From Brucella sp. 21LCYQ03 (GTDB lineage: Bacteria > Pseudomonadota > Alphaproteobacteria > Rhizobiales > Rhizobiaceae): a stretch of DNA of 64,000 bases. Below the pieces are notes generated by a model. It saw nothing but the letters and a program-made list of their open reading frames with translations. It was not told the DNA's origin and ran no database searches. The translations under genes were made by a program, and so were the position numbers. Location of the stretch: NCBI RefSeq assembly GCF_023554105.1, contig NZ_JAMJWE010000017.1:1-64000 (forward strand). The letters run 5' to 3'. Positions 1 to 64,000 of this stretch are shown here, one piece after another; the stretch's first letter is position 1, and each line of letters begins with the position of its first letter.

Positions 1-1
1 T

Positions 2-79
2 AAGGCTGGCAAGATCAGCCTTCATACCGAGCCCGGCAAAAGTGTGGCGCTTGGCGCAGAATTGGCGACTATCGAATAA
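2..79 (+). CDS. C-terminal tail of an unknown protein (5' end outside window)
   Basis: An open frame enters from the left edge and stops at TAA 77-79, giving 25 residues that end in GKSVALGAELATIE. The pattern 'E-P-G-x-x-V-x-x-G-x-x-L-A-x-I-E' resembles the last strand of a biotinyl/lipoyl or barrel-sandwich domain, but 25 residues are too few to assign a family. It converges on the M81 peptidase gene, only 12 bp away. Existence of the frame is seen directly; the domain idea is a guess. Confidence 0.4.
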   Translation, partial: KAGKISLHTEPGKSVALGAELATIE

Positions 80-91
80 TCGAGAGCAAGG

Positions 92-1570
92 CTAATCAAG
101 TCCTAACGGATCGGCGATGCGTGGCCAAAGCTCCATGCTCGCCTTCCTGTATTCTGTCACGGCTGCATTGGTCGGATAGGATGTTGGTGCTGATATATAG
201 ACAATCTCAGAAGCGATCGGCTGAAAGCCAGCCTGAAAATGATTGGTCGACTTAACAAGCAGATAGTCTTTACTCCCAAAATCTATCTCGAGATTTGAGA
301 ATATATCCGGCTCGTAAGTCTGTGAGCGACTGGTGATCAGGATAATATCAATCTTTGTTCCGATGGGACGTATCACAGCCACGCGACCGAGATTAACACG
401 GCTGTTGCGAAAGCTCTGCCAGCCGTGATCCATGACCTTTTGGATTGTCACACGCAAGTCGAGCGGTTCGCCGCCATGCCATGACGATTTACCACCGATA
501 CGAAGCTCAAGTTCCGCTCCCTCGCCCGCCGCATGGCAGAACGAAACCGCTATCGGATCCCAGATCGTTGCCACAGCGAAATTATCCATCCCACGTTCTA
601 ACATACGACGCAGGATGAAGGTTGCATCACCCGCAACGCCACCGCCGGGATTGTCCCAAATATCCGAGATGACGACCGGCAACAAAGGATTGGCTTTGCG
701 CACTGAAACCACATGATCAAGCCCGGCATCCGTGTCGAACATCGGCATGGCTGTATGTTTACGCATCCGATAAAGCTCATGCCCAAGCCTTTGAACCAAT
801 GCATCACCTTTGGCTTTGTCATTGTCAGAGACCACCACAATACGCGTCCCCATGTCAGGTGAATCGCCCGCCATAAAACCGTGAATGACAGAAATCGACA
901 AAATTCCGTCCTTGCCCTGCATGGCTTTCAGCCGGTCAACGAAGGAACGCATGGGTTCGCGATTGGTCGGGTAGATCGTGATCATCCGGCAATCAAATGT
1001 CGAAATGACGGGCTTTATCTCACCCCGCAGTGCCTGCAATGCGAGATCAACCACATGCTCTCCGCGTTCCTCAAAGTCGGTATGCGGAAATTCGAGAAAG
1101 GCGGCCATCAGATCAAGATTAGCAACACGTTTTGCACTCAGATGACTGTGCGGATCAAACTCGGCTGCAATCAGAATATTAGGCCCGACAAGTGTGCGAA
1201 TGCGCTCCAGAAAATCGCCTTCCGGGTCTTCATAGCCCTGTGCAATCATTGCACCGTGCAGCCCCAGAACAACGCCATCGACAGGCAAAGCCGCCTTTAG
1301 CTCGGCAAGGATAGTATCACGCAATGTTTCATAGGTTTCGCGTTGAATGAGACCAGCGGGCTCTGCCCAGCACGATGTCCCCTCAATCACAGTTAAACCG
1401 TCAGCCTGAGCGCGATGGCGCAAAATGGGTACGACCGAGGAACATAAGGTCGGAGTATCAGGATGCTCGCCCGGTCCGGCATAAAATGCCGCTCTAAACG
1501 CTTCCATATCCGTTGGGACGGGAGAAAATGTATTGGTTTCAGTCGCCAGAGACGCAGTAAAAATGCGCAT
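92..1570 (-). CDS. M81 family metallopeptidase (MlrC/microcystinase-C-like)
   Basis: A 492-residue protein that begins MRIFTASLATETNTFSP, the typical start of the M81/MlrC family (DUF1485 N-terminal half, MlrC C-terminal half). Motifs include LHGAM near residue 105, EFDPHSHLS near 140 and ISDIWDNPGGG near 300, where the family has His/Asp metal ligands. The family is named after the linear-microcystin peptidase, but most members in Rhizobiales have unknown peptide or amide substrates. The start at 1570 is preferred over an in-frame one 45 nt upstream because GGAGGGG lies about 10 nt before this ATG and the family homology starts here. It stands alone between the unknown tail and a divergent membrane-protein gene. 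Family is confident; substrate is unknown. Confidence 0.85.
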   Translation of the reverse strand: MRIFTASLATETNTFSPVPTDMEAFRAAFYAGPGEHPDTPTLCSSVVPILRHRAQADGLTVIEGTSCWAEPAGLIQRETYETLRDTILAELKAALPVDGVVLGLHGAMIAQGYEDPEGDFLERIRTLVGPNILIAAEFDPHSHLSAKRVANLDLMAAFLEFPHTDFEERGEHVVDLALQALRGEIKPVISTFDCRMITIYPTNREPMRSFVDRLKAMQGKDGILSISVIHGFMAGDSPDMGTRIVVVSDNDKAKGDALVQRLGHELYRMRKHTAMPMFDTDAGLDHVVSVRKANPLLPVVISDIWDNPGGGVAGDATFILRRMLERGMDNFAVATIWDPIAVSFCHAAGEGAELELRIGGKSSWHGGEPLDLRVTIQKVMDHGWQSFRNSRVNLGRVAVIRPIGTKIDIILITSRSQTYEPDIFSNLEIDFGSKDYLLVKSTNHFQAGFQPIASEIVYISAPTSYPTNAAVTEYRKASMELWPRIADPLGLD

Positions 1571-1834
1571 GATGTGAACCCCTCCGCGCCCGTGACGACA
1601 CTGCATCACAAGCACCGTTTAAAGACTTACTGTAAAGCATATGATCCCCATTTGGTCGCGTTGCCAAATAGCGCCCGGCGGCTGTACACAGAAATCCATT
1701 GCAGCAAACAAGTGTCTATAAAAATATCCTATATTTCGCGTTATTTGCCACTCGCAATTTGCTTTAGCCATTACCATTTGCAGCCTGAAACTCACCTTTA
1801 CAAATTTCAGCAATACCGCAATTCAGGAGCATTT

Positions 1835-2356
1835 ATGGAACGTTTGATCGAGCGCAGTCTCTTTGCCAGCCGCTGGCTTATGGCGCCTATGTATATAGGG
1901 CTGGCTTTAGCGCTGGTCATACTTGTCTGGGTTTTCATGGTTGAACTCTGGCACCTCGCCTGGATGATCCCGACTATGACAGTCAATGATGCCGTCCTTG
2001 GCGTGCTGGCCCTCATAGACCTCAGCCTTGCCGCCAATCTTTTGATGATTGTGATTTTCGCAGGCTATGAAAATTTCGTCAGCCGTATGGACCTCGCCGA
2101 TCACAAAGATCGTCCTGACTGGCAGGGCGAGGTCGATTTCTCGGCACTCAAACTTAAGCTTGTTGCATCTATTGTGGCAATCTCCGGTATTCATCTTCTC
2201 AAAGTGTTTATGGACGTCGCCAAATATTCCGCCGATCACATCAAGTGGATGGTGATCATCCATCTTGTTTTCGTCATTTCCGGCGTTCTGCTTGCGGCGA
2301 TGGACTGGATCGCAAACCACGGCAAGTCCCTCAAGAAAAAGACTGGCAAAGCCTGA
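1835..2356 (+). CDS. YqhA/UPF0114 family inner-membrane protein
   Basis: A 173-residue integral membrane protein starting MERLIERSLFASRWLMAP. There are hydrophobic segments at about residues 16-36, 50-75, 108-128 and 138-160, and the signature 'SRWLMAPMYIGL' is typical of TIGR00645/UPF0114. The longer reading frame extends upstream, but AGGAG at 1825-1829 sits correctly before ATG 1835 and family homology starts there. The C-terminus is lysine-rich (SLKKKTGKA), consistent with a cytoplasmic tail. Its function is not established in the family. It is divergent from the M81 peptidase gene with about 264 bp between starts. Confidence 0.85.
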   Translation: MERLIERSLFASRWLMAPMYIGLALALVILVWVFMVELWHLAWMIPTMTVNDAVLGVLALIDLSLAANLLMIVIFAGYENFVSRMDLADHKDRPDWQGEVDFSALKLKLVASIVAISGIHLLKVFMDVAKYSADHIKWMVIIHLVFVISGVLLAAMDWIANHGKSLKKKTGKA

Positions 2357-2545
2357 TCAGCCGAAACGTTTGGGCGCTGGCTTCACACCTCACGAAACCA
2401 GCGCCAATTTCGGCATTTATAGAACAGAATTCTCGCAATTGATTAAAACGCGATATAAGTATGCGCGACATCAGCGCTGATTCCATTTATTAAAATCGGC
2501 ACAAGCTGAAATTCTCATTCTTTCAGAATTGAAGAGGAACTGACG

Positions 2546-3676
2546 GTGTTCAGCCGGTTTCGTCTGTTCATACCTATGTTGGCTGGCGCGAATTTGCGCG
2601 ATCGTCTGATTGCGTGCGTCGGTGCATTGATAGGCATTGCCCTCACAGGATTTATCACCGCCCTTGTGATGGGAAATTCGATCGCTTTTCCAATCATCGT
2701 TGCCCCAATTGGCGCATCAGCTGTGCTGCTATTTGCAGTACCGGCCAGCCCACTCGCTCAGCCATGGTCAATCATCGGCGGCAACGTTATTTCGGCTCTG
2801 GTCGGCATCACCGTTGTGCACTTCGTCGACAATCAGGTATTGGCAATTGGTCTTAGCGTAGGCCTCGCCATTGCAGCGATGTCCTTTGGCCGTTGTCTAC
2901 ATCCGCCCGGTGGTGCCGCAGCACTCACCACAATCATTGGCGGCCCGGCCGTAACCGACCTTGGCTACCAGTTCGCCTTGATACCTGTCGGCTTGAACTC
3001 TGCTATGCTGGTCGTGCTTGGCATCGCGTTTCACAAGCTCACACGCCGCAAATATCCGCATGTGCCAGGTGCAGCGCCGGTCAACACACACAAGACCAGC
3101 GATCTCCCAGCCTCTTTGCGTGTCGGATTTAATTCGGACGATGTGAGTAAAGCGCTCGCAACGATTGATGAAACATTCGATATTGATCCTTCTGATCTTG
3201 ATCGTTTGCTCAGACAAGTCGAGTTGCAAGCGCTGGTGCGCACGCATGGAAAATCGCAGGCCAAAGATATTATGTCGCGTGATGTAATTTACATCACTGA
3301 AAACGATCCGCCGGAAAAGGCGCGCGCGCTTCTGCTTGAACACAATATCCGCACGCTACCCGTTATCGATAACGCGGGTAAACTTAAGGGCACTGTCGGA
3401 TTGCGCCAATTGCAAAATACAGCGTCAGATGCCCGCTCCATCATGGTCGAAGCCATTACCGCTTCGCAAGATGATCAGGTGGTCGGTCTTGTGCCACAGC
3501 TGACCGATGGCCGTGCTCATGCGATTATTGTAACGGATAATGACGGCATTGTGCAGGGATTGATTTCGCAAACCGATCTTCTCAGCGCACTTGCCCGTTC
3601 TCTGCGTTTTCAGGAGCCGGAACAGCCAAAGAAGCGGAAGTCTCCGCTTCACCTTTTGCGTGGTGCGGGGATTTAA
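2546..3676 (+). CDS. HPP-family membrane protein with C-terminal CBS domain pair
   Basis: A 376-residue protein starting from GTG 2546, with GAGGAA upstream as the ribosome site. Residues about 20-175 form a hydrophobic HPP domain with several membrane helices and the diagnostic CLHPPGGAAAL motif near residue 115. The C-terminal half carries two CBS motifs (about 240-295 and 305-360; 'AKDIMSRDVIYI', 'HNIRTLPVID'), which usually bind adenine nucleotides and gate transporters. Related HPP proteins have been linked to nitrite transport in cyanobacteria and plants, but the HPP-CBS form in proteobacteria has no proven substrate. Transport function is inference. Confidence 0.85.
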   Translation: MFSRFRLFIPMLAGANLRDRLIACVGALIGIALTGFITALVMGNSIAFPIIVAPIGASAVLLFAVPASPLAQPWSIIGGNVISALVGITVVHFVDNQVLAIGLSVGLAIAAMSFGRCLHPPGGAAALTTIIGGPAVTDLGYQFALIPVGLNSAMLVVLGIAFHKLTRRKYPHVPGAAPVNTHKTSDLPASLRVGFNSDDVSKALATIDETFDIDPSDLDRLLRQVELQALVRTHGKSQAKDIMSRDVIYITENDPPEKARALLLEHNIRTLPVIDNAGKLKGTVGLRQLQNTASDARSIMVEAITASQDDQVVGLVPQLTDGRAHAIIVTDNDGIVQGLISQTDLLSALARSLRFQEPEQPKKRKSPLHLLRGAGI

Positions 3677-3800
3677 AGCATGAATCGGGTAATACCGCGG
3701 GAATAAAATATACAACTCCTGATCCATAATGTTTGAAGACAAACGCAAAGCCGATCAAGCTGCACCCAAAAGCGGTATAATCTGTTCAGACAACTAAGAG

Positions 3801-4568
3801 TTATGAGCCGCAAACAATCAATTCAACTCCGGCATCTTCAATCATTTTTGCGTTTGCATCAGAAATTCCGGCATCAGTAATGAGAGTGCTGATACGACTG
3901 AAAGTCAAAGCCCGCAGCCGAGGGCGCGCAAAAAACTTGGAGCTATCAGCAAGAACTACAACTTCGCTAGCACGGCCTACAACCATATCAATCACTCTGA
4001 CAAGAAGTGGATTATTCTCCAGCAACCCTTCATCATCTATTCCAAGTGTGCCTAGAAAATAGCGCGACACATAGAACTCTTCGGTCCAGAGCTGCGGTGA
4101 GTAAAAAATTGCAGGCTCACGGTGTAATTCACCACCCAATACATGCAGGTTACATGTTGAGCTGTTCCATATTGTATCTGCAACAGCTACGGAATTGGTG
4201 ATAACCTTCAGACTTTTGCTCGCAAGCTTTCGCGAGAAAAGAGAACAGGTTGTTCCGCCATGTATGAAAATTGTATCGCCGTCATTGCAATATTCCGCAG
4301 CAGCCGTTGCAATTGCTTCCTTCTGAGAAACATTGATGACTTGATTTTCTATATAGGGTTTTGAGCGAGACGAGGCCGAACTGAGATTGTCAGCAGTTGT
4401 AATGCCACCATGGACTTTACGTATTGCACCCTGCTCGTTAAGTTTAGCTATGTCACGGCGAACTGTGGCCGGTGAAACATCCAGTAAGTCCACAATGTCA
4501 TTCACACTCGCGAACTGCGACGCCGCTAGAATTCGTAGGATGGCTTCCTGACGCTCAAGTTCGTTCAC
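3801..4568 (-). CDS. DeoR/GlpR family transcriptional regulator of the sugar locus
   Basis: A 255-residue protein starting MNELERQEAILRIL. The N-terminal winged helix-turn-helix (residues about 5-55) contains 'VSPATVRRDIAKL' and 'VHGG', the DeoR family signature. The C-terminal DeoRC sensor domain (about 80-235) resembles sugar-phosphate isomerase folds and normally binds a phosphorylated sugar. It is the last gene of the leftward series isomerase-araD-araB-deoR, 79 bp after araB. It very likely represses the two divergent sugar operons until a pathway phosphate accumulates; this is inferred from gene position. Confidence 0.85.
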   Translation of the reverse strand: MNELERQEAILRILAASQFASVNDIVDLLDVSPATVRRDIAKLNEQGAIRKVHGGITTADNLSSASSRSKPYIENQVINVSQKEAIATAAAEYCNDGDTIFIHGGTTCSLFSRKLASKSLKVITNSVAVADTIWNSSTCNLHVLGGELHREPAIFYSPQLWTEEFYVSRYFLGTLGIDDEGLLENNPLLVRVIDMVVGRASEVVVLADSSKFFARPRLRALTFSRISTLITDAGISDANAKMIEDAGVELIVCGS

Positions 4569-4647
4569 GCTAAATTCCTATCAATTTTTCGTCAATATTC
4601 GCATTGTAACAACGATGAGAAAATCCATTTAGGCTGCTTCATACAGT

Positions 4648-6216
4648 TCAGGCTTTGCGACGCATTTTTTTCAAAGCTGGAAGAATGCCTGCAAGGTTGA
4701 CCGGCCTTCCTTCGCCAAAACCAAAGTAGAGATCCTGATAAACTTTGAACAGTTCATCATAGATTGCCATTGCATCAGGCCGCGGCTGTATAACGCGCAT
4801 TGGGAAACATAGAGTATCCTGCGCTTCGTCCAAAGTCGCAAATGCACCTGAGGCTAAACTGGCAAAGATACCCGAACCAAGACCTGTTGGAGCGCCATCA
4901 GGCACGAGCACTGGACAACCAAGCACATCGGCATAAATCTGGTTCAGAACTTCATTTTTCTGCGGAATGCCTCCACCATTAATGACGCGTTTGATAGGGA
5001 TGCCACCACTGCGGATGCGTTCGAGAATAATCCGCGTGTGAAAAGCAGTCCCTTCGATGGCAGCATGCAATTCATCTGCGGCTGTATGATTGATGTCCCA
5101 TCCAAGCGTCATGCCACCGAGATCGGATCGCACGAGTACGGTACGATCACCATTGTCCCATGTCAGTCGGATGAGACCAGTCTGACCTGGAGCATATTTT
5201 TCAAGACCATCCGCCAGCGTGGCTACGTCACTTCCAGCGCGACGAGCAATAGCCTCGAACAGATCACCCGTAGCAGACAATCCAGCTTCGACACCCATAT
5301 GGTTGGGGTGAACACTACCAGGAACAAGGCCGCATAGCCCGGGAATAACACCACAATCTTCAGGACCCAGCGCTATAATACATGTCGACGTTCCAACTAC
5401 ATTAACAACGTCACCCATTTTGCAACCAACACCAATCGCATCCCAATGAGCATCTAAAGCTCCAACCGGGATAGGAATACCAGCGCGCAAACCCAGTCGC
5501 TCCGCCCAGTAGGGAGATAAATGACCCGCAATCTGGTCGGATGTTTTATACTGTCCAGCAAGTTTGGCGTTAATTCCATCCAAGAGTGGATCCAAACGTG
5601 TAAGAAAATCCTGCGGCGGCAGCCCGCCCCAAGCTTCGCCCCACATCCATTTATGCCCCATAGCGCAAATACTACGTGCAACCTCACTAACGTCTGACAC
5701 GCCACAAAGGGTCGCGGTTACCATATCGCAATGCTCAAGAGCACTGGCAAAGCGGTCACGCTTCTCCGGGTTATGACGCAAAAAATGGAGGACTTTTGCA
5801 TAACCCCACTCGTGTGAATAAACACCGCCGCACCATTTTATTGCCTCCATGCCTTCAAGGTGTGCCGCTTGCGTGATTTCCGCCGCCTCCTTATGAGCAC
5901 GATGGTCGCACCACAAGTAATAATCATCAAGCGGTGTCAGTGTTTTATCGACCATGACGACGCTGGAGCCAGTCGTCTCGCAAGCAAGGGCTTCGACGCT
6001 TGCAGCATCGATATTTGCACGGGAAATTGCTTCACGAACCGCGTTTACGAGCGCGTTCATGTGGTCGTCGTGCGATTGTGTTGCGAGATCGGGATCAGTG
6101 GCTGATCGCTTCAGTGGATAACTGATTGATGCATTTGATAGAATTCCTTTTATGGAATCTACGACCGTGGCACGCACGCTCAACGTACCGAAATCCACAC
6201 CCACGACAACACTCAT
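4648..6216 (-). CDS. araB: Ribulokinase (FGGY carbohydrate kinase)
   Basis: A 522-residue FGGY kinase. The N-terminal phosphate-binding strand VGVDFGTLSVRATVVD, the segment 'CETTGSSVV...DDYYLWCDHRA', 'AMGHKWMW' and the C-terminal INGGGIPQKN adenosine-binding loop are characteristic of the ribulokinase branch. It should phosphorylate L-ribulose (or a related ketopentose or pentitol) with ATP to the 5-phosphate, the substrate of the AraD product encoded just upstream. The ATG at 6216 was chosen over a start 15 nt further out because GGGAGGAA lies 5-11 nt before it. The araD stop is 30 nt upstream, so the genes are co-transcribed. Confidence 0.85.
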   Translation of the reverse strand: MSVVVGVDFGTLSVRATVVDSIKGILSNASISYPLKRSATDPDLATQSHDDHMNALVNAVREAISRANIDAASVEALACETTGSSVVMVDKTLTPLDDYYLWCDHRAHKEAAEITQAAHLEGMEAIKWCGGVYSHEWGYAKVLHFLRHNPEKRDRFASALEHCDMVTATLCGVSDVSEVARSICAMGHKWMWGEAWGGLPPQDFLTRLDPLLDGINAKLAGQYKTSDQIAGHLSPYWAERLGLRAGIPIPVGALDAHWDAIGVGCKMGDVVNVVGTSTCIIALGPEDCGVIPGLCGLVPGSVHPNHMGVEAGLSATGDLFEAIARRAGSDVATLADGLEKYAPGQTGLIRLTWDNGDRTVLVRSDLGGMTLGWDINHTAADELHAAIEGTAFHTRIILERIRSGGIPIKRVINGGGIPQKNEVLNQIYADVLGCPVLVPDGAPTGLGSGIFASLASGAFATLDEAQDTLCFPMRVIQPRPDAMAIYDELFKVYQDLYFGFGEGRPVNLAGILPALKKMRRKA

Positions 6217-6246
6217 AAAAGTTCCTCCCAACGTCTCGCAGAAGCT

Positions 6247-6936
6247 TTATTGTCCGTAGCTGGCGTTGTCACCATGCTTGCGCAAATAATGCCGGTCCAG
6301 CAGGCTTCGCGAAATCGGCTGAGCATCGGGATTGAGTGAAATAGTATGCCATGCGAGCCGGGCAACTTCCTCCAGAATGAGTGCATTGTGCACTGCATCC
6401 GCAGGCCCGCTTCCCCAAACAAACGGCCCGTGTCCGGCAACCAGTGCCGCCGGTATGGACATAGGATCGTAATTTCCCAGTGCTTCCACCACTACACGCC
6501 CAGTCGCTTCAACATAACGATCCCGAATTTCTTCTTCAGTGAGCAAGCGTGTTACAGGAATCGTGCCGTGGAAATAGTCCGCATGCGTCGTACCGAAAGG
6601 CGGAATAGAGCGTTGGCTCTGTGCAAAAATCGTCGCATATGTCGAATGCGTATGTACAATCGCACCAATAGCTGGAACTGCCTTGTAAAGCACAAGATGT
6701 GTCAGCAGGTCAGATGAAGGCTTAAGCTTACCTTCAATAACGTTACCCTCAATATCGGTTACAACCAGATCAGCAAGGGACAGTTTGTCATATTCAACAC
6801 CGCTTGGCTTTATAACGACCCGACCACTTTTCCTGTCGATACCGCTGACATTGCCAAAAGTTGAAAGAACCAGTCCTTCGCGAACCGTCGCCAGGTTCGC
6901 CTCCAGAACAGCCTTTTTAAGTTTGTTCAAATCCAT
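6247..6936 (-). CDS. araD: L-ribulose-5-phosphate 4-epimerase / class II aldolase family
   Basis: A 229-residue class II aldolase/adducin fold enzyme. STFGNVSG (about residues 25-32) and KPSG form the phosphate site. HTHS near residue 94 and the later GHGPFVWG supply the zinc histidines. Length and the C-terminal HYLRKHG match AraD/UlaF/SgaE epimerases, which convert L-ribulose 5-phosphate to D-xylulose 5-phosphate and so feed the pentose phosphate pathway. The start at 6936 (MDLNKLKK) is where homology begins; the ribosome site there is weak, so the boundary is less certain than the function. Confidence 0.85.
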   Translation of the reverse strand: MDLNKLKKAVLEANLATVREGLVLSTFGNVSGIDRKSGRVVIKPSGVEYDKLSLADLVVTDIEGNVIEGKLKPSSDLLTHLVLYKAVPAIGAIVHTHSTYATIFAQSQRSIPPFGTTHADYFHGTIPVTRLLTEEEIRDRYVEATGRVVVEALGNYDPMSIPAALVAGHGPFVWGSGPADAVHNALILEEVARLAWHTISLNPDAQPISRSLLDRHYLRKHGDNASYGQ

Positions 6937-6991
6937 AATACTACCGCTGAAACTGTGAGAATGGCGCAGCCAGAACAATGATCAAATTCAA

Positions 6992-7798
6992 TCACGCAAC
7001 AATGCGAGCGAGATAGTCCCGATTGAGCTTAACAGCTGCCGCGGGATCTTGACCTGCTTCATCCGACTCCTCTTCCCCAATGAGCCAGCCATCGAAACCC
7101 AGTTCATTATGAAGATGCGCGATAACTGCCGGAATATCGCAATCCCCTGCCCCCATCATGCGCCATACACCATCTGAAGAAGCATCCTTCAAATGGACAT
7201 AGGCAATCCGTTCGCGGAAGAGGGATAACGTCTCTGGGATATTCTGAGCCCCACGGATAATATGGCCAGTGTCGGGCACCCATTTTACGAGCGCTGGGTC
7301 AGTTGCCGCCATAATCGCTTCATATTGCGGGCGCGTCACAACGACTGAGCCATGATGACTGCTCGGATGAAATGCGACCGGGATGCCTCGCGCCTTACCA
7401 ATCTCTCCAGCTCTATTGAAAATGCGACCTGCAATTTCAATGGCTTTGACTTCTCCTATACCGCGATGATCTGTCGGGCATCCAAGAGACAAAATTGTAC
7501 CCGGAAAAGAAGCAATAAAGTCCATTGCGTGAGAGATTGCAGCAATATCCTCATCCGCTTTTTCTTCAACCGTAAAGCCTGTCGGCGTCGAGAATGCATA
7601 CGCAACGAACGTCAAGCCTGTCTCGGAAAGAAGGCGCCTAAAACCTTCGACATCGTGATCATAAACACCGATCATATTGTTGGTGATTTCAATTCCGCTA
7701 TAACCAGCAGCACTAATCGCCCTGACTATATTGTCGGTGCTGCCCGCCCAGGCATCACCCAGCATTTCCCAGGTGAATGTTTGACAACCAATATTCAT
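6992..7798 (-). CDS. Sugar phosphate isomerase/epimerase, TIM barrel (AP-endonuclease family 2 fold)
   Basis: A 268-residue protein starting MNIGCQTFTWEMLGDAW, preceded by GGAGGAGG. The TIM-barrel pattern, with IEITNN early, WVPDTGHI near residue 190, 'YVHLKD' and WLIGEEE near the end, matches metal-dependent xylose-isomerase-like, D-tagatose 3-epimerase or IolE-type enzymes. First gene of the leftward operon with araD and araB. Since there is no L-arabinose isomerase here, it may supply L-ribulose by C3 epimerisation or isomerisation of another ketopentose; this is inference. The exact substrate cannot be read from sequence. Confidence 0.75.
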   Translation of the reverse strand: MNIGCQTFTWEMLGDAWAGSTDNIVRAISAAGYSGIEITNNMIGVYDHDVEGFRRLLSETGLTFVAYAFSTPTGFTVEEKADEDIAAISHAMDFIASFPGTILSLGCPTDHRGIGEVKAIEIAGRIFNRAGEIGKARGIPVAFHPSSHHGSVVVTRPQYEAIMAATDPALVKWVPDTGHIIRGAQNIPETLSLFRERIAYVHLKDASSDGVWRMMGAGDCDIPAVIAHLHNELGFDGWLIGEEESDEAGQDPAAAVKLNRDYLARIVA

Positions 7799-7863
7799 AT
7801 GAACCTCCTCCAAGGCAGGCGAAATTCGTCGCACAATGATTATTATTGATCTTATTCGATGTT

Positions 7864-7934
7864 TTTTTATGCTTTTGTAAGCTTATGTCAACGTAATTTT
7901 CTTAATTGACAAAATTTCTCTCATTGATATGACG
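7864..7934. promoter_or_regulatory. Divergent promoters between the two sugar operons
   Basis: In the 226 bp gap between the isomerase (leftward, start 7798) and the binding-protein gene (rightward, start 8025), a rightward promoter can be read as TTGACA 7906-7911, 16 bp, TATGAC 7928-7933. A leftward one reads TTGACA (7891 down to 7886), 16 bp, TAAAAA (7869-7864). The back-to-back layout and AT-rich spacer fit joint control by the DeoR regulator, but I could not define its operator with confidence. Confidence 0.5.
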
Positions 7935-8024
7935 TTATTTGATCGTAATTAGTCAGATGCTTCTGCGGTCGGGAGAAGTCGGTCTATTAGGAGATGGACC
8001 GGGATCGTTTTTTGGGAGGAACAT

Positions 8025-9044
8025 ATGAATAGATTTAAAAAATTGGCTCTCGCCAGTGCTGCAGCTTGCGCACTGATGGCATCACCGGCTTCAGCCAAAG
8101 ACATTGTTGGGCTGATCACCAAAACTAATATCAACCCGTTTTTTGTTAAGATGAAAGAAGGCGCAGAAGCCAAAGCGTCCGAGCTGGGCGTCGAGCTTCG
8201 CTCATTCGCAGGCCGCATTGATGGCGACAATGAAAGTCAGGTCGAGGCTATCGAAAACCTCATCTCTGCTGGCGCCAAAGGCATTCTAATTACGCCAAAC
8301 GATTCAAAAGCTATCATATCAGCAGTCAAGAAAGCGCGTGACGCTGGCCTTATCGTCATTGCACTGGATACTCCGCTTGATCCTATCGATGCAGCTGATG
8401 CGACATTTGCTACCGATAACTTCAAAGCTGGCGAGCTGATTGGTGAGTGGGCGAACAAAACACTCGGCGACGAAGCCGCAAATGCGCGCATCGCTTTTCT
8501 CGACGTCAGTAAGCTTGGCTTCACCGTCGATCTTTTGCGCGATCAGGGTTTCATGAAGGGCTTCGGCATCGACATTAAGGATCCGAACATAATCGGCGAT
8601 GAAGACGATAAACGTATCGTTGGTCATGAAGCAACTGATGGCAATGAAGAAGGCGGACGCACGGGCATGGAAAACCTGCTTCAGCGCGACCCAACCCTCA
8701 ATGTCGTTTATACAATCGCTGAACCTGTTGCGGCTGGTGCATATGAAGCCATTAAAGCTGTCGGTGCAGAAAAAGGCATCATAATTACATCCATCGATGG
8801 TGGCTGTCCGGGTGTAGAAAATGTTCGCGCAGGCGTTATCGGTGCGACATCCATGCAATTTCCATTGCGCATGGCAGAACTTGGCGTTCAGGCTATCGTC
8901 GAGCACGGCAAAACCGGTAAGCTCCCGGAAAATACACCCGGCTTGAAATTCCTTGATACCGGAACACAGCTTGTAACAGACAAGCCCGTAGAAGGTCTTG
9001 ATTCCATTACATCGGAAGAAGCACTCAAACTCTGCTGGGGCTAA
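8025..9044 (+). CDS. CUT2-family sugar ABC transporter, periplasmic binding protein
   Basis: A 339-residue periplasmic-binding protein of the RbsB/FrcB type. The first 24 residues are a clear Sec signal peptide: basic MNRFKK, hydrophobic core, ending in ASPASA before KDIVGL. The mature part has the two-lobe pattern '[15 protein letters not shown]', '[11 protein letters not shown]', 'ALDTPLD', typical of Peripla_BP_4 pentose/hexose binders. GGGAGGA lies just before the start. First gene of the rightward operon, it captures the sugar in the periplasm for the permease and ATPase encoded next. A strong hairpin follows the gene. Confidence 0.88.
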
Positions 9045-9096
9045 ATATCTGATCTGTTGAGGGTTCTCTTACCCCCTATAGATCATTGTTTTAAGC

Positions 9097-9126
9097 GAGT
9101 GCGTGATGATAATTCATCATGCACTC
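9097..9126 (+). other. Intercistronic hairpin after the sugar-binding-protein gene
   Basis: Two 13-nt arms (GAGTGCGTGATGA at 9097-9109 and its complement at 9114-9126, with one G-T pair) enclose a 4-nt loop in the 170 bp gap between binding protein and permease. No T-run follows, so it is not a typical terminator. Such hairpins often protect the upstream mRNA and raise the binding-protein to permease ratio. Confidence 0.55.
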
Positions 9127-9214
9127 TCATTTACCCCGATATACGCCTTCGCGATGCGTCGTGGCGAAGTGCACTATCCCGGTCTCGCAAGACGTCGGCA
9201 GGAGGCGATGCAAA

Positions 9215-10261
9215 ATGAGTCAAACAGAAACCACTTCACCCCAAAACGACATAGCGTCATTTGAAGAGTCCGCGCCCAGCCTGTTACGCCGTGTGCAACA
9301 TTTTCTTCATAAAAATCCAACCGCCGTTCCTGCGATTGTTCTTCTGCTGGCAATCGCCCTGTTTTCCATGATCGTCGGAGGCAGATTCTATCATCCGATG
9401 AACCTCTCGCTCATCATGCAACAGGTTACGATCATCGGAATTCTGGCGATAGCTCAAACACTGATTATTCTGACCGCGGGCGTCGATCTTTCGGTGGGGG
9501 CCATTATGGTGCTTGCATCCGTTATTATGGGCAAGCTCGCTGTCATCATCGGCTTGCCACCCGCATTGGCGTTCGCGATCGGCATCGCTGCCGGTGCTGC
9601 CTGTGGTTTCATAAATGGTTTTCTTGTCACCTATGTGCGTTTGCCACCCTTTATTGTGACGCTTGGCACATGGAACATGTTTTTCGCGCTGAATCTTTGG
9701 TATTCATCGAGCGCGACCATTCGCTCGCAAGATGTGGCAGCAACTGCCCCTTTCCTGCAATGGTTAAGCACCAGCTTCACGATTGGCGGTGCGCGCTTTA
9801 CCTATGGTGTCATATTTCTCGTTATTCTTGCCGTCATCTTTTGGCATATTCTCAATCGAACTGCGTGGGGCCGTCACGTTTACGCCGTTGGTGATGATGT
9901 GGAAGCGGCACGTTTGGCTGGCATCCGCACGAACAAGGTTCTCTTGCAGGTCTATGTCGTTGCTGGCATCATTTGTGCACTCGGTGCATGGGCACTGATC
10001 GGCCGCATCGGCTCTGTCAGCCCACAGGCTGGACAGCTCGCTAATCTTGACTCCATCACCGCAGTTGTCATCGGAGGTACCAGTCTGTTTGGTGGGCGGG
10101 GGTCCATTCTTGGAACCTTATTCGGCGCGCTGATCGTTGCAGCTTCCCGAAACGGCCTTTCACTCGCAGGTGTAGACGTATTGTGGCAAGACTTTACTGT
10201 TGGCTTTCTTATCATCGTCGCGGTCGCACTTGATCAGTGGATTCGGAGGGTTTCCGCATGA
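9215..10261 (+). CDS. CUT2-family sugar ABC transporter permease (RbsC/FrcC-like)
   Basis: A 348-residue permease starting MSQTETTSPQND, with GGAGG at 9201-9205. A cytoplasmic N-terminus of about 40 residues is followed by eight or more hydrophobic segments. LTAGVDLSVGAIMVL and 'VIGGTSLFGGRGSILGTLFGALI' are hallmark BPD_transp_2 loops that contact the ATPase. The longer frame upstream lacks homology. The last codons overlap the ATPase start (ATGA), so the two proteins are translationally coupled. It forms the membrane channel of the importer, probably as a homodimer. Confidence 0.88.
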   Translation: MSQTETTSPQNDIASFEESAPSLLRRVQHFLHKNPTAVPAIVLLLAIALFSMIVGGRFYHPMNLSLIMQQVTIIGILAIAQTLIILTAGVDLSVGAIMVLASVIMGKLAVIIGLPPALAFAIGIAAGAACGFINGFLVTYVRLPPFIVTLGTWNMFFALNLWYSSSATIRSQDVAATAPFLQWLSTSFTIGGARFTYGVIFLVILAVIFWHILNRTAWGRHVYAVGDDVEAARLAGIRTNKVLLQVYVVAGIICALGAWALIGRIGSVSPQAGQLANLDSITAVVIGGTSLFGGRGSILGTLFGALIVAASRNGLSLAGVDVLWQDFTVGFLIIVAVALDQWIRRVSA

Positions 10262-11040
10262 GTAACGTACAACCTGTTCTCCAAGCACGCGGTCTCGTCA
10301 AAAAATACGGCAATGTCACCGCCATTGATGCTGCGGAGTTTGACCTTATGCCCGGCGAAATCCTGGCCGTTATTGGCGATAACGGAGCAGGTAAATCTTC
10401 GCTGATCAAAGCGCTTTCAGGCGCTCTTACACCCGATCATGGTGACATCCTGCTTGATGGAAAGAAGGTTTCATTCCGTTCACCTATGGAAGCACGAGCA
10501 GCCGGAATAGAAACTGTCTACCAGAACTTGGCTCTGTCACCGGCTCTATCTATCGCCAACAACATGTTTCTTGGTCGCGAAATCCGCAAACGCGGCTTAT
10601 CAGGCATGCTGTTGCGAACACTTGACACAGTTCAAATGGAAAATATCGCGCGTCAGAAACTGAGCGAACTCGGCTTGATGACGATCCAAAAAATTGACCA
10701 GACGGTTGAAACACTTTCTGGAGGCCAGCGGCAAGGCATTGCAGTGGCACGTGCCGCAGCGTTTGGCTCCAAGGTTGTTATTATGGACGAGCCAACTGCA
10801 GCATTGGGCGTGAAGGAATCTCGAAAAGTTCTTGATCTCATCCTGCGTGTGCGTGAACGCGGTATGCCAATTGTGCTTATCAGTCACAACATGCCGCACG
10901 TCTTCGAAGTTGCTGACCGAATCCATATTCACCGACTGGGTAAACGGGCCTGTGTCGTTAAGTCGACGGATATTTCAATGTCTGATGCTGTCGCAATCAT
11001 GACAGGTGCGCAACAGCCGCCAGTGTCTGCAGCGGCCTGA
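10258..11040 (+). CDS. CUT2-family sugar ABC transporter ATPase, single-domain (FrcA-like)
   Basis: A 260-residue ATP-binding protein with Walker A GDNGAGKSS (about residue 42), signature LSGGQRQG, Walker B VVIMDEP and switch histidine ISHNM. RbsA/AraG-type ATPases of this transporter class usually have two fused nucleotide-binding domains (about 500 aa). This one has a single domain, as in the rhizobial FrcBCA fructose system, so it should work as a homodimer. Start overlaps the permease stop. It powers import of the sugar. Confidence 0.87.
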   Translation: MSNVQPVLQARGLVKKYGNVTAIDAAEFDLMPGEILAVIGDNGAGKSSLIKALSGALTPDHGDILLDGKKVSFRSPMEARAAGIETVYQNLALSPALSIANNMFLGREIRKRGLSGMLLRTLDTVQMENIARQKLSELGLMTIQKIDQTVETLSGGQRQGIAVARAAAFGSKVVIMDEPTAALGVKESRKVLDLILRVRERGMPIVLISHNMPHVFEVADRIHIHRLGKRACVVKSTDISMSDAVAIMTGAQQPPVSAAA

Positions 11041-11050
11041 GGAGACGACA

Positions 11051-11707
11051 ATGACCGAAGTCATCAATATTCTTTGTTTTGGAGATTCAAACACGTACGG
11101 AACTGTACCGATGCGCAATGCGACACACGCAGAACGTTTCGGCCCCGATACTCGTTGGACAGGTATTGTGCGTAATGAACTTGGCAGTGCCTATAATATC
11201 ATCGAAGAAGGGCTTCCCGGACGGACGACTGTTCATGACGACGCAATTGAGGGTGCTTCAAGAAATGGAAGAGCTTATCTTTTGCCTTGCTTGGGTAGCC
11301 ACAATCCAATTGATCTTATCGTGCTCACTCTTGGCACAAATGATCTTAAAACGCGCTTCAGCCTGACACCGGAAGATATTCGACGCGGCCTTGAGGCTTT
11401 ACTAGATGTCATCCACAAAAATCCATCTGGAAGAAATGGTACGGTCCCTAAGCTCCTCATCGTCGCACCAGCCCCAATCGAAGAAATCGGTTTTCTCGGA
11501 GAAATCTTTGTTGGAGGCGCTGCGAAGTCACGCGAGATCGCTTCTAAATATGGCGAAGTTGCCCAGATATCCGGTGCCTCTTTCATTGATGCAGGCAGCC
11601 TTATCCGTGTCAGTACCGTCGATGGCGTACACTTTGATGCAGACCAGCACGAGGTTTTAGGCAAAGCGATCGCAGAGAAAATACTTCACATCGTCAGTGT
11701 AAAATAA
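11051..11707 (+). CDS. SGNH/GDSL hydrolase (arylesterase-like)
   Basis: A 218-residue SGNH hydrolase with the nucleophile block CFGDSNTYG near residue 10, oxyanion block I residues (GxxGRTT near 58), LGTNDLK near 95 and the catalytic DGVHFD near residue 190. The layout, including 'RFxPDTRWTGI' and 'IEEGLPGRTT', closely resembles the Agrobacterium arylesterase / mycobacterial acyltransferase (MsAcT) group. No signal peptide, so probably cytoplasmic. It sits 10 nt after the ATPase in the sugar operon and may remove acyl groups from the imported sugar; this role is inferred only from position. Confidence 0.8.
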   Translation: MTEVINILCFGDSNTYGTVPMRNATHAERFGPDTRWTGIVRNELGSAYNIIEEGLPGRTTVHDDAIEGASRNGRAYLLPCLGSHNPIDLIVLTLGTNDLKTRFSLTPEDIRRGLEALLDVIHKNPSGRNGTVPKLLIVAPAPIEEIGFLGEIFVGGAAKSREIASKYGEVAQISGASFIDAGSLIRVSTVDGVHFDADQHEVLGKAIAEKILHIVSVK

Positions 11708-11730
11708 GTCCTCAAACTTCAGAGCTTAAA

Positions 11731-12864
11731 ATGAGCAAAATGAGAATTGGCGTTATCGGTTGCGGTAATATTTCAATGACCTACATGCGCAATGCTGCGC
11801 TTTTTAACAATATCGAACTGACAGCCTGTGCAGATATCATTCCTGAAACGGCAGCAAAGCGTGCTGCTGAATATGGCATATCTGCTATGACCGCAGAACA
11901 GCTGCTTACCAGCCCAGACGTGGACATCGTACTCAATTTAACGGTTCCGACAGAGCATTACCCAGTATCAAAAGCAGCTCTTGAGGCGGGCAAACATGTA
12001 TTCACCGAAAAACCCCTGGCCGTTTCAACGGAGCTTGGCAGCAAGCTGGTGGCATTGGCCGAGGAAAAAGGGTTGGCATTAGCATCTGCGCCAGATACAT
12101 TTTTTGGAGCTGCGGGCCGCAAGGCGCGCAATCTCATCGGCGACGGTGGCTTAGGTCCAGTTATCGGCGGAACCGCTTATATGATGGGCCATGGCATGGA
12201 GCATTGGCACCCCGCCCCATCATTCTATTACCAAGAGGGTGCGGGCCCTATTCTGGATATGGGGCCGTACTATATCTCGATGCTTCTCAGCCTTCTCGGT
12301 CCGGCCAGCCAAGTTTTCGCCATGACCTCTATCGGAAACGAAAAGCGCACTATTACGGCAGATGGCCCAAACAAAGGCACTAGCTTCGGAGTAACGACAG
12401 AGACGACGGCGATGGCGGTTATACGCTTTGCTTCAGGCGCAATCGTCAATCTCGGCATCAGCTGGGATGTTTGGGCGCAGGGACACCCATATATTGAACT
12501 TTATGGTCGCGATGGTTCACTGCGCCTACCCGACCCCGATACTTACGGCGGCGATGTGCTTTATAGTGACCATGGAGGCGAATGGCAGACGTTTAAATCT
12601 GAAGATAGCCTCCTCGGCGCTATTAACTGGCCTTACGATGCACCACGCATTGCCAATTATCGCACAACTGCCGTTGCGGAAATGGCTGATGCCATCGTCA
12701 ACGGGCGCAAACCTCGCGCCGCTGGCAGCAATGCGCTTCATGTTCTGGAAATTCTCGAAGCCGTTCTAAAGTCGGGACGGACGAACGCTCCTGTGGATAT
12801 TAAATCGAGCTATCAACTCATGACTGCCATGTCTGATGAAAATATAACGCGTCTTCTAACATAA
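11731..12864 (+). CDS. Gfo/Idh/MocA family NAD(P)-dependent oxidoreductase
   Basis: A 377-residue dehydrogenase starting MSKMRIGVIGCGNIS, a Rossmann NAD(P) fingerprint. FTEKPLAV near residue 92 carries the conserved EKP lysine. The C-terminal alpha/beta domain (about 130-350) includes 'GPILDMGPYY' and HWHP, consistent with substrate binding. Last gene of the rightward operon, followed by a terminator. It probably oxidises or reduces the imported sugar or polyol before kinase entry. A second possible ATG lies 9 nt downstream; the first fits the frame equally well. Confidence 0.82.
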   Translation: MSKMRIGVIGCGNISMTYMRNAALFNNIELTACADIIPETAAKRAAEYGISAMTAEQLLTSPDVDIVLNLTVPTEHYPVSKAALEAGKHVFTEKPLAVSTELGSKLVALAEEKGLALASAPDTFFGAAGRKARNLIGDGGLGPVIGGTAYMMGHGMEHWHPAPSFYYQEGAGPILDMGPYYISMLLSLLGPASQVFAMTSIGNEKRTITADGPNKGTSFGVTTETTAMAVIRFASGAIVNLGISWDVWAQGHPYIELYGRDGSLRLPDPDTYGGDVLYSDHGGEWQTFKSEDSLLGAINWPYDAPRIANYRTTAVAEMADAIVNGRKPRAAGSNALHVLEILEAVLKSGRTNAPVDIKSSYQLMTAMSDENITRLLT

Positions 12865-12892
12865 GAGTTTCATAACGGTCGGTAGATTAAAT

Positions 12893-12929
12893 AAGGCAGG
12901 CTCCAGCAATTATTAGAGCCTGCCTTTTT
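12893..12929 (+). terminator. Terminator of the rightward sugar operon
   Basis: Arms AAGGCAGGCTC (12893-12903) and GAGCCTGCCTT (12916-12926) form an 11-bp stem followed by TTT. It ends the binding protein - permease - ATPase - esterase - dehydrogenase operon. Confidence 0.8.
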
Positions 12930-13049
12930 AATGGGTGCAAGACCTGTTGAATGAATTGCGATACTTTCTCCGTTTTGATTCAGTAGGATCAAAAGCAAGG
13001 CTTATGATGAGTAATTTGATGTCATTTCGGATGCGCAAATGCACTGCAT

Positions 13050-13757
13050 TCAGCCATATTTCCTATTGCCCCTTGGCATGCCGCACGTTGATGACGGGTC
13101 GATTTTGAGCGGTATCATCTTCCTCCTGCGCAACGGGCTGTGGTGGAGCGACGCCCCAAATAGTATGGTTTGCACAGGACCATCTACAACCGTCTTATCC
13201 GCTGGAGTTGGCTCGACATGTTCAGCCGGGTTTTGGCGGGACACACTGCCGGATTTGGCAAGCCCAATCAATTTATGATCCATGCTGCCCATTTGAAAGT
13301 CCATCGTACAGCAGCCAGTCTGCTAGAAAGGGGGATGTTCCCCGACGTATCGGACGCACCAAAGGTGGCTTGAACTCCAAGGTTCATGCCGTCTGCAATA
13401 ATCATGGTCTGCCACCGATCCTGCTTCTGAGCGAAGGCCAAAAGCGACTACAAAAGTGCCTCGCCGATGCTCCACGCATTCCCTAAAGCAAACACCTTAC
13501 TTGCCGACACAAGATATGACGCCTGCTGGTTTCAAGATGCCTTGGCGCAACGCAAGATAACCACCTGCATTCCATTAAAGGCAAACTGCGAGGCCGTCAT
13601 AACGCATGATCCAGCGCTCTATAAAAAGTGCGACAAGCTCGACAACATGTTCGGCAGTCTAAAAGACTGGCGGCGAATTTATAACAGATATGATTAATGC
13701 GCTCACACCGTTTTACCAAACATATGCATCGCCGCAGCCGTAATCCTCTGGCTGTGA
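13050..13757 (+). pseudogene. Decayed IS5-family transposase
   Basis: Pieces of one IS5/IS427-like transposase are spread over three frames in order: 'VDDGSILSGIIFLLRNGLWW' (about 13086-13165), 'RTIYNRLIRWSWLDMF' (about 13173-13373), RIGRTKGGLNSKVHAV (about 13350-13486) and LLADTRYDACWF to DWRRIYNRYD (about 13467-13694). An in-frame TAA (13695-13697) is followed by CAHTVLPNICIAAAVILWL and TGA 13755-13757. That makes three frameshifts and one nonsense codon. Where family members have the first catalytic Asp (MIDST) this copy reads MIHAA, and the family Glu (ENMF) is DNMF, so it is inactive. It lies directly beside the start of the long autotransporter repeat. Confidence 0.8.
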
Positions 13758-13920
13758 TTTAACGAGTCCTGAGCCTAAAGTATATCACGCAAAAGTAGGA
13801 AACAGTTTTCCGCGGCATGCTTTAAAGACAATGAATTAGAACGAACGCTAGGGATATGACTAACGGCAACACGCTCCAACTGGATTTTTTCCAAACGGCC
13901 GTAATCCCGTTTCATCTGGA
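13758..13920. other. Spacer with a degenerate Rhizobiales palindromic repeat
   Basis: Between the transposase relic and the autotransporter terminator. Around 13779-13830 'CGCAAAAGTAGGAAACAG' followed by 'GACAATGAATTAGA' resembles, in decayed form, a common Brucella/Rhizobiales intergenic palindrome (compare 49944-49988). No gene is visible. Confidence 0.35.
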
Positions 13921-16900
13921 AAAACGCCCGGCTTATGATCCGGGCGTTTTGAATTTTAGTTTCTTTATTTTCACCAATTGACTTTGAAGCCGATGTTTCC
14001 TTTGATTTTATAGCTATCGGCGAAATGGTTGAGTGCGGTTCCGACGGAGCCTTCGCCATAGAATACATATTTGCCGTCAGCCCATGCATAAGCACCACCT
14101 GCACCGATGCCACCCCATGTATCATCGCTGTCTGTCGCCATATGTGTACCCGCGTAATTGATGCGCGCGTCGCCCATAAGCTCCTGATAAAGATTGGCAA
14201 TACCATAGAGAGATGTATTGACCATTCGACCGTCATTGCCTTTCCAGCTGTTGGCGTAGTTGGCGGCAAGGCCGAGCCGGGCAGTCAGGCTATCACTGCT
14301 TCGATTAGAAATGCGTGCACCATACGTATCGCTAAACGTGTCGAAATCTACTGATGACCACATCAATTGCGCCTGTGGCGTGAGTGACCAGTTTTGGTTC
14401 ATCGCAAAGCGTTGACCGGCTTCGATGCTGAGGGCGTAACCGATGCCCTTATTGCCGTTCTTGAGGGTCGGGTTTGCGGCATCAACATCAAGATCGCTGT
14501 CATACCAGTTCACCTGTGCCTGTCCATCGAGATAGAAGCCGGACGTGCCATACCAAGTGGCCGTTGCCCCCAGTCCCCATCCTTGCGTGTCGATCGTACC
14601 GGAACCATCTCCAGTGCGGTTATCAACATCTGAACGCGCATTGCCATACTGCCCGGTAATACCAGCAAACAGCTTGCCATTCTCATTCTCATAGAACTGA
14701 CCATCAACACCCGCCTGCATAATGAGCGTGTTGATGTCCTGATGCAGATCACCGGCCGTAGAGCGGTTTTCCTGACGGTTATGCGCGCCTTCAATGCGGC
14801 CCCATATGGCCTTGTTATCGCTTTCACCTGAACGGGCACCTGAACTGGCACCTGAACCAGCCTGATCAGCACCACCCAGATAACGCTGGCCGACGCGCTG
14901 TTGCAATGTTGGCAGTGCATTCAAAGCTTGCAGTGTTGACGTATAGGATTCATAGACAGGAGCAGCCGCACTGTAACGACCAGGAGCAGGATCGGGATTA
15001 GGCCCTGGTGCGGGTGGTGTCGGACATGTGTTCGTCGTCTGGCAATCCGGATCAACCGGAGGCACCGGAGTATTGTTGCTGCTGACCAGATACCAGTTGC
15101 CGTCATTGGGCGTATTCGTGCCACCCTTTTGCAGCGTGTAGGCGTAAGCAGTATTGGTCATGATGGCTTGTTGGCCATCCTTGGTGACATAATCGCCATT
15201 GAGGGTGAACGCGCCAAGAGAGTTGCCGCCAACGCTGACAATCTCGATACCATTATTGGTTTTAGCGCCAAATCCATCGCGGTTTGTGATGTCGATATGA
15301 GTGCTGCCTGATGTGCTGCCACCCACATTCAACCGATCTGCCACCGAATTGTCATCACCAAACACGGCAGACATATGCAGTGTGCCGCCATTGCCGTTAT
15401 AATCACCTGAGACGTTAAGGACAGTCGCGTTTATCCCACCGAAGAAGACATTACCGGCATTGGAAAGCCCCGCCATATTGGTCGCAAAACCTTCGAGCTG
15501 AAGTGATGCTCCGCTAGCAACGTTAAAGGTAGACGCGCTAGAGAAGCCACCGGCTGCCCCCTGGACCAAAGCACCTTCGTTGATCGCAGTAACCCCCGAA
15601 TAATCATTGGCTCCATAAAGAACCAGATCGCCGTCATTGGTCTTGGTAATCCCACCTGTGCCGGAAATCTTGCCGGAGAAATCACCATGCAGGTTCTGAT
15701 TAAGCGTTAGCGTGCCGGAGCCAAGATTGATCGCCCCATCGCCTGTTTTACCACCCAAAAGACTACCAACGCTTTGATTGAGGTTGGCAAGATCAAGCCT
15801 CGCACCACCATTGACCATGACATTGCCTGAACCAAAAGCATTGTCGGCAATACCCGCCTTCGCGGTTCCGCCTTTGACCGTTAGCCCACCGGAAAACGTG
15901 TTGTTTCCTGCAAAGGTGGTTGTGCTATTACCGTCCTTGGTTACAGCACCAATACCGCTCACCTTGTTCGCCAGATTAAAATCCTGATCCTTGTTGATCA
16001 GCAGACCACTTTGGCCAAACCTGCTGCTCGCCAGAACAATCTCGGCACTGTTGGCGATGCTGCCATTACCGCTCAACTCCAACGTCCCGTCTTTGACGGT
16101 TGTCGTGCCGCTATAGATATTCTGACCCGTCAGGTTGAGGGTTCCATAGTTCACTTTGGTAAAGCCATTCTGGCCCTCAAGCACAGAAGCAATGGTTGCA
16201 ACATAGCTCGCACTATCCTGCGTACCGTCACCAACATTAATTTGGTTATCCGCCCCACCCAGCGTAATTGCGCCGCCCGTAACCGTGTAACCATCAACGA
16301 AGAACTGCAAGCCCTTAACGGTAGGCTTAAAATTCGTGGCAACAGTCACCGTGCCAGCCGTTCCTTCAAAAATTGCGAATTGGTTGTTATCCCATTTTTT
16401 GTTGAAACTCCCGTCTTGATCCGTCCAGTTGGCATTACTTGCATCCCAGGTACCATCACCACCATCAACGAGATTATTATCGTGTTTACTCGTATCCTGG
16501 CCATCCCAAAAGCTCAGTATAGCGCCTGCACTATTAACCAGATTGACCTGATGGGGGGTGCTTGTCAGAATACTCCAGCCCGTGTCACCATTTGGCACAG
16601 TGCCAAGGGATAGTGTATTGTCGGTCAATGTCCCGCCATATTCAAAAATACGATAACGACCGGGACCGAAACCACCTGCATCCGTGATATTCAATGTGCC
16701 TGCAAGCGTAAGGTTACCTTTTACATCAAACAAACCACTGGCGTTAGGCGCACCCAGGTCGACGCTGACAATGCTACCGGTATTGAGCGTCAAGTCTTTG
16801 TCAAATGTAAGCTTCTGGCCGCTTTGAGCGAAGAGGGTACCGCCTGTCGCAATATCCGTCGTGTCACCAATCGTGCCATGCCCCCCAAGTGATCCGCCGG

Positions 16901-17853
16901 ACGCAACATGAACTGCCCCGGCACCATTACCGAGTTTGCCGCCATCAAGACGTAAAGAACCCTGACTGACAGTCGTGTTTCCCTGGTAGCCGCTGCTATC
17001 ACCCGTTAAAGCCAGCGTACCAGCGCCAGTTTTGGTCAGAGCGCCTGAACCGGTAAAGACATTGGATAAGGCAAAATGATTGTTTGCGTCGTCGATATCG
17101 AAACTGCCGCCATGCGCGCCCCAGACGATTTGCTTTGTAGTATTTGTAAAATGCGTCCCCATAATTTGCAGTGTGCCACCGTCAAAATTAAGCGGACCTG
17201 TTCCCAGATTCTCATCTTGTTCTGCTGAAATTACACCGGCATTGAGAGATGTGCCGCCACTGTAACCATTGTTACCCGAAAGCGTCAGCGTACCAGCACC
17301 GTTCTGCGTGAGACTGCCCGTACCGCTAATGACACTGGCTAATGCCGTTGCACCAATATTATCAACCACAAGGTTGCCACCATTCAGAGCGATGGCGTTC
17401 GTTATTGAACCATCCGTGACGCCATCACCGAGCTGCAATATCCCGCCCGAAACCGTTGTTCCGCCGGTATACGTATTGGCTGCCGTCATGATCAGCGTGC
17501 CGTCACCCGATTTGGTCAAGCTGCCTGTGGCCTTTAACGCATTTTTGAAAATACCACCAAATGTAGCTGTTTTGTTTGCATCAACTGAAATTGTGCCACC
17601 ATGGGATGTCAACAACACGGCCCGGCTCGAATTCATCGTATTGGTAAGGTGCAACGTGCCCGTATCAAAGTTCAGCGCACCCGATGCATCACCCAGATTT
17701 GCATCAGACGCGACCTGAAGCGTCCCTCCATTGAGGTAGGTACCACCCTTATAAAGATTGTCACCACTCAAAACCAGTGTGCCAGCGCCAAGCTTCGTCA
17801 GAGAACCACCCGCGCTAAGCTTCTGATCAACCGTGAATGTGTTACCAGAATCA
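13920..17853 (-). repeat. Long direct repeat, copy 1 (about 3.93 kb)
   Basis: This segment reads as identical to 58934-62867 (offset +45,014). It covers the terminator, the beta-barrel, the Pro-rich linker and the distal passenger of the autotransporter. Translations in every frame of both copies agree. Beyond 17853 two single mismatches (17854, 17856) are followed by about 19 matching bases and then unrelated sequence. Identity at silent positions implies very recent duplication or gene conversion. Confidence 0.92.
13921..13950 (-). terminator. Terminator of autotransporter gene 1
   Basis: Arms AAAACGCCCGG and CCGGGCGTTTT around an 8-nt loop, 20 nt past the stop codon, with a U-run on the minus strand. 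It is part of the repeat and recurs at 58935-58964. Confidence 0.85.
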
Positions 17854-19595
17854 GCAATGTCAAAGCCGCCGCCTTGAGCTTCCCAGTTAATGACTTTGTC
17901 CGTGCTTTTAAAAGTCGTGCCGGTGATCTGTAATGTGCCGCCATCAAAAAACAGCTTATTGGTGGCGATGCCGGTATATCCCGCATCTGCTACAGACAAC
18001 ACACCACCATTTAAATGGGTGTCACCCGCGTATGCATTGGCACCACCTAGCGTCAGCATTCCGCCGGTAAGAGTTAGATCAGCCCCCGTATCGATACGAC
18101 CAGAAAAATCGCCACCTTTGGATATGGTAATTGCTTTGTGGCCGGCAGTTATAATGCCGCCGCCGAATAATTGCTGGAATGTCAATCCATCTGCAGTAAC
18201 GTCACCCATATCGAGTTTCGCACCTGCAACGACAGTCATGGATTTTGACATCTCGACATTGGCATCGCCTGAAAGGATTAATTGCCCTTCCTGAACCTGC
18301 CAAGCCATATCATTTTGCTGATTACCTGTCACAGTCCAGGTTTTATTCTTATCAACTTTATTAAAGGCTGCAAAACCCTTCATAAGATTTGGTGCTGTGT
18401 ATTTCAGATCGAAGCTATTATCATCACCATTAAGTTGAATTGTGTTTTTGCTACCATCGGCAAGAAAATTGTATTTATCACCTGAATCATAAAGATTGTT
18501 TTTATAAAAATCTTTCAATCCTAAAGTGTTATTATCTCCACGAACCTCCACTTTATTTCCACCAGAAAATATTTTTCCTTGTACATCAAGGTAATTATTA
18601 TTTCCATTTATTAAGATTGCCACCTTACTAGAATCTGCATAAATATTATGTTCAAGATACTTATCGGCGTTTGGATTCTTGAAAAGAAAAAACTTATTAT
18701 TGTCACCGCTAATATAAATGGCCCTACCGCCATTTAACGATGCTTCAACGCCCGGCCCTGCGTTAATATTAGTCATGGCTTGATTAGAATAAAGCGTCAT
18801 TGTAACATTGCCAAGCAAGACAATACCATCTCCCCCTTGTCGACCGGGAGCTGCTTTCCCCCCTATCGTATTGAAGGCGTAGCCGTGGTCTTGATGAGCA
18901 GCAAAAGTAGCAGTCATGGGCACTGTTCCGCCAAGGATTATAGCATCACCGGACGCACCAGCCTGGCCCGGCACCTGCCCCTTACCGCCCGCTCCACCTT
19001 CGCCGCCCTTATAGATACCGGCCCCCAGATAAAGAGTGTTACTTTTCCCTTCCTTCGGAATATAGACAACACCATTGCCACCGCCGCCGCCGCCGCCGCC
19101 GCCCAGCACACCAGCACCACCAGCACCACCAGCACCACCCACCACGTTATTACCTTGTATCAGCGACTCCACTGAGCCATCCGTTATGTAAATCGCCGTG
19201 GAGCCGCCACCGCCGCCAGCACCGTAATCTCCACCACTTTCACCGGGCTCGCCATCACCTTGCGAAATCTGGTTTCCTTGCTGAGGAATGCCGCCAGCGC
19301 CACCCTTTACCGATGAACTCGCATCAGCGCCCTTCCCTCCGATCATCCCCGTGTGATGCCCATATTCGTAAACGGTACTTTGAGAGCCCTCACCGTTTTC
19401 ACTGCCGCCACCTTGTGAACCATTGATATTATCAGAACACCCTCCGGGAGCCTGGGTGCCGGGCTGTGCACCCACAGCTTTCACGCAAACCGTGCTACCC
19501 ACATCAAAGGGATAAATATTATCCGCATGAGCAAAGCTTTCGAAAAAAATTAAACTGGAAATTGCTAAAAAATGCTTTGCTGAAATATTTAACAT
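13971..19595 (-). CDS. Large type Va autotransporter adhesin (1874 aa)
   Basis: An outer-membrane protein with a signal peptide (MLNISAKHFLAISS..., cleavage probably after AHA near residue 24), a Gly-rich region (about 50-200), and a long beta-helical passenger with repeated PATR-type units such as GTLVLSGDNLYKGG, GTLIMTAANTYTGG and GTLTLSGNNGYSGG. A Pro-rich linker (PVPPVDPD, PAPGPNPDPAPG) and a beta-barrel of about 300 residues ending KVNW follow. The barrel (IWGRIEG to KIKGNIGFKVNW) anchors and exports the passenger. ATG 19595 was chosen over the longer frame because GAGGA lies just upstream and the signal peptide starts here. Residues from about 581 to the end equal those of the second copy at 58985; the first 580 are unique. 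Likely an adhesin; ligand unknown. Confidence 0.9.
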   Translation of the reverse strand: MLNISAKHFLAISSLIFFESFAHADNIYPFDVGSTVCVKAVGAQPGTQAPGGCSDNINGSQGGGSENGEGSQSTVYEYGHHTGMIGGKGADASSSVKGGAGGIPQQGNQISQGDGEPGESGGDYGAGGGGGSTAIYITDGSVESLIQGNNVVGGAGGAGGAGVLGGGGGGGGGNGVVYIPKEGKSNTLYLGAGIYKGGEGGAGGKGQVPGQAGASGDAIILGGTVPMTATFAAHQDHGYAFNTIGGKAAPGRQGGDGIVLLGNVTMTLYSNQAMTNINAGPGVEASLNGGRAIYISGDNNKFFLFKNPNADKYLEHNIYADSSKVAILINGNNNYLDVQGKIFSGGNKVEVRGDNNTLGLKDFYKNNLYDSGDKYNFLADGSKNTIQLNGDDNSFDLKYTAPNLMKGFAAFNKVDKNKTWTVTGNQQNDMAWQVQEGQLILSGDANVEMSKSMTVVAGAKLDMGDVTADGLTFQQLFGGGIITAGHKAITISKGGDFSGRIDTGADLTLTGGMLTLGGANAYAGDTHLNGGVLSVADAGYTGIATNKLFFDGGTLQITGTTFKSTDKVINWEAQGGGFDIADSGNTFTVDQKLSAGGSLTKLGAGTLVLSGDNLYKGGTYLNGGTLQVASDANLGDASGALNFDTGTLHLTNTMNSSRAVLLTSHGGTISVDANKTATFGGIFKNALKATGSLTKSGDGTLIMTAANTYTGGTTVSGGILQLGDGVTDGSITNAIALNGGNLVVDNIGATALASVISGTGSLTQNGAGTLTLSGNNGYSGGTSLNAGVISAEQDENLGTGPLNFDGGTLQIMGTHFTNTTKQIVWGAHGGSFDIDDANNHFALSNVFTGSGALTKTGAGTLALTGDSSGYQGNTTVSQGSLRLDGGKLGNGAGAVHVASGGSLGGHGTIGDTTDIATGGTLFAQSGQKLTFDKDLTLNTGSIVSVDLGAPNASGLFDVKGNLTLAGTLNITDAGGFGPGRYRIFEYGGTLTDNTLSLGTVPNGDTGWSILTSTPHQVNLVNSAGAILSFWDGQDTSKHDNNLVDGGDGTWDASNANWTDQDGSFNKKWDNNQFAIFEGTAGTVTVATNFKPTVKGLQFFVDGYTVTGGAITLGGADNQINVGDGTQDSASYVATIASVLEGQNGFTKVNYGTLNLTGQNIYSGTTTVKDGTLELSGNGSIANSAEIVLASSRFGQSGLLINKDQDFNLANKVSGIGAVTKDGNSTTTFAGNNTFSGGLTVKGGTAKAGIADNAFGSGNVMVNGGARLDLANLNQSVGSLLGGKTGDGAINLGSGTLTLNQNLHGDFSGKISGTGGITKTNDGDLVLYGANDYSGVTAINEGALVQGAAGGFSSASTFNVASGASLQLEGFATNMAGLSNAGNVFFGGINATVLNVSGDYNGNGGTLHMSAVFGDDNSVADRLNVGGSTSGSTHIDITNRDGFGAKTNNGIEIVSVGGNSLGAFTLNGDYVTKDGQQAIMTNTAYAYTLQKGGTNTPNDGNWYLVSSNNTPVPPVDPDCQTTNTCPTPPAPGPNPDPAPGRYSAAAPVYESYTSTLQALNALPTLQQRVGQRYLGGADQAGSGASSGARSGESDNKAIWGRIEGAHNRQENRSTAGDLHQDINTLIMQAGVDGQFYENENGKLFAGITGQYGNARSDVDNRTGDGSGTIDTQGWGLGATATWYGTSGFYLDGQAQVNWYDSDLDVDAANPTLKNGNKGIGYALSIEAGQRFAMNQNWSLTPQAQLMWSSVDFDTFSDTYGARISNRSSDSLTARLGLAANYANSWKGNDGRMVNTSLYGIANLYQELMGDARINYAGTHMATDSDDTWGGIGAGGAYAWADGKYVFYGEGSVGTALNHFADSYKIKGNIGFKVNW
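19081..19142 (-). repeat. Triplet repeat tract (CCG)7 and CCAGCA-type repeats in the passenger
   Basis: The + strand shows seven CCG units at 19081-19101 and then alternating AGCACCACC units to 19142. They encode nine consecutive glycines and a GGAGGAGG stretch near residues 150-170 of autotransporter 1. Units are triplets, so slippage would change length without breaking the frame. Only the unique N-terminal part carries this tract. Confidence 0.8.
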
Positions 19596-19624
19596 CAAAT
19601 AAATCCTCGTGTAAAATATGACAG

Positions 19625-19652
19625 TATATATACAGCAGTTTTCGTTTATAAC
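19625..19652 (-). promoter_or_regulatory. Candidate promoter of autotransporter gene 1
   Basis: On the minus strand TTGTTA (19652-19647), a 16-bp spacer and TATATA (19630-19625) lie about 30 bp before the ATG. The intergenic region (19596-19720) is AT-rich and also drives the divergent Ig-like operon. Boxes only partly match consensus. Confidence 0.4.
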
Positions 19653-19720
19653 AACATAACAACAAAATGGCATTATTATTAATCGTTTTATTTTAGTGAA
19701 AATTAAAACAGAGGATTACA

Positions 19721-21232
19721 ATGAAATACCTTCCAGACCTAGATACTCAATTATACTTAGGGCAAAAATTTCTTTTAAAATTTACAGCCGATACGGCTGA
19801 TCACGTAGATGAAAAGCTGTCTTTAAGAATTACACTGGGAGACGCCTTCTCCCCAGCCGAAGATATAAGTAAGCCCAGATACTTCACAAAAAATGGCGAT
19901 AATTGGGAAGTTACTTTCAGTCTATTTGTAAATATAAACGAGACAGGCTACGATAATGCTAATGATCTTACGATATATACAAATTATGGGCCAGGAAATG
20001 TGACGACTAATAGTATCACTTATACGAAACCAATAAAAAAATTCGCCACGGTCGATTTTACAAATGAAAATGAAGTTTTGTTTACAACAAACCACAGCTC
20101 ATTGCCGTCTGATGCCAGTAAAACGGTTACTGCAACGGCCACAGTAAAAGATGGATTATTGCCAGTTGCGGGATACATAGTTGAATGGCGTGCACAGACA
20201 TTTAAAGACGAAAATTTCTTTTTCGATTCCGTAAAAACCTATCTGAGCAATGCGGCCAATGCTGCTCCTCTTACAATGGCCGACCTCAATCCCTACGGCT
20301 CGATTTATCAAGAAAATGAAGAAACGGTTATACGCACGGTAACCGATGCGTCTGGCGAGGCTAAACTTTATATGACTGCAAACCAGACCATGGGCTTTAC
20401 AGAATTATCAGCCAATGCAAACTACAGAGACATTAATTCGGTCAATGAAATTTGCGTCATCAACCCCAACGCATATCCCGAAATCCAGAGAGCTCCTCAA
20501 TTGGCTGGATTTAAAGACGGAGTGTTGCAATTGGATGATGTACTAAACCCCATGAATGCCTATTTGGCTGTACCAAGCACGGCGGAAACAACAGATTTGG
20601 TTTACGCTATTGTTAACGGAACATATGTTTATAAGAATAACCCGACTGACCAACATTATATAAACGCCCCAATTTACAAGACTTCGATTCATACAGACGC
20701 TCCCAATGATTTTTATTACGTTTTGGGCAACGCTCAAACGGGTGAAGTTTCATTAAGCGAACATCTGATTTTCAAAGCTATAGGCCACCCGAATGTCCCT
20801 CCAAGCGACACGCCTCGTGACTTGCCTCAACCGGTGGGTACGTCATTCATCAATAAAAATAAGATTGCACTTAGCCGTAAAGTGCCGATGGCTTGTTCGT
20901 TGACGTCACAACCGATCAGCGACAAGTGGACAGCAAAAGAAGGTGATACAATAACTGCAAGTGTATATATTAAAGGATACGAAGCCAGGACTAATATAAA
21001 TAAAAATGATAGCAATACAGTTGCAAAAGTAACATTGAAAAAAGAAGATTTAACAAATCCATATATCTCTGTTTATTTTGACTCAAGCTTTTTCTACGGC
21101 TACGGACCTAACCTTTCTGGAAAAGATTCTTTGGCATATTTTAATTATACAGTTACGCCTGCAGACGACCATCAAAAAACATATACATCAAAATACCACA
21201 TAGCATCTGTTGATACTGTTGGCCCATTCTAA
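19721..21232 (+). CDS. Ig-like multi-domain protein 1 of the AT-rich operon
   Basis: A 503-residue all-beta-looking protein with no signal peptide or membrane segment. Start ATG has AGAGGA upstream. Residues about 1-110 are an N-terminal beta domain of unknown type. About 115-235 is a Big_1/invasin-type Ig-like domain ('KTVTATATVKDGLLPVAGY', 'ASGEAKLYMTANQ'). About 245-350 contains a module starting 'PQLAGFKDGVLQLDD' that recurs twice in the third protein of the operon. The C-terminal 140 residues form another beta domain. Base composition is far more AT-rich than its surroundings. Divergent from the autotransporter gene by 125 bp. Function unknown; surface or secreted binding is a guess. Confidence 0.7.
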   Translation: MKYLPDLDTQLYLGQKFLLKFTADTADHVDEKLSLRITLGDAFSPAEDISKPRYFTKNGDNWEVTFSLFVNINETGYDNANDLTIYTNYGPGNVTTNSITYTKPIKKFATVDFTNENEVLFTTNHSSLPSDASKTVTATATVKDGLLPVAGYIVEWRAQTFKDENFFFDSVKTYLSNAANAAPLTMADLNPYGSIYQENEETVIRTVTDASGEAKLYMTANQTMGFTELSANANYRDINSVNEICVINPNAYPEIQRAPQLAGFKDGVLQLDDVLNPMNAYLAVPSTAETTDLVYAIVNGTYVYKNNPTDQHYINAPIYKTSIHTDAPNDFYYVLGNAQTGEVSLSEHLIFKAIGHPNVPPSDTPRDLPQPVGTSFINKNKIALSRKVPMACSLTSQPISDKWTAKEGDTITASVYIKGYEARTNINKNDSNTVAKVTLKKEDLTNPYISVYFDSSFFYGYGPNLSGKDSLAYFNYTVTPADDHQKTYTSKYHIASVDTVGPF

Positions 21233-21285
21233 AATGCTGAGCAACACGGCTGCTGTTGCTACGTATTAAAAGCAAGGATTTTCCT

Positions 21286-22020
21286 ATGAGCAGCAAAATT
21301 TCGATGATTGCAACAAATGGCGCTAGAATTACATATGGCGATGGGGACGATGACCATGTTTTTGAAAACGACGTAATAGTATATGGCCCGGGTGGAACAT
21401 ACTTATCATGCGATGTATCGCCCTATGCCAGTATATATTATAATAATGTTTACCAACCCACTCCCTATAATGTCACACTACGGAATGACGAAATAACGGG
21501 CTTGTCTTACAGCAAGTTTAAGGTGCGCTTTACGCCACCCCAACAAGCAAGAGAAGCCATGCAGCTCACGATTGTCAATGTTTCTGCATTTGATACATCC
21601 GCACCCGACGAAGAAGTCACCAAGTCACCCTCGTTTGAATCCAACAATCGTGCTTGCGACGTGCATTATATCGATGGATATAACCTGATAAGTGGTGCGC
21701 CCGCTGATGGAACCACATCCTGCAAACTAACTATATTCATTAGTGACGAAGCAGCTCAGGACGGCATTAAGCAAATTATGTTAACTCTTGATGAGAATAG
21801 CAAAGCATCTATAGTTGGTTCTGAAATAACAAGCCATGGTAAACAGAAGATCGCAAATATACCAAAAACAAATATGGTTCGATTTGATATTGTAAGTAGA
21901 GCACCAGATCATTACATGGCAACTCTTAATGTAGTTGATTCATCCTATAATGATACGCTGATAATAGGCGATGGTCAAAATCCACCCTTTGCTTTCGTTG
22001 CCCTTCCACCAAAGGTTTGA
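21286..22020 (+). CDS. Ig-like protein 2 of the AT-rich operon
   Basis: A 244-residue protein starting MSSKISMIATNGAR, 53 nt after the first gene, with AAGGAT as ribosome site. I do not recognise the N-terminal 120 residues. Residues about 140-235 look like an Ig-like domain that begins with the local consensus 'PADG' followed by alternating hydrophobic strands (SCKLTIFISDEAAQDG). No signal peptide, no cysteine pattern and no membrane helix. AT-rich codon use matches the flanking genes. It ends 10 nt before the third gene, so it belongs to the same transcript. Confidence 0.65.
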   Translation: MSSKISMIATNGARITYGDGDDDHVFENDVIVYGPGGTYLSCDVSPYASIYYNNVYQPTPYNVTLRNDEITGLSYSKFKVRFTPPQQAREAMQLTIVNVSAFDTSAPDEEVTKSPSFESNNRACDVHYIDGYNLISGAPADGTTSCKLTIFISDEAAQDGIKQIMLTLDENSKASIVGSEITSHGKQKIANIPKTNMVRFDIVSRAPDHYMATLNVVDSSYNDTLIIGDGQNPPFAFVALPPKV

Positions 22021-22030
22021 GGGCAGATGG

Positions 22031-23383
22031 ATGAGCAAGAACACTGCCGGTGAAAAGCAATGGTTTCAACCTCTGGGCGCGCCGAAACTGCCTCAAGCTA
22101 AAATGATCGATGGGAAGCTCACTTTAGATTTCAGCACAATTCCCGATAGTGAATCACACATCTATGTCTCTATACCGCATTGGAAGGTAGTCTTAGAGAC
22201 TGACAAAATGACGGCGTACATCAATATAGATTCATCTGCATCCCAGTTTGCAGAAAACTACCGACCTTCTTATCTTATAAAAATGCCAAAAGACAATATT
22301 TCAAATGGCTTAAATATTGCCTGGTATACGGTGGAAGATCCTCTTTTTAACATCTCTTGTTCCCATATATTAAAATTTTACGTTATAAATTCCGAATATG
22401 ATTACTATTATCCAGCGCCAACGTTTCCTCAATCCAAAATGCTGGACGGATTTAAGACGCTTGATTACAGTAAACTTGATGCAACGAAAGGCGCTATTGT
22501 CGACATCAAGTACCCGTCGATGAAGGCAGATCAAACTGTCGTCGTTGACTGGATGGGCTTTGATTCAGCAAAAATGCCTATTCCAGAAACACGCTATCAG
22601 GCAAAGATTCCTGTCCGTGAGATAGATGCTCAAACCAATTCTATCGCATCGATTATCCCATTGAATTTCATTGAGCCAATCAAATCGAGCGGAACAGGTT
22701 TTGCAATATATAGAGTTGATAATGCGAAATCAGGCCTTGAAGGAATCTCCCAAGCAAGCGAGGTGCGTGTAGTGGAACAAATAATTGTTCCATTCTACCT
22801 CCACGCAACGACTGGTGCGCCGACAGATGACCTAAAGCAACCAAAGTGGAACTCCTGGGCTGAAGCAACGCTTACCGGCCCACCCGGCGAAGGCTTTGAA
22901 GCCGACATTACTTTGGGTGCGCAATTCGTAGAAACAGCTCAGACACCTTACTCCTCGACCCTTAATAAAGATGGGCTCGCACGATTTCGCATTAGAAGTA
23001 CTGCATCACTCGTTAAAATCAATGCGAGAATGGTCGATAACTCCAGCGTTACTGCAACTACAAGTACAATCTTCTATCCGCACCCTTTATCGAGTATCAA
23101 TGGAATAATCGCATATAACTATACTGAACACATACCCGCTGACGGATTAGTTCCTTCCATTATTACGCTATCGGTAGATCCAGATAAAATTAATAAGATT
23201 GAACTTACTGTTACTGGAAGTGCTCTTATAAATAGAGTATACCATTCATCTGCAAAAATAAATATCGACAAAAATGGTAATGCGACAGTTAGCATATACA
23301 ATAACGTAAAAGAAATGGTTTTAGTAAATTTAATTACTGATGACGGGACTCGCGAAGCTTTTTTCACAATAAATTTTTATTAA
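22031..23383 (+). CDS. Ig-like protein 3 with two 'P-x-x-Q-x-K-M-x-D-G' modules
   Basis: A 450-residue protein. Two tandem modules start LPQAKMIDGKLTLDF (about residue 18) and FPQSKMLDGFKTLDY (about 133), each about 110 residues and followed by paired beta strands with DWMGFD-type turns. Similar modules occur, as far as I recall, in large Pseudomonas/Burkholderia Ig-repeat proteins. The C-terminal half (about 280-450) has two Ig-like units, one starting with PADG near residue 376. No signal peptide. ATG 22031 was chosen because the upstream extension overlaps gene 2 and lacks homology. No catalytic motif seen. Confidence 0.65.
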   Translation: MSKNTAGEKQWFQPLGAPKLPQAKMIDGKLTLDFSTIPDSESHIYVSIPHWKVVLETDKMTAYINIDSSASQFAENYRPSYLIKMPKDNISNGLNIAWYTVEDPLFNISCSHILKFYVINSEYDYYYPAPTFPQSKMLDGFKTLDYSKLDATKGAIVDIKYPSMKADQTVVVDWMGFDSAKMPIPETRYQAKIPVREIDAQTNSIASIIPLNFIEPIKSSGTGFAIYRVDNAKSGLEGISQASEVRVVEQIIVPFYLHATTGAPTDDLKQPKWNSWAEATLTGPPGEGFEADITLGAQFVETAQTPYSSTLNKDGLARFRIRSTASLVKINARMVDNSSVTATTSTIFYPHPLSSINGIIAYNYTEHIPADGLVPSIITLSVDPDKINKIELTVTGSALINRVYHSSAKINIDKNGNATVSIYNNVKEMVLVNLITDDGTREAFFTINFY

Positions 23384-23411
23384 TAATTATTTAAATAGAT
23401 GGGGAATTTCG

Positions 23412-25454
23412 GTGAATAATATTGAAGATATTGCAAGCGGTGCGTCTATTAAACTTGAAATAACAAAAGACAATGCAACCGCCGATGGAAAAGCAATCAA
23501 TGTAGCGAAAGTAACTGTTACACAGAATAATATGAAATTGAATAATTGGGGTGTTCGGTTCATAATATCTCAAGGGAGTGCCACATTCTTTAAGAATGGA
23601 TTAAAAACTCTCGATGCAAAAACCAGTCAAGGGGTCGCAACTGCTGAATTTACTGACTCCGAGGTGGAAATTGGTGAAATTAAAGTTGTTGAAACCACGA
23701 ATGATCTAAATCAACCTATTACAAATCCACATTTAGATTCAAAGCCTTATCACTTCGTGTCTAATGGTGAACTTGAATATAATCTTTCCATGAAAAAGAT
23801 TACCGATAACGTTGCAGCCGATGGTATCGCACAAGACGTCGCATCAGTTGTGATCACAGACACACATGGACGACCGCCTGATGCAGGATTGTTTACCATC
23901 AAATTTACGTCGTCCAGCAATACGACAAAGTTTGATACAGGCCAAAAAAACGTGATTTCCGGATCAACGAAAAGCACTCTCTATGTCAGTCCGACAATGA
24001 ATAGCGCCGGCGAACTTGAGGCATTGGCCTATTTCTCTGATACCGCTGAAGAAGGTGCAGTTACGATCACTTCATCAATCACCAACAACGCCAAAACGAT
24101 CCCACAACATGTCGAGTTCAGTTTTAAAAATGACACATGGGGATTGGGAGCAGGGAAAGGTGTCGACCACTGCCCAGCGGACGATCATTCCCTAGCGCGA
24201 ATTGATGTCACTTTAACACTGAATGGCCAATTTGTTCCTGACGATCGTAACCCTATTATTCAATTGGAAATAGAGGATACGGGCGCTCATTTTAGTATGG
24301 ATGGGTCACTGCCAGGGTCAACACAATCCAAATATTTGGTAAAGGCCAAAAAGGTCGATAATTATAACAGATGCTATATATTTCTCAGCTCTAATAAGCC
24401 TGGTTTAATTAATATTAATGTGAGTATACCAAGCATTAAAGCAATAAATCCCCAAAAATTGCAATATACGTTCGACGAAGCCAAAACCATTAATCTAACT
24501 ATTGATAGAGATAACGCCCCCGCCGGATTGGAATCAGACTTAATCTTAGCAACAATAACAGAATTTGGCGATGCTTTATTAACAGGAAAAGAAGTAATAT
24601 GTTTTGATAATAGGGGAAATGATAACATTGTTTTCGATTTGGAAGCAAGCGATATAGATCAGAAAAGATCTTCAAAACAATGCGTCTACGTCAACACGCA
24701 TTTGAATTCTCAAGGAGCCCCTTGCGCGTTTGCGAGCTTTTCTTCAAAAATCCCAGGAACTTATAATATATCAGCACGTATAGACGGATACTATGGTAAA
24801 AGCGGCTTTGGTACAAAAGATTTCAACTTTGTATATGTAGATAGCAACCATTTCTATTTCGATAACAATATTTTTAGATCAACTGAAAAAGCAACGGCCA
24901 TTTGTAGAGTTAGAGATAATTTAGGTCAGCCGGTCGTCAAAAAATCAATTCAATTTGAAATTCCTGATAATAATTTTTATTTTGACAAATACCAACGACA
25001 AATAAACGTAGACACCAATGAGGACGGTATCGCAACCACTCAAATCACAGGATTTGTAACTGAAGTCGATCTGGATACAACTGTAACTATGCGATATGAT
25101 GGAAAATCTTTTTCAAATACTTTATACTACCATAACTCATCGCCATTCATGATCAGCATTGGAGATCCTTTTTATGATAATGACGAATGGTGTTGTTACT
25201 TAACTCGTTTTCCACCAGGGCCATCATTCACTTCGGTCACCCTCTCAATTTTAGATGATAAACTCGACCCGGATGAAGACATATATTTTATCGATAATGA
25301 CTCAAATACCAAAATCGTTAACGTCTACTCTTCATGGGACTATACCGTTAGGCTACGTTCAAGAAAAAACAAAACAGCTCGTCTTTTTGCGTCGTTTAAC
25401 AATGGATATGTTGATCAGTATAGGAGTGTAGCTATTGTTTTTAATAACTGCTGA
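23412..25454 (+). CDS. Big_1/invasin-type Ig-repeat protein 4 of the AT-rich operon
   Basis: A 680-residue protein starting from GTG 23412, with GGGGA upstream. About five Ig-like units can be traced by their opening strands: ATADGKAINVAKVTVT (about residue 20), AADGIAQDVASVVITD (about 135), PADDHSLARIDVTLT (about 255), PAGLESDLILATIT (about 363) and STEKATAICRVRD (about 490). Several end with '[DN]-x-x-G-x-A' strands (SQGVATAEF, EDGIATTQI) as in intimin/invasin Big_1 domains. No secretion signal, anchor or barrel is encoded. Last gene of the operon and strongly AT-rich. A rod-like binding protein is likely; how it leaves the cell, if it does, is unknown. Confidence 0.7.
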   Translation: MNNIEDIASGASIKLEITKDNATADGKAINVAKVTVTQNNMKLNNWGVRFIISQGSATFFKNGLKTLDAKTSQGVATAEFTDSEVEIGEIKVVETTNDLNQPITNPHLDSKPYHFVSNGELEYNLSMKKITDNVAADGIAQDVASVVITDTHGRPPDAGLFTIKFTSSSNTTKFDTGQKNVISGSTKSTLYVSPTMNSAGELEALAYFSDTAEEGAVTITSSITNNAKTIPQHVEFSFKNDTWGLGAGKGVDHCPADDHSLARIDVTLTLNGQFVPDDRNPIIQLEIEDTGAHFSMDGSLPGSTQSKYLVKAKKVDNYNRCYIFLSSNKPGLININVSIPSIKAINPQKLQYTFDEAKTINLTIDRDNAPAGLESDLILATITEFGDALLTGKEVICFDNRGNDNIVFDLEASDIDQKRSSKQCVYVNTHLNSQGAPCAFASFSSKIPGTYNISARIDGYYGKSGFGTKDFNFVYVDSNHFYFDNNIFRSTEKATAICRVRDNLGQPVVKKSIQFEIPDNNFYFDKYQRQINVDTNEDGIATTQITGFVTEVDLDTTVTMRYDGKSFSNTLYYHNSSPFMISIGDPFYDNDEWCCYLTRFPPGPSFTSVTLSILDDKLDPDEDIYFIDNDSNTKIVNVYSSWDYTVRLRSRKNKTARLFASFNNGYVDQYRSVAIVFNNC

Positions 25455-26220
25455 GGCCCAATCCCCTCCTATTTTGGGAATGAAAAATACGCTACTCGAC
25501 ACTTAGGATGAGCTATTAGCATTGCGTGCGCTTATTGCTGAACAAGCGGCGAAACTAAGCGCACAGCAGGCTGAAATTGCTCAGTGAAACACCATTATCG
25601 ACATAGGGTGTGCAGAACAGAACTGCTCAGACATCGCCGGCATGGTGCTTTTCTGAAAAGATTCATAGCAAAGTCGTGAAACTCAAACGTTTATGTTGCA
25701 ATAATTCGATTTGAAAGAATACATTTATCACTGGCTGGTAAGGGAGAGATGCTTTCTCTATATTTTATAAGCCGATCCACCCTGCAGAGGGTTGCGATGA
25801 TGCGTATCGTTTTTTACGAATTTGTCTGATTACAATGCTTCCGATGAGACAGGTGAGTAGCTTACTGCAAATCGAACGCGGCGATATTACCTTTTCGAAA
25901 GAAAGCCAAAGCCCCCTCCCCTAGTTCAAGCCATCGATCACTCTGGACGCGTGTTGAAAAGAAGTGAACTGGGAATATAGTTTATCTGCGTGTTCGCACC
26001 AAACGCATGCTGCACTTTGGCAGCTTATCACAACCACTCATATAGACATTCTCGACGCGAAATTTCGGTGGATGTGAGTTACGCGAAGTCAACCTAATCA
26101 ACTTGTAATGTAACGCCCCTAAAAATTCTCGACACATAAGATGACCTCACAAACCTGTCTTGTTGTCTTCGACAAAAATTGTTAAAAGCTGGGATAGAGA
26201 AGTTGAGGACGATCAGGGCG
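25455..26220. other. Non-coding region with an IS66-like transposase remnant
   Basis: No intact gene in 766 bp. At 25509-25587 the + strand reads DELLALRALIAEQAAKLSAQ and, after AQ, a stop. This is the coiled-coil start typical of IS66 TnpC proteins, here truncated. A 20-nt motif beginning CTCGACAC at 25495 recurs with three differences at 26128, 633 bp away. The rest shows no recognisable signal; the end probably holds the promoter of the following regulator. Confidence 0.45.
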
Positions 26221-26955
26221 ATGATCAACAAGAATAAGCCACTACCGCGCACGAACGGCAGCCTTGTGGTCAAAATCAGTGGCGAGATTAGACAAGCAAT
26301 TCAATCCGGCACCTTCAAACCCGGAATGAAACTGCCCAGTGAAGCGAAACTAACGGAATCTATGGGCGTGAGCCGTACGGTCATTCGGGAGGCCATTGCG
26401 GCCTTGCGCGCAGACGGCTTGGTTGAAGCGCGACAGGGAGCGGGTGTATTCGTGCTCGAAGCGCAGCCGCAAGAGGCATTACCGTTTCAGAACCTGAATT
26501 ACGAGCGTATTTCGTCGGTAATCGAGCTTTTAGAGCTTAGAACAGGCGTAGAGATCGAAGCTGCCGGACTTGCTGCCGTAAGGCGCTCACCACAGCAGGA
26601 AGAAAACATTATCACTTGCCACCGACAGGTTCTGACCTGCCTTGAAGCGGGACAATCCACAGCCGAAGCGGATTTTGCATTGCATATTGCCATAGCGGAT
26701 GCATCCAACAATCCGCGGTTTCGAGAATTCCTGACGATGATCGGTAACGGCGTTATCCCACGCGCGGCTCTTCAGCCGGGAGCCGATATAGGTTCTGGCA
26801 ACTACATAGCTCACCTGCATAAAGAGCACGAACGGATCATAGAGGCTATCGCAACCGGAGATGAAGACGGTGCGCGAGAAGCGATGCGAAGTCATTTGAA
26901 AGGCAGCCAAATGCGGTATCGTGCAATTTTGCGACAAGCGCGCGATAACTTATAA
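26221..26955 (+). CDS. FadR/GntR-family regulator next to kdgD
   Basis: A 244-residue regulator. The N-terminal winged helix has 'MGVSRTVIREAIAALRADG' and QGAGVFV (about residues 45-80), the GntR signature. The C-terminal FCD helical domain (about 95-230) has the Asp/His metal pattern 'FALHIAIADASNNPRF' and 'HKEHERII', which usually binds an organic acid. ATG 26221 is used; an upstream TTG at 26179 is possible but has no clear ribosome site. It precedes kdgD by 72 bp, in the same direction, and likely controls it in response to an aldarate or its breakdown product (inference). Confidence 0.82.
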   Translation: MINKNKPLPRTNGSLVVKISGEIRQAIQSGTFKPGMKLPSEAKLTESMGVSRTVIREAIAALRADGLVEARQGAGVFVLEAQPQEALPFQNLNYERISSVIELLELRTGVEIEAAGLAAVRRSPQQEENIITCHRQVLTCLEAGQSTAEADFALHIAIADASNNPRFREFLTMIGNGVIPRAALQPGADIGSGNYIAHLHKEHERIIEAIATGDEDGAREAMRSHLKGSQMRYRAILRQARDNL

Positions 26956-26964
26956 TATAAGTTG

Positions 26965-26994
26965 TTGACACTCATCATCTGACTCGACTACAGT
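26965..26994 (+). promoter_or_regulatory. Candidate kdgD promoter
   Basis: TTGACA (26965-26970), 18 bp, TACAGT (26989-26994), 34 bp before the kdgD ATG. It implies that kdgD can be transcribed separately from the regulator just upstream. Confidence 0.55.
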
Positions 26995-27015
26995 CCATGT
27001 GAAACCTCGCTCTAA

Positions 27016-27951
<936 letters not shown>

Positions 27952-27966
27952 TCCATAAAGACAATA

Positions 27967-27996
27967 AAAAGCCGCAGGTGAAAACCTGCGGCTTTT
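27967..27996 (+). terminator. Bidirectional terminator between kdgD and the aminotransferase
   Basis: AAAAGCCGCAGGT and its complement ACCTGCGGCTTTT enclose a GAAA tetraloop and have A/T runs on both sides. It serves kdgD (+) and the convergent aminotransferase (-). Confidence 0.85.
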
Positions 27997-28015
27997 GTCT
28001 TTGAGCACTCGACTA

Positions 28016-29215
28016 CTACAAAGAAGAAACCATATCTTTCAGACGAGCACATGCTCGGATAAGTTCTTCATCAGAAGCCGCAATCGATAGCCGAATAAAA
28101 CCCGGCGCTCCAAACGCGATCCCCGGCACACTGGAAACGCCAAACGCGTTAAGCAAGTAACTGGCGATGTCCGTATCATTGTTGAGCGTTACGCCCGACG
28201 GCGTTTGCCTTCCGATCAACTGTTCCACATCGATAAATGCATAGAAGGCCCCTTCTGGCTTGAGAAACTCAATCTCAGCTATTTGACACAAATAACCAGA
28301 TACCAAGTCGGCACGGCGGCTGAAAGTGTGCGCTGCATTCGCAACAAAATCCTGATCACCATCAAGCGCCGCTTTTGCCGCTGCCTGCGCGATGCCGCAT
28401 ACGGACGTAACACTTTGAGACTGCATTTTGTTGATCGCAGAGATCAGCGCCTTGGGACCTGCCGCATAGCCGACACGCCAACCAGTCATGGCATAAGCTT
28501 TGGAAACACCGTTTACGATCAGCGTGCGCTCACGCAATTGCGGGCATACACTCCCAAAAGAGACAAAGGGCACTTCACTTAACAGGATATGTTCATAAAT
28601 CTCATCGGAAAGAATGAGAATTCGTTCATGCTGTTCGAGCACAGCAACCAATTGCGCGTATTCGTCTGCGCTGTAAACTGCACCAGTCGGATTGGATGGC
28701 GAGTTGAGCATCAGCCAACGCGTGCGCGGGGTGATCGCTGCTTCAAGCTGCGCTGATGTGAGTTTAAAACCCGTTTCAGCTCCGCAGTTCACGAAAACCG
28801 GTTTGCCACCGTGCAGTGAAACAATATCGGCATATGAAACCCAACATGGCGTCGGAATAATAACCTCATCGCCTTCTTCAAGCGTTGCGAGGAATGCGTC
28901 AAATAAGATCTGCTTCGCACCATTCGCGACTGTCAGTTCGTCGAGGTTAAAATCCAGCTGATTATCTCGTTTGAACTTGGCAATAATCGCGTTACGAAGC
29001 GCTTCAGTTCCCGCGGCAGCCCCATAGCGAACGCCACCTGCTTTCACCGCAGCACAGGCGGCATCGACAACATGGGCTGGTGGTTCGAAATCCGGTTCTC
29101 CCAAAGACAAGTCGACAATATCACGGCCTTCGGCACGTAGCTTTTTAGCGGCCATCGAAACTGCCATACTGGGTGAAGCTTTCACACCTGCTGATCGGCG
29201 GTTTTCATAATTCAT
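28016..29215 (-). CDS. PLP-dependent aminotransferase, aspartate aminotransferase-like (class I)
   Basis: A 399-residue fold-type I aminotransferase of the I-gamma group. LSLGEPDFEPP (about 48), 'NSPSNPTGAVY' (about 170), SDEIYEHIL (about 200), VSKAYAMTGWRVGY with the PLP lysine (about 235) and FIRLSIAAS near the end are all present. It exchanges amino groups between an amino acid and a 2-oxo acid; aspartate is the default guess. ATG 29215 starts at MNYENRRSAGVKASPS, matching the family. It lies downstream of hyuB on the same strand, but a terminator (29248-29272) separates them, so it may get only read-through. Confidence 0.85.
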   Translation of the reverse strand: MNYENRRSAGVKASPSMAVSMAAKKLRAEGRDIVDLSLGEPDFEPPAHVVDAACAAVKAGGVRYGAAAGTEALRNAIIAKFKRDNQLDFNLDELTVANGAKQILFDAFLATLEEGDEVIIPTPCWVSYADIVSLHGGKPVFVNCGAETGFKLTSAQLEAAITPRTRWLMLNSPSNPTGAVYSADEYAQLVAVLEQHERILILSDEIYEHILLSEVPFVSFGSVCPQLRERTLIVNGVSKAYAMTGWRVGYAAGPKALISAINKMQSQSVTSVCGIAQAAAKAALDGDQDFVANAAHTFSRRADLVSGYLCQIAEIEFLKPEGAFYAFIDVEQLIGRQTPSGVTLNNDTDIASYLLNAFGVSSVPGIAFGAPGFIRLSIAASDEELIRACARLKDMVSSL

Positions 29216-29247
29216 TTTGAACGCTCTTTTCCGAACATTGAGACAAA

Positions 29248-29272
29248 AGAAGCCGCCCATGCGGCGGCTTCT
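29248..29272 (-). terminator. Terminator of the RidA-transporter-hyuAB operon
   Basis: Arms AGAAGCCGCC and GGCGGCTTCT around a 5-nt loop, followed on the minus strand by TTTTG. It is 14 nt past the hyuB stop and about 33 bp before the aminotransferase start. Confidence 0.75.
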
Positions 29273-29285
29273 GAAAGTCTTGCAA

Positions 29286-30923
29286 CTACCGGCTTATGAC
29301 ATAGTCAAATTCGAGATCACGTTGCGCGGCCTCCTCAGACCGCTTCTCAACTGGGCCGTAACCGCCGCCGCCGGGCAGTTCCAGGATCAGACGACGACCA
29401 GCGGGTACGTGCTGTCTGCCCTTGGCATTGAGGACTGTGCCATCATCAAGAACGACTGCTCCGGCAGCACCATTCTCACCACCCTCTCGACCACGCGGCG
29501 GATGCTTGATGCGATCGAACATGGCATTGAAGTAAATTTCATGGCCTTGCGTGGGCGCGATCTCGACAACCTGTCCGAGGCCACCGCGATATTGACCAGC
29601 ACCGCCAGAACCGTCGCGCAATTCTTTGCGCCAGAATATAACCGGGCCGACATGTTCGGTGGCTTCAATCGACATCGAATGGACGCCACTTGGAAAGGCG
29701 GTGGCACTTAAGCCGTCGAGTTGCGGACGCGCACCCGTTCCACCGCTATTAAACAACAGCACTTCGGCACGATGTCCGCCGTCTTTTGGTGCTTCCGCGC
29801 CGGTCAATGGGCGCGCGCTGACATGCAGATTCCACAAGGCGCCCGATCCTTCCGCCGGGATTTTTCCCGGCAGCATTTTGTGAACCGCACCAAGTACCGC
29901 GTCAGGCACCAGATGGCCGAGGACGTGTCGAACAGAAACCGGTGCAGGACGCTGTGCATTGAGGATACAATCCTTAGGCGCAGTCACCTTGAATGGCAGC
30001 AGAGAGGCATAATTATTTGGAATTTCCGGCGCGAGCGAACATTTCAGGCCATAGCATGCATAGGCTGCTGAATAGATCAGTGGACAGTTGATCCCCTTAG
30101 GGCTTGGCGCGGATGTCCCAGCGAAGTCGGCCAGAATATGATCGGAATGCACATCAAGGCGCACAACAATGTCGATGGGATCAAGATAACCATCCACCCG
30201 CATGACATTGGAATATGTTCCATGCGGCAAGGCAGCAAGCCGTTCGAGCGTTGCATCATAGCTGCGCTTGAAAATGAATTCGGCCAGACCCTCAAGGTCG
30301 TCGAGATGAAATTCATCCATCATGTCCATCAGACGGCGATGACCGATTTCGTTACAAGCAGCAAGCGAATAGACGTCACCGACAACCTGATGGCTTTCGC
30401 GCACATTGTTACGCAGAATATTGACGAGGTCTTTGTTGACCACACCGCGTTCCGCAAATTTCATGATCGGCACAAAAATGCCTTCCTCATAAACTTCATT
30501 TGCGTCTGGACCGAAACCACGGCCACCCACATCAACAACGTGTGCCGTACAGGCAAAAAAGCCGGTCAACTCACCGTTGCGAAAGCTTGGCGACACAACG
30601 GTAAAGTCGTGGAGATGTCCTGTACCTTTCCAAGGGTCATTGGTAATGTATACATCACCTTCAAAAATATTCTCACGGCCAATGTCGTTGATGAAATGGC
30701 CAACGGCTTCCGCCATGGCATTGACGTGTCCGGGCGTACCAGTCACAGCCTGCGCAATCATCAAGCCTGCGCGGTTGAAAACACCCGCCGAAAGATCGCC
30801 GGATTCACGCACGCTGGTACTGAAAGCGGTGCGGATGAGCGTGACCGCCTGTTCTTCAACAACAGAAATAAGTCGGTTCCACATGATCTGCATATGGACG
30901 TCTGAAATAGGTTTCTTTGTCAT
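29286..30923 (-). CDS. hyuB: Hydantoinase/oxoprolinase B subunit
   Basis: A 545-residue HyuB protein. 'RTAFSTSVRESGDLSAGVFN' (about 28-47), 'TNDPWKGTGHLHDFTVV', AHVVDVGGRGFGPDA and the Gly-rich C-terminal ELPGGGGYGP are diagnostic. With HyuA it forms an ATP-dependent enzyme that opens cyclic amides such as hydantoins or 5-oxoproline. The ATG at 30923 follows the hyuA stop by 11 nt, with GAGGAA as ribosome site; an extension 42 nt further out is rejected since it overlaps hyuA. Exact substrate is not readable. Confidence 0.88.
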   Translation of the reverse strand: MTKKPISDVHMQIMWNRLISVVEEQAVTLIRTAFSTSVRESGDLSAGVFNRAGLMIAQAVTGTPGHVNAMAEAVGHFINDIGRENIFEGDVYITNDPWKGTGHLHDFTVVSPSFRNGELTGFFACTAHVVDVGGRGFGPDANEVYEEGIFVPIMKFAERGVVNKDLVNILRNNVRESHQVVGDVYSLAACNEIGHRRLMDMMDEFHLDDLEGLAEFIFKRSYDATLERLAALPHGTYSNVMRVDGYLDPIDIVVRLDVHSDHILADFAGTSAPSPKGINCPLIYSAAYACYGLKCSLAPEIPNNYASLLPFKVTAPKDCILNAQRPAPVSVRHVLGHLVPDAVLGAVHKMLPGKIPAEGSGALWNLHVSARPLTGAEAPKDGGHRAEVLLFNSGGTGARPQLDGLSATAFPSGVHSMSIEATEHVGPVIFWRKELRDGSGGAGQYRGGLGQVVEIAPTQGHEIYFNAMFDRIKHPPRGREGGENGAAGAVVLDDGTVLNAKGRQHVPAGRRLILELPGGGGYGPVEKRSEEAAQRDLEFDYVISR

Positions 30924-30934
30924 GATAACATTCC

Positions 30935-33022
30935 TCAAGCAGCTTTTGCGCGCAATAACAGGCATCCATCGGCCTGCATGATCACTTCGCGGCTAGCAGT
31001 CACGATGGTTGATGTTTCGCGTTCTGTGATGACAGCAGGCCCGGCGATCCAATCACCTGGTTTCATATCGGCACGTTCAACGACAGAGGCATCCAGAAAG
31101 CGCTCTTCGAGCACATCGAATATCTGCCGCTGACCAGACACAGATGCCTGGGATTGTTTGTTTACAGGCTTTGCAGGCGATGGAGCGGCCGCATCTGCAC
31201 TTGCACGCAACGACCAACTCACAATTTCAACGTCCAGATCATCAATCACACGACCGAAGAAACGTTCATAGCATTCATCGAAAAGACCGCGGAAAAGGCC
31301 AGCATCCGCATCCTGATAGCCGCGAACTTCAATAGTTACGGGCACTTCCCAGCCTTGACCCGCATAGCGCATATAGGCCGTGCATTCGAGCGATGGGTTC
31401 GCATCGGGCGCACCCGAACGCACAAATGACGTTGCTTCCTCCACCAGTTCGCGGATGACCGTATTGATCGCGGTGCCATCAAAACGGCTCAGGCGACTAT
31501 AGGCACTGCGGACAGATTCAAAACCAAAAGGAGCGCGCAGAAAGCCGATTGCCGAGCCCACGCCTGCACCGGGCGGAATGAGAAGATCATTAACACCGAG
31601 CTTTTCGCAAAGGCGTGCCGCATGAACAGGCGCTGCTCCACCAAAGGCAATCATTGTGAATTCCGATAATTCCTTGCCGTTTTCGACCGCATGCATGCGC
31701 GCTGCGTTGCTCATGTTCTCGTCGACGACTTCACTCAAACCATAAGCAGAGGTTGCAACATCTGAACCGAGTTTACTTCCAATATCAGCTTCCATCGCCT
31801 TTTCAGACGCATTGCGTGACAGCTTCATTGCACCACCAGCGAAGCTTTCGGGATCAAGGCGACCGAGAATAACATCGGCATCCGTAACGGTTGGATGAAT
31901 ACCACCGCGATCATAACAAGCAGGGCCCGGTTCTGATCCTGCACTATGCGGACCAACACGGATCTGGCGCATGGAATCCACCGTTGCAATCGAGCCGCCA
32001 CCAGCGCCGATCTCGACCATTTCGATAACCGGAATAGAAATCGGCATGCCGCTGCCCTTCTTGAAGCGATATGTGCGCGCCACTTCAAAGGTCTTCGACG
32101 TCTTTGGAACCTGCTGTTCGATCAGGCAGATTTTCGCGGTTGTCCCACCCATATCGTAGGAAACGACCTGATCAAGGTTGTGATTAGCCGCAATATAGGC
32201 CGCAAAGATCGCGCCTCCTGCGGGTCCCGATTCAAGCAGACGAACCGGAAATTCAATCGCACTTTCAATACTAATGATACCACCACCCGAATGGATCATG
32301 AAGACAGGAGAGACCAGCCCCTCTTCGCGCAAACGGCCAACCAGACGATTGAGATAAGAAGCCATCAAAGGCTTCACATAGGCATTCGCACAAACCGTAT
32401 TGAAGCGCTGGAACTCACGCATCTGTGGCGACACTTCCGATGAGATCGACACCGACAGATCAGACTTTTTCGCCAGCAACCGATCACGGAAGCGGCGCTC
32501 ATGCTCACCATTGAGATAAGAATGGATGAAGCCCACGGCAACGCTTTCATAACCTTCCGCAATTATGCGGTCGCAAAGTGCATCAACTTCCTTCTCATCA
32601 AGCGGCTTGAGAATTTCTCCCGTTGCTCCAATTCGCTCATCAATGACCAATCGATCGTTGCGCGGAACAAGTGGTGCTGGCAGGACGATATCCAGATCAT
32701 ACTGCTCGAAGCGACTTTCAGTACGCATTTCGATAACGTCACGGAAGCCTTTCGTCGTCACGAGCGCAGTTTTCGCTCCGCGCCGCTCAATCAACGCATT
32801 CGTAGCAAGTGTTGTGCCGTGAATAACGGTGTCGATCTGCTCAAGCTTTACTCCAGCTTTTTCAGCCACCTCAACAATAGCTTTGATGATCGCGTTTTCC
32901 GGAAATGCGTAATCCGTCAGTACCTTGGTCGAATGAAGAGTCTCACCAACTTCCATCGCCACATCAGTAAAGGTTCCGCCAATATCGACACCAACCCTGA
33001 TCAGTTTGCCATCTATCGTCAT
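30935..33022 (-). CDS. hyuA: Hydantoinase/oxoprolinase A subunit
   Basis: A 695-residue HyuA protein with the ASKHA-type phosphate loop VGVDIGGTFTDVAM at residues 9-22, HGTTLATNALIERRG near 88, the second glycine loop 'SYDMGGTTAKICLIE' near 290 and EIGAGGGSIA near 330. This subunit binds and hydrolyses ATP and activates the ring amide opened by the complex with HyuB. It follows the periplasmic binding-protein gene by 186 bp, a gap holding a hairpin. The linked polar amino-acid importer and RidA suggest uptake and breakdown of a small nitrogenous ring compound. Confidence 0.88.
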   Translation of the reverse strand: MTIDGKLIRVGVDIGGTFTDVAMEVGETLHSTKVLTDYAFPENAIIKAIVEVAEKAGVKLEQIDTVIHGTTLATNALIERRGAKTALVTTKGFRDVIEMRTESRFEQYDLDIVLPAPLVPRNDRLVIDERIGATGEILKPLDEKEVDALCDRIIAEGYESVAVGFIHSYLNGEHERRFRDRLLAKKSDLSVSISSEVSPQMREFQRFNTVCANAYVKPLMASYLNRLVGRLREEGLVSPVFMIHSGGGIISIESAIEFPVRLLESGPAGGAIFAAYIAANHNLDQVVSYDMGGTTAKICLIEQQVPKTSKTFEVARTYRFKKGSGMPISIPVIEMVEIGAGGGSIATVDSMRQIRVGPHSAGSEPGPACYDRGGIHPTVTDADVILGRLDPESFAGGAMKLSRNASEKAMEADIGSKLGSDVATSAYGLSEVVDENMSNAARMHAVENGKELSEFTMIAFGGAAPVHAARLCEKLGVNDLLIPPGAGVGSAIGFLRAPFGFESVRSAYSRLSRFDGTAINTVIRELVEEATSFVRSGAPDANPSLECTAYMRYAGQGWEVPVTIEVRGYQDADAGLFRGLFDECYERFFGRVIDDLDVEIVSWSLRASADAAAPSPAKPVNKQSQASVSGQRQIFDVLEERFLDASVVERADMKPGDWIAGPAVITERETSTIVTASREVIMQADGCLLLRAKAA

Positions 33023-33162
33023 GTTCTGCTTAACTCCCAGAAAGAGATCAATACGGTATGTGCGGGCGCAGCTGGAAAGCTGTAGAGCGGCACGTGTTTA
33101 TCGGTTCCCGCAAATATCCTTTGCGGGTTCAATATCGTTAAGTGTGAATGCTTTGGTGGTTC

Positions 33163-33184
33163 GTGTGCGGTTAGCGCCGCACAC
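33163..33184 (-). other. Intercistronic hairpin after the amino-acid binding-protein gene
   Basis: Arms GTGTGCGG (33163-33170) and CCGCACAC (33177-33184) around a 6-nt loop, between the binding-protein stop and hyuA. No T-run on the minus strand, so an mRNA-stabilising element or weak attenuator is more likely than a terminator. It parallels the hairpin at 9097-9126 behind the sugar-binding protein. Confidence 0.5.
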
Positions 33185-33208
33185 CGTCTAACTCAAATCA
33201 CGGGGTGT

Positions 33209-34030
33209 CTATTGCTTGCCCGTGAAATCGACACCTTCTAGTTCAGTTGGTAGTTTTGGACGATCAACACCAATCCATTTTTTATAAAGCGCATCCAATG
33301 ATCCGTCGGCATTATGCCGCGTTACGAAATCATTGAGATAATCGAGCATTTCCTGGTCGCCCTTACGAACAGCCATGGATTGAATATTATCTGCAGCCTT
33401 ATACTTGCGGTCATAGTTATCGCCATTCCCCGTGCTGTCGATCACCAAACCATAGGTCAGACTTCCAAGAATAGCGTCTACCTGTCCAGACAAAAGGGCT
33501 TGCACGGTTGTTGCATCATCATCGAAACCTTTGGTTTTCGTTCCCGCTGGTGCAACCCTTCTAAGGATCGGCTCAAACGCGCTGCCCCGGTTGACGCCTA
33601 TTGTATAGTTGGCAAGGTCTTCATTGCCTTTAATGGCGAGATCTTTTTTACCCCAAACAGTGATGTCATTTGCGGAGTAAGGCAGAGCAAACTGAATGAC
33701 CTTGGCGCGTTCCGGCGTGACCGTCATAGATGGCACAAGGAAATCAACCATACCATTGGTCAGCAGTGGAATGCGGTTCTGGCCGGTAACGCGTTCGAAC
33801 TTGACCTCCACACCAAGTTCCTTGGCAATCAGATTGGCAACTTCAATGTCGTAGCCACCATTCTTGCCATTCTCGTCAATAAAGCCCCATGGAAACTGAT
33901 CCATTTGAACCCCAATAACGGCAACGCCCTTGGCTTTGATTTCGTCAGGTGATGCAGCCAGTGCAGCACCGGAGACCCAAAGAGATGCAACAACACCTGC
34001 TGCCAGACTAAATGCGATCTTCGAAAACAT
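33209..34030 (-). CDS. Polar amino-acid-type ABC transporter, periplasmic binding protein
   Basis: A 273-residue SBP_bac_3 family protein. The first 25 residues form a Sec signal peptide ending GAALA. The mature part has 'GVQMDQFPWGFIDENGKNGG', 'YDIEVANLIAKELG', RIPLLTNGMVDFLVPSMT and the hinge pattern of His/Gln/ectoine-type binders. It delivers the substrate to the two permeases encoded upstream in the operon. Family is clear; ligand is unknown, but the downstream hyuAB pair hints at a cyclic amide or related compound. Confidence 0.87.
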   Translation of the reverse strand: MFSKIAFSLAAGVVASLWVSGAALAASPDEIKAKGVAVIGVQMDQFPWGFIDENGKNGGYDIEVANLIAKELGVEVKFERVTGQNRIPLLTNGMVDFLVPSMTVTPERAKVIQFALPYSANDITVWGKKDLAIKGNEDLANYTIGVNRGSAFEPILRRVAPAGTKTKGFDDDATTVQALLSGQVDAILGSLTYGLVIDSTGNGDNYDRKYKAADNIQSMAVRKGDQEMLDYLNDFVTRHNADGSLDALYKKWIGVDRPKLPTELEGVDFTGKQ

Positions 34031-34060
34031 GTTCTTACCTCTGGTTTATTTATTGTTGAT

Positions 34061-34711
34061 TTAACGTGAAGCGTTGAGGCGCTTCTCGATCCGGGCGCTG
34101 TAGTAAGTAAGCGGTACACAAATGACGAAGTACATCAGACCCACCGTGCCAAAAACTTTCATCGGCTCGAATGTGATATTGGCCATGAGCTGTCCTGATC
34201 GTGTGAGTTCTGTCAGCCCAAGCAATGCGGCCAGTGCGGTTCCCTTGATCAGATTGACCAGAAATCCGATGGTCGCAGGCAGACCGATGCGAAATGCCTG
34301 TGGCAGTACGACATCCTTCATGCGATCAAAATATCCAACGCCGAGCGCACGTGCAGCCTCATCCTGACCGGTTGGAACAGCTTCGATACTTCCACGCCAG
34401 ATCTCACCTAAAAACGCACTGGCATGCAGCGAAAGTCCGACGATCATGGCCACCCAAACATCGACGCGAAGGCCCAACAGCGGCAAGCCAAAATAGACAA
34501 AGAAGAGCTGGATGAGCAGCGGCGTACCCTGGAAAATCTGGATATAGGTCGCCATCGTATAACGCAGCCATTTCATCCGGCTGGTACGCCCAAGCGCTAC
34601 CATCAAACCCGCAAGCCCTCCGAAAGTAAAAGCGAGGATTGACAGCAAGACCGTCCAGCGCGCGCCTTCAAGGATAAAAAAGAATTCTCCTGAACCAAAA
34701 CTACGGATCAT
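34061..34711 (-). CDS. Polar amino-acid-type ABC transporter permease (HisM/GlnP family), subunit 2
   Basis: A 216-residue permease with about five membrane helices and the ATPase-contact loop 'EAARALGVGYFDRMKDVVLPQAFR' region centred near residue 140. The family motif FQGTPLLIQLFFVYFGLP lies near residue 60. It pairs with the permease gene 9 nt upstream to form the heterodimeric channel. Gap to the binding protein is 30 nt. Confidence 0.87.
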   Translation of the reverse strand: MIRSFGSGEFFFILEGARWTVLLSILAFTFGGLAGLMVALGRTSRMKWLRYTMATYIQIFQGTPLLIQLFFVYFGLPLLGLRVDVWVAMIVGLSLHASAFLGEIWRGSIEAVPTGQDEAARALGVGYFDRMKDVVLPQAFRIGLPATIGFLVNLIKGTALAALLGLTELTRSGQLMANITFEPMKVFGTVGLMYFVICVPLTYYSARIEKRLNASR

Positions 34712-34720
34712 CGCTAAGCC

Positions 34721-35389
34721 TCACTTCGTCGGATAAGAAAAGTAGGTTCTGCCGATGAATTGCAGAACGATGGAGAAGAATTGCGATAGTGCGAGATAGA
34801 TAACGCCCAGTATGAAATAGACCTCAAAACTTCGGAACGTTTCTGAATCGATCATCTGTCCCACATAGGTCAGTTCTTCCGCAGAGATGGATGCCACCAG
34901 GCTTGAATTGAGCATCATCAGGATGAACTGACTACACAAAGCGGGGTAGACTGCGCGAATGGCCGGACGGAAGATAATGAAGCGGTAAATATCGAATGTA
35001 TGAAGTCCCAATGCCTTACCAGCTTCAACCTGCCCAACCTTGATTGATTCAACACCACCGCGAACGATTTCAGCAGCATAAGCCGCGCAGTTCAGCGTCA
35101 TCGCCAAAATTGCCGCTTGTTCCGCGGTCAGCGTGACCCCCATCGAAGGCATGCCGAAGAAGATAAAAAACAACTGTACAAGAAACGGCGTATTCCGGAT
35201 CAGTTCAATATAACCAAACGCGATAAGCGAAATTGGCTTGATTGAGCTCATGCGCATAAGCATGAAAACGATACCGAGCAGCAAGCCCAAAATCATCGAA
35301 GTGGACGATATTTTCAGCGTCAGGATTGCGCCATTAACGAGCGCAGGCCACGCTGCTAAGATTGGTCCAAAGTCAAATATATACTGCAT
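34721..35389 (-). CDS. Polar amino-acid-type ABC transporter permease, subunit 1
   Basis: A 222-residue HisQM/GlnP-type permease. 'IRNTPFLVQLFFIFFGMP' lies near residue 64, and the coupling loop 'EAGKALGLHTFDIYRFII' near 142 contacts the ATPase. About five hydrophobic helices. It ends 9 nt before the partner permease and starts 38 nt after the ATPase stop, so the whole transporter is one transcription unit. Confidence 0.87.
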   Translation of the reverse strand: MQYIFDFGPILAAWPALVNGAILTLKISSTSMILGLLLGIVFMLMRMSSIKPISLIAFGYIELIRNTPFLVQLFFIFFGMPSMGVTLTAEQAAILAMTLNCAAYAAEIVRGGVESIKVGQVEAGKALGLHTFDIYRFIIFRPAIRAVYPALCSQFILMMLNSSLVASISAEELTYVGQMIDSETFRSFEVYFILGVIYLALSQFFSIVLQFIGRTYFSYPTK

Positions 35390-35427
35390 TCGCTATCTCC
35401 CACTTATTGCCTTTGTTCCCCTTATTT

Positions 35428-36168
35428 TCAGTGGTTGAGAATTTGCCCCAGAAACGCTTTGGCGCGCTCATGTTTGGGATTGCTGAAAAATTCGTTCGGC
35501 GGAGCGCTTTCGATAATCTCACCGCGGTCCATGAATATCACACGATGCGCAACTGCGCGGGCAAAACCCATCTCATGAGTGACACAGATCATGGTGATGC
35601 CGTCATCTGCGAGTGATACCATGGTATCAAGTACCTCTTTGACCATCTCGGGATCGAGCGCCGAAGTCGGCTCATCAAAAAGCATGATCTTGGGATCCAT
35701 ACAAAGTGCGCGCGCAATGGCCACGCGCTGCTGCTGTCCGCCAGATAGTTGCGCCGGATATTTATTGGCCTGATCCGCAATATGGACGCGGTTGAGAAAA
35801 TGCATCGCCTTTTCTTTAGCTGCTGCCGTCGACGACTTGTGCACGCGGCGCGGAGCGAGCATGCAATTTTCCAGAACGGTCATGTGCGGGAACAAATTAA
35901 ACTGCTGAAAGACCATCCCGACATCGCGGCGAATATGATCAACATTCGCACCTTTGTTGCCCAAACGGGTTCCATTCACATCAATCGTGCCGTCCTGTAT
36001 TTCTTCAAGATAATTAATGCAGCGTATCAACGTGGATTTTCCAGAGCCGGACGGACCGCACAGCACAATATGCTCGCCGCGATTGACCTCCAGATTGATG
36101 TCTCTGAGGACGTGAAGCTGGCCATACCATTTGTTGACCGAACTCATATTGATGGCTTTGTCAGTCAT
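35428..36168 (-). CDS. Polar amino-acid-type ABC transporter ATPase (GlnQ/HisP family)
   Basis: A 246-residue ATPase with Walker [10 protein letters not shown] near 35, Q-loop [11 protein letters not shown], signature [15 protein letters not shown], Walker [15 protein letters not shown] and switch CVTHEMGFA. These exactly follow the GlnQ/HisP pattern. It energises the importer with the two downstream permeases and is preceded by the RidA gene (43 nt gap). Confidence 0.9.
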
Positions 36169-36211
36169 CTAACTCTCGCTTCGTAATATCGGCAGAATGG
36201 AAACGGCGCTT

Positions 36212-36682
36212 TTACGCCCGAACTTCAAAAATCGCATCGACTTCAACGGCGAAACCGCGTGGCAAGGAACCTGCACCCAAAGCCGTTCGCGTATGACGAC
36301 CTTTCTCACCAAGAATTTCGACGAGAAGATCAGAAGCTCCGTCGATAACAGCCGGATGATCCTTAAAGTCCGGCACTGCATTGACGAATCCGCGCACTTG
36401 CAGACAGGCCGAGATACGGTCGAGATCTCCGTCAAGCGCAGTGGAAACCCGTGCCAGGATATTAAGTGCACAGACCCGGGAGGCCTGATAGGCCTCTTTC
36501 ACATCCATCGTGCTACCCACTAAGCCGAGATAGCAATCAATGCCATCGACGCGCGGAACCTGACCAGATATGTAAAGCGTATTACCGCTGAGCCTGAACG
36601 GAACATATGTGCCACTTGGTGCAGTGATGTCTGGAAGAGTGATACCTAGTTCTTTTAGTCTGGATGAAACCGATCCCATCAT
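36212..36682 (-). CDS. RidA/YjgF/Rid-family protein
   Basis: A 156-residue Rid-family protein, of the longer type 'MMGSVSSRLKELGITLPD...'. ISGQVPRVDG and AYQASRVCALNILARV are family blocks. Rid proteins hydrolyse reactive enamines/imines to ketones and ammonia; the longer subfamily's substrate is less clear. The canonical catalytic Arg of RidA (in the C-terminal CRVEVE-like strand) is not seen here; the end reads GFAVEVDAIFEV. First gene of the operon with the transporter and hyuAB. The start at 36682 has AAGGGGA upstream; the next codon is also ATG. Confidence 0.8.
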   Translation of the reverse strand: MMGSVSSRLKELGITLPDITAPSGTYVPFRLSGNTLYISGQVPRVDGIDCYLGLVGSTMDVKEAYQASRVCALNILARVSTALDGDLDRISACLQVRGFVNAVPDFKDHPAVIDGASDLLVEILGEKGRHTRTALGAGSLPRGFAVEVDAIFEVRA

Positions 36683-36744
36683 GTTTCCCCTTATTGTTTT
36701 CCGCACTTCCTATTTTCATCACCAGCTACGTGACAGAAAAGAAA

Positions 36745-36759
36745 GGTGATATTATCAGT
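36745..36759. promoter_or_regulatory. Second operator-like site ahead of ridA
   Basis: GGTGATATTATCAGT matches 12 of 15 positions of the core of the palindrome at 37026-37050 (AGTGATAATATCACT). It lies about 63 bp before the ridA ATG and downstream of the predicted promoter, where binding of a regulator would block transcription. Confidence 0.55.
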
Positions 36760-37025
36760 TGCGGCTTTGTTATGACATTAAATTCGCGGAAATATTACTT
36801 CTTGTCAAGGTGATTTATTAGAGGTCATACAGCACTCAAAAAATGGGCATACCTTACATTTAATTACTTAAAAATAGCTACTTAGGGAGTTTTCGGGCCA
36901 TATTATTGATTATTAGCTGATATTTTTTTAGTAAAATTTCTTTTTATCATGCAAGATTCGCGCTCAACGCACCCGGACTTCAGAATCTGAATGGGTACGA
37001 ATTTTAACCAAAAAGGAAATAAATT

Positions 37026-37050
37026 CATTAAGTGATAATATCACTTAATG
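37026..37050. promoter_or_regulatory. Palindromic operator at the FadR-type regulator gene
   Basis: Perfect 11-bp inverted repeat, CATTAAGTGAT and ATCACTTAATG, with 3 bp between. It ends 1 bp before the first ATG of the regulator, so it overlaps the region where the ribosome would load. Typical size for a FadR-family dimer site; autoregulation is the simple reading. Confidence 0.7.
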
Positions 37051-37051
37051 A

Positions 37052-37873
37052 ATGATACTATCTTGCTTATTACATAAAGGCATCGTAACAAAGCTGAGGG
37101 ATGAGAAAACAAATTTGGCGGGATTGCTTTCATTGAAAACACTGACATCGCGAACAATTGACAATCTCAAAGCACTGATTACCGATGGGACGCTCCAGAA
37201 TGGAGATAAGCTTCCCACTTTGGCAGAGCTGGGCGACAGGCTTGGCGTCAGCCGGACAGTCATTCGCGAAGCAATTGCGGCCTTACGGTCAGACGGTCTG
37301 CTGGAAGCCAAACATGGAGTTGGTATCTTTGTTCGTGATCAGAATAAGGCCAAGGTGTCACCTGCCGAAGCTTCCACCATTTTGGAACCCCTCGGACTTT
37401 TATCGCTGCCCTTTATGGACCTGCTGGAATTACGAATGGCATTTGAGGTTCATGCAGCTGGTCTGGCCGCACAGCGCAGATCGTGGGCGCAGGAAGCGAA
37501 AATGTGGGAAGCACTCAAGCAATTCGAGAGCTTGCAGGATGACGAAGCGGCGCTGGACGAACTCGATTTTGTATTTCATCGATGCATAGCGGAAGCAACA
37601 AACAACCTTGCTTTCATCGAGTTTTTCAGCGTGATGAGCATGAAAATGCTGCCGCAGCCCGCGTTTTCACGCAATCTCAACCCCGCTTTGATCACACCCA
37701 AATACATACAAAATACCGTAGTGGAGCATCGCGCTATTTGTGAAGCGATCAGTTCAGGCGATGCAGAAAAAGCTCGTAATGCGATGCAGGCTCACCTTAC
37801 TCGCAGTCATCAGCGTTATCGTGGTTTTTCAGGCAACATCGGTTCGCCGCTTAGCAATATCACAGAAGCGTAA
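37052..37873 (+). CDS. FadR/GntR-family regulator of the ridA-transporter-hyuAB operon
   Basis: A regulator of up to 273 residues. The winged helix has LGVSRTVIREAIAALRSDG and KHGVGIFV (about residues 62-95). The FCD domain (about 115-255) shows 'LDFVFHRCIAEATNNLAF' and 'VEHRAICEAISSGD', the metal/effector helices. The ATG at 37052 has no ribosome site close by because the palindrome sits directly before it; TTG codons at 37115 or 37124, after GAGGGATGAG, are possible true starts. It is very similar in layout to the regulator at 26221. Divergent to ridA, it likely represses both itself and the operon. Confidence 0.82.
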   Translation: MILSCLLHKGIVTKLRDEKTNLAGLLSLKTLTSRTIDNLKALITDGTLQNGDKLPTLAELGDRLGVSRTVIREAIAALRSDGLLEAKHGVGIFVRDQNKAKVSPAEASTILEPLGLLSLPFMDLLELRMAFEVHAAGLAAQRRSWAQEAKMWEALKQFESLQDDEAALDELDFVFHRCIAEATNNLAFIEFFSVMSMKMLPQPAFSRNLNPALITPKYIQNTVVEHRAICEAISSGDAEKARNAMQAHLTRSHQRYRGFSGNIGSPLSNITEA

Positions 37874-37878
37874 AAGCC

Positions 37879-38493
37879 TTAGTGACCATTAGATTGCGGT
37901 GCTGCGGACATGCCATTTTGAATGCGCTTGACGACGGTAATTATTAAAAGCAAACAAAGCACGGGCTGCAACCAGAACATCCATTGCGGCAAAACTCCAT
38001 CAATCGCGATCCACGCGCCAAGCACGCCGAAAACCACAGCGCGGTCGCTCTTGCCCATCGGGCCATCATAGCGGCGGTTTGATCCGAGCGAGGCCGCCGT
38101 CACGCCAACAAATTCCGTCAGCGTGGCGATAAAGATAATTGCGAAAATCCAGAGAGCGGAAAACGGTGCAATCATTGCAAAAGGTGCATAGAGCGCGGCA
38201 TCGGAAATGACGTCGCCGATCTCGTTAAGGTAAGCGCCCAGCATCGACTTCTGACCATGCTCGCGTGCCAGCATTCCATCAACCGCATTAAGCGCCATAC
38301 GCAGAAACAACCAGACCGGCACCAGCGCAAACCATATTGCGTTCCCAATGAGTCCCAGAAAAATACCAAGACCAATAGAAACCAATGCGGCGGCGACCGT
38401 CACCTGATTAGCTCTCACACCCTTTGCTGCAAGCTGCACAACAAGCGGTCGCAACAAGTTCTGAAAGCGGGATTTCAATTGGTAGACAGACAT
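37879..38493 (-). CDS. ynbA: CDP-alcohol phosphatidyltransferase family protein (YnbA-like)
   Basis: A 204-residue membrane protein. The CDP-alcohol motif D-x2-D-G-x2-A-R-x8-9-G-x3-D-x3-D is present at about residues 71-100 as 'NAVDGMLAR' and 'GAYLNEIGDVISD'. The first and third Asp are replaced by Asn. From memory E. coli YnbA has the same Asn pair, so this is probably a family trait and not decay. About six membrane helices. Such enzymes join a CDP-lipid to an alcohol acceptor. It is divergent from the ynbC-D-acyltransferase-ynbB operon. Product unknown. Confidence 0.8.
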   Translation of the reverse strand: MSVYQLKSRFQNLLRPLVVQLAAKGVRANQVTVAAALVSIGLGIFLGLIGNAIWFALVPVWLFLRMALNAVDGMLAREHGQKSMLGAYLNEIGDVISDAALYAPFAMIAPFSALWIFAIIFIATLTEFVGVTAASLGSNRRYDGPMGKSDRAVVFGVLGAWIAIDGVLPQWMFWLQPVLCLLLIITVVKRIQNGMSAAPQSNGH

Positions 38494-38628
38494 AAGAAAC
38501 CTTCGGAAATGATGATTAATTAGAAATCAGCTATTTGCGACCAGCTTTAGCTCGTTTATTCAAATATTCTATTCTACTCAATAATTATTGGGGAGAATAA
38601 GCTAGAGGGCTTGCTGAGAGGAGTGGGA

Positions 38629-40431
38629 ATGAACCAGCGTACAGGACAGACGGGGCATGAAGCCACATCACATCGTGAAGCGCAGGAATCCCATTTCGTC
38701 ACCCATGACGGCACCTCGCTGTTCTATCGTTTCTGGCCTGCCCGCTCCGAAAAGCCGAAGGGCGTTATCGTTCTGCTGCATCGTGGCCATGAACATAGCG
38801 GACGCGTGAGTCATCTCGTTGATGAACTCGGTCTTGATGATTACGCCTTCTATGCCTGGGATGCACGCGGCCACGGTAACTCGCCGGGCGTACGCGGCTT
38901 TTCACCATCCTTTGGCGCGTCGGTCCGCGATCTCGATAGTTTCGTTGCCTATATTCGCAATGAGACCGGCGTGAAAAACGAAGATGTGGCGTTGATTGCG
39001 CAGAGTGTGGGCGCGGTTCTTGCAGCCTCATGGGTGCATGACTATGCGCCCAATATCCGCGCATTGGTCATGGCGTCGCCTGCTTTTGACATCAAGCTTT
39101 ATGTGCCTTTCGCCAAAGAGGGCATCGCGCTCTGGCAAAAGCTCAAAGGCACGTTCTACGTCAATTCCTATGTCAAACCGCAGTTCCTGACCCATGATCG
39201 GGAGCGGATTGAATCCTATCGCACCGATCCGCTGATTACCCGGCCCATCGCCTCGCATATTCTGCTTCAGCTTAATGAGGCGGCGAAGCGTGTGGTGGAT
39301 GATGCACGGGCGATCACCGTTCCGACACAACTTCTCATTTCTGGCAGCGATTTTGTCGTGCGGCCGACGCCGCAGCATCGCTTTTTTGAAAACCTCGGCA
39401 GCCGCATCAAAGAACGCCATGTGCTCAAAGGTTTTTACCATGACACGCTGGGCGAACGGAACCGCAAACCAGCACTTGCGCTGATCCATGATTTTATTGA
39501 AGCGCGTTTTGCGGAAGCACCAGAACGCGCTGATCTGACGGACGCGCATATTGCAGGCCATACGCGAGACGAAGCCGACAGACTATCCAGCCCGCTGCCA
39601 CTGCTTTCACCACGCGGGTTTTACTGGGCATCGACACGCGCCTCCATCGGCTTTGGCTCGCTTTTATCGAATGGCCTGAGTGTTGGTCGCCGTACCGGTT
39701 TTGATTCAGGCTCCACGCTCGATTATGTTTATGAGAACGAAGCGCGTGGCTTAGGCCCCGGCGGCAAACTCATCGATAAACAGTTTCTGGAAGCCATTGG
39801 CTGGCGCGGCATTCGCCAGCGCAAGGTGCATCTTGAGGAACTGATCCGACATGCGATAAGGCGGCTCGAAAGCGAAGGTCGCTCGACCAATATCCTCGAC
39901 ATTGCCTGCGGTCATGGCCGCTATGTGATTGATGCGGTGGTGCGTGCAGGCGAATTGCCGAACAGCATTCATCTGCGCGATTATTCGCCGATCAATGTGC
40001 TGGCCGGGCGCAAGCTCATCAAAGAGCGCGGGCTTGAAGCCATTGCCCACATGGAAGAAGGCGACGCCTTCAATGAGGAAAGCCTTGCAAGCATCACGCC
40101 GCAGCCAGACCTTGCGATTGTTTCAGGGCTTTATGAGCTGTTTGCGGATAATGCACTGATCAACCGTTCGCTTTCGGGCCTCGCCCGTGTGCAAAAGCCC
40201 GGTTCGCTGCTCATTTACACCAATCAGCCATGGCATCCGCAGCTTGAAATGATTGCGCGGGCGCTGACCTCGCATCGCGGCGGACAGGCATGGGTAATGC
40301 GTCGCCGCACGCAGGGCGAAATGGATCAGCTTGTTGAAAAGGCAGGCTATCGCAAGATTGAACAACGCATTGATCAATGGGGCATTTTCACTGTCTCGAT
40401 CGCCGAACGCATCGGAGACGAGGCAGCGTGA
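38629..40431 (+). CDS. ynbC: Bifunctional alpha/beta hydrolase - SAM methyltransferase (YnbC-like)
   Basis: A 600-residue two-domain protein. Residues about 15-300 are a serine alpha/beta hydrolase of the monoacylglycerol-lipase type: LLHRGHEHSGR, nucleophile IAQSVGA (about 125), Asp in SGSDFVV, His in FYHDTLGE. Residues about 390-590 are a class I methyltransferase with motif I ILDIACGHGRY. E. coli YnbC has the same fusion. ATG 38629 has GAGAGGAG upstream. It overlaps the next gene by 4 nt. It probably trims and methylates an unusual lipid made by the cluster (inference). Confidence 0.82.
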   Translation: MNQRTGQTGHEATSHREAQESHFVTHDGTSLFYRFWPARSEKPKGVIVLLHRGHEHSGRVSHLVDELGLDDYAFYAWDARGHGNSPGVRGFSPSFGASVRDLDSFVAYIRNETGVKNEDVALIAQSVGAVLAASWVHDYAPNIRALVMASPAFDIKLYVPFAKEGIALWQKLKGTFYVNSYVKPQFLTHDRERIESYRTDPLITRPIASHILLQLNEAAKRVVDDARAITVPTQLLISGSDFVVRPTPQHRFFENLGSRIKERHVLKGFYHDTLGERNRKPALALIHDFIEARFAEAPERADLTDAHIAGHTRDEADRLSSPLPLLSPRGFYWASTRASIGFGSLLSNGLSVGRRTGFDSGSTLDYVYENEARGLGPGGKLIDKQFLEAIGWRGIRQRKVHLEELIRHAIRRLESEGRSTNILDIACGHGRYVIDAVVRAGELPNSIHLRDYSPINVLAGRKLIKERGLEAIAHMEEGDAFNEESLASITPQPDLAIVSGLYELFADNALINRSLSGLARVQKPGSLLIYTNQPWHPQLEMIARALTSHRGGQAWVMRRRTQGEMDQLVEKAGYRKIEQRIDQWGIFTVSIAERIGDEAA

Positions 40432-41741
40432 TCACACGACTGGCAGACCATGATGGTTTCTCACGGCGGACTGTCATCCGCCGGGCAATCCTCTGGCTGC
40501 TGTTTCTCGGCCCTTTTTTCTATCTGACCTATGGAGCGGCCAACTGGCTTGCATCACTGCGTAGCGACGTGCCGAACCTTGCTTTCAACTGGGAGCATCA
40601 CGTTCCGTTTCTCGCGTGGAGCATTCTCCCTTATTGGTCGGTCAATCTGTTTTACGCCATTGCGCTGTTCATCAATGAAAGCCCGGAACAGGTGGACAGG
40701 CTGGCAAAGCGTTATCTCACTGCACAGATCATCGCAGTTCTGTGCTTTGTTGCATTTCCGCTGACGGCAACTTTTGTAAAGCCTGAAACGTCCGGGCTTC
40801 CGGGCTTTATGTTCGATGTACTGGGCGGGTTTGATAAGCCATTCAATCAGGCACCCTCGCTGCATATCGCTCTGCTGATTATCATCTGGGATCAGATGCG
40901 CCGCGTGATGGGCTTCGGCCTGCGCGTGATCTGGCATGTCTGGTGTCTGCTGATCGGATTATCGGTGCTCACCACCTATCAGCATCACGCGGTTGATATT
41001 CCCGCGGGCGCTTTGCTCGGGCTGTTTGCGCTGTGGCTTTTCCCGCGCAACGCGCCATCACCTCTGGCAGAATTTCACATCACATCCGACCGGAAATCAC
41101 GGTGGATAGGTCTTTGTTATCTGGCGGGCGTAGCTCTGTTTCTCGCATTGGCTGTTCATGGTCTCAGCATCACTGGCTATGCCATTTTCTGGCTCTGGCC
41201 TGCAACCACACTTGCAATCGTGGCGCTGGGTTATTTCGGCGCCGGTGCTGGCATCTTTGAGAAACAGACCGACGGCTCGGTCAATTTTGCCAGCCGCTTT
41301 TTCCTCTGGCCTTACCGCTTTTTCGCCCGACTTAATATTCGCTTCTGGACGCGCAAACTCCCACCCCATGTCGATCTTGGCGACAATGTTTTCCTCGGAC
41401 GCTTTCCAAAGGCTACAGAAGTACACGCCTTTACCACGGTTATTGACCTAGCGGCCGAAATGGTGCCGCCAAGCCATAGCGCCGACTGGAAAAGCTACAG
41501 CACGCTTGATCTGATCGCTCCTTCAGTTGAAAAAGTGCGACTGGCATCAGACGCTGTTGAGGTCGCCCGCCATCACGGTCCGGTACTCATCTGTTGCGCG
41601 TTGGGCTTTCAGCGCAGCGCCACCGTTGCAGCACACTGGCTTATCAAAACAGGGCGCGTGAACAACCGGCACGAAGCCGCAGTGCTAATTCGTGCCAAAG
41701 GCTGGCCGGTGCATCTTCACGCAGATGAGGTGCATCAATGA
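40428..41741 (+). CDS. ynbD: PAP2 phosphatase - dual-specificity phosphatase fusion (YnbD-like)
   Basis: A 437-residue membrane protein starting at GTG 40428, overlapping the ynbC stop (GTGA). The N-terminal 280 residues hold several helices and PAP2-type motifs APSLHIALL (about 155) and HHAVDIPAG (about 200). The C-terminal 140 residues form a tyrosine/dual-specificity phosphatase with the Cys-x5-Arg loop CCALGFQRSAT (about 393). Same architecture as E. coli YnbD. It could dephosphorylate a phosphatidyl-type intermediate. Strong evidence for the family, weak for substrate. Confidence 0.82.
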   Translation: MITRLADHDGFSRRTVIRRAILWLLFLGPFFYLTYGAANWLASLRSDVPNLAFNWEHHVPFLAWSILPYWSVNLFYAIALFINESPEQVDRLAKRYLTAQIIAVLCFVAFPLTATFVKPETSGLPGFMFDVLGGFDKPFNQAPSLHIALLIIIWDQMRRVMGFGLRVIWHVWCLLIGLSVLTTYQHHAVDIPAGALLGLFALWLFPRNAPSPLAEFHITSDRKSRWIGLCYLAGVALFLALAVHGLSITGYAIFWLWPATTLAIVALGYFGAGAGIFEKQTDGSVNFASRFFLWPYRFFARLNIRFWTRKLPPHVDLGDNVFLGRFPKATEVHAFTTVIDLAAEMVPPSHSADWKSYSTLDLIAPSVEKVRLASDAVEVARHHGPVLICCALGFQRSATVAAHWLIKTGRVNNRHEAAVLIRAKGWPVHLHADEVHQ

Positions 41742-42163
41742 ACACACAAGCATCAAGCATTGCAGCAAGTTTGCAACGCAACGCCTATCTCGGCATTGCA
41801 CTGGCCGTATTGATACTGGCTGTCGCACCGTTTTTGCGCATCTTGCAAGACCTCACCTTTTGGCTGGTCTGGCCGGTTCTGCTTTTGAGCACACTAATCG
41901 CTCTTGGAATTGCAGCGCATCTGCTTTTTGATGCCGCACTTTTCCGGCTCATGGCCGCAAATCCCGATGAAGAAGCGGGGCTTATCGAACTCGATACGGT
42001 TCTTGAGAAAATTGGCTTGCGCAGAGCGTCCCTCCCCACCCGTCCGCTGTCAGAGCGCATTAAAGGTTCGCAGCGCATCATCGGTCGTTTGTGGTTTTTT
42101 CTGATACTAGCAATGGTGCTTTTTATTCTTCTGGCCTTTGTGCCGCTTGGTCAGGGGCTTTGA
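41738..42163 (+). CDS. Small membrane protein of the ynb-type lipid operon
   Basis: A 141-residue protein that I do not recognise. Three hydrophobic segments (about 17-36, 40-62, 115-138) surround an acidic, cytoplasmic-looking stretch (NPDEEAGLIELD). ATG overlaps the ynbD stop and the gene ends 1 nt before the acyltransferase start, so it is embedded in a translationally coupled operon. Probably an accessory membrane partner of these lipid enzymes; no motif supports a catalytic role. Confidence 0.7.
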   Translation: MNTQASSIAASLQRNAYLGIALAVLILAVAPFLRILQDLTFWLVWPVLLLSTLIALGIAAHLLFDAALFRLMAANPDEEAGLIELDTVLEKIGLRRASLPTRPLSERIKGSQRIIGRLWFFLILAMVLFILLAFVPLGQGL

Positions 42164-42164
42164 G

Positions 42165-42818
42165 ATGCGGGAACTGATCCGCCATCAGGTGCAATCAATT
42201 TTTGGCTCGTTGCTCGCGATCCTGTCGCGCGGTATTACCGGCGTGCGGCCCATCTGGAGCGGCACCGGCCCCTCGCGCAACCAGCGCATCTATTTTGCCA
42301 ACCACACCAGCCATGGCGATTTCATTCTGCTTTCCTCCTGTCTCAATCAGGAAGAGCGCGCCCGCACCCGTGCCGTTGCCGGTGCCGATTACTGGCGCGG
42401 CAATGCCGTGCGTCAGTTCATGGCCGAAGTGCTGCTGCGCACCGTGCTTGTCGAGCGCAACTGGGTGGAACGCACGCAGGACCCGATGGAAGTGATGTTG
42501 AAAGCGCTGGCCGATGGTCATTCGCTCATCATCTTTCCCGAAGGCACACGCAACATGAGTGATGAAGCGCTGCTGCGTTTTCGCTCCGGCATCTACAATC
42601 TTGCGCTGGCGCGGCCCGATGTTGAGCTGGTGCCGTACTGGATTGAAAACATGTCACGTGTGCTGCCAAAAGGCGCAATGCTGCCTGTGCCGCTGCTTTG
42701 CCGCGTCATTTTCGGTGCACCGGTCCAGCTCCATGCAGGCGAAGATCGCAGGGATTTCTTGACCCGCGCCCGCCAAAGCCTTCTCGATATTCAGCCTCAG
42801 AATGGTAATCACCCATGA
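42165..42818 (+). CDS. 1-acyl-glycerol-3-phosphate acyltransferase (PlsC family)
   Basis: A 217-residue acyltransferase with motif I NHTSHGD (about 46, catalytic His and Asp), motif II-like RTVLVERN and motif III FPEGTRN (about 127). PlsC-type enzymes transfer an acyl chain to a lysophosphatidate-like acceptor. ATG 42165 lies 1 nt after the preceding stop, and the gene overlaps the next (ATGA). It adds a lipid-acylation step to the cluster. Confidence 0.87.
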   Translation: MRELIRHQVQSIFGSLLAILSRGITGVRPIWSGTGPSRNQRIYFANHTSHGDFILLSSCLNQEERARTRAVAGADYWRGNAVRQFMAEVLLRTVLVERNWVERTQDPMEVMLKALADGHSLIIFPEGTRNMSDEALLRFRSGIYNLALARPDVELVPYWIENMSRVLPKGAMLPVPLLCRVIFGAPVQLHAGEDRRDFLTRARQSLLDIQPQNGNHP

Positions 42819-43744
42819 GCGAAACAACCCAGCTTTTCCTTGGCCTCGTGGGCGTTCTGGTCACAGCAAGTGCCGTTGCCGGTGTATTATCATGGCGTGC
42901 GCCAAAACCGCTTTCCTCCACGCTGGTCAACCTCAATGCCCGCATCAAGGCATGGTGGATCATGGTCGGTGCGATGTGCATCGCCTTTCTGTTCGGCAAA
43001 GGCGGTGTGATCGTGCTGTTTGCGCTCATTTCGTTTGCTTCATTGCGCGAATATGCAACGCTCACACAAACCCGCCGCGCCGATCACCGTGTCTTGCTCG
43101 GCATGTTTCTGCTGGTCATTCCGGTACAATATTATCTGATCTGGACCGACTGGTATGGCCTCTATTCCATCTTCATCCCGGTCTATTGCTTCCTTGCTAT
43201 GCCGGTGCTGACAGCTCTTTCCGGTGATACATCGCGCTTTCTCGAACGCATCAGCGAACAGCAATGGGGCATAATGCTCTCGGTCTATTGCATCAGCCAT
43301 GTGCCGGCGCTGATGACGCTGGATATTCCGGGCTATGAAGGAAAAGAACTACTGCTGATAGCCTTTCTGGTTGCAACTGTTCAGGGCAGCGACGTGCTGC
43401 AATATATTTTTGGCAAGCTGTTCGGCAAACACCGCATTGCGCCCAATATCTCCCCATCCAAGACGTGGGAAGGATTTGTCGGCGGGATAGCCGCCGCCTC
43501 GCTGCTGGGTGCGGGGCTTGCATGGCTTACGCCTTTTTCGCCCGTTCAGGCAGGTGCGCTTGCAGCGACAGTCTGCATTATGGGCTTTTTTGGCGGGCTG
43601 GTCGCATCGGCCATCAAACGTGATCGCGGGGTGAAAGACTGGGGGCATATGATTGAAGGTCATGGCGGTATGCTCGACAGAGCTGACAGCCTTGTTTTCT
43701 CAGCGCCTGTCTTCTTTCACATCGTCCGGTATTTCTGGGTTTAG
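42815..43744 (+). CDS. ynbB: Phosphatidate cytidylyltransferase (CdsA family, YnbB-like)
   Basis: A 309-residue polytopic membrane protein with the CdsA signature: SPSKTWEGFVGG (about 211), then 'KRDRGVKDWGHMIEGHGG' and MLDRADS (about 268-293). It makes CDP-diacylglycerol from phosphatidate and CTP, the donor for the CDP-alcohol transferase encoded at 37879. Last gene of the rightward operon. In E. coli YnbB is a second CdsA-like enzyme in the same kind of cluster. This may be a dedicated copy distinct from the housekeeping CdsA. Confidence 0.88.
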   Translation: MSETTQLFLGLVGVLVTASAVAGVLSWRAPKPLSSTLVNLNARIKAWWIMVGAMCIAFLFGKGGVIVLFALISFASLREYATLTQTRRADHRVLLGMFLLVIPVQYYLIWTDWYGLYSIFIPVYCFLAMPVLTALSGDTSRFLERISEQQWGIMLSVYCISHVPALMTLDIPGYEGKELLLIAFLVATVQGSDVLQYIFGKLFGKHRIAPNISPSKTWEGFVGGIAAASLLGAGLAWLTPFSPVQAGALAATVCIMGFFGGLVASAIKRDRGVKDWGHMIEGHGGMLDRADSLVFSAPVFFHIVRYFWV

Positions 43745-44128
43745 TTGTAATCGGGGTAAGACCAAATCTCTCCGGTGGCACCATATGCCGGTACGGCCAA
43801 ATATCCCGTTACACCATGCCTGGCCTCATGAAAACATGCAAAAAGCTGTGCCTATCTTTCTGGCACTACCTTTGTGATCGGCTTTGTATATCCGCTCAGA
43901 AGCCAGCCCTTCCGAAGCTTACAGGTATTATCATCGCAAAAGCCTACAGTATCCATCTTTATCGGCGGCGATCGTGCATTGAAAAGGGGACGACACGGCC
44001 TGCTCGTCCGGGAACCTCGTCTTGAATAATTCTGATAGATTAGATGCCCCTCCGACGGCTTTGCTTTGGCAAAATGGTTGCATTGAGCACCCTTGAGGAG
44101 GATGCGTCTACCCCATCAGAACATACAA
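43745..44128. other. Gene-free spacer, possibly with a decayed coding remnant
   Basis: 384 bp without a supported gene. A + strand frame from 43816 reads MKTCKKLCLSFWHYLCDRL, which is vaguely like the C-terminal end of some rhizobial transposases, and then continues to a stop without further recognisable sequence. I see no promoter or RNA structure that I would defend before the terminator at 44129. Confidence 0.3.
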
Positions 44129-44157
44129 AAACGGCGCCTTTCGGCGCCGTTTCTTTT
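44129..44157 (-). terminator. typA terminator (possibly bidirectional)
   Basis: AAACGGCGCC and GGCGCCGTTT enclose TTTC; T-rich flanks on both sides (CTTTTT on +, T-run on -). It lies 26 bp past the typA stop and may also end the ynb-type operon. Confidence 0.85.
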
Positions 44158-44177
44158 TATCACATAATCAGAGGCAA

Positions 44178-46001
44178 TTAGGCAGCGCCCTTGCCACTCT
44201 TTTCAAAACGCTTGCGCTCATTTGGATCGAGGTAGAGCTTGCGCAGACGGATCGACTTTGGCGTCACTTCAACCAGTTCGTCGTCCTGAATCCACGACAG
44301 AGCGCGTTCCAGAGTCATACGGATTGGAGGGGTCAGCTTCACAGCTTCATCCTTACCAGCGGCACGAATGTTGGTGAGCTTCTTGCCCTTGAGTACGTTG
44401 ACTTCCAGATCGTTGTCGCGTGAGTGAATGCCGATCAGCATGCCCTGATAGACCTTAACACCAGCGTCAATGATCATCGGACCACGATCTTCAAGGTTGA
44501 AAAGCGCGTAAGCAACAGCTTCACCCTGATCGTTGGAAATCAGAACGCCATTGTTACGACCCGAGATTTCACCCTTATATGGCTGATAATCATGGAACAG
44601 ACGGTTCATGATTGCCGTACCGCGTGTATCGGTCAGAAGTTCCGACTGGTAACCAATCAGACCACGGGTCGGTGCATAGAATACCATACGAACGCGGTTG
44701 CCGCCCGAAGGACGCAGTTCAACCATTTCGGCCTTACGTTCAGACATTTTCTGAACAACAGTACCCGAATATTCTTCATCAACGTCGATGACGACTTCTT
44801 CGATAGGCTCAAGCTTTTCGCCGTTTTCACCGTCTTTCATGACGACGCGTGGACGCGAAACACCAAGCTCGAAGCCTTCACGGCGCATGTTTTCGATCAG
44901 AACTGCAAGCTGCAATTCGCCACGACCCGAAACGAAGAACGAATCTTTTTCGTTTGATTCTTCGATTTTAAGCGCAACGTTGCCTTCTGCTTCCTTGAAC
45001 AGACGGTCACGAATAACGCGGCTCGTCACCTTATCGCCTTCAGTACCAGCATAAGGGCTGTCATTGACGATGAAGGACATGGTCACAGTTGGCGGATCGA
45101 TTGGCTGCGCTTCCAACGGAATGCTAACGGAAGGATCGCAGAACGTGTCAGCAACAGTGCCCTTGGAAAGGCCCGCGATAGCAACGATGTCGCCTGCCTG
45201 TGCTTCTTCAATTGGCTGACGCTCAATGCCGCGGAACGCGAGAATCTTCGAAATACGGCCGTTTTCGAGCAGCGAACCATCCTGACCAAGAACCTTAACA
45301 GCCTGGTTAGCCTTGATGGAACCGGAGTGAATACGACCTGTGATGATACGGCCAAGGAACGGATCAGCTTCAAGAATCGTACCGATCATGCGGAACGGAC
45401 CTTCAGCAACCTTTGGCGCTGGAACGTGCTTGAGAACCAGATCGAACAATGGTGCCAGACCTTCGTCCTGTGGGCCTTCCGGGTTCAGTGCCATCCAACC
45501 GTTACGGCCTGAACCGTAAAGAACTGGAAAGTCGAGCTGTTCGTCAGTTGCGTCGAGATTGGCGAAGAGGTCGAAAACTTCGTTGATGACTTCTTCATGG
45601 CGACCATCTGGACGGTCGATCTTGTTGATCGCAACGATCGGACGAAGGCCAACCTTAAGAGCCTTGCCAACAACGAACTTCGTCTGTGGCATTGGACCTT
45701 CAGCAGCGTCAACGAGCACGATAGCGCCGTCAACCATCGAAAGAATACGCTCAACTTCGCCGCCAAAGTCGGCGTGGCCTGGCGTATCAACGATGTTGAT
45801 GCGTGTGTTCTTCCAAACAACTGAAGTGGCTTTCGCGAGAATGGTAATCCCACGTTCCTTTTCGATGTCGTTCGAATCCATCATGCGTTCTTGAACGCGC
45901 TGATTGTCACGGAACGAGCCCGACTGCTTCAGCAGTTCATCGACCAGTGTTGTTTTGCCATGATCGACGTGTGCGATAATAGCGATATTACGCAATTCCA
46001 T
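44178..46001 (-). CDS. typA: Ribosome-associated GTPase TypA/BipA
   Basis: A 607-residue translational GTPase. G1 AHVDHGKTT (residues 10-18), G3 DTPGHADFGGE (about 72), G4 NKIDRP (about 127), then EF-G-like beta-barrel, domain III/V and the BipA-specific C-terminal domain. It binds the ribosome and supports assembly of the 50S subunit and stress adaptation. ATG 46001 (MELRNIAIIAHVDHG) fits the family; a 60-nt extension upstream does not. Single gene with its own terminator. Confidence 0.95.
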   Translation of the reverse strand: MELRNIAIIAHVDHGKTTLVDELLKQSGSFRDNQRVQERMMDSNDIEKERGITILAKATSVVWKNTRINIVDTPGHADFGGEVERILSMVDGAIVLVDAAEGPMPQTKFVVGKALKVGLRPIVAINKIDRPDGRHEEVINEVFDLFANLDATDEQLDFPVLYGSGRNGWMALNPEGPQDEGLAPLFDLVLKHVPAPKVAEGPFRMIGTILEADPFLGRIITGRIHSGSIKANQAVKVLGQDGSLLENGRISKILAFRGIERQPIEEAQAGDIVAIAGLSKGTVADTFCDPSVSIPLEAQPIDPPTVTMSFIVNDSPYAGTEGDKVTSRVIRDRLFKEAEGNVALKIEESNEKDSFFVSGRGELQLAVLIENMRREGFELGVSRPRVVMKDGENGEKLEPIEEVVIDVDEEYSGTVVQKMSERKAEMVELRPSGGNRVRMVFYAPTRGLIGYQSELLTDTRGTAIMNRLFHDYQPYKGEISGRNNGVLISNDQGEAVAYALFNLEDRGPMIIDAGVKVYQGMLIGIHSRDNDLEVNVLKGKKLTNIRAAGKDEAVKLTPPIRMTLERALSWIQDDELVEVTPKSIRLRKLYLDPNERKRFEKSGKGAA

Positions 46002-46095
46002 ATGGAGATCACTTCTTTTATGAGTTGGGAGCCGCGCCAAGATGGATGCACGGAAAATCAATGAGGCGCTCTTACAGGTTTTTTTGCGTTTTAGA

Positions 46096-46120
46096 AAGGG
46101 GCAGTGCGAAACTGCCCCTT
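46096..46120 (-). terminator. mgtE terminator
   Basis: Arms AAGGGGCAGT and ACTGCCCCTT around GCGAA, 79 bp downstream of the mgtE stop on its strand. T-run is weak. Confidence 0.6.
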
Positions 46121-46199
46121 AATTAACCGAAAAAGTCCAGAATTGCGCGTTTATTTACACTGCAATTGTGACAGTTTTGCCAAAAACCTCAGGTCATTT

Positions 46200-47582
46200 T
46201 TACAATAAAGTGCCCGAGAGTATGACAAGTGCCACACTGAAATAGATCACAAGACCCGTCACATCGACCAGGGTTGCTACGAATGGTGCCGATGCACTGG
46301 CCGGATCGAAGCCCAATCTGCGAAGAATAAACGGCAACATCGAACCCGTTAGAGAACCAAACGTCACAATACAGACGAGTGCCATGCCAACTGTCGCCGC
46401 AACCAGTATCCAATGCTCACCATAATCATAAATGCCGAGGCTCTGCCAAATTGCAATACGAACGACGCCGATGAAACCGAGGAATGCACCCAGTGCCAGA
46501 CCTGTCGGTATTTCGCGCAAAGCAACACGCCACCAATCCTTCAGGCTCAATTCCTGAAGCGCCAGCGCACGAATAATAAGCGATGTGGCCTGTGAACCGG
46601 AATTACCACCAGACGACATAATGAGTGGGATGAAAAGTGTCAGAACGAGTGCTTTTTCAAGTTCAAGTTCAAAATGCTGCATAGCACTTGCTGTGAGCAT
46701 TTCGCCAAGGAACAGTACACCCAGCCAGCCGCCGCGTTTTTTGAGCATTTCGGCAAAACTGATGCGCATATAAGGCTTATCAAGCGCCTCCATACCACCA
46801 AAGCGGTAAGCGTCTTCACTTGCATCTTCTGTCATGGCATCCAGCACATCATCGACAGTTACAATGCCGATGATGTGGCGGCTGTCATCAACGACAGGAA
46901 CGGCCAGCAAGTCGTGCTTACGGAAAAGACGTGCGACGTCTTCGCGGTCTTCAAGCGGCGAGATCGTGATCGGATCATCGTCACGTGCAAGCAAGAGGAT
47001 TGGTTCATCCAGTTCGCGAACAATCAGACGACGAAGGCTGACAACGCCCAGCAGAACGCGGGTTTGCGGATCGACCACATAGATGGCGTAAACAGTCTCA
47101 CGCGTACGCTCAACCTGACGGATATGATCGAGCGTCTGCCCGACATTCCAGTTGGAGGGCACGGTGATAAACTCAATAGTCATCAGACTACCGGCCGTAT
47201 TCGGCGCATAGCCCATCAGCTTCTTGAGCGCTGCCTTTGTTTCAGGTGCCAGAATAGGAAACAGACGTGCGCGGTCTGCGTCATCCAGTTCATGGAAAAC
47301 GTCGGTCGCACGGTCGGCAGACATACCATCCAGCAGTTGGCTGGCAATGTTTGGCTGTAAAGTTGCTAGAATTTCGGTCGCACGTTCCAATTCCGGCTGA
47401 TCGAGCAGACGGATAGCGTCATCATGCGAAAGCTGGGCAACAACGGCGATTGCGTCGTCTGCATCCAGTTCATTGACGATTTCTACTGCGTCGCCGGTAC
47501 GAATATCAGCGATGCGGCTGGCAATTGCAGCAGCAGGAAGGTCGGCAACATTTAGAACTTCAGTGAAGTTGTTGTCGGTCAT
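46200..47582 (-). CDS. mgtE: Magnesium transporter MgtE
   Basis: A 460-residue protein: cytosolic MgtE-N superhelix (about 20-125), a CBS pair (about 130-255; 'TIEFITVPSNWNV', 'HDLLAVPVVDD'), a connecting helix, and five C-terminal membrane helices with SSGGNSGSQ (about 330) and the last-helix pore motif 'PFVATLVDVTG'. A Mg2+-gated channel/transporter that closes at high internal Mg2+. ATG 47582 was chosen by homology start; the extension of 45 nt upstream lacks it. No Mg riboswitch was recognised upstream. Confidence 0.93.
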   Translation of the reverse strand: MTDNNFTEVLNVADLPAAAIASRIADIRTGDAVEIVNELDADDAIAVVAQLSHDDAIRLLDQPELERATEILATLQPNIASQLLDGMSADRATDVFHELDDADRARLFPILAPETKAALKKLMGYAPNTAGSLMTIEFITVPSNWNVGQTLDHIRQVERTRETVYAIYVVDPQTRVLLGVVSLRRLIVRELDEPILLLARDDDPITISPLEDREDVARLFRKHDLLAVPVVDDSRHIIGIVTVDDVLDAMTEDASEDAYRFGGMEALDKPYMRISFAEMLKKRGGWLGVLFLGEMLTASAMQHFELELEKALVLTLFIPLIMSSGGNSGSQATSLIIRALALQELSLKDWWRVALREIPTGLALGAFLGFIGVVRIAIWQSLGIYDYGEHWILVAATVGMALVCIVTFGSLTGSMLPFILRRLGFDPASASAPFVATLVDVTGLVIYFSVALVILSGTLL

Positions 47583-47892
47583 TAGCTTGCCTTTCTGTCG
47601 ATCCGCCGTCAGAGGCTGATCGTGCAAGCTGACCGCAAACGATCAGATCACGAACTGCCTTGACGGCTGAAACAATCGACTGTGACTGTCGCTTGGCATA
47701 AGAGAATAAGACTCCGGTTGAAATGCAGCCAAAGAGTTGCGGCTGCGTGGCTGATTTGCGCCCGGTTGCCCCGAAAGTCAACCCCCGACCCGGATCATGA
47801 AAGCTTTTTCATAATCCCGAGATACCCTTGTCTCACCGCCTGCAAAATCCTAAGTCTTGTTCATATCAAATTCATTTTATCTGGAGTCTCTG
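47583..47892. other. Divergent spacer between mgtE and the M3 oligopeptidase
   Basis: 310 bp with no gene. A small hairpin GCAGCC - 10 nt - GGCTGC is at 47725-47746. Promoters for both genes must be here but no pair of boxes is convincing. Confidence 0.4.
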
Positions 47893-49941
47893 ATGTCCGA
47901 AAAGCAGCCTTACAATCACGCGTTGACCCAATGGAATGGACCGCTTGGCCTGCCGGACTTCACAGCATTTAAAGACGATGACTTCGCCGCCACTTTTGAT
48001 GCAGCCTTGGCTGAAGACCTCGCCGAAGTCGAAGCGATCATCAATGATGCCGCTGAACCAACAATTGAAAATACGCTAAAAGCTTTACAGCTTACCGGCC
48101 AATCGCTTGATCGCGTTTCTTCAATTTTCTGGATGCGTGCTGGCGCTCACACCAACGATACTATTCAAGCCTTGGAGCGCGAAATCGCGCCAAAAATGTC
48201 GCGTCATTATTCGCGCATTATGATGGACCCAAAGCTGTTCGCCCGCATTGATGCGCTTTATGAAAATCGCAGTCATCTTGATCTCGACATTGAGACCAAG
48301 CGCGTATTGGAAAAGACCTGGAAAGGCTTTGTCCGTTCCGGCGCAAAGCTTGATGAAGCAGGCAAACAGGAACTCGCAGCCATCAACGAGAAGCTTGCCG
48401 GGCTCGGCGCACGTTTTGGCCAGAATGTTCTCAAGGATGAAGCAAGCTGGTTCTTATTGATCACCGATGAAGCTGACCTTGCAGGACTGCCTGATTTTCT
48501 GAAAAACGCCATGCAGAGCGCTGCAGCAGAGCGTGGTCAGCCGGATGCATGGGCAATCACACTGTCTCGTTCGATCGTTGAGCCGTTCCTGACATTCTCA
48601 GAAAACCGCAAACTGCGCGAACAGGCGTTCAATGCATGGGGCAAGCGCGGCGAAAATGGCGGCGAAACCGACAATCGCGACGTTGTGCGCGAAATGGTGG
48701 AACTGCGCGAGCGCAAAGCGCATCTGCTCGGCTATGCGAATTTCGCGGCATATAAGCTCGACGACACCATGGCCAAAACACCAAAAGCCGTGATGGAACT
48801 GTTGGAGCCAGTCTGGGACAAGGCACGCGCCAAAGCGAGCGAAGAAGAAGCAGAACTCGAACGGCTGATCGCTGCTGCTGGTCACAATCACAAAGTTGCG
48901 CCGTGGGACTGGCGTTTTTATGCGGAGAAGCTTCGTGCCGAGCGTTTCGCGTTCGATGAAGCAGAGCTGAAGCCATATCTGCAACTCGAAAAAATCATTG
49001 AAGCAAGCTTTGATGTAGCCACCCGTCTTTTCGGCATTCGTTTTGAAGAGAAAAAAGGCATCCCGACATGGCATCCTGATGTGCGCGTGTTTCGGGTACT
49101 GAATGCGGATGGTAGTGAGCGGGGCTTATTCCTCGGGGATTATTTCGCTCGCACATCAAAGCGTTCAGGCGCATGGATGAGTTCACTGCAATCAAGCCAT
49201 AAGCTAGATGCAGGGCGAAAGCCATTCATCTACAATGTCATGAATTTCGCGAAGCCTAAGGCTGGCGAGCCTGCGTTGCTTTCGCTGGATGATGCCCGCA
49301 CATTGTTTCACGAATTTGGCCATGCGCTGCATGGGCTATTGTCGGATGTGACGTGGCCTGCGATTTCCGGCACTGCTGTTTCGCGAGATTTCGTCGAACT
49401 GCCATCGCAGCTTTATGAGCATTGGCTTACAGTGCCAGAAGTGCTTGAAAAATATGCCGTGCACTATCGCACCGGTGAAGCCATGCCCAAAGCGCTACTT
49501 GATAAGGTGCTCGCAGCGCGCTCGTTCAATGCGGGCTTCAATACCGTCGAATTTACGTCCTCCGCACTTGTCGATATGGCATTCCATACTGGCACAGAAA
49601 AAATCACTGATCCATTAGCTTTTGAAGCAGAAACGCTGAAAAAGCTATCCATGCCTGACGCGATCATCATGCGTCACCGCACGCCGCATTTTACCCATGT
49701 ATTCTCGGGCGATGGTTATTCCGCTGGCTACTATTCCTACATGTGGTCGGAAGTGCTTGATGCCGATGCATTCTCGGCCTTTGAAGAAACAGGCGATGCT
49801 TTCAACCTGGAACTGGCAGAAAAGCTTAAGCAATATATCTATGCAGCCGGTGGCAGCCGCGACCCGGAAGAGCTTTACAAGGCATTCCGCGGCAAAATGC
49901 CGACGCCTGATGCAATGATTGAAAAACGCGGATTGAACTAA
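47893..49941 (+). CDS. M3 family oligopeptidase (Dcp/OpdA-like)
   Basis: A 682-residue zinc peptidase. The active site is FHEFGHALHG at about residue 473 (HExxH), with the third ligand Glu in the following helix ('SRDFVELPSQ'). Length and the C-terminal 'FTHVFSGDGYSAGYYSY' block match peptidyl-dipeptidase Dcp / oligopeptidase A. Cytoplasmic, degrades short peptides released by proteases. ATG 47893 with CTGGAG upstream is preferred over an earlier in-frame ATG at 47857. Confidence 0.9.
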   Translation: MSEKQPYNHALTQWNGPLGLPDFTAFKDDDFAATFDAALAEDLAEVEAIINDAAEPTIENTLKALQLTGQSLDRVSSIFWMRAGAHTNDTIQALEREIAPKMSRHYSRIMMDPKLFARIDALYENRSHLDLDIETKRVLEKTWKGFVRSGAKLDEAGKQELAAINEKLAGLGARFGQNVLKDEASWFLLITDEADLAGLPDFLKNAMQSAAAERGQPDAWAITLSRSIVEPFLTFSENRKLREQAFNAWGKRGENGGETDNRDVVREMVELRERKAHLLGYANFAAYKLDDTMAKTPKAVMELLEPVWDKARAKASEEEAELERLIAAAGHNHKVAPWDWRFYAEKLRAERFAFDEAELKPYLQLEKIIEASFDVATRLFGIRFEEKKGIPTWHPDVRVFRVLNADGSERGLFLGDYFARTSKRSGAWMSSLQSSHKLDAGRKPFIYNVMNFAKPKAGEPALLSLDDARTLFHEFGHALHGLLSDVTWPAISGTAVSRDFVELPSQLYEHWLTVPEVLEKYAVHYRTGEAMPKALLDKVLAARSFNAGFNTVEFTSSALVDMAFHTGTEKITDPLAFEAETLKKLSMPDAIIMRHRTPHFTHVFSGDGYSAGYYSYMWSEVLDADAFSAFEETGDAFNLELAEKLKQYIYAAGGSRDPEELYKAFRGKMPTPDAMIEKRGLN

Positions 49942-49943
49942 CA

Positions 49944-49988
49944 GCATGTCTCCCAAAAGTGGGAACCGGTTTTGGGACAAAGACATGC
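49944..49988. repeat. Rhizobiales-type palindromic intergenic repeat
   Basis: Outer arms GCATGTC / GACATGC and inner arms TCCCAAAA / TTTTGGGA can fold into one long imperfect hairpin right after the M3 peptidase stop. The pattern is, from memory, a common dispersed RIME-like element of Rhizobiales genomes. Confidence 0.65.
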
Positions 49989-50000
49989 GCAGAAAGAGTA

Positions 50001-50025
50001 AAGGCCGGGAAACCGGCCTTTTTTA
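50001..50025 (+). terminator. M3 peptidase terminator
   Basis: AAGGCCGG - GAAA - CCGGCCTT followed by TTTT. It stands between the peptidase and the convergent DUF1737 gene. Confidence 0.85.
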
Positions 50026-50030
50026 TTTAA

Positions 50031-50237
50031 TCAATATTCGCCAAGCTTGATGTCAGGCGTATATTCGACGCCCTCAACTTCCTTGATGACTGGCTGACCA
50101 CAATGCAGCACACCCGTTGCTGCATTGAACGCATAGGTCGGCGAACCATGCAGCTGCCAGCCTTTGTTCAAAGCTGCTGTCACACGATGGCAAAATGCAG
50201 AGTCGTCTGGTCCGGTGATGAAACGATAAAGCTTCAT
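50031..50237 (-). CDS. DUF1737 domain protein
   Basis: A 68-residue protein starting MKLYRFITGPDDSAFCHRV with 'ALNKGWQLHGSP' in the middle, the DUF1737 pattern. Small soluble protein of unknown role. It is 21 nt downstream of the CitE-like gene on the same strand, with GGAAAG in front, so the two are probably co-transcribed. Confidence 0.8.
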   Translation of the reverse strand: MKLYRFITGPDDSAFCHRVTAALNKGWQLHGSPTYAFNAATGVLHCGQPVIKEVEGVEYTPDIKLGEY

Positions 50238-50258
50238 AATCTTCTTTCCTTTAAGTTT

Positions 50259-51128
50259 TTACGAAGTTGATTTAGCCAGCACGCGCTCGGCCATTTTAAG
50301 ATGCAGGCGTTCGACCATCTGGCCATCCAGCGAGACGACGCCTTTGTCGGCATTTTCTGGCTGCGCGAAGACGGCGATCACCGCACGGGCATGTGCCACG
50401 TCACCATGAGACGGCGAAAAACTTCGATTAGCCGCTTCGATTTGCGAAGGATGAATGAGCGTCTTTCCATCAAAGCCCATTGCCGCACCTTGCACGCACT
50501 CTGCTTCAAAGCCTGCAGTATCGCGAAAATCGTTATAGACGCCGTCTAACACATCGATGCCACCAGCACGCGCGGCCAGTAATATCTGCATCAGCCATGG
50601 GACCAGATAAGGCCGCCCAGATTGCGGACGCACACCGGTTGCCAGCGCAATATCATTTGGCCCCACCACAAAACAGCCAAGACGCGCAGCCGAACGATGA
50701 CCTAGTACGGCAATCTCATCCGCATTCAAAATACCCCGCGGTGTTTCTATCATCGCCCAGACACGCATTTCAGGATCGGCATCTTGGCGATCAAGCAGGC
50801 TCGCCGCATCAATCACATCCTGCGGTCGCTCAACCTTCGGCAGCAAAACTGCATCAGCGCCGATATTTGCAGCAGCAATGAGATCAGCCTTATTCCATTG
50901 CGTATCGGCAGCGTTCACGCGCACAACGCGTTCGAAGCTGACGTTTGGATGCTCTGAAAAATGCTTAATCAATGCATCGCGGGCAGCAGCTTTTGCTTCC
51001 GGCGCAACCGAGTCTTCCAGATCATAAATGACGCAATCAGCTCCAAGCGTCAGCGATTTTTCAACTGCACGGCTATTGGAAGCTGGCACAAACAAAACGG
51101 AACGACGCGGACGGGCAATTGTTTTCAT
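50259..51128 (-). CDS. HpcH/HpaI aldolase / citrate lyase beta (CitE)-like protein
   Basis: A 289-residue TIM-barrel lyase. RRSVLFVPASN, DLEDSVAP (Asp/Glu Mg site), 'RVNAADTQW', MIETPRGI and GFDGKTLIHPSQI are the CitE/malyl-CoA lyase blocks. Without citrate lyase alpha/gamma genes here it probably cleaves or hydrolyses a malyl- or methylmalyl-CoA-type thioester. ATG 51128 is used; a GTG 15 nt upstream is also possible. Function at substrate level is open. Confidence 0.82.
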   Translation of the reverse strand: MKTIARPRRSVLFVPASNSRAVEKSLTLGADCVIYDLEDSVAPEAKAAARDALIKHFSEHPNVSFERVVRVNAADTQWNKADLIAAANIGADAVLLPKVERPQDVIDAASLLDRQDADPEMRVWAMIETPRGILNADEIAVLGHRSAARLGCFVVGPNDIALATGVRPQSGRPYLVPWLMQILLAARAGGIDVLDGVYNDFRDTAGFEAECVQGAAMGFDGKTLIHPSQIEAANRSFSPSHGDVAHARAVIAVFAQPENADKGVVSLDGQMVERLHLKMAERVLAKSTS

Positions 51129-51365
51129 GCGCAATTTGTGCACCGAACAGCGCTCGTTCGCAAGCGCTTAACCCGCATATTCTAAGACACTTGAAATCTG
51201 TCTTATGACTGCTTATTTTGCATCCACGGTTGGAATGCACCCGCCGCTCGCAGCCTCAAGGCCATGGTAAAGCATTCTGAATTCACGTTCCTGTTCCGGT
51301 GACGGCAGAAACGGCAATGCGGGTGCCCGTTCACGAAAATGCTGCTCACATTCAGGAGCGATATT

Positions 51366-51830
51366 ATGACCACAGCAATCCTTGCTGGGAACACGACAAC
51401 TGACTTCAAACATCAGGCCCGCCGTTTAAGGCAGGCTCTGGGCGAAGAAGGCATTAACATTAGCCACGGAAAAGCGCTTGATCTCGTTGCCCGCCAATCC
51501 GGCACACGCGACTGGAATACGCTTGCAGCCAACAGTGCGAATGTTGAAACTCCAAAGGTTGAAGACGATAAAGCACCTTACAGCGTCAGTCAGCGCGTTT
51601 CGGGCATGTTCCATTCAACAGCGTTTGAAGCCCGCATCATCGGCGTAGAAGAAACGATCAAGCCTGATCTCTGGCGGATCACGCTACAGTTTGATCCCGC
51701 GATTAATGTCGCAGTTTCACCAAACCTGTCGATGCTGCGCAGGCGGTTTACGTTCGTTGTTGGTGCAGATGGTAAGTCACGCCGATTGACCGGCAGTGAG
51801 AGTGGCGGAATTACACTAAACATACAATAA
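51366..51830 (+). CDS. Glyoxalase-superfamily-like small protein (Glyoxalase_8-type N-terminus)
   Basis: A 154-residue protein with ATG 51366 preceded by AGGAGCG. Residues about 12-55 ('HQARRLRQALGEEG...ISHGKALDLVARQSG' to 'RDWNTLAA') match the conserved helix block found in proteins annotated as glyoxalase superfamily (Glyoxalase_8) in Rhizobiales. The C-terminal half is beta-rich. No metal ligands of true glyoxalases are apparent, so enzymatic function is doubtful. Confidence 0.65.
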   Translation: MTTAILAGNTTTDFKHQARRLRQALGEEGINISHGKALDLVARQSGTRDWNTLAANSANVETPKVEDDKAPYSVSQRVSGMFHSTAFEARIIGVEETIKPDLWRITLQFDPAINVAVSPNLSMLRRRFTFVVGADGKSRRLTGSESGGITLNIQ

Positions 51831-51850
51831 TTTCGCCAATGCCAGCATAG

Positions 51851-51898
51851 GCGCATGATTCTGAGTTTTTTAGCGAAACCTCAGAAATATTCATGCGC
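51851..51898. repeat. Palindromic intergenic repeat (second RIME-like element)
   Basis: Outer arms GCGCATGA / TCATGCGC and inner arms TTCTGAG / CTCAGAA, with a 4-nt bulge (ATAT) on one side. Resembles the Rhizobiales 'GCGCATGA...TCATGCGC' dispersed palindromes. It lies 20 bp past the glyoxalase-like gene. Confidence 0.6.
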
Positions 51899-51910
51899 AA
51901 AGCCTGAAAA

Positions 51911-51946
51911 GCCCTTCCGGCATATCTCCATATATGCCGGATGGGC
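51911..51946 (+). other. Hairpin upstream of leuD
   Basis: GCCC - CCGGCATAT arms and their complements (ATATGCCGG, GGGC) with an internal 2-nt mismatch and a 6-nt loop, followed by AATTTTG. It could end transcription from the preceding gene; TTGACA at 51951-51956 just after it may belong to the leuD promoter. Confidence 0.5.
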
Positions 51947-52064
51947 AATTTTGACATTGAGGGTTGCGACCTATTGGGCACTTGCGCCCAGAAAGATTGA
52001 CTCTCTGTGATGCTGATGTAAATCAGACTGCAAATTTTAAATACCCAACCGACAGGTCAGGAAC

Positions 52065-52670
52065 ATGGATAAGTTCACCAAGCTCACGGGCGTTGCAGCC
52101 CCCCTGCCGATCGTCAATATCGATACGGACATGATTATCCCGAAGGATTATCTGAAGACGATCAAGCGTACGGGTCTGAGCAAGGGGCTTTTTGCCGAAA
52201 TGCGCTTTAACGAAGACGGAACGGAAAATCCGGATTTCGTACTCAACAAGCCTAGCTACCGCAACGCGCAGATTCTGGTTGCGGGCGATAATTTTGGTTG
52301 CGGCTCTTCGCGTGAACATGCGCCGTGGGCATTGCTTGATTTCGGCATTCGTTGTGTCATCTCGACTTCGTTCGCCGACATCTTCTACAACAACTGCTTC
52401 AAGAACGGCATTCTGCCAATCAGAGTCAGCCAGGAAGACCTCGACAAGCTGATGGACGACGCATCGCGCGGTGCCAATGCAACGCTGACTGTTGATCTCG
52501 AAGCCAAAGAGATCCACGGTCCTGATGGCGGTTCGATTGCTTTTGACCTTGACGACTTCAAGCGTCATTGCCTGCTCAATGGTCTTGATGATATCGGTCT
52601 GACCATGGAAAAGGTAACTAATATCGATACGTTCGAGGCGAAAAACGCTCAACAGCGTCCTTGGGCATAA
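52065..52670 (+). CDS. leuD: 3-isopropylmalate dehydratase small subunit
   Basis: A 201-residue aconitase-swivel protein, the exact usual length. '[14 protein letters not shown]' (about 20-33), [18 protein letters not shown] (about 76-93) and FNNNCFKNG-like FYNNCFKNG are diagnostic. With LeuC it isomerises 2- to 3-isopropylmalate in leucine synthesis. LeuC is not in the window. AGGAAC precedes the ATG. No leucine-rich leader peptide was seen upstream. Confidence 0.95.
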
Positions 52671-52742
52671 TGGCAGTTCCGTTATGCGCCTTTGGCCGAT
52701 GTGCGGTGGCCTGAACCATTGAATAGGACACGGTTGGCTGAA

Positions 52743-53165
52743 ATGGCCAGAGAAGATCAAAGCGGTGACTGGGCGGGACGTCTCTCGCCCTCGCTGGACG
52801 AAATTGAATCCATTGCGATTGAAGCGCTTGCGCATCTTCCGCAGGAATTTCGTGCGCTTTATGGTGACATCATCATCCAGATTGCAGACTTCCCTGAAGA
52901 GCAAATCGTTGAAGATATGGGCTTAGAGACGCCTTTTGATCTTCTTGGCCTGTTTGAAGGCATGGGGATAGGCGAACGTTTCAGCCTGCAAACCGGCGAC
53001 ACGCCCAACCGCATCACGCTCTTCCGCCGCGCAATTCTCGACTATTGGTCAGAGAATGAAGAGACGCTAGGCGACATTATCACCCATGTTCTCATTCATG
53101 AAATTGGCCACCATTTCGGCCTTTCAGATGACGATATGGAAGCTCTGGAAGCACATGCTGATTAA
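52743..53165 (+). CDS. Small metallopeptidase-like zincin (DUF/PF06262 type)
   Basis: A 140-residue protein with HEIGHHFGLSDDDM at about residues 119-132, the HExxHxxG zinc motif of the minimal zincin family. 'PFDLLGLFEG' and 'ITLFRRAIL' are further family blocks. ATG 52743 was chosen because family members start at MAREDxSGDWAG; a TTG 51 nt upstream keeps the frame open. Physiological substrate unknown. It follows leuD by 72 nt and ends before a strong terminator. Confidence 0.82.
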   Translation: MAREDQSGDWAGRLSPSLDEIESIAIEALAHLPQEFRALYGDIIIQIADFPEEQIVEDMGLETPFDLLGLFEGMGIGERFSLQTGDTPNRITLFRRAILDYWSENEETLGDIITHVLIHEIGHHFGLSDDDMEALEAHAD

Positions 53166-53204
53166 AGCGATACATTATCGCGTTGCTTTATTAGGCTATC
53201 AGTT

Positions 53205-53236
53205 ACAACCAAAATTGAGACAATTTTGGTTGTTTT
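53205..53236 (+). terminator. Terminator after the zincin gene
   Basis: 12-bp arms ACAACCAAAATT / AATTTTGGTTGT with loop GAGAC and TTT after the stem. Confidence 0.75.
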
Positions 53237-53308
53237 CGATACAATAGAATACAGAAATTGCATGCGGAAAATGCTATAGATCTGCTCAGTTCAATCCGAG
53301 TGATGATC

Positions 53309-53950
53309 ATGAGCCTTTCGCCCGCCGCCTATCAGCTTCTTGTTGTTTACACGACCTATGTGATTGCCGCCGGAAGCCCCGGCCCAAGCAATATGCGCAT
53401 CATGGGCGTTGCCATGCATCAAGGCCGCAAAGCGGGGCTGATGTTTGCATCAGGTGTTGTGACCGGCTCTATATTCTGGGGCCTGATGGCGGCAACAGGC
53501 GTATCTGCAATCCTTACACGGTTTGCCGAAGCGCTTATTGTTCTCAAGATTTTCGGTGGTCTTTATCTGCTCTACCTCGCGTTCAAAGCAGCACGTGCTG
53601 CTATGACATCGGATGAGAAGATCGCTGCACGCAACATAAATGGTGATGCGTTTCTGTCAGGCGGCGAACTATATCGTCGTGGCCTGCTTCTGCATCTCTC
53701 CAATCCAAAATCGATACTATCATGGATAGCACTCGTTACGCTTGGCCTTGGCACAAATTCGTCTTGGCCGCAGATGGCGGCATTCCTCGGCGGCTGTATT
53801 ACGCTCAGCATTACGATCTTCTGCGGCTATGCGATTGTGTTCTCTACAGCACCCATGGTGCGCATGTATCGAAGCGCTCGCCGCTGGATCGAAGGCGTTC
53901 TTGCAGCCGTCTTTGCATTCGCCGGTATTCGTCTCCTTCTGTCACGCTAA
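53309..53950 (+). CDS. LysE family amino-acid exporter
   Basis: A 213-residue membrane protein with six hydrophobic segments and the N-terminal 'SPGPSNMRIMGVAMHQGRKAG' motif of LysE/RhtB exporters, plus 'LSNPKSILSWIALV'. It likely exports an amino acid or derivative. Start MSLSPAAYQLL at 53309; another ATG 6 nt upstream is equally possible. 13 nt before the DapA-like gene, so probably co-transcribed. Confidence 0.85.
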   Translation: MSLSPAAYQLLVVYTTYVIAAGSPGPSNMRIMGVAMHQGRKAGLMFASGVVTGSIFWGLMAATGVSAILTRFAEALIVLKIFGGLYLLYLAFKAARAAMTSDEKIAARNINGDAFLSGGELYRRGLLLHLSNPKSILSWIALVTLGLGTNSSWPQMAAFLGGCITLSITIFCGYAIVFSTAPMVRMYRSARRWIEGVLAAVFAFAGIRLLLSR

Positions 53951-53963
53951 AATCATCTGAGAA

Positions 53964-54875
53964 ATGAGTGTCGCAATGAAGATGTTCCATGGTCTCTCCG
54001 CCTTTCCGCTCACGCCAATGGATGCCGAAGGCAATCTGATAGAGGACGCGCTAGAGGCTTTTCTTACGCGCATCCATGAGGCGAGAGCAGATTCGATTGG
54101 CCTGCTGGGAAGCACGGGTGGTTATGCCTTTCTCACACGAGAACAACGTCAGCATACGGTGAAGACTGCCGTTAATCACATTGGCGGGAAGATACCGCTG
54201 ATTGTTGGTGTTGGCGCGTTGCGCACTGATGAAGCGCAGGCACTCGCAAGAGATGCCGCAGATGCAGGCGCTGATGCATTATTGCTTGCGCCCGTTTCCT
54301 ATACGCCGCTCACGCAAGAAGAAGGATTTCAGCATTTCAAGGCAGTCGCGCGAGCCACTGATTTACCGCTCTGCATCTATAACAACCCTGGAACCACACG
54401 ATTTAATTTCAGTGATAAACTGATTGCTCGGCTGGCGGATATCGACAATATCTATGCTATCAAGATGCCCCTGCCCGCCGACGATAACTATGCGGCGGAA
54501 ATTGAGAAATTGCGTGCATCTACACCCGACGACTTTGCCATCGGCTATAGTGGCGATTGGGGTGCAAAAGATGCACTTCTTGCAGGTGCAGACGCTTTCT
54601 ACAGTGTAGCCGCCGGCCTGCTGCCAAAACAGTTTTTAGCCCTTGTACGCGCGTCACAAAGCGGCAACCAAGCAGAAGCTGAACGCATCAACTCAGCGTT
54701 TGAGCCGCTCTGGAGCCTGTTTAAAACCCATGGCAGCTTCCGCGTGATGTATGTCATCGCCGATCTACTAGGTCTTGCAAAAATCGAACCGCCGCGGCCC
54801 ATATTGCCGTTAACAACCGAGGTGCGTGTGCAGATTGAGGCCACTTTAAAAGCGCTGGAAGAATTCCCCTCGTAA
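53964..54875 (+). CDS. Dihydrodipicolinate synthase/N-acetylneuraminate lyase family protein
   Basis: A 303-residue class I aldolase-fold protein. LLGSTGGYAFLTREQ (about 47), IYNNPGTTRF (Tyr, about 138) and the Schiff-base Lys in IYAIKMPLP (about 167) are all present, so the enzyme should be active. The GSTGE motif of true DapA is GSTGG here and the Lys context differs, suggesting a substrate other than aspartate semialdehyde. Paired with a LysE exporter and near asd, but the role is undetermined. Confidence 0.8.
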   Translation: MSVAMKMFHGLSAFPLTPMDAEGNLIEDALEAFLTRIHEARADSIGLLGSTGGYAFLTREQRQHTVKTAVNHIGGKIPLIVGVGALRTDEAQALARDAADAGADALLLAPVSYTPLTQEEGFQHFKAVARATDLPLCIYNNPGTTRFNFSDKLIARLADIDNIYAIKMPLPADDNYAAEIEKLRASTPDDFAIGYSGDWGAKDALLAGADAFYSVAAGLLPKQFLALVRASQSGNQAEAERINSAFEPLWSLFKTHGSFRVMYVIADLLGLAKIEPPRPILPLTTEVRVQIEATLKALEEFPS

Positions 54876-54878
54876 ACA

Positions 54879-54904
54879 AAAAGGCGCTCAACTGAGCGCC
54901 TTTT
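54879..54904. terminator. Bidirectional terminator between the DapA-like gene and ohr
   Basis: AAAAGGCGCTCA / TGAGCGCCTTTT arms with a 2-nt centre (a tighter loop forms by opening the last pairs). Flanking A/T runs serve both convergent genes. Confidence 0.85.
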
Positions 54905-54915
54905 GCTTGTCTCAT

Positions 54916-55338
54916 TTATGCTACGCTCAGGCGGACATCAATATTGCCGCGCGTTGCATGGGAATAAGGACAGACGATGTGCGCAGCATTAACGAGCTCT
55001 TGCGCCTTGGCTTTTTCAACACCCGGCAGAGCGACTTCCAGAGCCACATCCAGACCAAAACCAGTGCCATCTTCACGCGGACCAATACCAACAGTGGCTG
55101 TAACCGTGCTGTCAGCAGAAATAGAAACCTTTTCCTTGGCTGCGACGAATTTCAGCGCACCGAGGAAACAAGCAGCATAACCAGATGCAAAGAGCTGCTC
55201 AGGATTGGTGCCTTCACCGCCCGAACCGCCAAGTTCCTTTGGAGTATCGAGAACGACGCTAAGACGGCCATCAGCGGTCTTGGCGCTGCCTGTGCGGCCG
55301 CCAGTTGCGGTAGACTGGGTCGTGTAAAGAATAGCCAT
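54916..55338 (-). CDS. ohr: Organic hydroperoxide resistance protein Ohr
   Basis: A 140-residue OsmC/Ohr-type thiol peroxidase starting MAILYTTQSTATGGRTG. The two redox cysteines are in GYAACFLGAL (about 60) and HIVCPYSHATRGN (about 124), with the conserved Arg/Glu region GGSGGEGTNPEQLFA. It reduces organic hydroperoxides using lipoylated proteins. It is divergent from its regulator ohrR with 156 bp between starts. Confidence 0.95.
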   Translation of the reverse strand: MAILYTTQSTATGGRTGSAKTADGRLSVVLDTPKELGGSGGEGTNPEQLFASGYAACFLGALKFVAAKEKVSISADSTVTATVGIGPREDGTGFGLDVALEVALPGVEKAKAQELVNAAHIVCPYSHATRGNIDVRLSVA

Positions 55339-55409
55339 TTAAATGTCTCCATTGGTATCGTTGAATTGTCTCCACAACCAAACTGGCAGATTTTTATATT
55401 GCGCACAAT

Positions 55410-55427
55410 CTAATTTTGCAAAATTAG
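55410..55427. promoter_or_regulatory. OhrR operator, site 1
   Basis: Perfect 18-bp palindrome CTAATTTTGCAAAATTAG in the ohr-ohrR intergenic region, about 72 bp before ohr. Confidence 0.65.
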
Positions 55428-55447
55428 TTTACACAAATATGTGATGC

Positions 55448-55460
55448 GCAATTCAATTGC
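55448..55460. promoter_or_regulatory. OhrR operator, site 2 (candidate)
   Basis: GCAATT-C-AATTGC, a 13-bp palindrome 34 bp before ohrR. Its AATT half-sites resemble those of site 1 and known MarR/OhrR targets. Confidence 0.45.
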
Positions 55461-55494
55461 ACCTCATGTAAAGTTCTGTCATGGAGCCTGTGCT

Positions 55495-55950
55495 ATGAAA
55501 GACGACAAACAAGAATCTCATCTCAATCTGTCGGATATGGTTTGTTTCGCGATCTATTCCACTGCGAATGCATTGACGCGCGCATACCAGCCAATTCTGA
55601 ACAAGCTAGAGCTAACCTATCCGCAGTTTCTGGTAATGGTTGTTTTATGGGAACAGGATAATTGCACGGTTTCGGAAATTGGCGCGAAACTCAATCTCGA
55701 TTCCGGCACGCTCACCCCGCTTTTAAAACGGCTTGAAGCAGCAGGCCATCTCGCGCGTCGCAGAGATCCAGAGGATGAGCGACAGGTCCGCATTACGCTG
55801 ACTGATGAAGGTCGTACTTTGCGGACAAAAGCCGCCGATATTCCAGAGCAAGTCTTCTGCGCGCTTGGTGAGCCTCTGAATGAATTGCAAAATTTGCGCG
55901 ATCGATTGCTGAATGTCCGCAATAATCTCAAAGACAGCATTTCAAAATAA
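55495..55950 (+). CDS. ohrR: MarR-family peroxide sensor OhrR
   Basis: A 151-residue MarR-type regulator starting MKDDKQESHLNLSDMVCFAIY. The reactive cysteine (about residue 17) sits in the conserved 'CFAIYS' context; organic peroxide oxidises it and releases DNA. The wing helix reads LNLDSGTLTPLLKRLEAAG and RRRDPEDERQV. ATG 55495 is used (TGGAG upstream) over an in-frame start 54 nt earlier that would overlap operator site 2. It represses ohr and itself. Confidence 0.92.
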   Translation: MKDDKQESHLNLSDMVCFAIYSTANALTRAYQPILNKLELTYPQFLVMVVLWEQDNCTVSEIGAKLNLDSGTLTPLLKRLEAAGHLARRRDPEDERQVRITLTDEGRTLRTKAADIPEQVFCALGEPLNELQNLRDRLLNVRNNLKDSISK

Positions 55951-55953
55951 CAA

Positions 55954-55979
55954 AAAAGCGCCGGTTTCCCGGCGCTTTT
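55954..55979. terminator. Bidirectional terminator between ohrR and asd
   Basis: AAAAGCGCCGG / CCGGCGCTTTT around a TTTC loop, A/T runs on both sides. Confidence 0.85.
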
Positions 55980-56001
55980 GTTTTATTAGCTGCACGATCG
56001 A

Positions 56002-57036
56002 TTAAGCAGCAAGTGCCTTCGGCGTGATCAGACCACGCGCAACGAGCAGTTCTGCAATCTGGATCGTGTTGAGCGCTGCACCTTTACGCAGATTGTCGGA
56101 AACAACCCACATCGACAGGCCGTTTTCAACTGTGATGTCTTCACGGATACGGCTGATGTAAGTTGCGTCTTCCCCTGCCGATTCATAAGGCGTGATATAA
56201 CCGCCATTTTCGTGCTTATCGACAACCTGACAGCCCGGTGCTTCACGCAGAATTTCACGTGCTTCTTCAGCCGAAATCGGGTTTTCGAACTCGATGTTAA
56301 CAGCTTCGGAGTGGCCAATGAAGACAGGAACGCGCACAGCCGTTGCCGTGAGCTTGATCTTTGGATCAAGCATCTTCTTGGTTTCAGCCATCACCTTCCA
56401 TTCTTCTTTGGTGTAGCCGTCTTCCATAAATTCGTCGATATGCGGGATAACGTTGAACGCAATGCGCTTGGTGAACTTCTGCGCCGTGACAGGATCGGCA
56501 ACGAAAACTGCACGCGACTGCTGAAACAGCTCGTCCATGCCTTCCTTGCCAGCACCTGAAACGGACTGGTATGTCGCAACAACAACGCGCTTGATCTTGG
56601 CTGCATCGTGAAGCGGCTTCAAAGCAACAACGAGCTGCGCAGTCGAGCAATTCGGATTGGCAATGATGTTACGCTTGCGGAAGTCTTCGATCGCATCCGG
56701 GTTCACTTCCGGAACGATCAGCGGAACATTGGCATCATAGCGCCATGCGGATGAATTATCGATAACAACGCAACCCTGCGCACCGATCTTCGGCGACCAT
56801 TCTTTTGAAATGTTGCCACCAGCAGACATAAGGCAAATGTCAGTATCCGAAAAATCGTACTGGTCGAGCGCCCTAACTTTCAACGTCTTATCGCCATAAG
56901 ATACTTCTGTACCCTGACTGCGACGCGAAGCAAGTGCTACGACTTCATCAGCCGGAAAACCGCGTTCTTCGAGGATATTGAGCATTTCGCGACCGACATT
57001 TCCGGTGGCGCCGACGACTGCAATCTTAAAACCCAT
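56002..57036 (-). CDS. asd: Aspartate-semialdehyde dehydrogenase
   Basis: A 344-residue enzyme. NADP loop VGATGNVGREM (residues 7-17), catalytic Cys in IANPNCSTAQL (about 134), His in the C-terminal GHSEAVNIE block and 'VSGAGKEGMDEL' are all as in the family. It reduces aspartyl phosphate to aspartate semialdehyde, the branch point to lysine/diaminopimelate, threonine, isoleucine and methionine. AGGAGACAGG precedes the ATG. The 228 nt before the gene contain a leader ORF and attenuator. Confidence 0.95.
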   Translation of the reverse strand: MGFKIAVVGATGNVGREMLNILEERGFPADEVVALASRRSQGTEVSYGDKTLKVRALDQYDFSDTDICLMSAGGNISKEWSPKIGAQGCVVIDNSSAWRYDANVPLIVPEVNPDAIEDFRKRNIIANPNCSTAQLVVALKPLHDAAKIKRVVVATYQSVSGAGKEGMDELFQQSRAVFVADPVTAQKFTKRIAFNVIPHIDEFMEDGYTKEEWKVMAETKKMLDPKIKLTATAVRVPVFIGHSEAVNIEFENPISAEEAREILREAPGCQVVDKHENGGYITPYESAGEDATYISRIREDITVENGLSMWVVSDNLRKGAALNTIQIAELLVARGLITPKALAA

Positions 57037-57066
57037 TTACCTGTCTCCTGTCCTCTCCGCTTCCAT

Positions 57067-57092
57067 AAAAACCCGCGACCAGCGGGCCTTTT
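57067..57092 (-). terminator. Attenuator terminator of the asd leader
   Basis: On the minus strand CCCGC (57086-57082) pairs with GCGGG (57076-57072) around TGGTC, directly followed by TTTTT (57071-57067). The stem can extend by pairing AAAA (57092-57089) with TTTT across a GG bulge. It ends 31 nt before the asd ATG, with no gene end in front other than the leader peptide. Confidence 0.65.
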
Positions 57093-57137
57093 CCCTGGGC
57101 CGGACCCGGGGAGAGAGGGCGAGCAGGCCAAGGGGTC
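57082..57137 (-). promoter_or_regulatory. Alternative pairing regions 1-3 of the asd attenuator
   Basis: Minus-strand region 1 GACCC (57137-57133, overlapping the leader stop codon) complements region 2 GGGTC (57107-57103). Region 2 as CGGG-T-CC (57108-57102) also complements region 3 GGCCCG (57088-57083) with one bulge. Region 3 as CCCGC forms the 5' arm of the terminator. So 1:2+3:4 and 2:3 are mutually exclusive. The stems are short but GC-rich. Confidence 0.5.
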
Positions 57138-57264
57138 AGACCGTTTTGGTGGTCGTTTTAATGCAAGTGGCCATGGTAATTTTGGAAACGGACGCCATAG
57201 CGACACCGATGGCGTTGAGGCCATTCAGTCCGTACAGGCTATGTGATGCGCAGGAAGCGTTCAC
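57136..57264 (-). CDS. Leader peptide of asd, rich in Thr/Lys/Ile/Met (42 aa)
   Basis: A GTG-initiated 42-codon ORF with AAGGAG 7 nt upstream. The first 27 residues are unremarkable. The last 15 read KITMATCIKTTTKTV: six Thr, three Lys, two Ile and one Met, all products of the aspartate family whose common precursor is made by Asd. The stop codon lies within region 1 of the pairing set, and the T-run of the terminator is 65 nt further on, just before asd. This is the layout of a ribosome-mediated attenuator (compare the E. coli thr leader, rich in Thr and Ile). Stalling on these codons would free region 2 to form the antiterminator. ORF and pairings are seen in sequence; regulation is inference. 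Confidence 0.7.
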   Translation of the reverse strand: MNASCASHSLYGLNGLNAIGVAMASVSKITMATCIKTTTKTV

Positions 57265-57288
57265 GGGATTTCTCCTTTTCCGATTGCG

Positions 57289-57316
57289 CTTTTAAGCCCT
57301 TTGAGAAAAGAGTCAA
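57289..57316 (-). promoter_or_regulatory. Candidate promoter of the asd leader transcript
   Basis: On the minus strand TTGACT (57316-57311), 16 bp, TAAAAG (57294-57289), 24 bp before the leader GTG. It would place the leader ORF and attenuator in the 5' untranslated part of the asd mRNA. Confidence 0.5.
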
Positions 57317-57446
57317 TGTGTTTGCAAAGACAAGCGCAACAAAACTGCTCAAATATGCAGGAACAATGCCGCTTATTACCCTGACAGGCGCAATGAAAAG
57401 CCCGCGCAGCGGATGCGGCGCGGGCCTTACTCAAAATTGCGACGAA

Positions 57447-58685
57447 TTAATACAGCAGACGCGTGCGGATGGTGCCCGGAATTTCGCGCATCGCCTGAAG
57501 CACGTCCTCAGCGTGTTCCTCCATCGCATCGCCTTCAATCACCACATAACCCACTTCACCATCGGTCTGCAAAAACTGGCTGATGATGTTGATATTGTGC
57601 GACGAGAAAATATTGACGAGGCTGTTGAGAATGCCCGGACGGTTTTCGTGCACATGCATGAAGCGCGTACCGTTTGGACGTGCTGGCAACTGTACTTGTG
57701 GGAAGTTGACAGCACCGAGCGTCGAGCCGACATCGGAATATTCAACGAGCTTACGGGTCACTTCCATGCCAATGCGCTCTTGTGCTTCTGCAGTCGAACC
57801 ACCGATATGTGGGGTTAGAATAACATTCTCCAACCCCTGCAAAGGCGAAACAAACGGATCTTTGTTGGATGCAGGTTCAACCGGGAACACGTCGATTGCT
57901 GCACCAGCAAGATGGCCTTCTTTAAGCACTGTGGCCAGCGCTTCCAGATCAACCACATTTCCGCGCGCATTGTTTATGAGGAAGGCACCCTTCTTCATCT
58001 TGCGCAACTTGGCTTCGGTGATCATCTTGGCCGTCGATTTGTTCGATGGCACATGCAGGCTGATCACGTCGGAAATTTCAAGCAGTTCGTCAAGCGTCTC
58101 GGTCGGGATCACATTACCGTATTGCAGCTTGTCGGTCATGTCGAAATAGCGAACGGTCATGCCGAGGCTTTCGGCAAGGTTGCCGACCTGCGAACCGATA
58201 TTGCCGTAACCAATGATACCCAGCGTCTTACCGCGCACTTCGCGGCTACCTGTCGCACTTTTGTCCCAGCCCCCGGCATGCGCGGAGTTGGAACGCGGGA
58301 AAATCCGACGCATCAACATGATGATTTCGCCAATCACCAGTTCGGCCACCGAACGTGTATTGGAGAAAGGCGCATTGAAAACAGGGATACCGCGCTTGCG
58401 AGCAGCTTTCAGGTCAACCTGATTGGTACCAACCGAAAAACAACCAACTGCGATCAAGCGCTGTGCAGCTTCAAAAACCTCATCGGTGAGCTGCGTGCGC
58501 GAGCGGATGCCCACAATATGGGCCGACGCAATCGCCTCGATAAGCTCCGCCTTGTCCAATGCCTTTGGCAGATGGACAACATTGGTATAGCCAGACGACT
58601 TGAAATAATCGACAGCGGACTGATTGATGCCTTCGAGAAGAAGAACATTGATACGCTCACGCGCAAATGAAAGACGTGCGGTCAT
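57447..58685 (-). CDS. serA: D-3-phosphoglycerate dehydrogenase, short E. coli-type with ACT domain
   Basis: A 412-residue D-2-hydroxyacid dehydrogenase. NAD loop IIGYGNIGSQVG (about 158), 'RSRTQLT', NAPFSNTRSVAELVIGE, catalytic His in LTPHIGGSTAEAQ and the C-terminal ACT domain ('HVHENRPGILNSLVNIF', PGTIRTRLLY) align with E. coli SerA nearly end to end. First step of serine synthesis, normally feedback-inhibited by serine through the ACT domain. Start MTARLSFARERINVLL at 58685 by homology; its ribosome site is weak and an ATG 42 nt upstream is possible. It lies 183 nt before the asd leader. Confidence 0.93.
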   Translation of the reverse strand: MTARLSFARERINVLLLEGINQSAVDYFKSSGYTNVVHLPKALDKAELIEAIASAHIVGIRSRTQLTDEVFEAAQRLIAVGCFSVGTNQVDLKAARKRGIPVFNAPFSNTRSVAELVIGEIIMLMRRIFPRSNSAHAGGWDKSATGSREVRGKTLGIIGYGNIGSQVGNLAESLGMTVRYFDMTDKLQYGNVIPTETLDELLEISDVISLHVPSNKSTAKMITEAKLRKMKKGAFLINNARGNVVDLEALATVLKEGHLAGAAIDVFPVEPASNKDPFVSPLQGLENVILTPHIGGSTAEAQERIGMEVTRKLVEYSDVGSTLGAVNFPQVQLPARPNGTRFMHVHENRPGILNSLVNIFSSHNINIISQFLQTDGEVGYVVIEGDAMEEHAEDVLQAMREIPGTIRTRLLY

Positions 58686-58933
58686 TTTTGGGGCTTTCAG
58701 GCTCTGGCTATGCTGATTAACTCGCATATGAGTTTGTTGGCATTTATCGCGAGAGCGACTTAGCACTCAAAACCAAAGAAAAAAACCCAATTCGACCAAA
58801 ATTGACGGATTGGTGTCGTATTTAGATAATCATTCCAATTCTACAGAATATGACCGTTAGAAACGCTTTAGATTGATGGGATCGCGTTGGCGATTTGTCC
58901 AACATGCAACGAACCCATTTCCCGAACACTATA
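58686..58933. other. Spacer between the second autotransporter and serA
   Basis: 248 bp holding the serA upstream region. No gene, RNA or clear promoter. The sequence to the left of 58934 is unrelated to that left of 13920, which marks the exact edge of the long repeat. Confidence 0.45.
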
Positions 58934-61900
58934 AAAAACGCCCGGCTTATGATCCGGGCGTTTTGAATTTTAGTTTCTTTATTTTCACCAATTGACTTTG
59001 AAGCCGATGTTTCCTTTGATTTTATAGCTATCGGCGAAATGGTTGAGTGCGGTTCCGACGGAGCCTTCGCCATAGAATACATATTTGCCGTCAGCCCATG
59101 CATAAGCACCACCTGCACCGATGCCACCCCATGTATCATCGCTGTCTGTCGCCATATGTGTACCCGCGTAATTGATGCGCGCGTCGCCCATAAGCTCCTG
59201 ATAAAGATTGGCAATACCATAGAGAGATGTATTGACCATTCGACCGTCATTGCCTTTCCAGCTGTTGGCGTAGTTGGCGGCAAGGCCGAGCCGGGCAGTC
59301 AGGCTATCACTGCTTCGATTAGAAATGCGTGCACCATACGTATCGCTAAACGTGTCGAAATCTACTGATGACCACATCAATTGCGCCTGTGGCGTGAGTG
59401 ACCAGTTTTGGTTCATCGCAAAGCGTTGACCGGCTTCGATGCTGAGGGCGTAACCGATGCCCTTATTGCCGTTCTTGAGGGTCGGGTTTGCGGCATCAAC
59501 ATCAAGATCGCTGTCATACCAGTTCACCTGTGCCTGTCCATCGAGATAGAAGCCGGACGTGCCATACCAAGTGGCCGTTGCCCCCAGTCCCCATCCTTGC
59601 GTGTCGATCGTACCGGAACCATCTCCAGTGCGGTTATCAACATCTGAACGCGCATTGCCATACTGCCCGGTAATACCAGCAAACAGCTTGCCATTCTCAT
59701 TCTCATAGAACTGACCATCAACACCCGCCTGCATAATGAGCGTGTTGATGTCCTGATGCAGATCACCGGCCGTAGAGCGGTTTTCCTGACGGTTATGCGC
59801 GCCTTCAATGCGGCCCCATATGGCCTTGTTATCGCTTTCACCTGAACGGGCACCTGAACTGGCACCTGAACCAGCCTGATCAGCACCACCCAGATAACGC
59901 TGGCCGACGCGCTGTTGCAATGTTGGCAGTGCATTCAAAGCTTGCAGTGTTGACGTATAGGATTCATAGACAGGAGCAGCCGCACTGTAACGACCAGGAG
60001 CAGGATCGGGATTAGGCCCTGGTGCGGGTGGTGTCGGACATGTGTTCGTCGTCTGGCAATCCGGATCAACCGGAGGCACCGGAGTATTGTTGCTGCTGAC
60101 CAGATACCAGTTGCCGTCATTGGGCGTATTCGTGCCACCCTTTTGCAGCGTGTAGGCGTAAGCAGTATTGGTCATGATGGCTTGTTGGCCATCCTTGGTG
60201 ACATAATCGCCATTGAGGGTGAACGCGCCAAGAGAGTTGCCGCCAACGCTGACAATCTCGATACCATTATTGGTTTTAGCGCCAAATCCATCGCGGTTTG
60301 TGATGTCGATATGAGTGCTGCCTGATGTGCTGCCACCCACATTCAACCGATCTGCCACCGAATTGTCATCACCAAACACGGCAGACATATGCAGTGTGCC
60401 GCCATTGCCGTTATAATCACCTGAGACGTTAAGGACAGTCGCGTTTATCCCACCGAAGAAGACATTACCGGCATTGGAAAGCCCCGCCATATTGGTCGCA
60501 AAACCTTCGAGCTGAAGTGATGCTCCGCTAGCAACGTTAAAGGTAGACGCGCTAGAGAAGCCACCGGCTGCCCCCTGGACCAAAGCACCTTCGTTGATCG
60601 CAGTAACCCCCGAATAATCATTGGCTCCATAAAGAACCAGATCGCCGTCATTGGTCTTGGTAATCCCACCTGTGCCGGAAATCTTGCCGGAGAAATCACC
60701 ATGCAGGTTCTGATTAAGCGTTAGCGTGCCGGAGCCAAGATTGATCGCCCCATCGCCTGTTTTACCACCCAAAAGACTACCAACGCTTTGATTGAGGTTG
60801 GCAAGATCAAGCCTCGCACCACCATTGACCATGACATTGCCTGAACCAAAAGCATTGTCGGCAATACCCGCCTTCGCGGTTCCGCCTTTGACCGTTAGCC
60901 CACCGGAAAACGTGTTGTTTCCTGCAAAGGTGGTTGTGCTATTACCGTCCTTGGTTACAGCACCAATACCGCTCACCTTGTTCGCCAGATTAAAATCCTG
61001 ATCCTTGTTGATCAGCAGACCACTTTGGCCAAACCTGCTGCTCGCCAGAACAATCTCGGCACTGTTGGCGATGCTGCCATTACCGCTCAACTCCAACGTC
61101 CCGTCTTTGACGGTTGTCGTGCCGCTATAGATATTCTGACCCGTCAGGTTGAGGGTTCCATAGTTCACTTTGGTAAAGCCATTCTGGCCCTCAAGCACAG
61201 AAGCAATGGTTGCAACATAGCTCGCACTATCCTGCGTACCGTCACCAACATTAATTTGGTTATCCGCCCCACCCAGCGTAATTGCGCCGCCCGTAACCGT
61301 GTAACCATCAACGAAGAACTGCAAGCCCTTAACGGTAGGCTTAAAATTCGTGGCAACAGTCACCGTGCCAGCCGTTCCTTCAAAAATTGCGAATTGGTTG
61401 TTATCCCATTTTTTGTTGAAACTCCCGTCTTGATCCGTCCAGTTGGCATTACTTGCATCCCAGGTACCATCACCACCATCAACGAGATTATTATCGTGTT
61501 TACTCGTATCCTGGCCATCCCAAAAGCTCAGTATAGCGCCTGCACTATTAACCAGATTGACCTGATGGGGGGTGCTTGTCAGAATACTCCAGCCCGTGTC
61601 ACCATTTGGCACAGTGCCAAGGGATAGTGTATTGTCGGTCAATGTCCCGCCATATTCAAAAATACGATAACGACCGGGACCGAAACCACCTGCATCCGTG
61701 ATATTCAATGTGCCTGCAAGCGTAAGGTTACCTTTTACATCAAACAAACCACTGGCGTTAGGCGCACCCAGGTCGACGCTGACAATGCTACCGGTATTGA
61801 GCGTCAAGTCTTTGTCAAATGTAAGCTTCTGGCCGCTTTGAGCGAAGAGGGTACCGCCTGTCGCAATATCCGTCGTGTCACCAATCGTGCCATGCCCCCC

Positions 61901-62867
61901 AAGTGATCCGCCGGACGCAACATGAACTGCCCCGGCACCATTACCGAGTTTGCCGCCATCAAGACGTAAAGAACCCTGACTGACAGTCGTGTTTCCCTGG
62001 TAGCCGCTGCTATCACCCGTTAAAGCCAGCGTACCAGCGCCAGTTTTGGTCAGAGCGCCTGAACCGGTAAAGACATTGGATAAGGCAAAATGATTGTTTG
62101 CGTCGTCGATATCGAAACTGCCGCCATGCGCGCCCCAGACGATTTGCTTTGTAGTATTTGTAAAATGCGTCCCCATAATTTGCAGTGTGCCACCGTCAAA
62201 ATTAAGCGGACCTGTTCCCAGATTCTCATCTTGTTCTGCTGAAATTACACCGGCATTGAGAGATGTGCCGCCACTGTAACCATTGTTACCCGAAAGCGTC
62301 AGCGTACCAGCACCGTTCTGCGTGAGACTGCCCGTACCGCTAATGACACTGGCTAATGCCGTTGCACCAATATTATCAACCACAAGGTTGCCACCATTCA
62401 GAGCGATGGCGTTCGTTATTGAACCATCCGTGACGCCATCACCGAGCTGCAATATCCCGCCCGAAACCGTTGTTCCGCCGGTATACGTATTGGCTGCCGT
62501 CATGATCAGCGTGCCGTCACCCGATTTGGTCAAGCTGCCTGTGGCCTTTAACGCATTTTTGAAAATACCACCAAATGTAGCTGTTTTGTTTGCATCAACT
62601 GAAATTGTGCCACCATGGGATGTCAACAACACGGCCCGGCTCGAATTCATCGTATTGGTAAGGTGCAACGTGCCCGTATCAAAGTTCAGCGCACCCGATG
62701 CATCACCCAGATTTGCATCAGACGCGACCTGAAGCGTCCCTCCATTGAGGTAGGTACCACCCTTATAAAGATTGTCACCACTCAAAACCAGTGTGCCAGC
62801 GCCAAGCTTCGTCAGAGAACCACCCGCGCTAAGCTTCTGATCAACCGTGAATGTGTTACCAGAATCA
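58934..62867 (-). repeat. Long direct repeat, copy 2 (about 3.93 kb)
   Basis: Identical by eye and by all-frame translation to 13920-17853. Same orientation, so the two copies flank 41 kb of unique sequence including asd, serA, leuD and typA. The left edge is sharp at AAAAACGCCC; the right edge ends inside the passenger-coding region, where the codons for DSGNTFTVDQ are still shared. Confidence 0.92.
58935..58964 (-). terminator. Terminator of autotransporter gene 2
   Basis: Same hairpin as at 13921-13950 (AAAACGCCCGG / CCGGGCGTTTT), 20 nt past the stop codon. Confidence 0.85.
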
Positions 62868-64000
62868 ACGATGTCAAAGCCGCCGCCTTCACTGAACAAT
62901 TGAATAGTCGCCGCAGTTGAATGCATCGTCGTACCGGTGACCTGCAATATGCCGCCCCCGAACTCAATACGATGTGCATTACCGCCTCCGAGATGACTAT
63001 CTGCATTAACGGAAAGTTCCCCACCTTTGAGATACGTGATGGCGGCGTGAGTCGTCCCATTGAGAACGAGAACACCATCGCCTATCTTGTAGAGAGTAGC
63101 GTCTCCAGTAATGCTTGCGCCGTAATTAATTGTGTGACCATTGGTATCAAAACTACCGCCCAGCCCGTTAAGTTCAAGTGGAACATCAACGTTCAAAGCT
63201 TTCGTACCAGCTTGAATTATACCACCATTCATGGTGATTTTGCCTTGGACAAATGAACCTGCGCTCACATCCGCCGTGGGTGTCCAGATGCCCTGTTGAT
63301 TTAATTTTAATACAACATTGCCATTGTGAGATGTTACATCTCCGGTCCAATGAGATTGACCAGCAATCGTCATTTGGGCAGACGCGAACTGTTCCGGATG
63401 CTCACCTGTCACTGAAGAGGCCACGAAAAGATCGCCTGCCCAAGTGGTCGTGCCATCCATTGTGTATGTCAGCAAATTTTTGGCGGTAAACTTTCCACTG
63501 TCATCCACGTCATCCACATAGATGCCACCACCAAGAGTGGAATCCGTTGCGTGAAATATAAGCGTCGCCCCCTCCGGATCGTCATATGGGTGCGCATCTC
63601 CTGGAGAAATTGGCAGTTCAGTCGTCTTATTGATATAGATAAGTGAGCGATCAGCGATCGCGGAATTGCCTGGCGCAACCAATTTGGACCCATTCGTGAC
63701 ATTCACCGTTGCAAAGGTTGCATCTATGTCAAAAAGCGAAACATACTTTCCCGAATGAGCCTCAGTAAAGTTAACCTGTACTTTGTTGAGATCGAATATA
63801 TTATCAGCAAAAGTGGCAGGAGTAGGATCCTTGTCGTTTATACTTGTGGCAAATGGGGTGATCCCGCTCAAAAATACGGAAGCGCGCGAGGCCGCACTTC
63901 CCTGCATATCGAGGTTCATGGTGGTATTGGTCAGAGCTGCATGTGCATGCTGATTAAGCGACACCACACCCCACGGGCCTGAAGGACCATCATCTTTCAT
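58985..64000 (-). CDS. Second large autotransporter, N-terminus outside the window
   Basis: At least 1671 residues; the frame is open to the window edge, so start and signal peptide are missing (the Met at 64000 is internal). The C-terminal 1294 residues, covering distal passenger, Pro-rich linker and beta-barrel ending KVNW, are identical to autotransporter 1. The visible unique part (about 377 residues, 62868-64000) contains different beta-helical sequence (HGNVVLKLNQQG, ITGDATLYKIGDG, MTIAGQSHWTGDV). Just above the junction the two proteins still share a loose 'TGTT...GGGFDI' pattern typical of PATR repeats. Outer-membrane adhesin with an alternative passenger tip. Confidence 0.88.
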   Translation of the reverse strand: MKDDGPSGPWGVVSLNQHAHAALTNTTMNLDMQGSAASRASVFLSGITPFATSINDKDPTPATFADNIFDLNKVQVNFTEAHSGKYVSLFDIDATFATVNVTNGSKLVAPGNSAIADRSLIYINKTTELPISPGDAHPYDDPEGATLIFHATDSTLGGGIYVDDVDDSGKFTAKNLLTYTMDGTTTWAGDLFVASSVTGEHPEQFASAQMTIAGQSHWTGDVTSHNGNVVLKLNQQGIWTPTADVSAGSFVQGKITMNGGIIQAGTKALNVDVPLELNGLGGSFDTNGHTINYGASITGDATLYKIGDGVLVLNGTTHAAITYLKGGELSVNADSHLGGGNAHRIEFGGGILQVTGTTMHSTAATIQLFSEGGGFDIVDSGNTFTVDQKLSAGGSLTKLGAGTLVLSGDNLYKGGTYLNGGTLQVASDANLGDASGALNFDTGTLHLTNTMNSSRAVLLTSHGGTISVDANKTATFGGIFKNALKATGSLTKSGDGTLIMTAANTYTGGTTVSGGILQLGDGVTDGSITNAIALNGGNLVVDNIGATALASVISGTGSLTQNGAGTLTLSGNNGYSGGTSLNAGVISAEQDENLGTGPLNFDGGTLQIMGTHFTNTTKQIVWGAHGGSFDIDDANNHFALSNVFTGSGALTKTGAGTLALTGDSSGYQGNTTVSQGSLRLDGGKLGNGAGAVHVASGGSLGGHGTIGDTTDIATGGTLFAQSGQKLTFDKDLTLNTGSIVSVDLGAPNASGLFDVKGNLTLAGTLNITDAGGFGPGRYRIFEYGGTLTDNTLSLGTVPNGDTGWSILTSTPHQVNLVNSAGAILSFWDGQDTSKHDNNLVDGGDGTWDASNANWTDQDGSFNKKWDNNQFAIFEGTAGTVTVATNFKPTVKGLQFFVDGYTVTGGAITLGGADNQINVGDGTQDSASYVATIASVLEGQNGFTKVNYGTLNLTGQNIYSGTTTVKDGTLELSGNGSIANSAEIVLASSRFGQSGLLINKDQDFNLANKVSGIGAVTKDGNSTTTFAGNNTFSGGLTVKGGTAKAGIADNAFGSGNVMVNGGARLDLANLNQSVGSLLGGKTGDGAINLGSGTLTLNQNLHGDFSGKISGTGGITKTNDGDLVLYGANDYSGVTAINEGALVQGAAGGFSSASTFNVASGASLQLEGFATNMAGLSNAGNVFFGGINATVLNVSGDYNGNGGTLHMSAVFGDDNSVADRLNVGGSTSGSTHIDITNRDGFGAKTNNGIEIVSVGGNSLGAFTLNGDYVTKDGQQAIMTNTAYAYTLQKGGTNTPNDGNWYLVSSNNTPVPPVDPDCQTTNTCPTPPAPGPNPDPAPGRYSAAAPVYESYTSTLQALNALPTLQQRVGQRYLGGADQAGSGASSGARSGESDNKAIWGRIEGAHNRQENRSTAGDLHQDINTLIMQAGVDGQFYENENGKLFAGITGQYGNARSDVDNRTGDGSGTIDTQGWGLGATATWYGTSGFYLDGQAQVNWYDSDLDVDAANPTLKNGNKGIGYALSIEAGQRFAMNQNWSLTPQAQLMWSSVDFDTFSDTYGARISNRSSDSLTARLGLAANYANSWKGNDGRMVNTSLYGIANLYQELMGDARINYAGTHMATDSDDTWGGIGAGGAYAWADGKYVFYGEGSVGTALNHFADSYKIKGNIGFKVNW

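What the first reader, a model, noticed from the sequence alone, without database searches (positions are those of the whole stretch)
57067..57316. Aspartate-family leader peptide and attenuator in front of asd
A 42-codon ORF with a good ribosome site ends in 15 codons of which 12 are Thr, Lys, Ile or Met, exactly the amino acids made from aspartate semialdehyde. Its stop codon overlaps a segment (GACCC) able to pair with GGGTC 25 nt on; that segment can instead pair with GGCCCG, which is also part of a terminator-like hairpin with a five-T run 31 nt before the asd start. A promoter candidate lies just upstream. Attenuation by Thr/Ile leaders is known for thrABC of enteric bacteria; I do not know of a described multi-amino-acid leader for asd in Rhizobiales. 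The peptide is too short for usual gene callers.
Basis: partly seen in the sequence, partly recalled or inferred. Interest (0 to 1): 0.85.

Follow-up and report, generated by a model that had tools for sequence, protein, structure and literature searches.

The report
Threonine/lysine leader controlling asd
A very short gene packed with threonine and lysine codons sits in front of the asd gene in most of the Rhizobiales genomes examined here, and probably acts as a sensor that switches on the shared threonine-lysine pathway when those amino acids run short.

Summary
The leader is real. A 42-codon ORF (57264-57136, minus strand) lies between a conserved promoter-like site and asd. Thr/Lys-rich leaders precede asd in 111 of 116 loci of the window's family and 48 of 80 loci from 34 other families of its order, but in 4 of 67 elsewhere in the class and 7 of 15,780 shuffles. 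After the leader, a pyrimidine segment X pairs specifically with two partners: a nearby segment Y, and a purine segment Z beside the asd ribosome site. Best reading: a ribosome-mediated attenuator sensing Thr and Lys, probably acting on the asd ribosome site, possibly with termination added in the window's clade. The switch's direction is inferred, and equilibrium folding argues against the simplest version. Prior art: a Sinorhizobium leader of this description was proposed in 2023 as Sinorhizobium-only (PMC10117765, passages seen).

The parts
57289..57316 (-). Promoter-like site: TTGACT (57316-57311), 16-nt spacer, TAAAAG (57294-57289)
   Evidence: TTGAC 161-190 nt before the leader end in 101 of 113 family leader loci; no shuffled control
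57272..57276 (-). Ribosome site AGGAG of the leader ORF
   Evidence: sequence
57136..57264 (-). Leader ORF, 42 codons, GTG start, Thr/Lys-rich tail at 57183-57139
57139..57154 (-). Hairpin P0 over the last Thr/Lys codons (GACC 57154-57151 with GGTC 57142-57139)
   Evidence: at one pair 21 of 47 sequences have C:G, 21 G:C, 1 A:U, 4 unpaired
57126..57135 (-). Segment W directly after the leader stop (contains CCCTTGGCC), able to pair with Y and, in folding of the window, with the 3' arm of P3
   Evidence: W:Y median p 0.085 across 20 families, weak in the family alignment; window folding
57107..57118 (-). Segment X (CCTCTCTCCCCG): pairs with Y (hairpin P2) and with Z (helix P1)
   Evidence: X:Y and X:Z exceed partner-permuted pairs, median p 0.000
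57093..57101 (-). Segment Y (GGCCCAGGG), 3' side of hairpin P2
   Evidence: P2 itself has no double change in 28 family sequences
57067..57087 (-). Hairpin P3 (GCCCGC/GCGGGT) and five-T run: terminator-like in part of the family only
57052..57057 (-). Segment Z (GAGAGG, -21 to -16 before the asd ATG), partner of X
   Evidence: P1 covaries; permutation 1 of 2000 in other families
57045..57049 (-). asd ribosome site AGGAG
   Evidence: sequence
56002..57036 (-). asd, aspartate-semialdehyde dehydrogenase (344 aa)

Best explanation
This is a ribosome-mediated attenuator of asd that senses threonine and lysine. Shown by comparison: Thr and Lys codons are concentrated just before the leader's stop codon, and a segment X after the stop has two specific partners, a local one (Y) and one beside the asd ribosome site (Z). 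Inferred: when Thr-tRNA or Lys-tRNA is scarce the ribosome stalls on those codons and leaves segment W free; W then takes Y and traps X in its loop, so the asd ribosome site stays open. When both are plentiful the ribosome reaches the stop codon and covers W, so that X pairs with Y and/or Z and the asd ribosome site is closed off. In the window's clade masking of W is also predicted to favour the P3 hairpin with its five-T run, so transcription termination may be added.
Confidence: 0.65

Rival explanations
1. Classical transcription attenuation: the P3 hairpin with its T run is the terminator and the leader ribosome decides between terminator and antiterminator. The antiterminator would not be the reader's stem but the stop-codon region and W with the 3' arm of P3.
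For: Window RNA cut at the T run: P3 probability 0.09-0.18 with W free, 0.76-0.88 with W masked; the competing fold is shown. Near relatives L062, L063, L065 go from 0.57, 0.57, 0.26 to 0.96, 0.96, 0.83. Over 106 family loci P3 goes from 0.55 to 0.74, up by over 0.3 in 30, down in 3. L264 shows this logic with a long T run.
Against: T-run terminator-like sites in 21/78, 0/33 and 0/48 loci. Relatives L064 and L083 barely change (0.88 and 0.92 to 0.96), and other families do not (0.62, 0.63). With real against shuffled W, P3 is 0.48 against 0.58 in the non-Rhizobium part of the family (lower in 32, higher in 17 of 78), 0.91 against 0.77 in the Rhizobium type, and for the window 0.84 against 0.74, the wrong way (RNA starting at the stop codon).
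Confidence: 0.3
2. The leader ORF mainly keeps the RNA open or feeds ribosomes to asd, and the Thr/Lys codons matter as A/C-rich unstructured RNA rather than as sensors.
For: Lys codons in the tails are mostly AAA (205 AAA, 25 AAG in 76 named loci) although asd uses AAG (114 AAA, 1714 AAG in 80 named loci), so nucleotide content may matter.
Against: Thr codons vary at the third base while Thr is kept; Asn and Gln, which would give similar RNA, are depleted (family z -5.0 and -8.5; other families -2.4 and -2.1). Thr and Lys are end products of the pathway that needs the enzyme encoded downstream.
Confidence: 0.1
3. The conserved RNA is a ligand-binding riboswitch and the ORF is incidental.
For: A branched fold with P1, P2 and P3 is predicted for 76 named loci.
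Against: No Rfam match at gathering scores in the window and no lysine riboswitch among the seven sub-threshold matches near asd; the property shared between families is peptide content.
Confidence: 0.04
4. Chance or composition.
For: The post-leader region is pyrimidine-rich and the ribosome site purine-rich, so some pairing is automatic (mean z -1.4).
Against: Shuffle and partner-permutation controls.
Confidence: 0.01

Closest known systems
SEP5 of Sinorhizobium meliloti 2011 (PMC10117765; passages seen)
   Same: sORF with six Thr and three Lys codons near its 3' end, in the 5' UTR of a gene the authors call aspartate dehydrogenase; translation shown by Ribo-seq and Western blot; suggested as possibly a leader peptide
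   Different: The authors call it conserved only in Sinorhizobium; the passages seen give no RNA fold or order-wide distribution. That it is the same element is my inference; no record titled Sinorhizobium is among my named loci
thrABC leader of enteric bacteria (Rfam RF00506 Thr_leader; mechanism recalled)
   Same: leader peptide rich in codons of pathway products, ribosome position sets the downstream RNA fold
   Different: Thr/Ile codons and a terminator before thrA (recalled); here Thr/Lys, gene asd, terminator not conserved, no Rfam match over the cut-off
erm-type translational attenuators (recalled)
   Same: output is access to the downstream ribosome site
   Different: stalling there is drug-dependent; here it would be uncharged tRNA
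trp attenuator rnTrpL/peTrpL of S. meliloti (PMC10117765, passages seen)
   Same: leader-peptide attenuator in the same order
   Different: other amino acid and gene

Membership tests
ribosome-mediated amino-acid attenuator | short ORF with its own ribosome site between promoter and biosynthetic gene | tested here: met
   sequence and ORF; promoter only promoter-like
ribosome-mediated amino-acid attenuator | cluster of codons for the pathway's end products, conserved as amino acids | tested here: met
   Thr and Lys
ribosome-mediated amino-acid attenuator | competing RNA structures downstream of the ORF supported by comparison | tested here: met
   X:Y and X:Z both specific; in the window's family the two hardly overlap, and W:Y is weak
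ribosome-mediated amino-acid attenuator | expression responds to supply of the amino acids | not testable with these tools
   no expression data
trp/thr-type transcription attenuator | intrinsic terminator before the gene, conserved in relatives | tested here: not met
   21/78, 0/33, 0/48 loci; present in the window itself
   probability 0.0
Rfam RF00506 Thr_leader | covariance model match over gathering score | tested here: not met
   (13.5 bits at 57393-57450, cut-off 55)
ribosome-site-occluding (translational) attenuator | supported helix reaching the Shine-Dalgarno region | tested here: inconclusive
ribosome-site-occluding (translational) attenuator | ribosome site less accessible in the non-starved state | tested here: inconclusive
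   equilibrium folding gives the opposite mean; kinetics not modelled

The most novel reading that the evidence does not exclude
An order-wide attenuator that reads two amino acids at once, Thr and Lys, at the branch-point enzyme asd, reading Lys through the disfavoured AAA codon, with its output moved from a terminator (seen with a Thr/Lys leader outside the order in L261/L264 and partly in the window's clade) to ribosome-site occlusion in most Rhizobiales.
Probability: 0.33. Interest if true: 0.68.

Novelty: new variant of a known kind. Interest (0 to 1): 0.52.

Why it matters
asd feeds lysine, threonine, methionine and cell-wall diaminopimelate (established pathway knowledge). A leader that reads Thr and Lys together would show how one branch-point gene integrates two end products without a repressor, in an order that holds nitrogen-fixing symbionts and several pathogens. 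It also offers a natural series in which one sensor appears with different outputs (terminator or ribosome site), so the evolution of attenuators could be followed. The element is missed by the libraries tried: no NCBIfam match for two leader peptides, no Rfam match for the window.

Tried and rejected
Tried: duplex energies between post-leader and pre-asd segments were uninformative because of pyrimidine/purine composition (mean z -1.4), so partner permutation was used. A first ORF filter that took only the longest start lost true leaders and was replaced. W:SD and X:SD as specific helices were rejected (p 0.867 and 0.770). A general role of W as anti-P3 element was rejected. Thr/Lys leaders were sought at four other aspartate-pathway genes of the own genome (hom, lysC, thrC, dapA): none on the coding strand in the loci held (best Thr+Lys count 4 of 15); the asd locus in that script (L273) lay on the other strand and so was no valid positive control. 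The covariance model, built from the window and 46 of 76 named leader loci, finds one strong place in the own genome (3.2e-24, next 0.72). Plasmid records: no match. Literature searches; among what they listed only PMC10117765 was seen to describe such a leader (the other listed papers were not all opened). PMC2573895 and PMC1273637 were searched by term only ('asd' 0 times in both), PMC4117421 likewise. Vitreschak 2004 (FEMS) was seen only in reference lists and not read, so an earlier mention there is not excluded.

Rows dropped or not read: 263 distinct loci were kept after removing duplicates (three named loci among them). Of 241 order genomes with an Asd match I read 90 loci; the first 30 are the best Asd matches, the rest were picked by family from the list, none by leader. 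Of 169 other class genomes with a match I read 67, mostly the better Asd matches. Spacing limits dropped 5 of 166 leader loci and 7 of 166. That covariance-model hits lie before asd was checked only for G000 and four genomes (G029, G073, G128, G155) by comparing. 10 of the 153 genomes have more than one hit by my count of the list.

Full report
Observation. The minus strand carries serA (58766-57447; NF008759, 640.8 bits), a terminator-like hairpin with T run behind it (57413-57401), then the region of interest and asd (57036-56002). The leader ORF runs 57264-57136, starts with GTG behind AGGAG, and ends KITMATCIKTTTKTV-stop.

Conservation of the leader. The region matched DNA in 77 of 199 family genomes. 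Upstream regions of asd were gathered three ways: 29 by DNA match (L003-L031), 80 named genomes by Asd protein alone (L062-L141; 77 distinct), and samples of the order and class by Asd protein. Each short ORF ending 55-220 nt before asd was scored by the number of Thr+Lys in its last 15 codons. At least 7 occurs in 111 of 116 family loci (29 of 29 DNA-chosen, 73 of 77 named, 9 of 10 order-sampled with the window among them), 48 of 80 loci from 34 other families (21 families have at least one) and 4 of 67 loci from the rest of the class. Dinucleotide shuffles give 4 of 6,960, 2 of 4,800 and 1 of 4,020. Misses are real: 32 of 80 loci in other families are below 7, and 13 of the 34 families have no locus at 7 or more (f2, f7, f8, f18, f21, f30-f35, f38, f50); one small genome of the window's own family (L157) lacks it. 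The four class loci outside the order are L207, L228, L261 and L264.

Which amino acids. Against shuffles, Thr (z 57.7 in the family, 43.9 in other families) and Lys (25.7, 18.4) stand out; next come Val in the family (5.2) and Ala in the others (2.9). Ile (0.6, 0.7) and Met (-4.4, 1.0) are not enriched. Some leaders carry Ile (the two Bartonella loci L110 and L124 end HKKTTKKII), but as a class the sensor reads Thr and Lys. Thr codons vary at the third base while Thr is kept. Lys codons are 205 AAA to 25 AAG in the tails of 76 named loci, against 114 to 1714 in the first 340 codons of 80 named asd genes.

The terminator question. A G+C hairpin followed by a T run lies between leader and asd in 21 of 78 loci of the non-Rhizobium part of the family, 0 of 33 of the Rhizobium type and 0 of 48 of other families. 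The window is one of the 21. For its RNA cut at the T run, P3 probability is 0.09-0.18 when the 5' end leaves the segment after the stop (W) free and 0.76-0.88 when W is removed as if under a terminating ribosome; the competing fold pairs the stop-codon region and W with the 3' arm of P3. Relatives are mixed (L062, L063, L065 change strongly, L064 and L083 hardly), and a control with shuffled W does not support a general anti-P3 role; for the window, with RNA starting at the stop codon, real W gives 0.84 against shuffled 0.74, the wrong way. Outside the order, L261 and L264 have Thr/Lys leaders followed by GGCCGC..GCGGCC and a long T run, the textbook arrangement; in L264 the fold changes as expected when W is masked, in L261 the terminator stem is present in both.

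Mechanism. In attenuators of this type the ribosome at the stop codon covers about ten nucleotides beyond it (recalled), which here is W. In RNA cut before Z, W takes more pairs than X with the stretch 28-58 nt after the stop (Y and, where close, part of P3) in 28 of 33, 47 of 78 and 31 of 48 loci, and masking W hands that stretch to X. From this I infer: stalled ribosome, W:Y, X trapped, asd ribosome site open; terminating ribosome, X:Y and X:Z, site closed. Against it: full-length equilibrium folding makes the ribosome site harder to open with W free (8.77 against 7.58 kcal/mol; other families 6.86 against 5.98); in the full window RNA X:Z stays at 0.88-0.99 in every state and W:Y at 0.0, and even in RNA cut at the T run W:Y is only 0.08-0.17 with W free; W:Y has little support in the family alignment. 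The model therefore needs co-transcriptional order, or a different direction. The sensor is well supported, two specific partners of X are supported, the direction is inferred.

Uniqueness and distribution. A covariance model from the window and 46 named loci hits 153 of 199 family genomes at E up to 0.01, once in all but about ten, and has one strong place in the own genome, at asd (3.2e-24; next 0.72). Adjacency to asd was checked for five genomes only. hom, lysC, thrC and dapA of this genome carry no such leader on the coding strand of the loci held.

What is known. PMC10117765 (passages read) reports S. [quoted passage not shown] I take this to be the same element, an inference. New here, as far as the ten literature searches show: presence in 22 of 35 sampled families of the order, Thr/Lys rather than Ile/Met, the two partners of X, the restricted terminator, and the AAA codon preference. 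Subscription papers are mostly not held.

Verdict. The finding is real, with two corrections (amino acids sensed; nature of the RNA switch) and one partial precedent. It is a new variant of a known kind.

Noticed in passing
57183-57139 and the tails of named loci L062-L141: Leader Lys codons are mostly AAA (205 of 230 in 76 named loci) while the asd genes use AAG (1714 of 1828 in 80); either a specific tRNA is sensed or an A-rich loop is needed.
   Followed up: partly
L261:363-540 and L264: Outside the order, in the same class, asd has a Thr/Lys leader followed by a G+C hairpin and a long T run, i.e. a classical terminator type.
   Followed up: partly
53964-54875 and 27082-27921: Two dapA-like genes lie in the same window as asd but score below the dapA cut-off (144 and 84.8 bits, cut-off 206); the match over the cut-off is elsewhere in the genome.
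   Followed up: no
54916-55950: ohr-family gene (organic hydroperoxide) and a MarR-type gene nearest to OhrR, in opposite directions, next to asd.
   Followed up: no
58985-64000: A 1671-aa open frame with repeated glycine-rich units, autotransporter-like from its look, reaches the window edge; not searched.
   Followed up: no
L157: A 1.5 Mb genome of the same family has asd without the leader, while two Bartonella loci (L110, L124) keep a Thr/Lys/Ile one.
   Followed up: no
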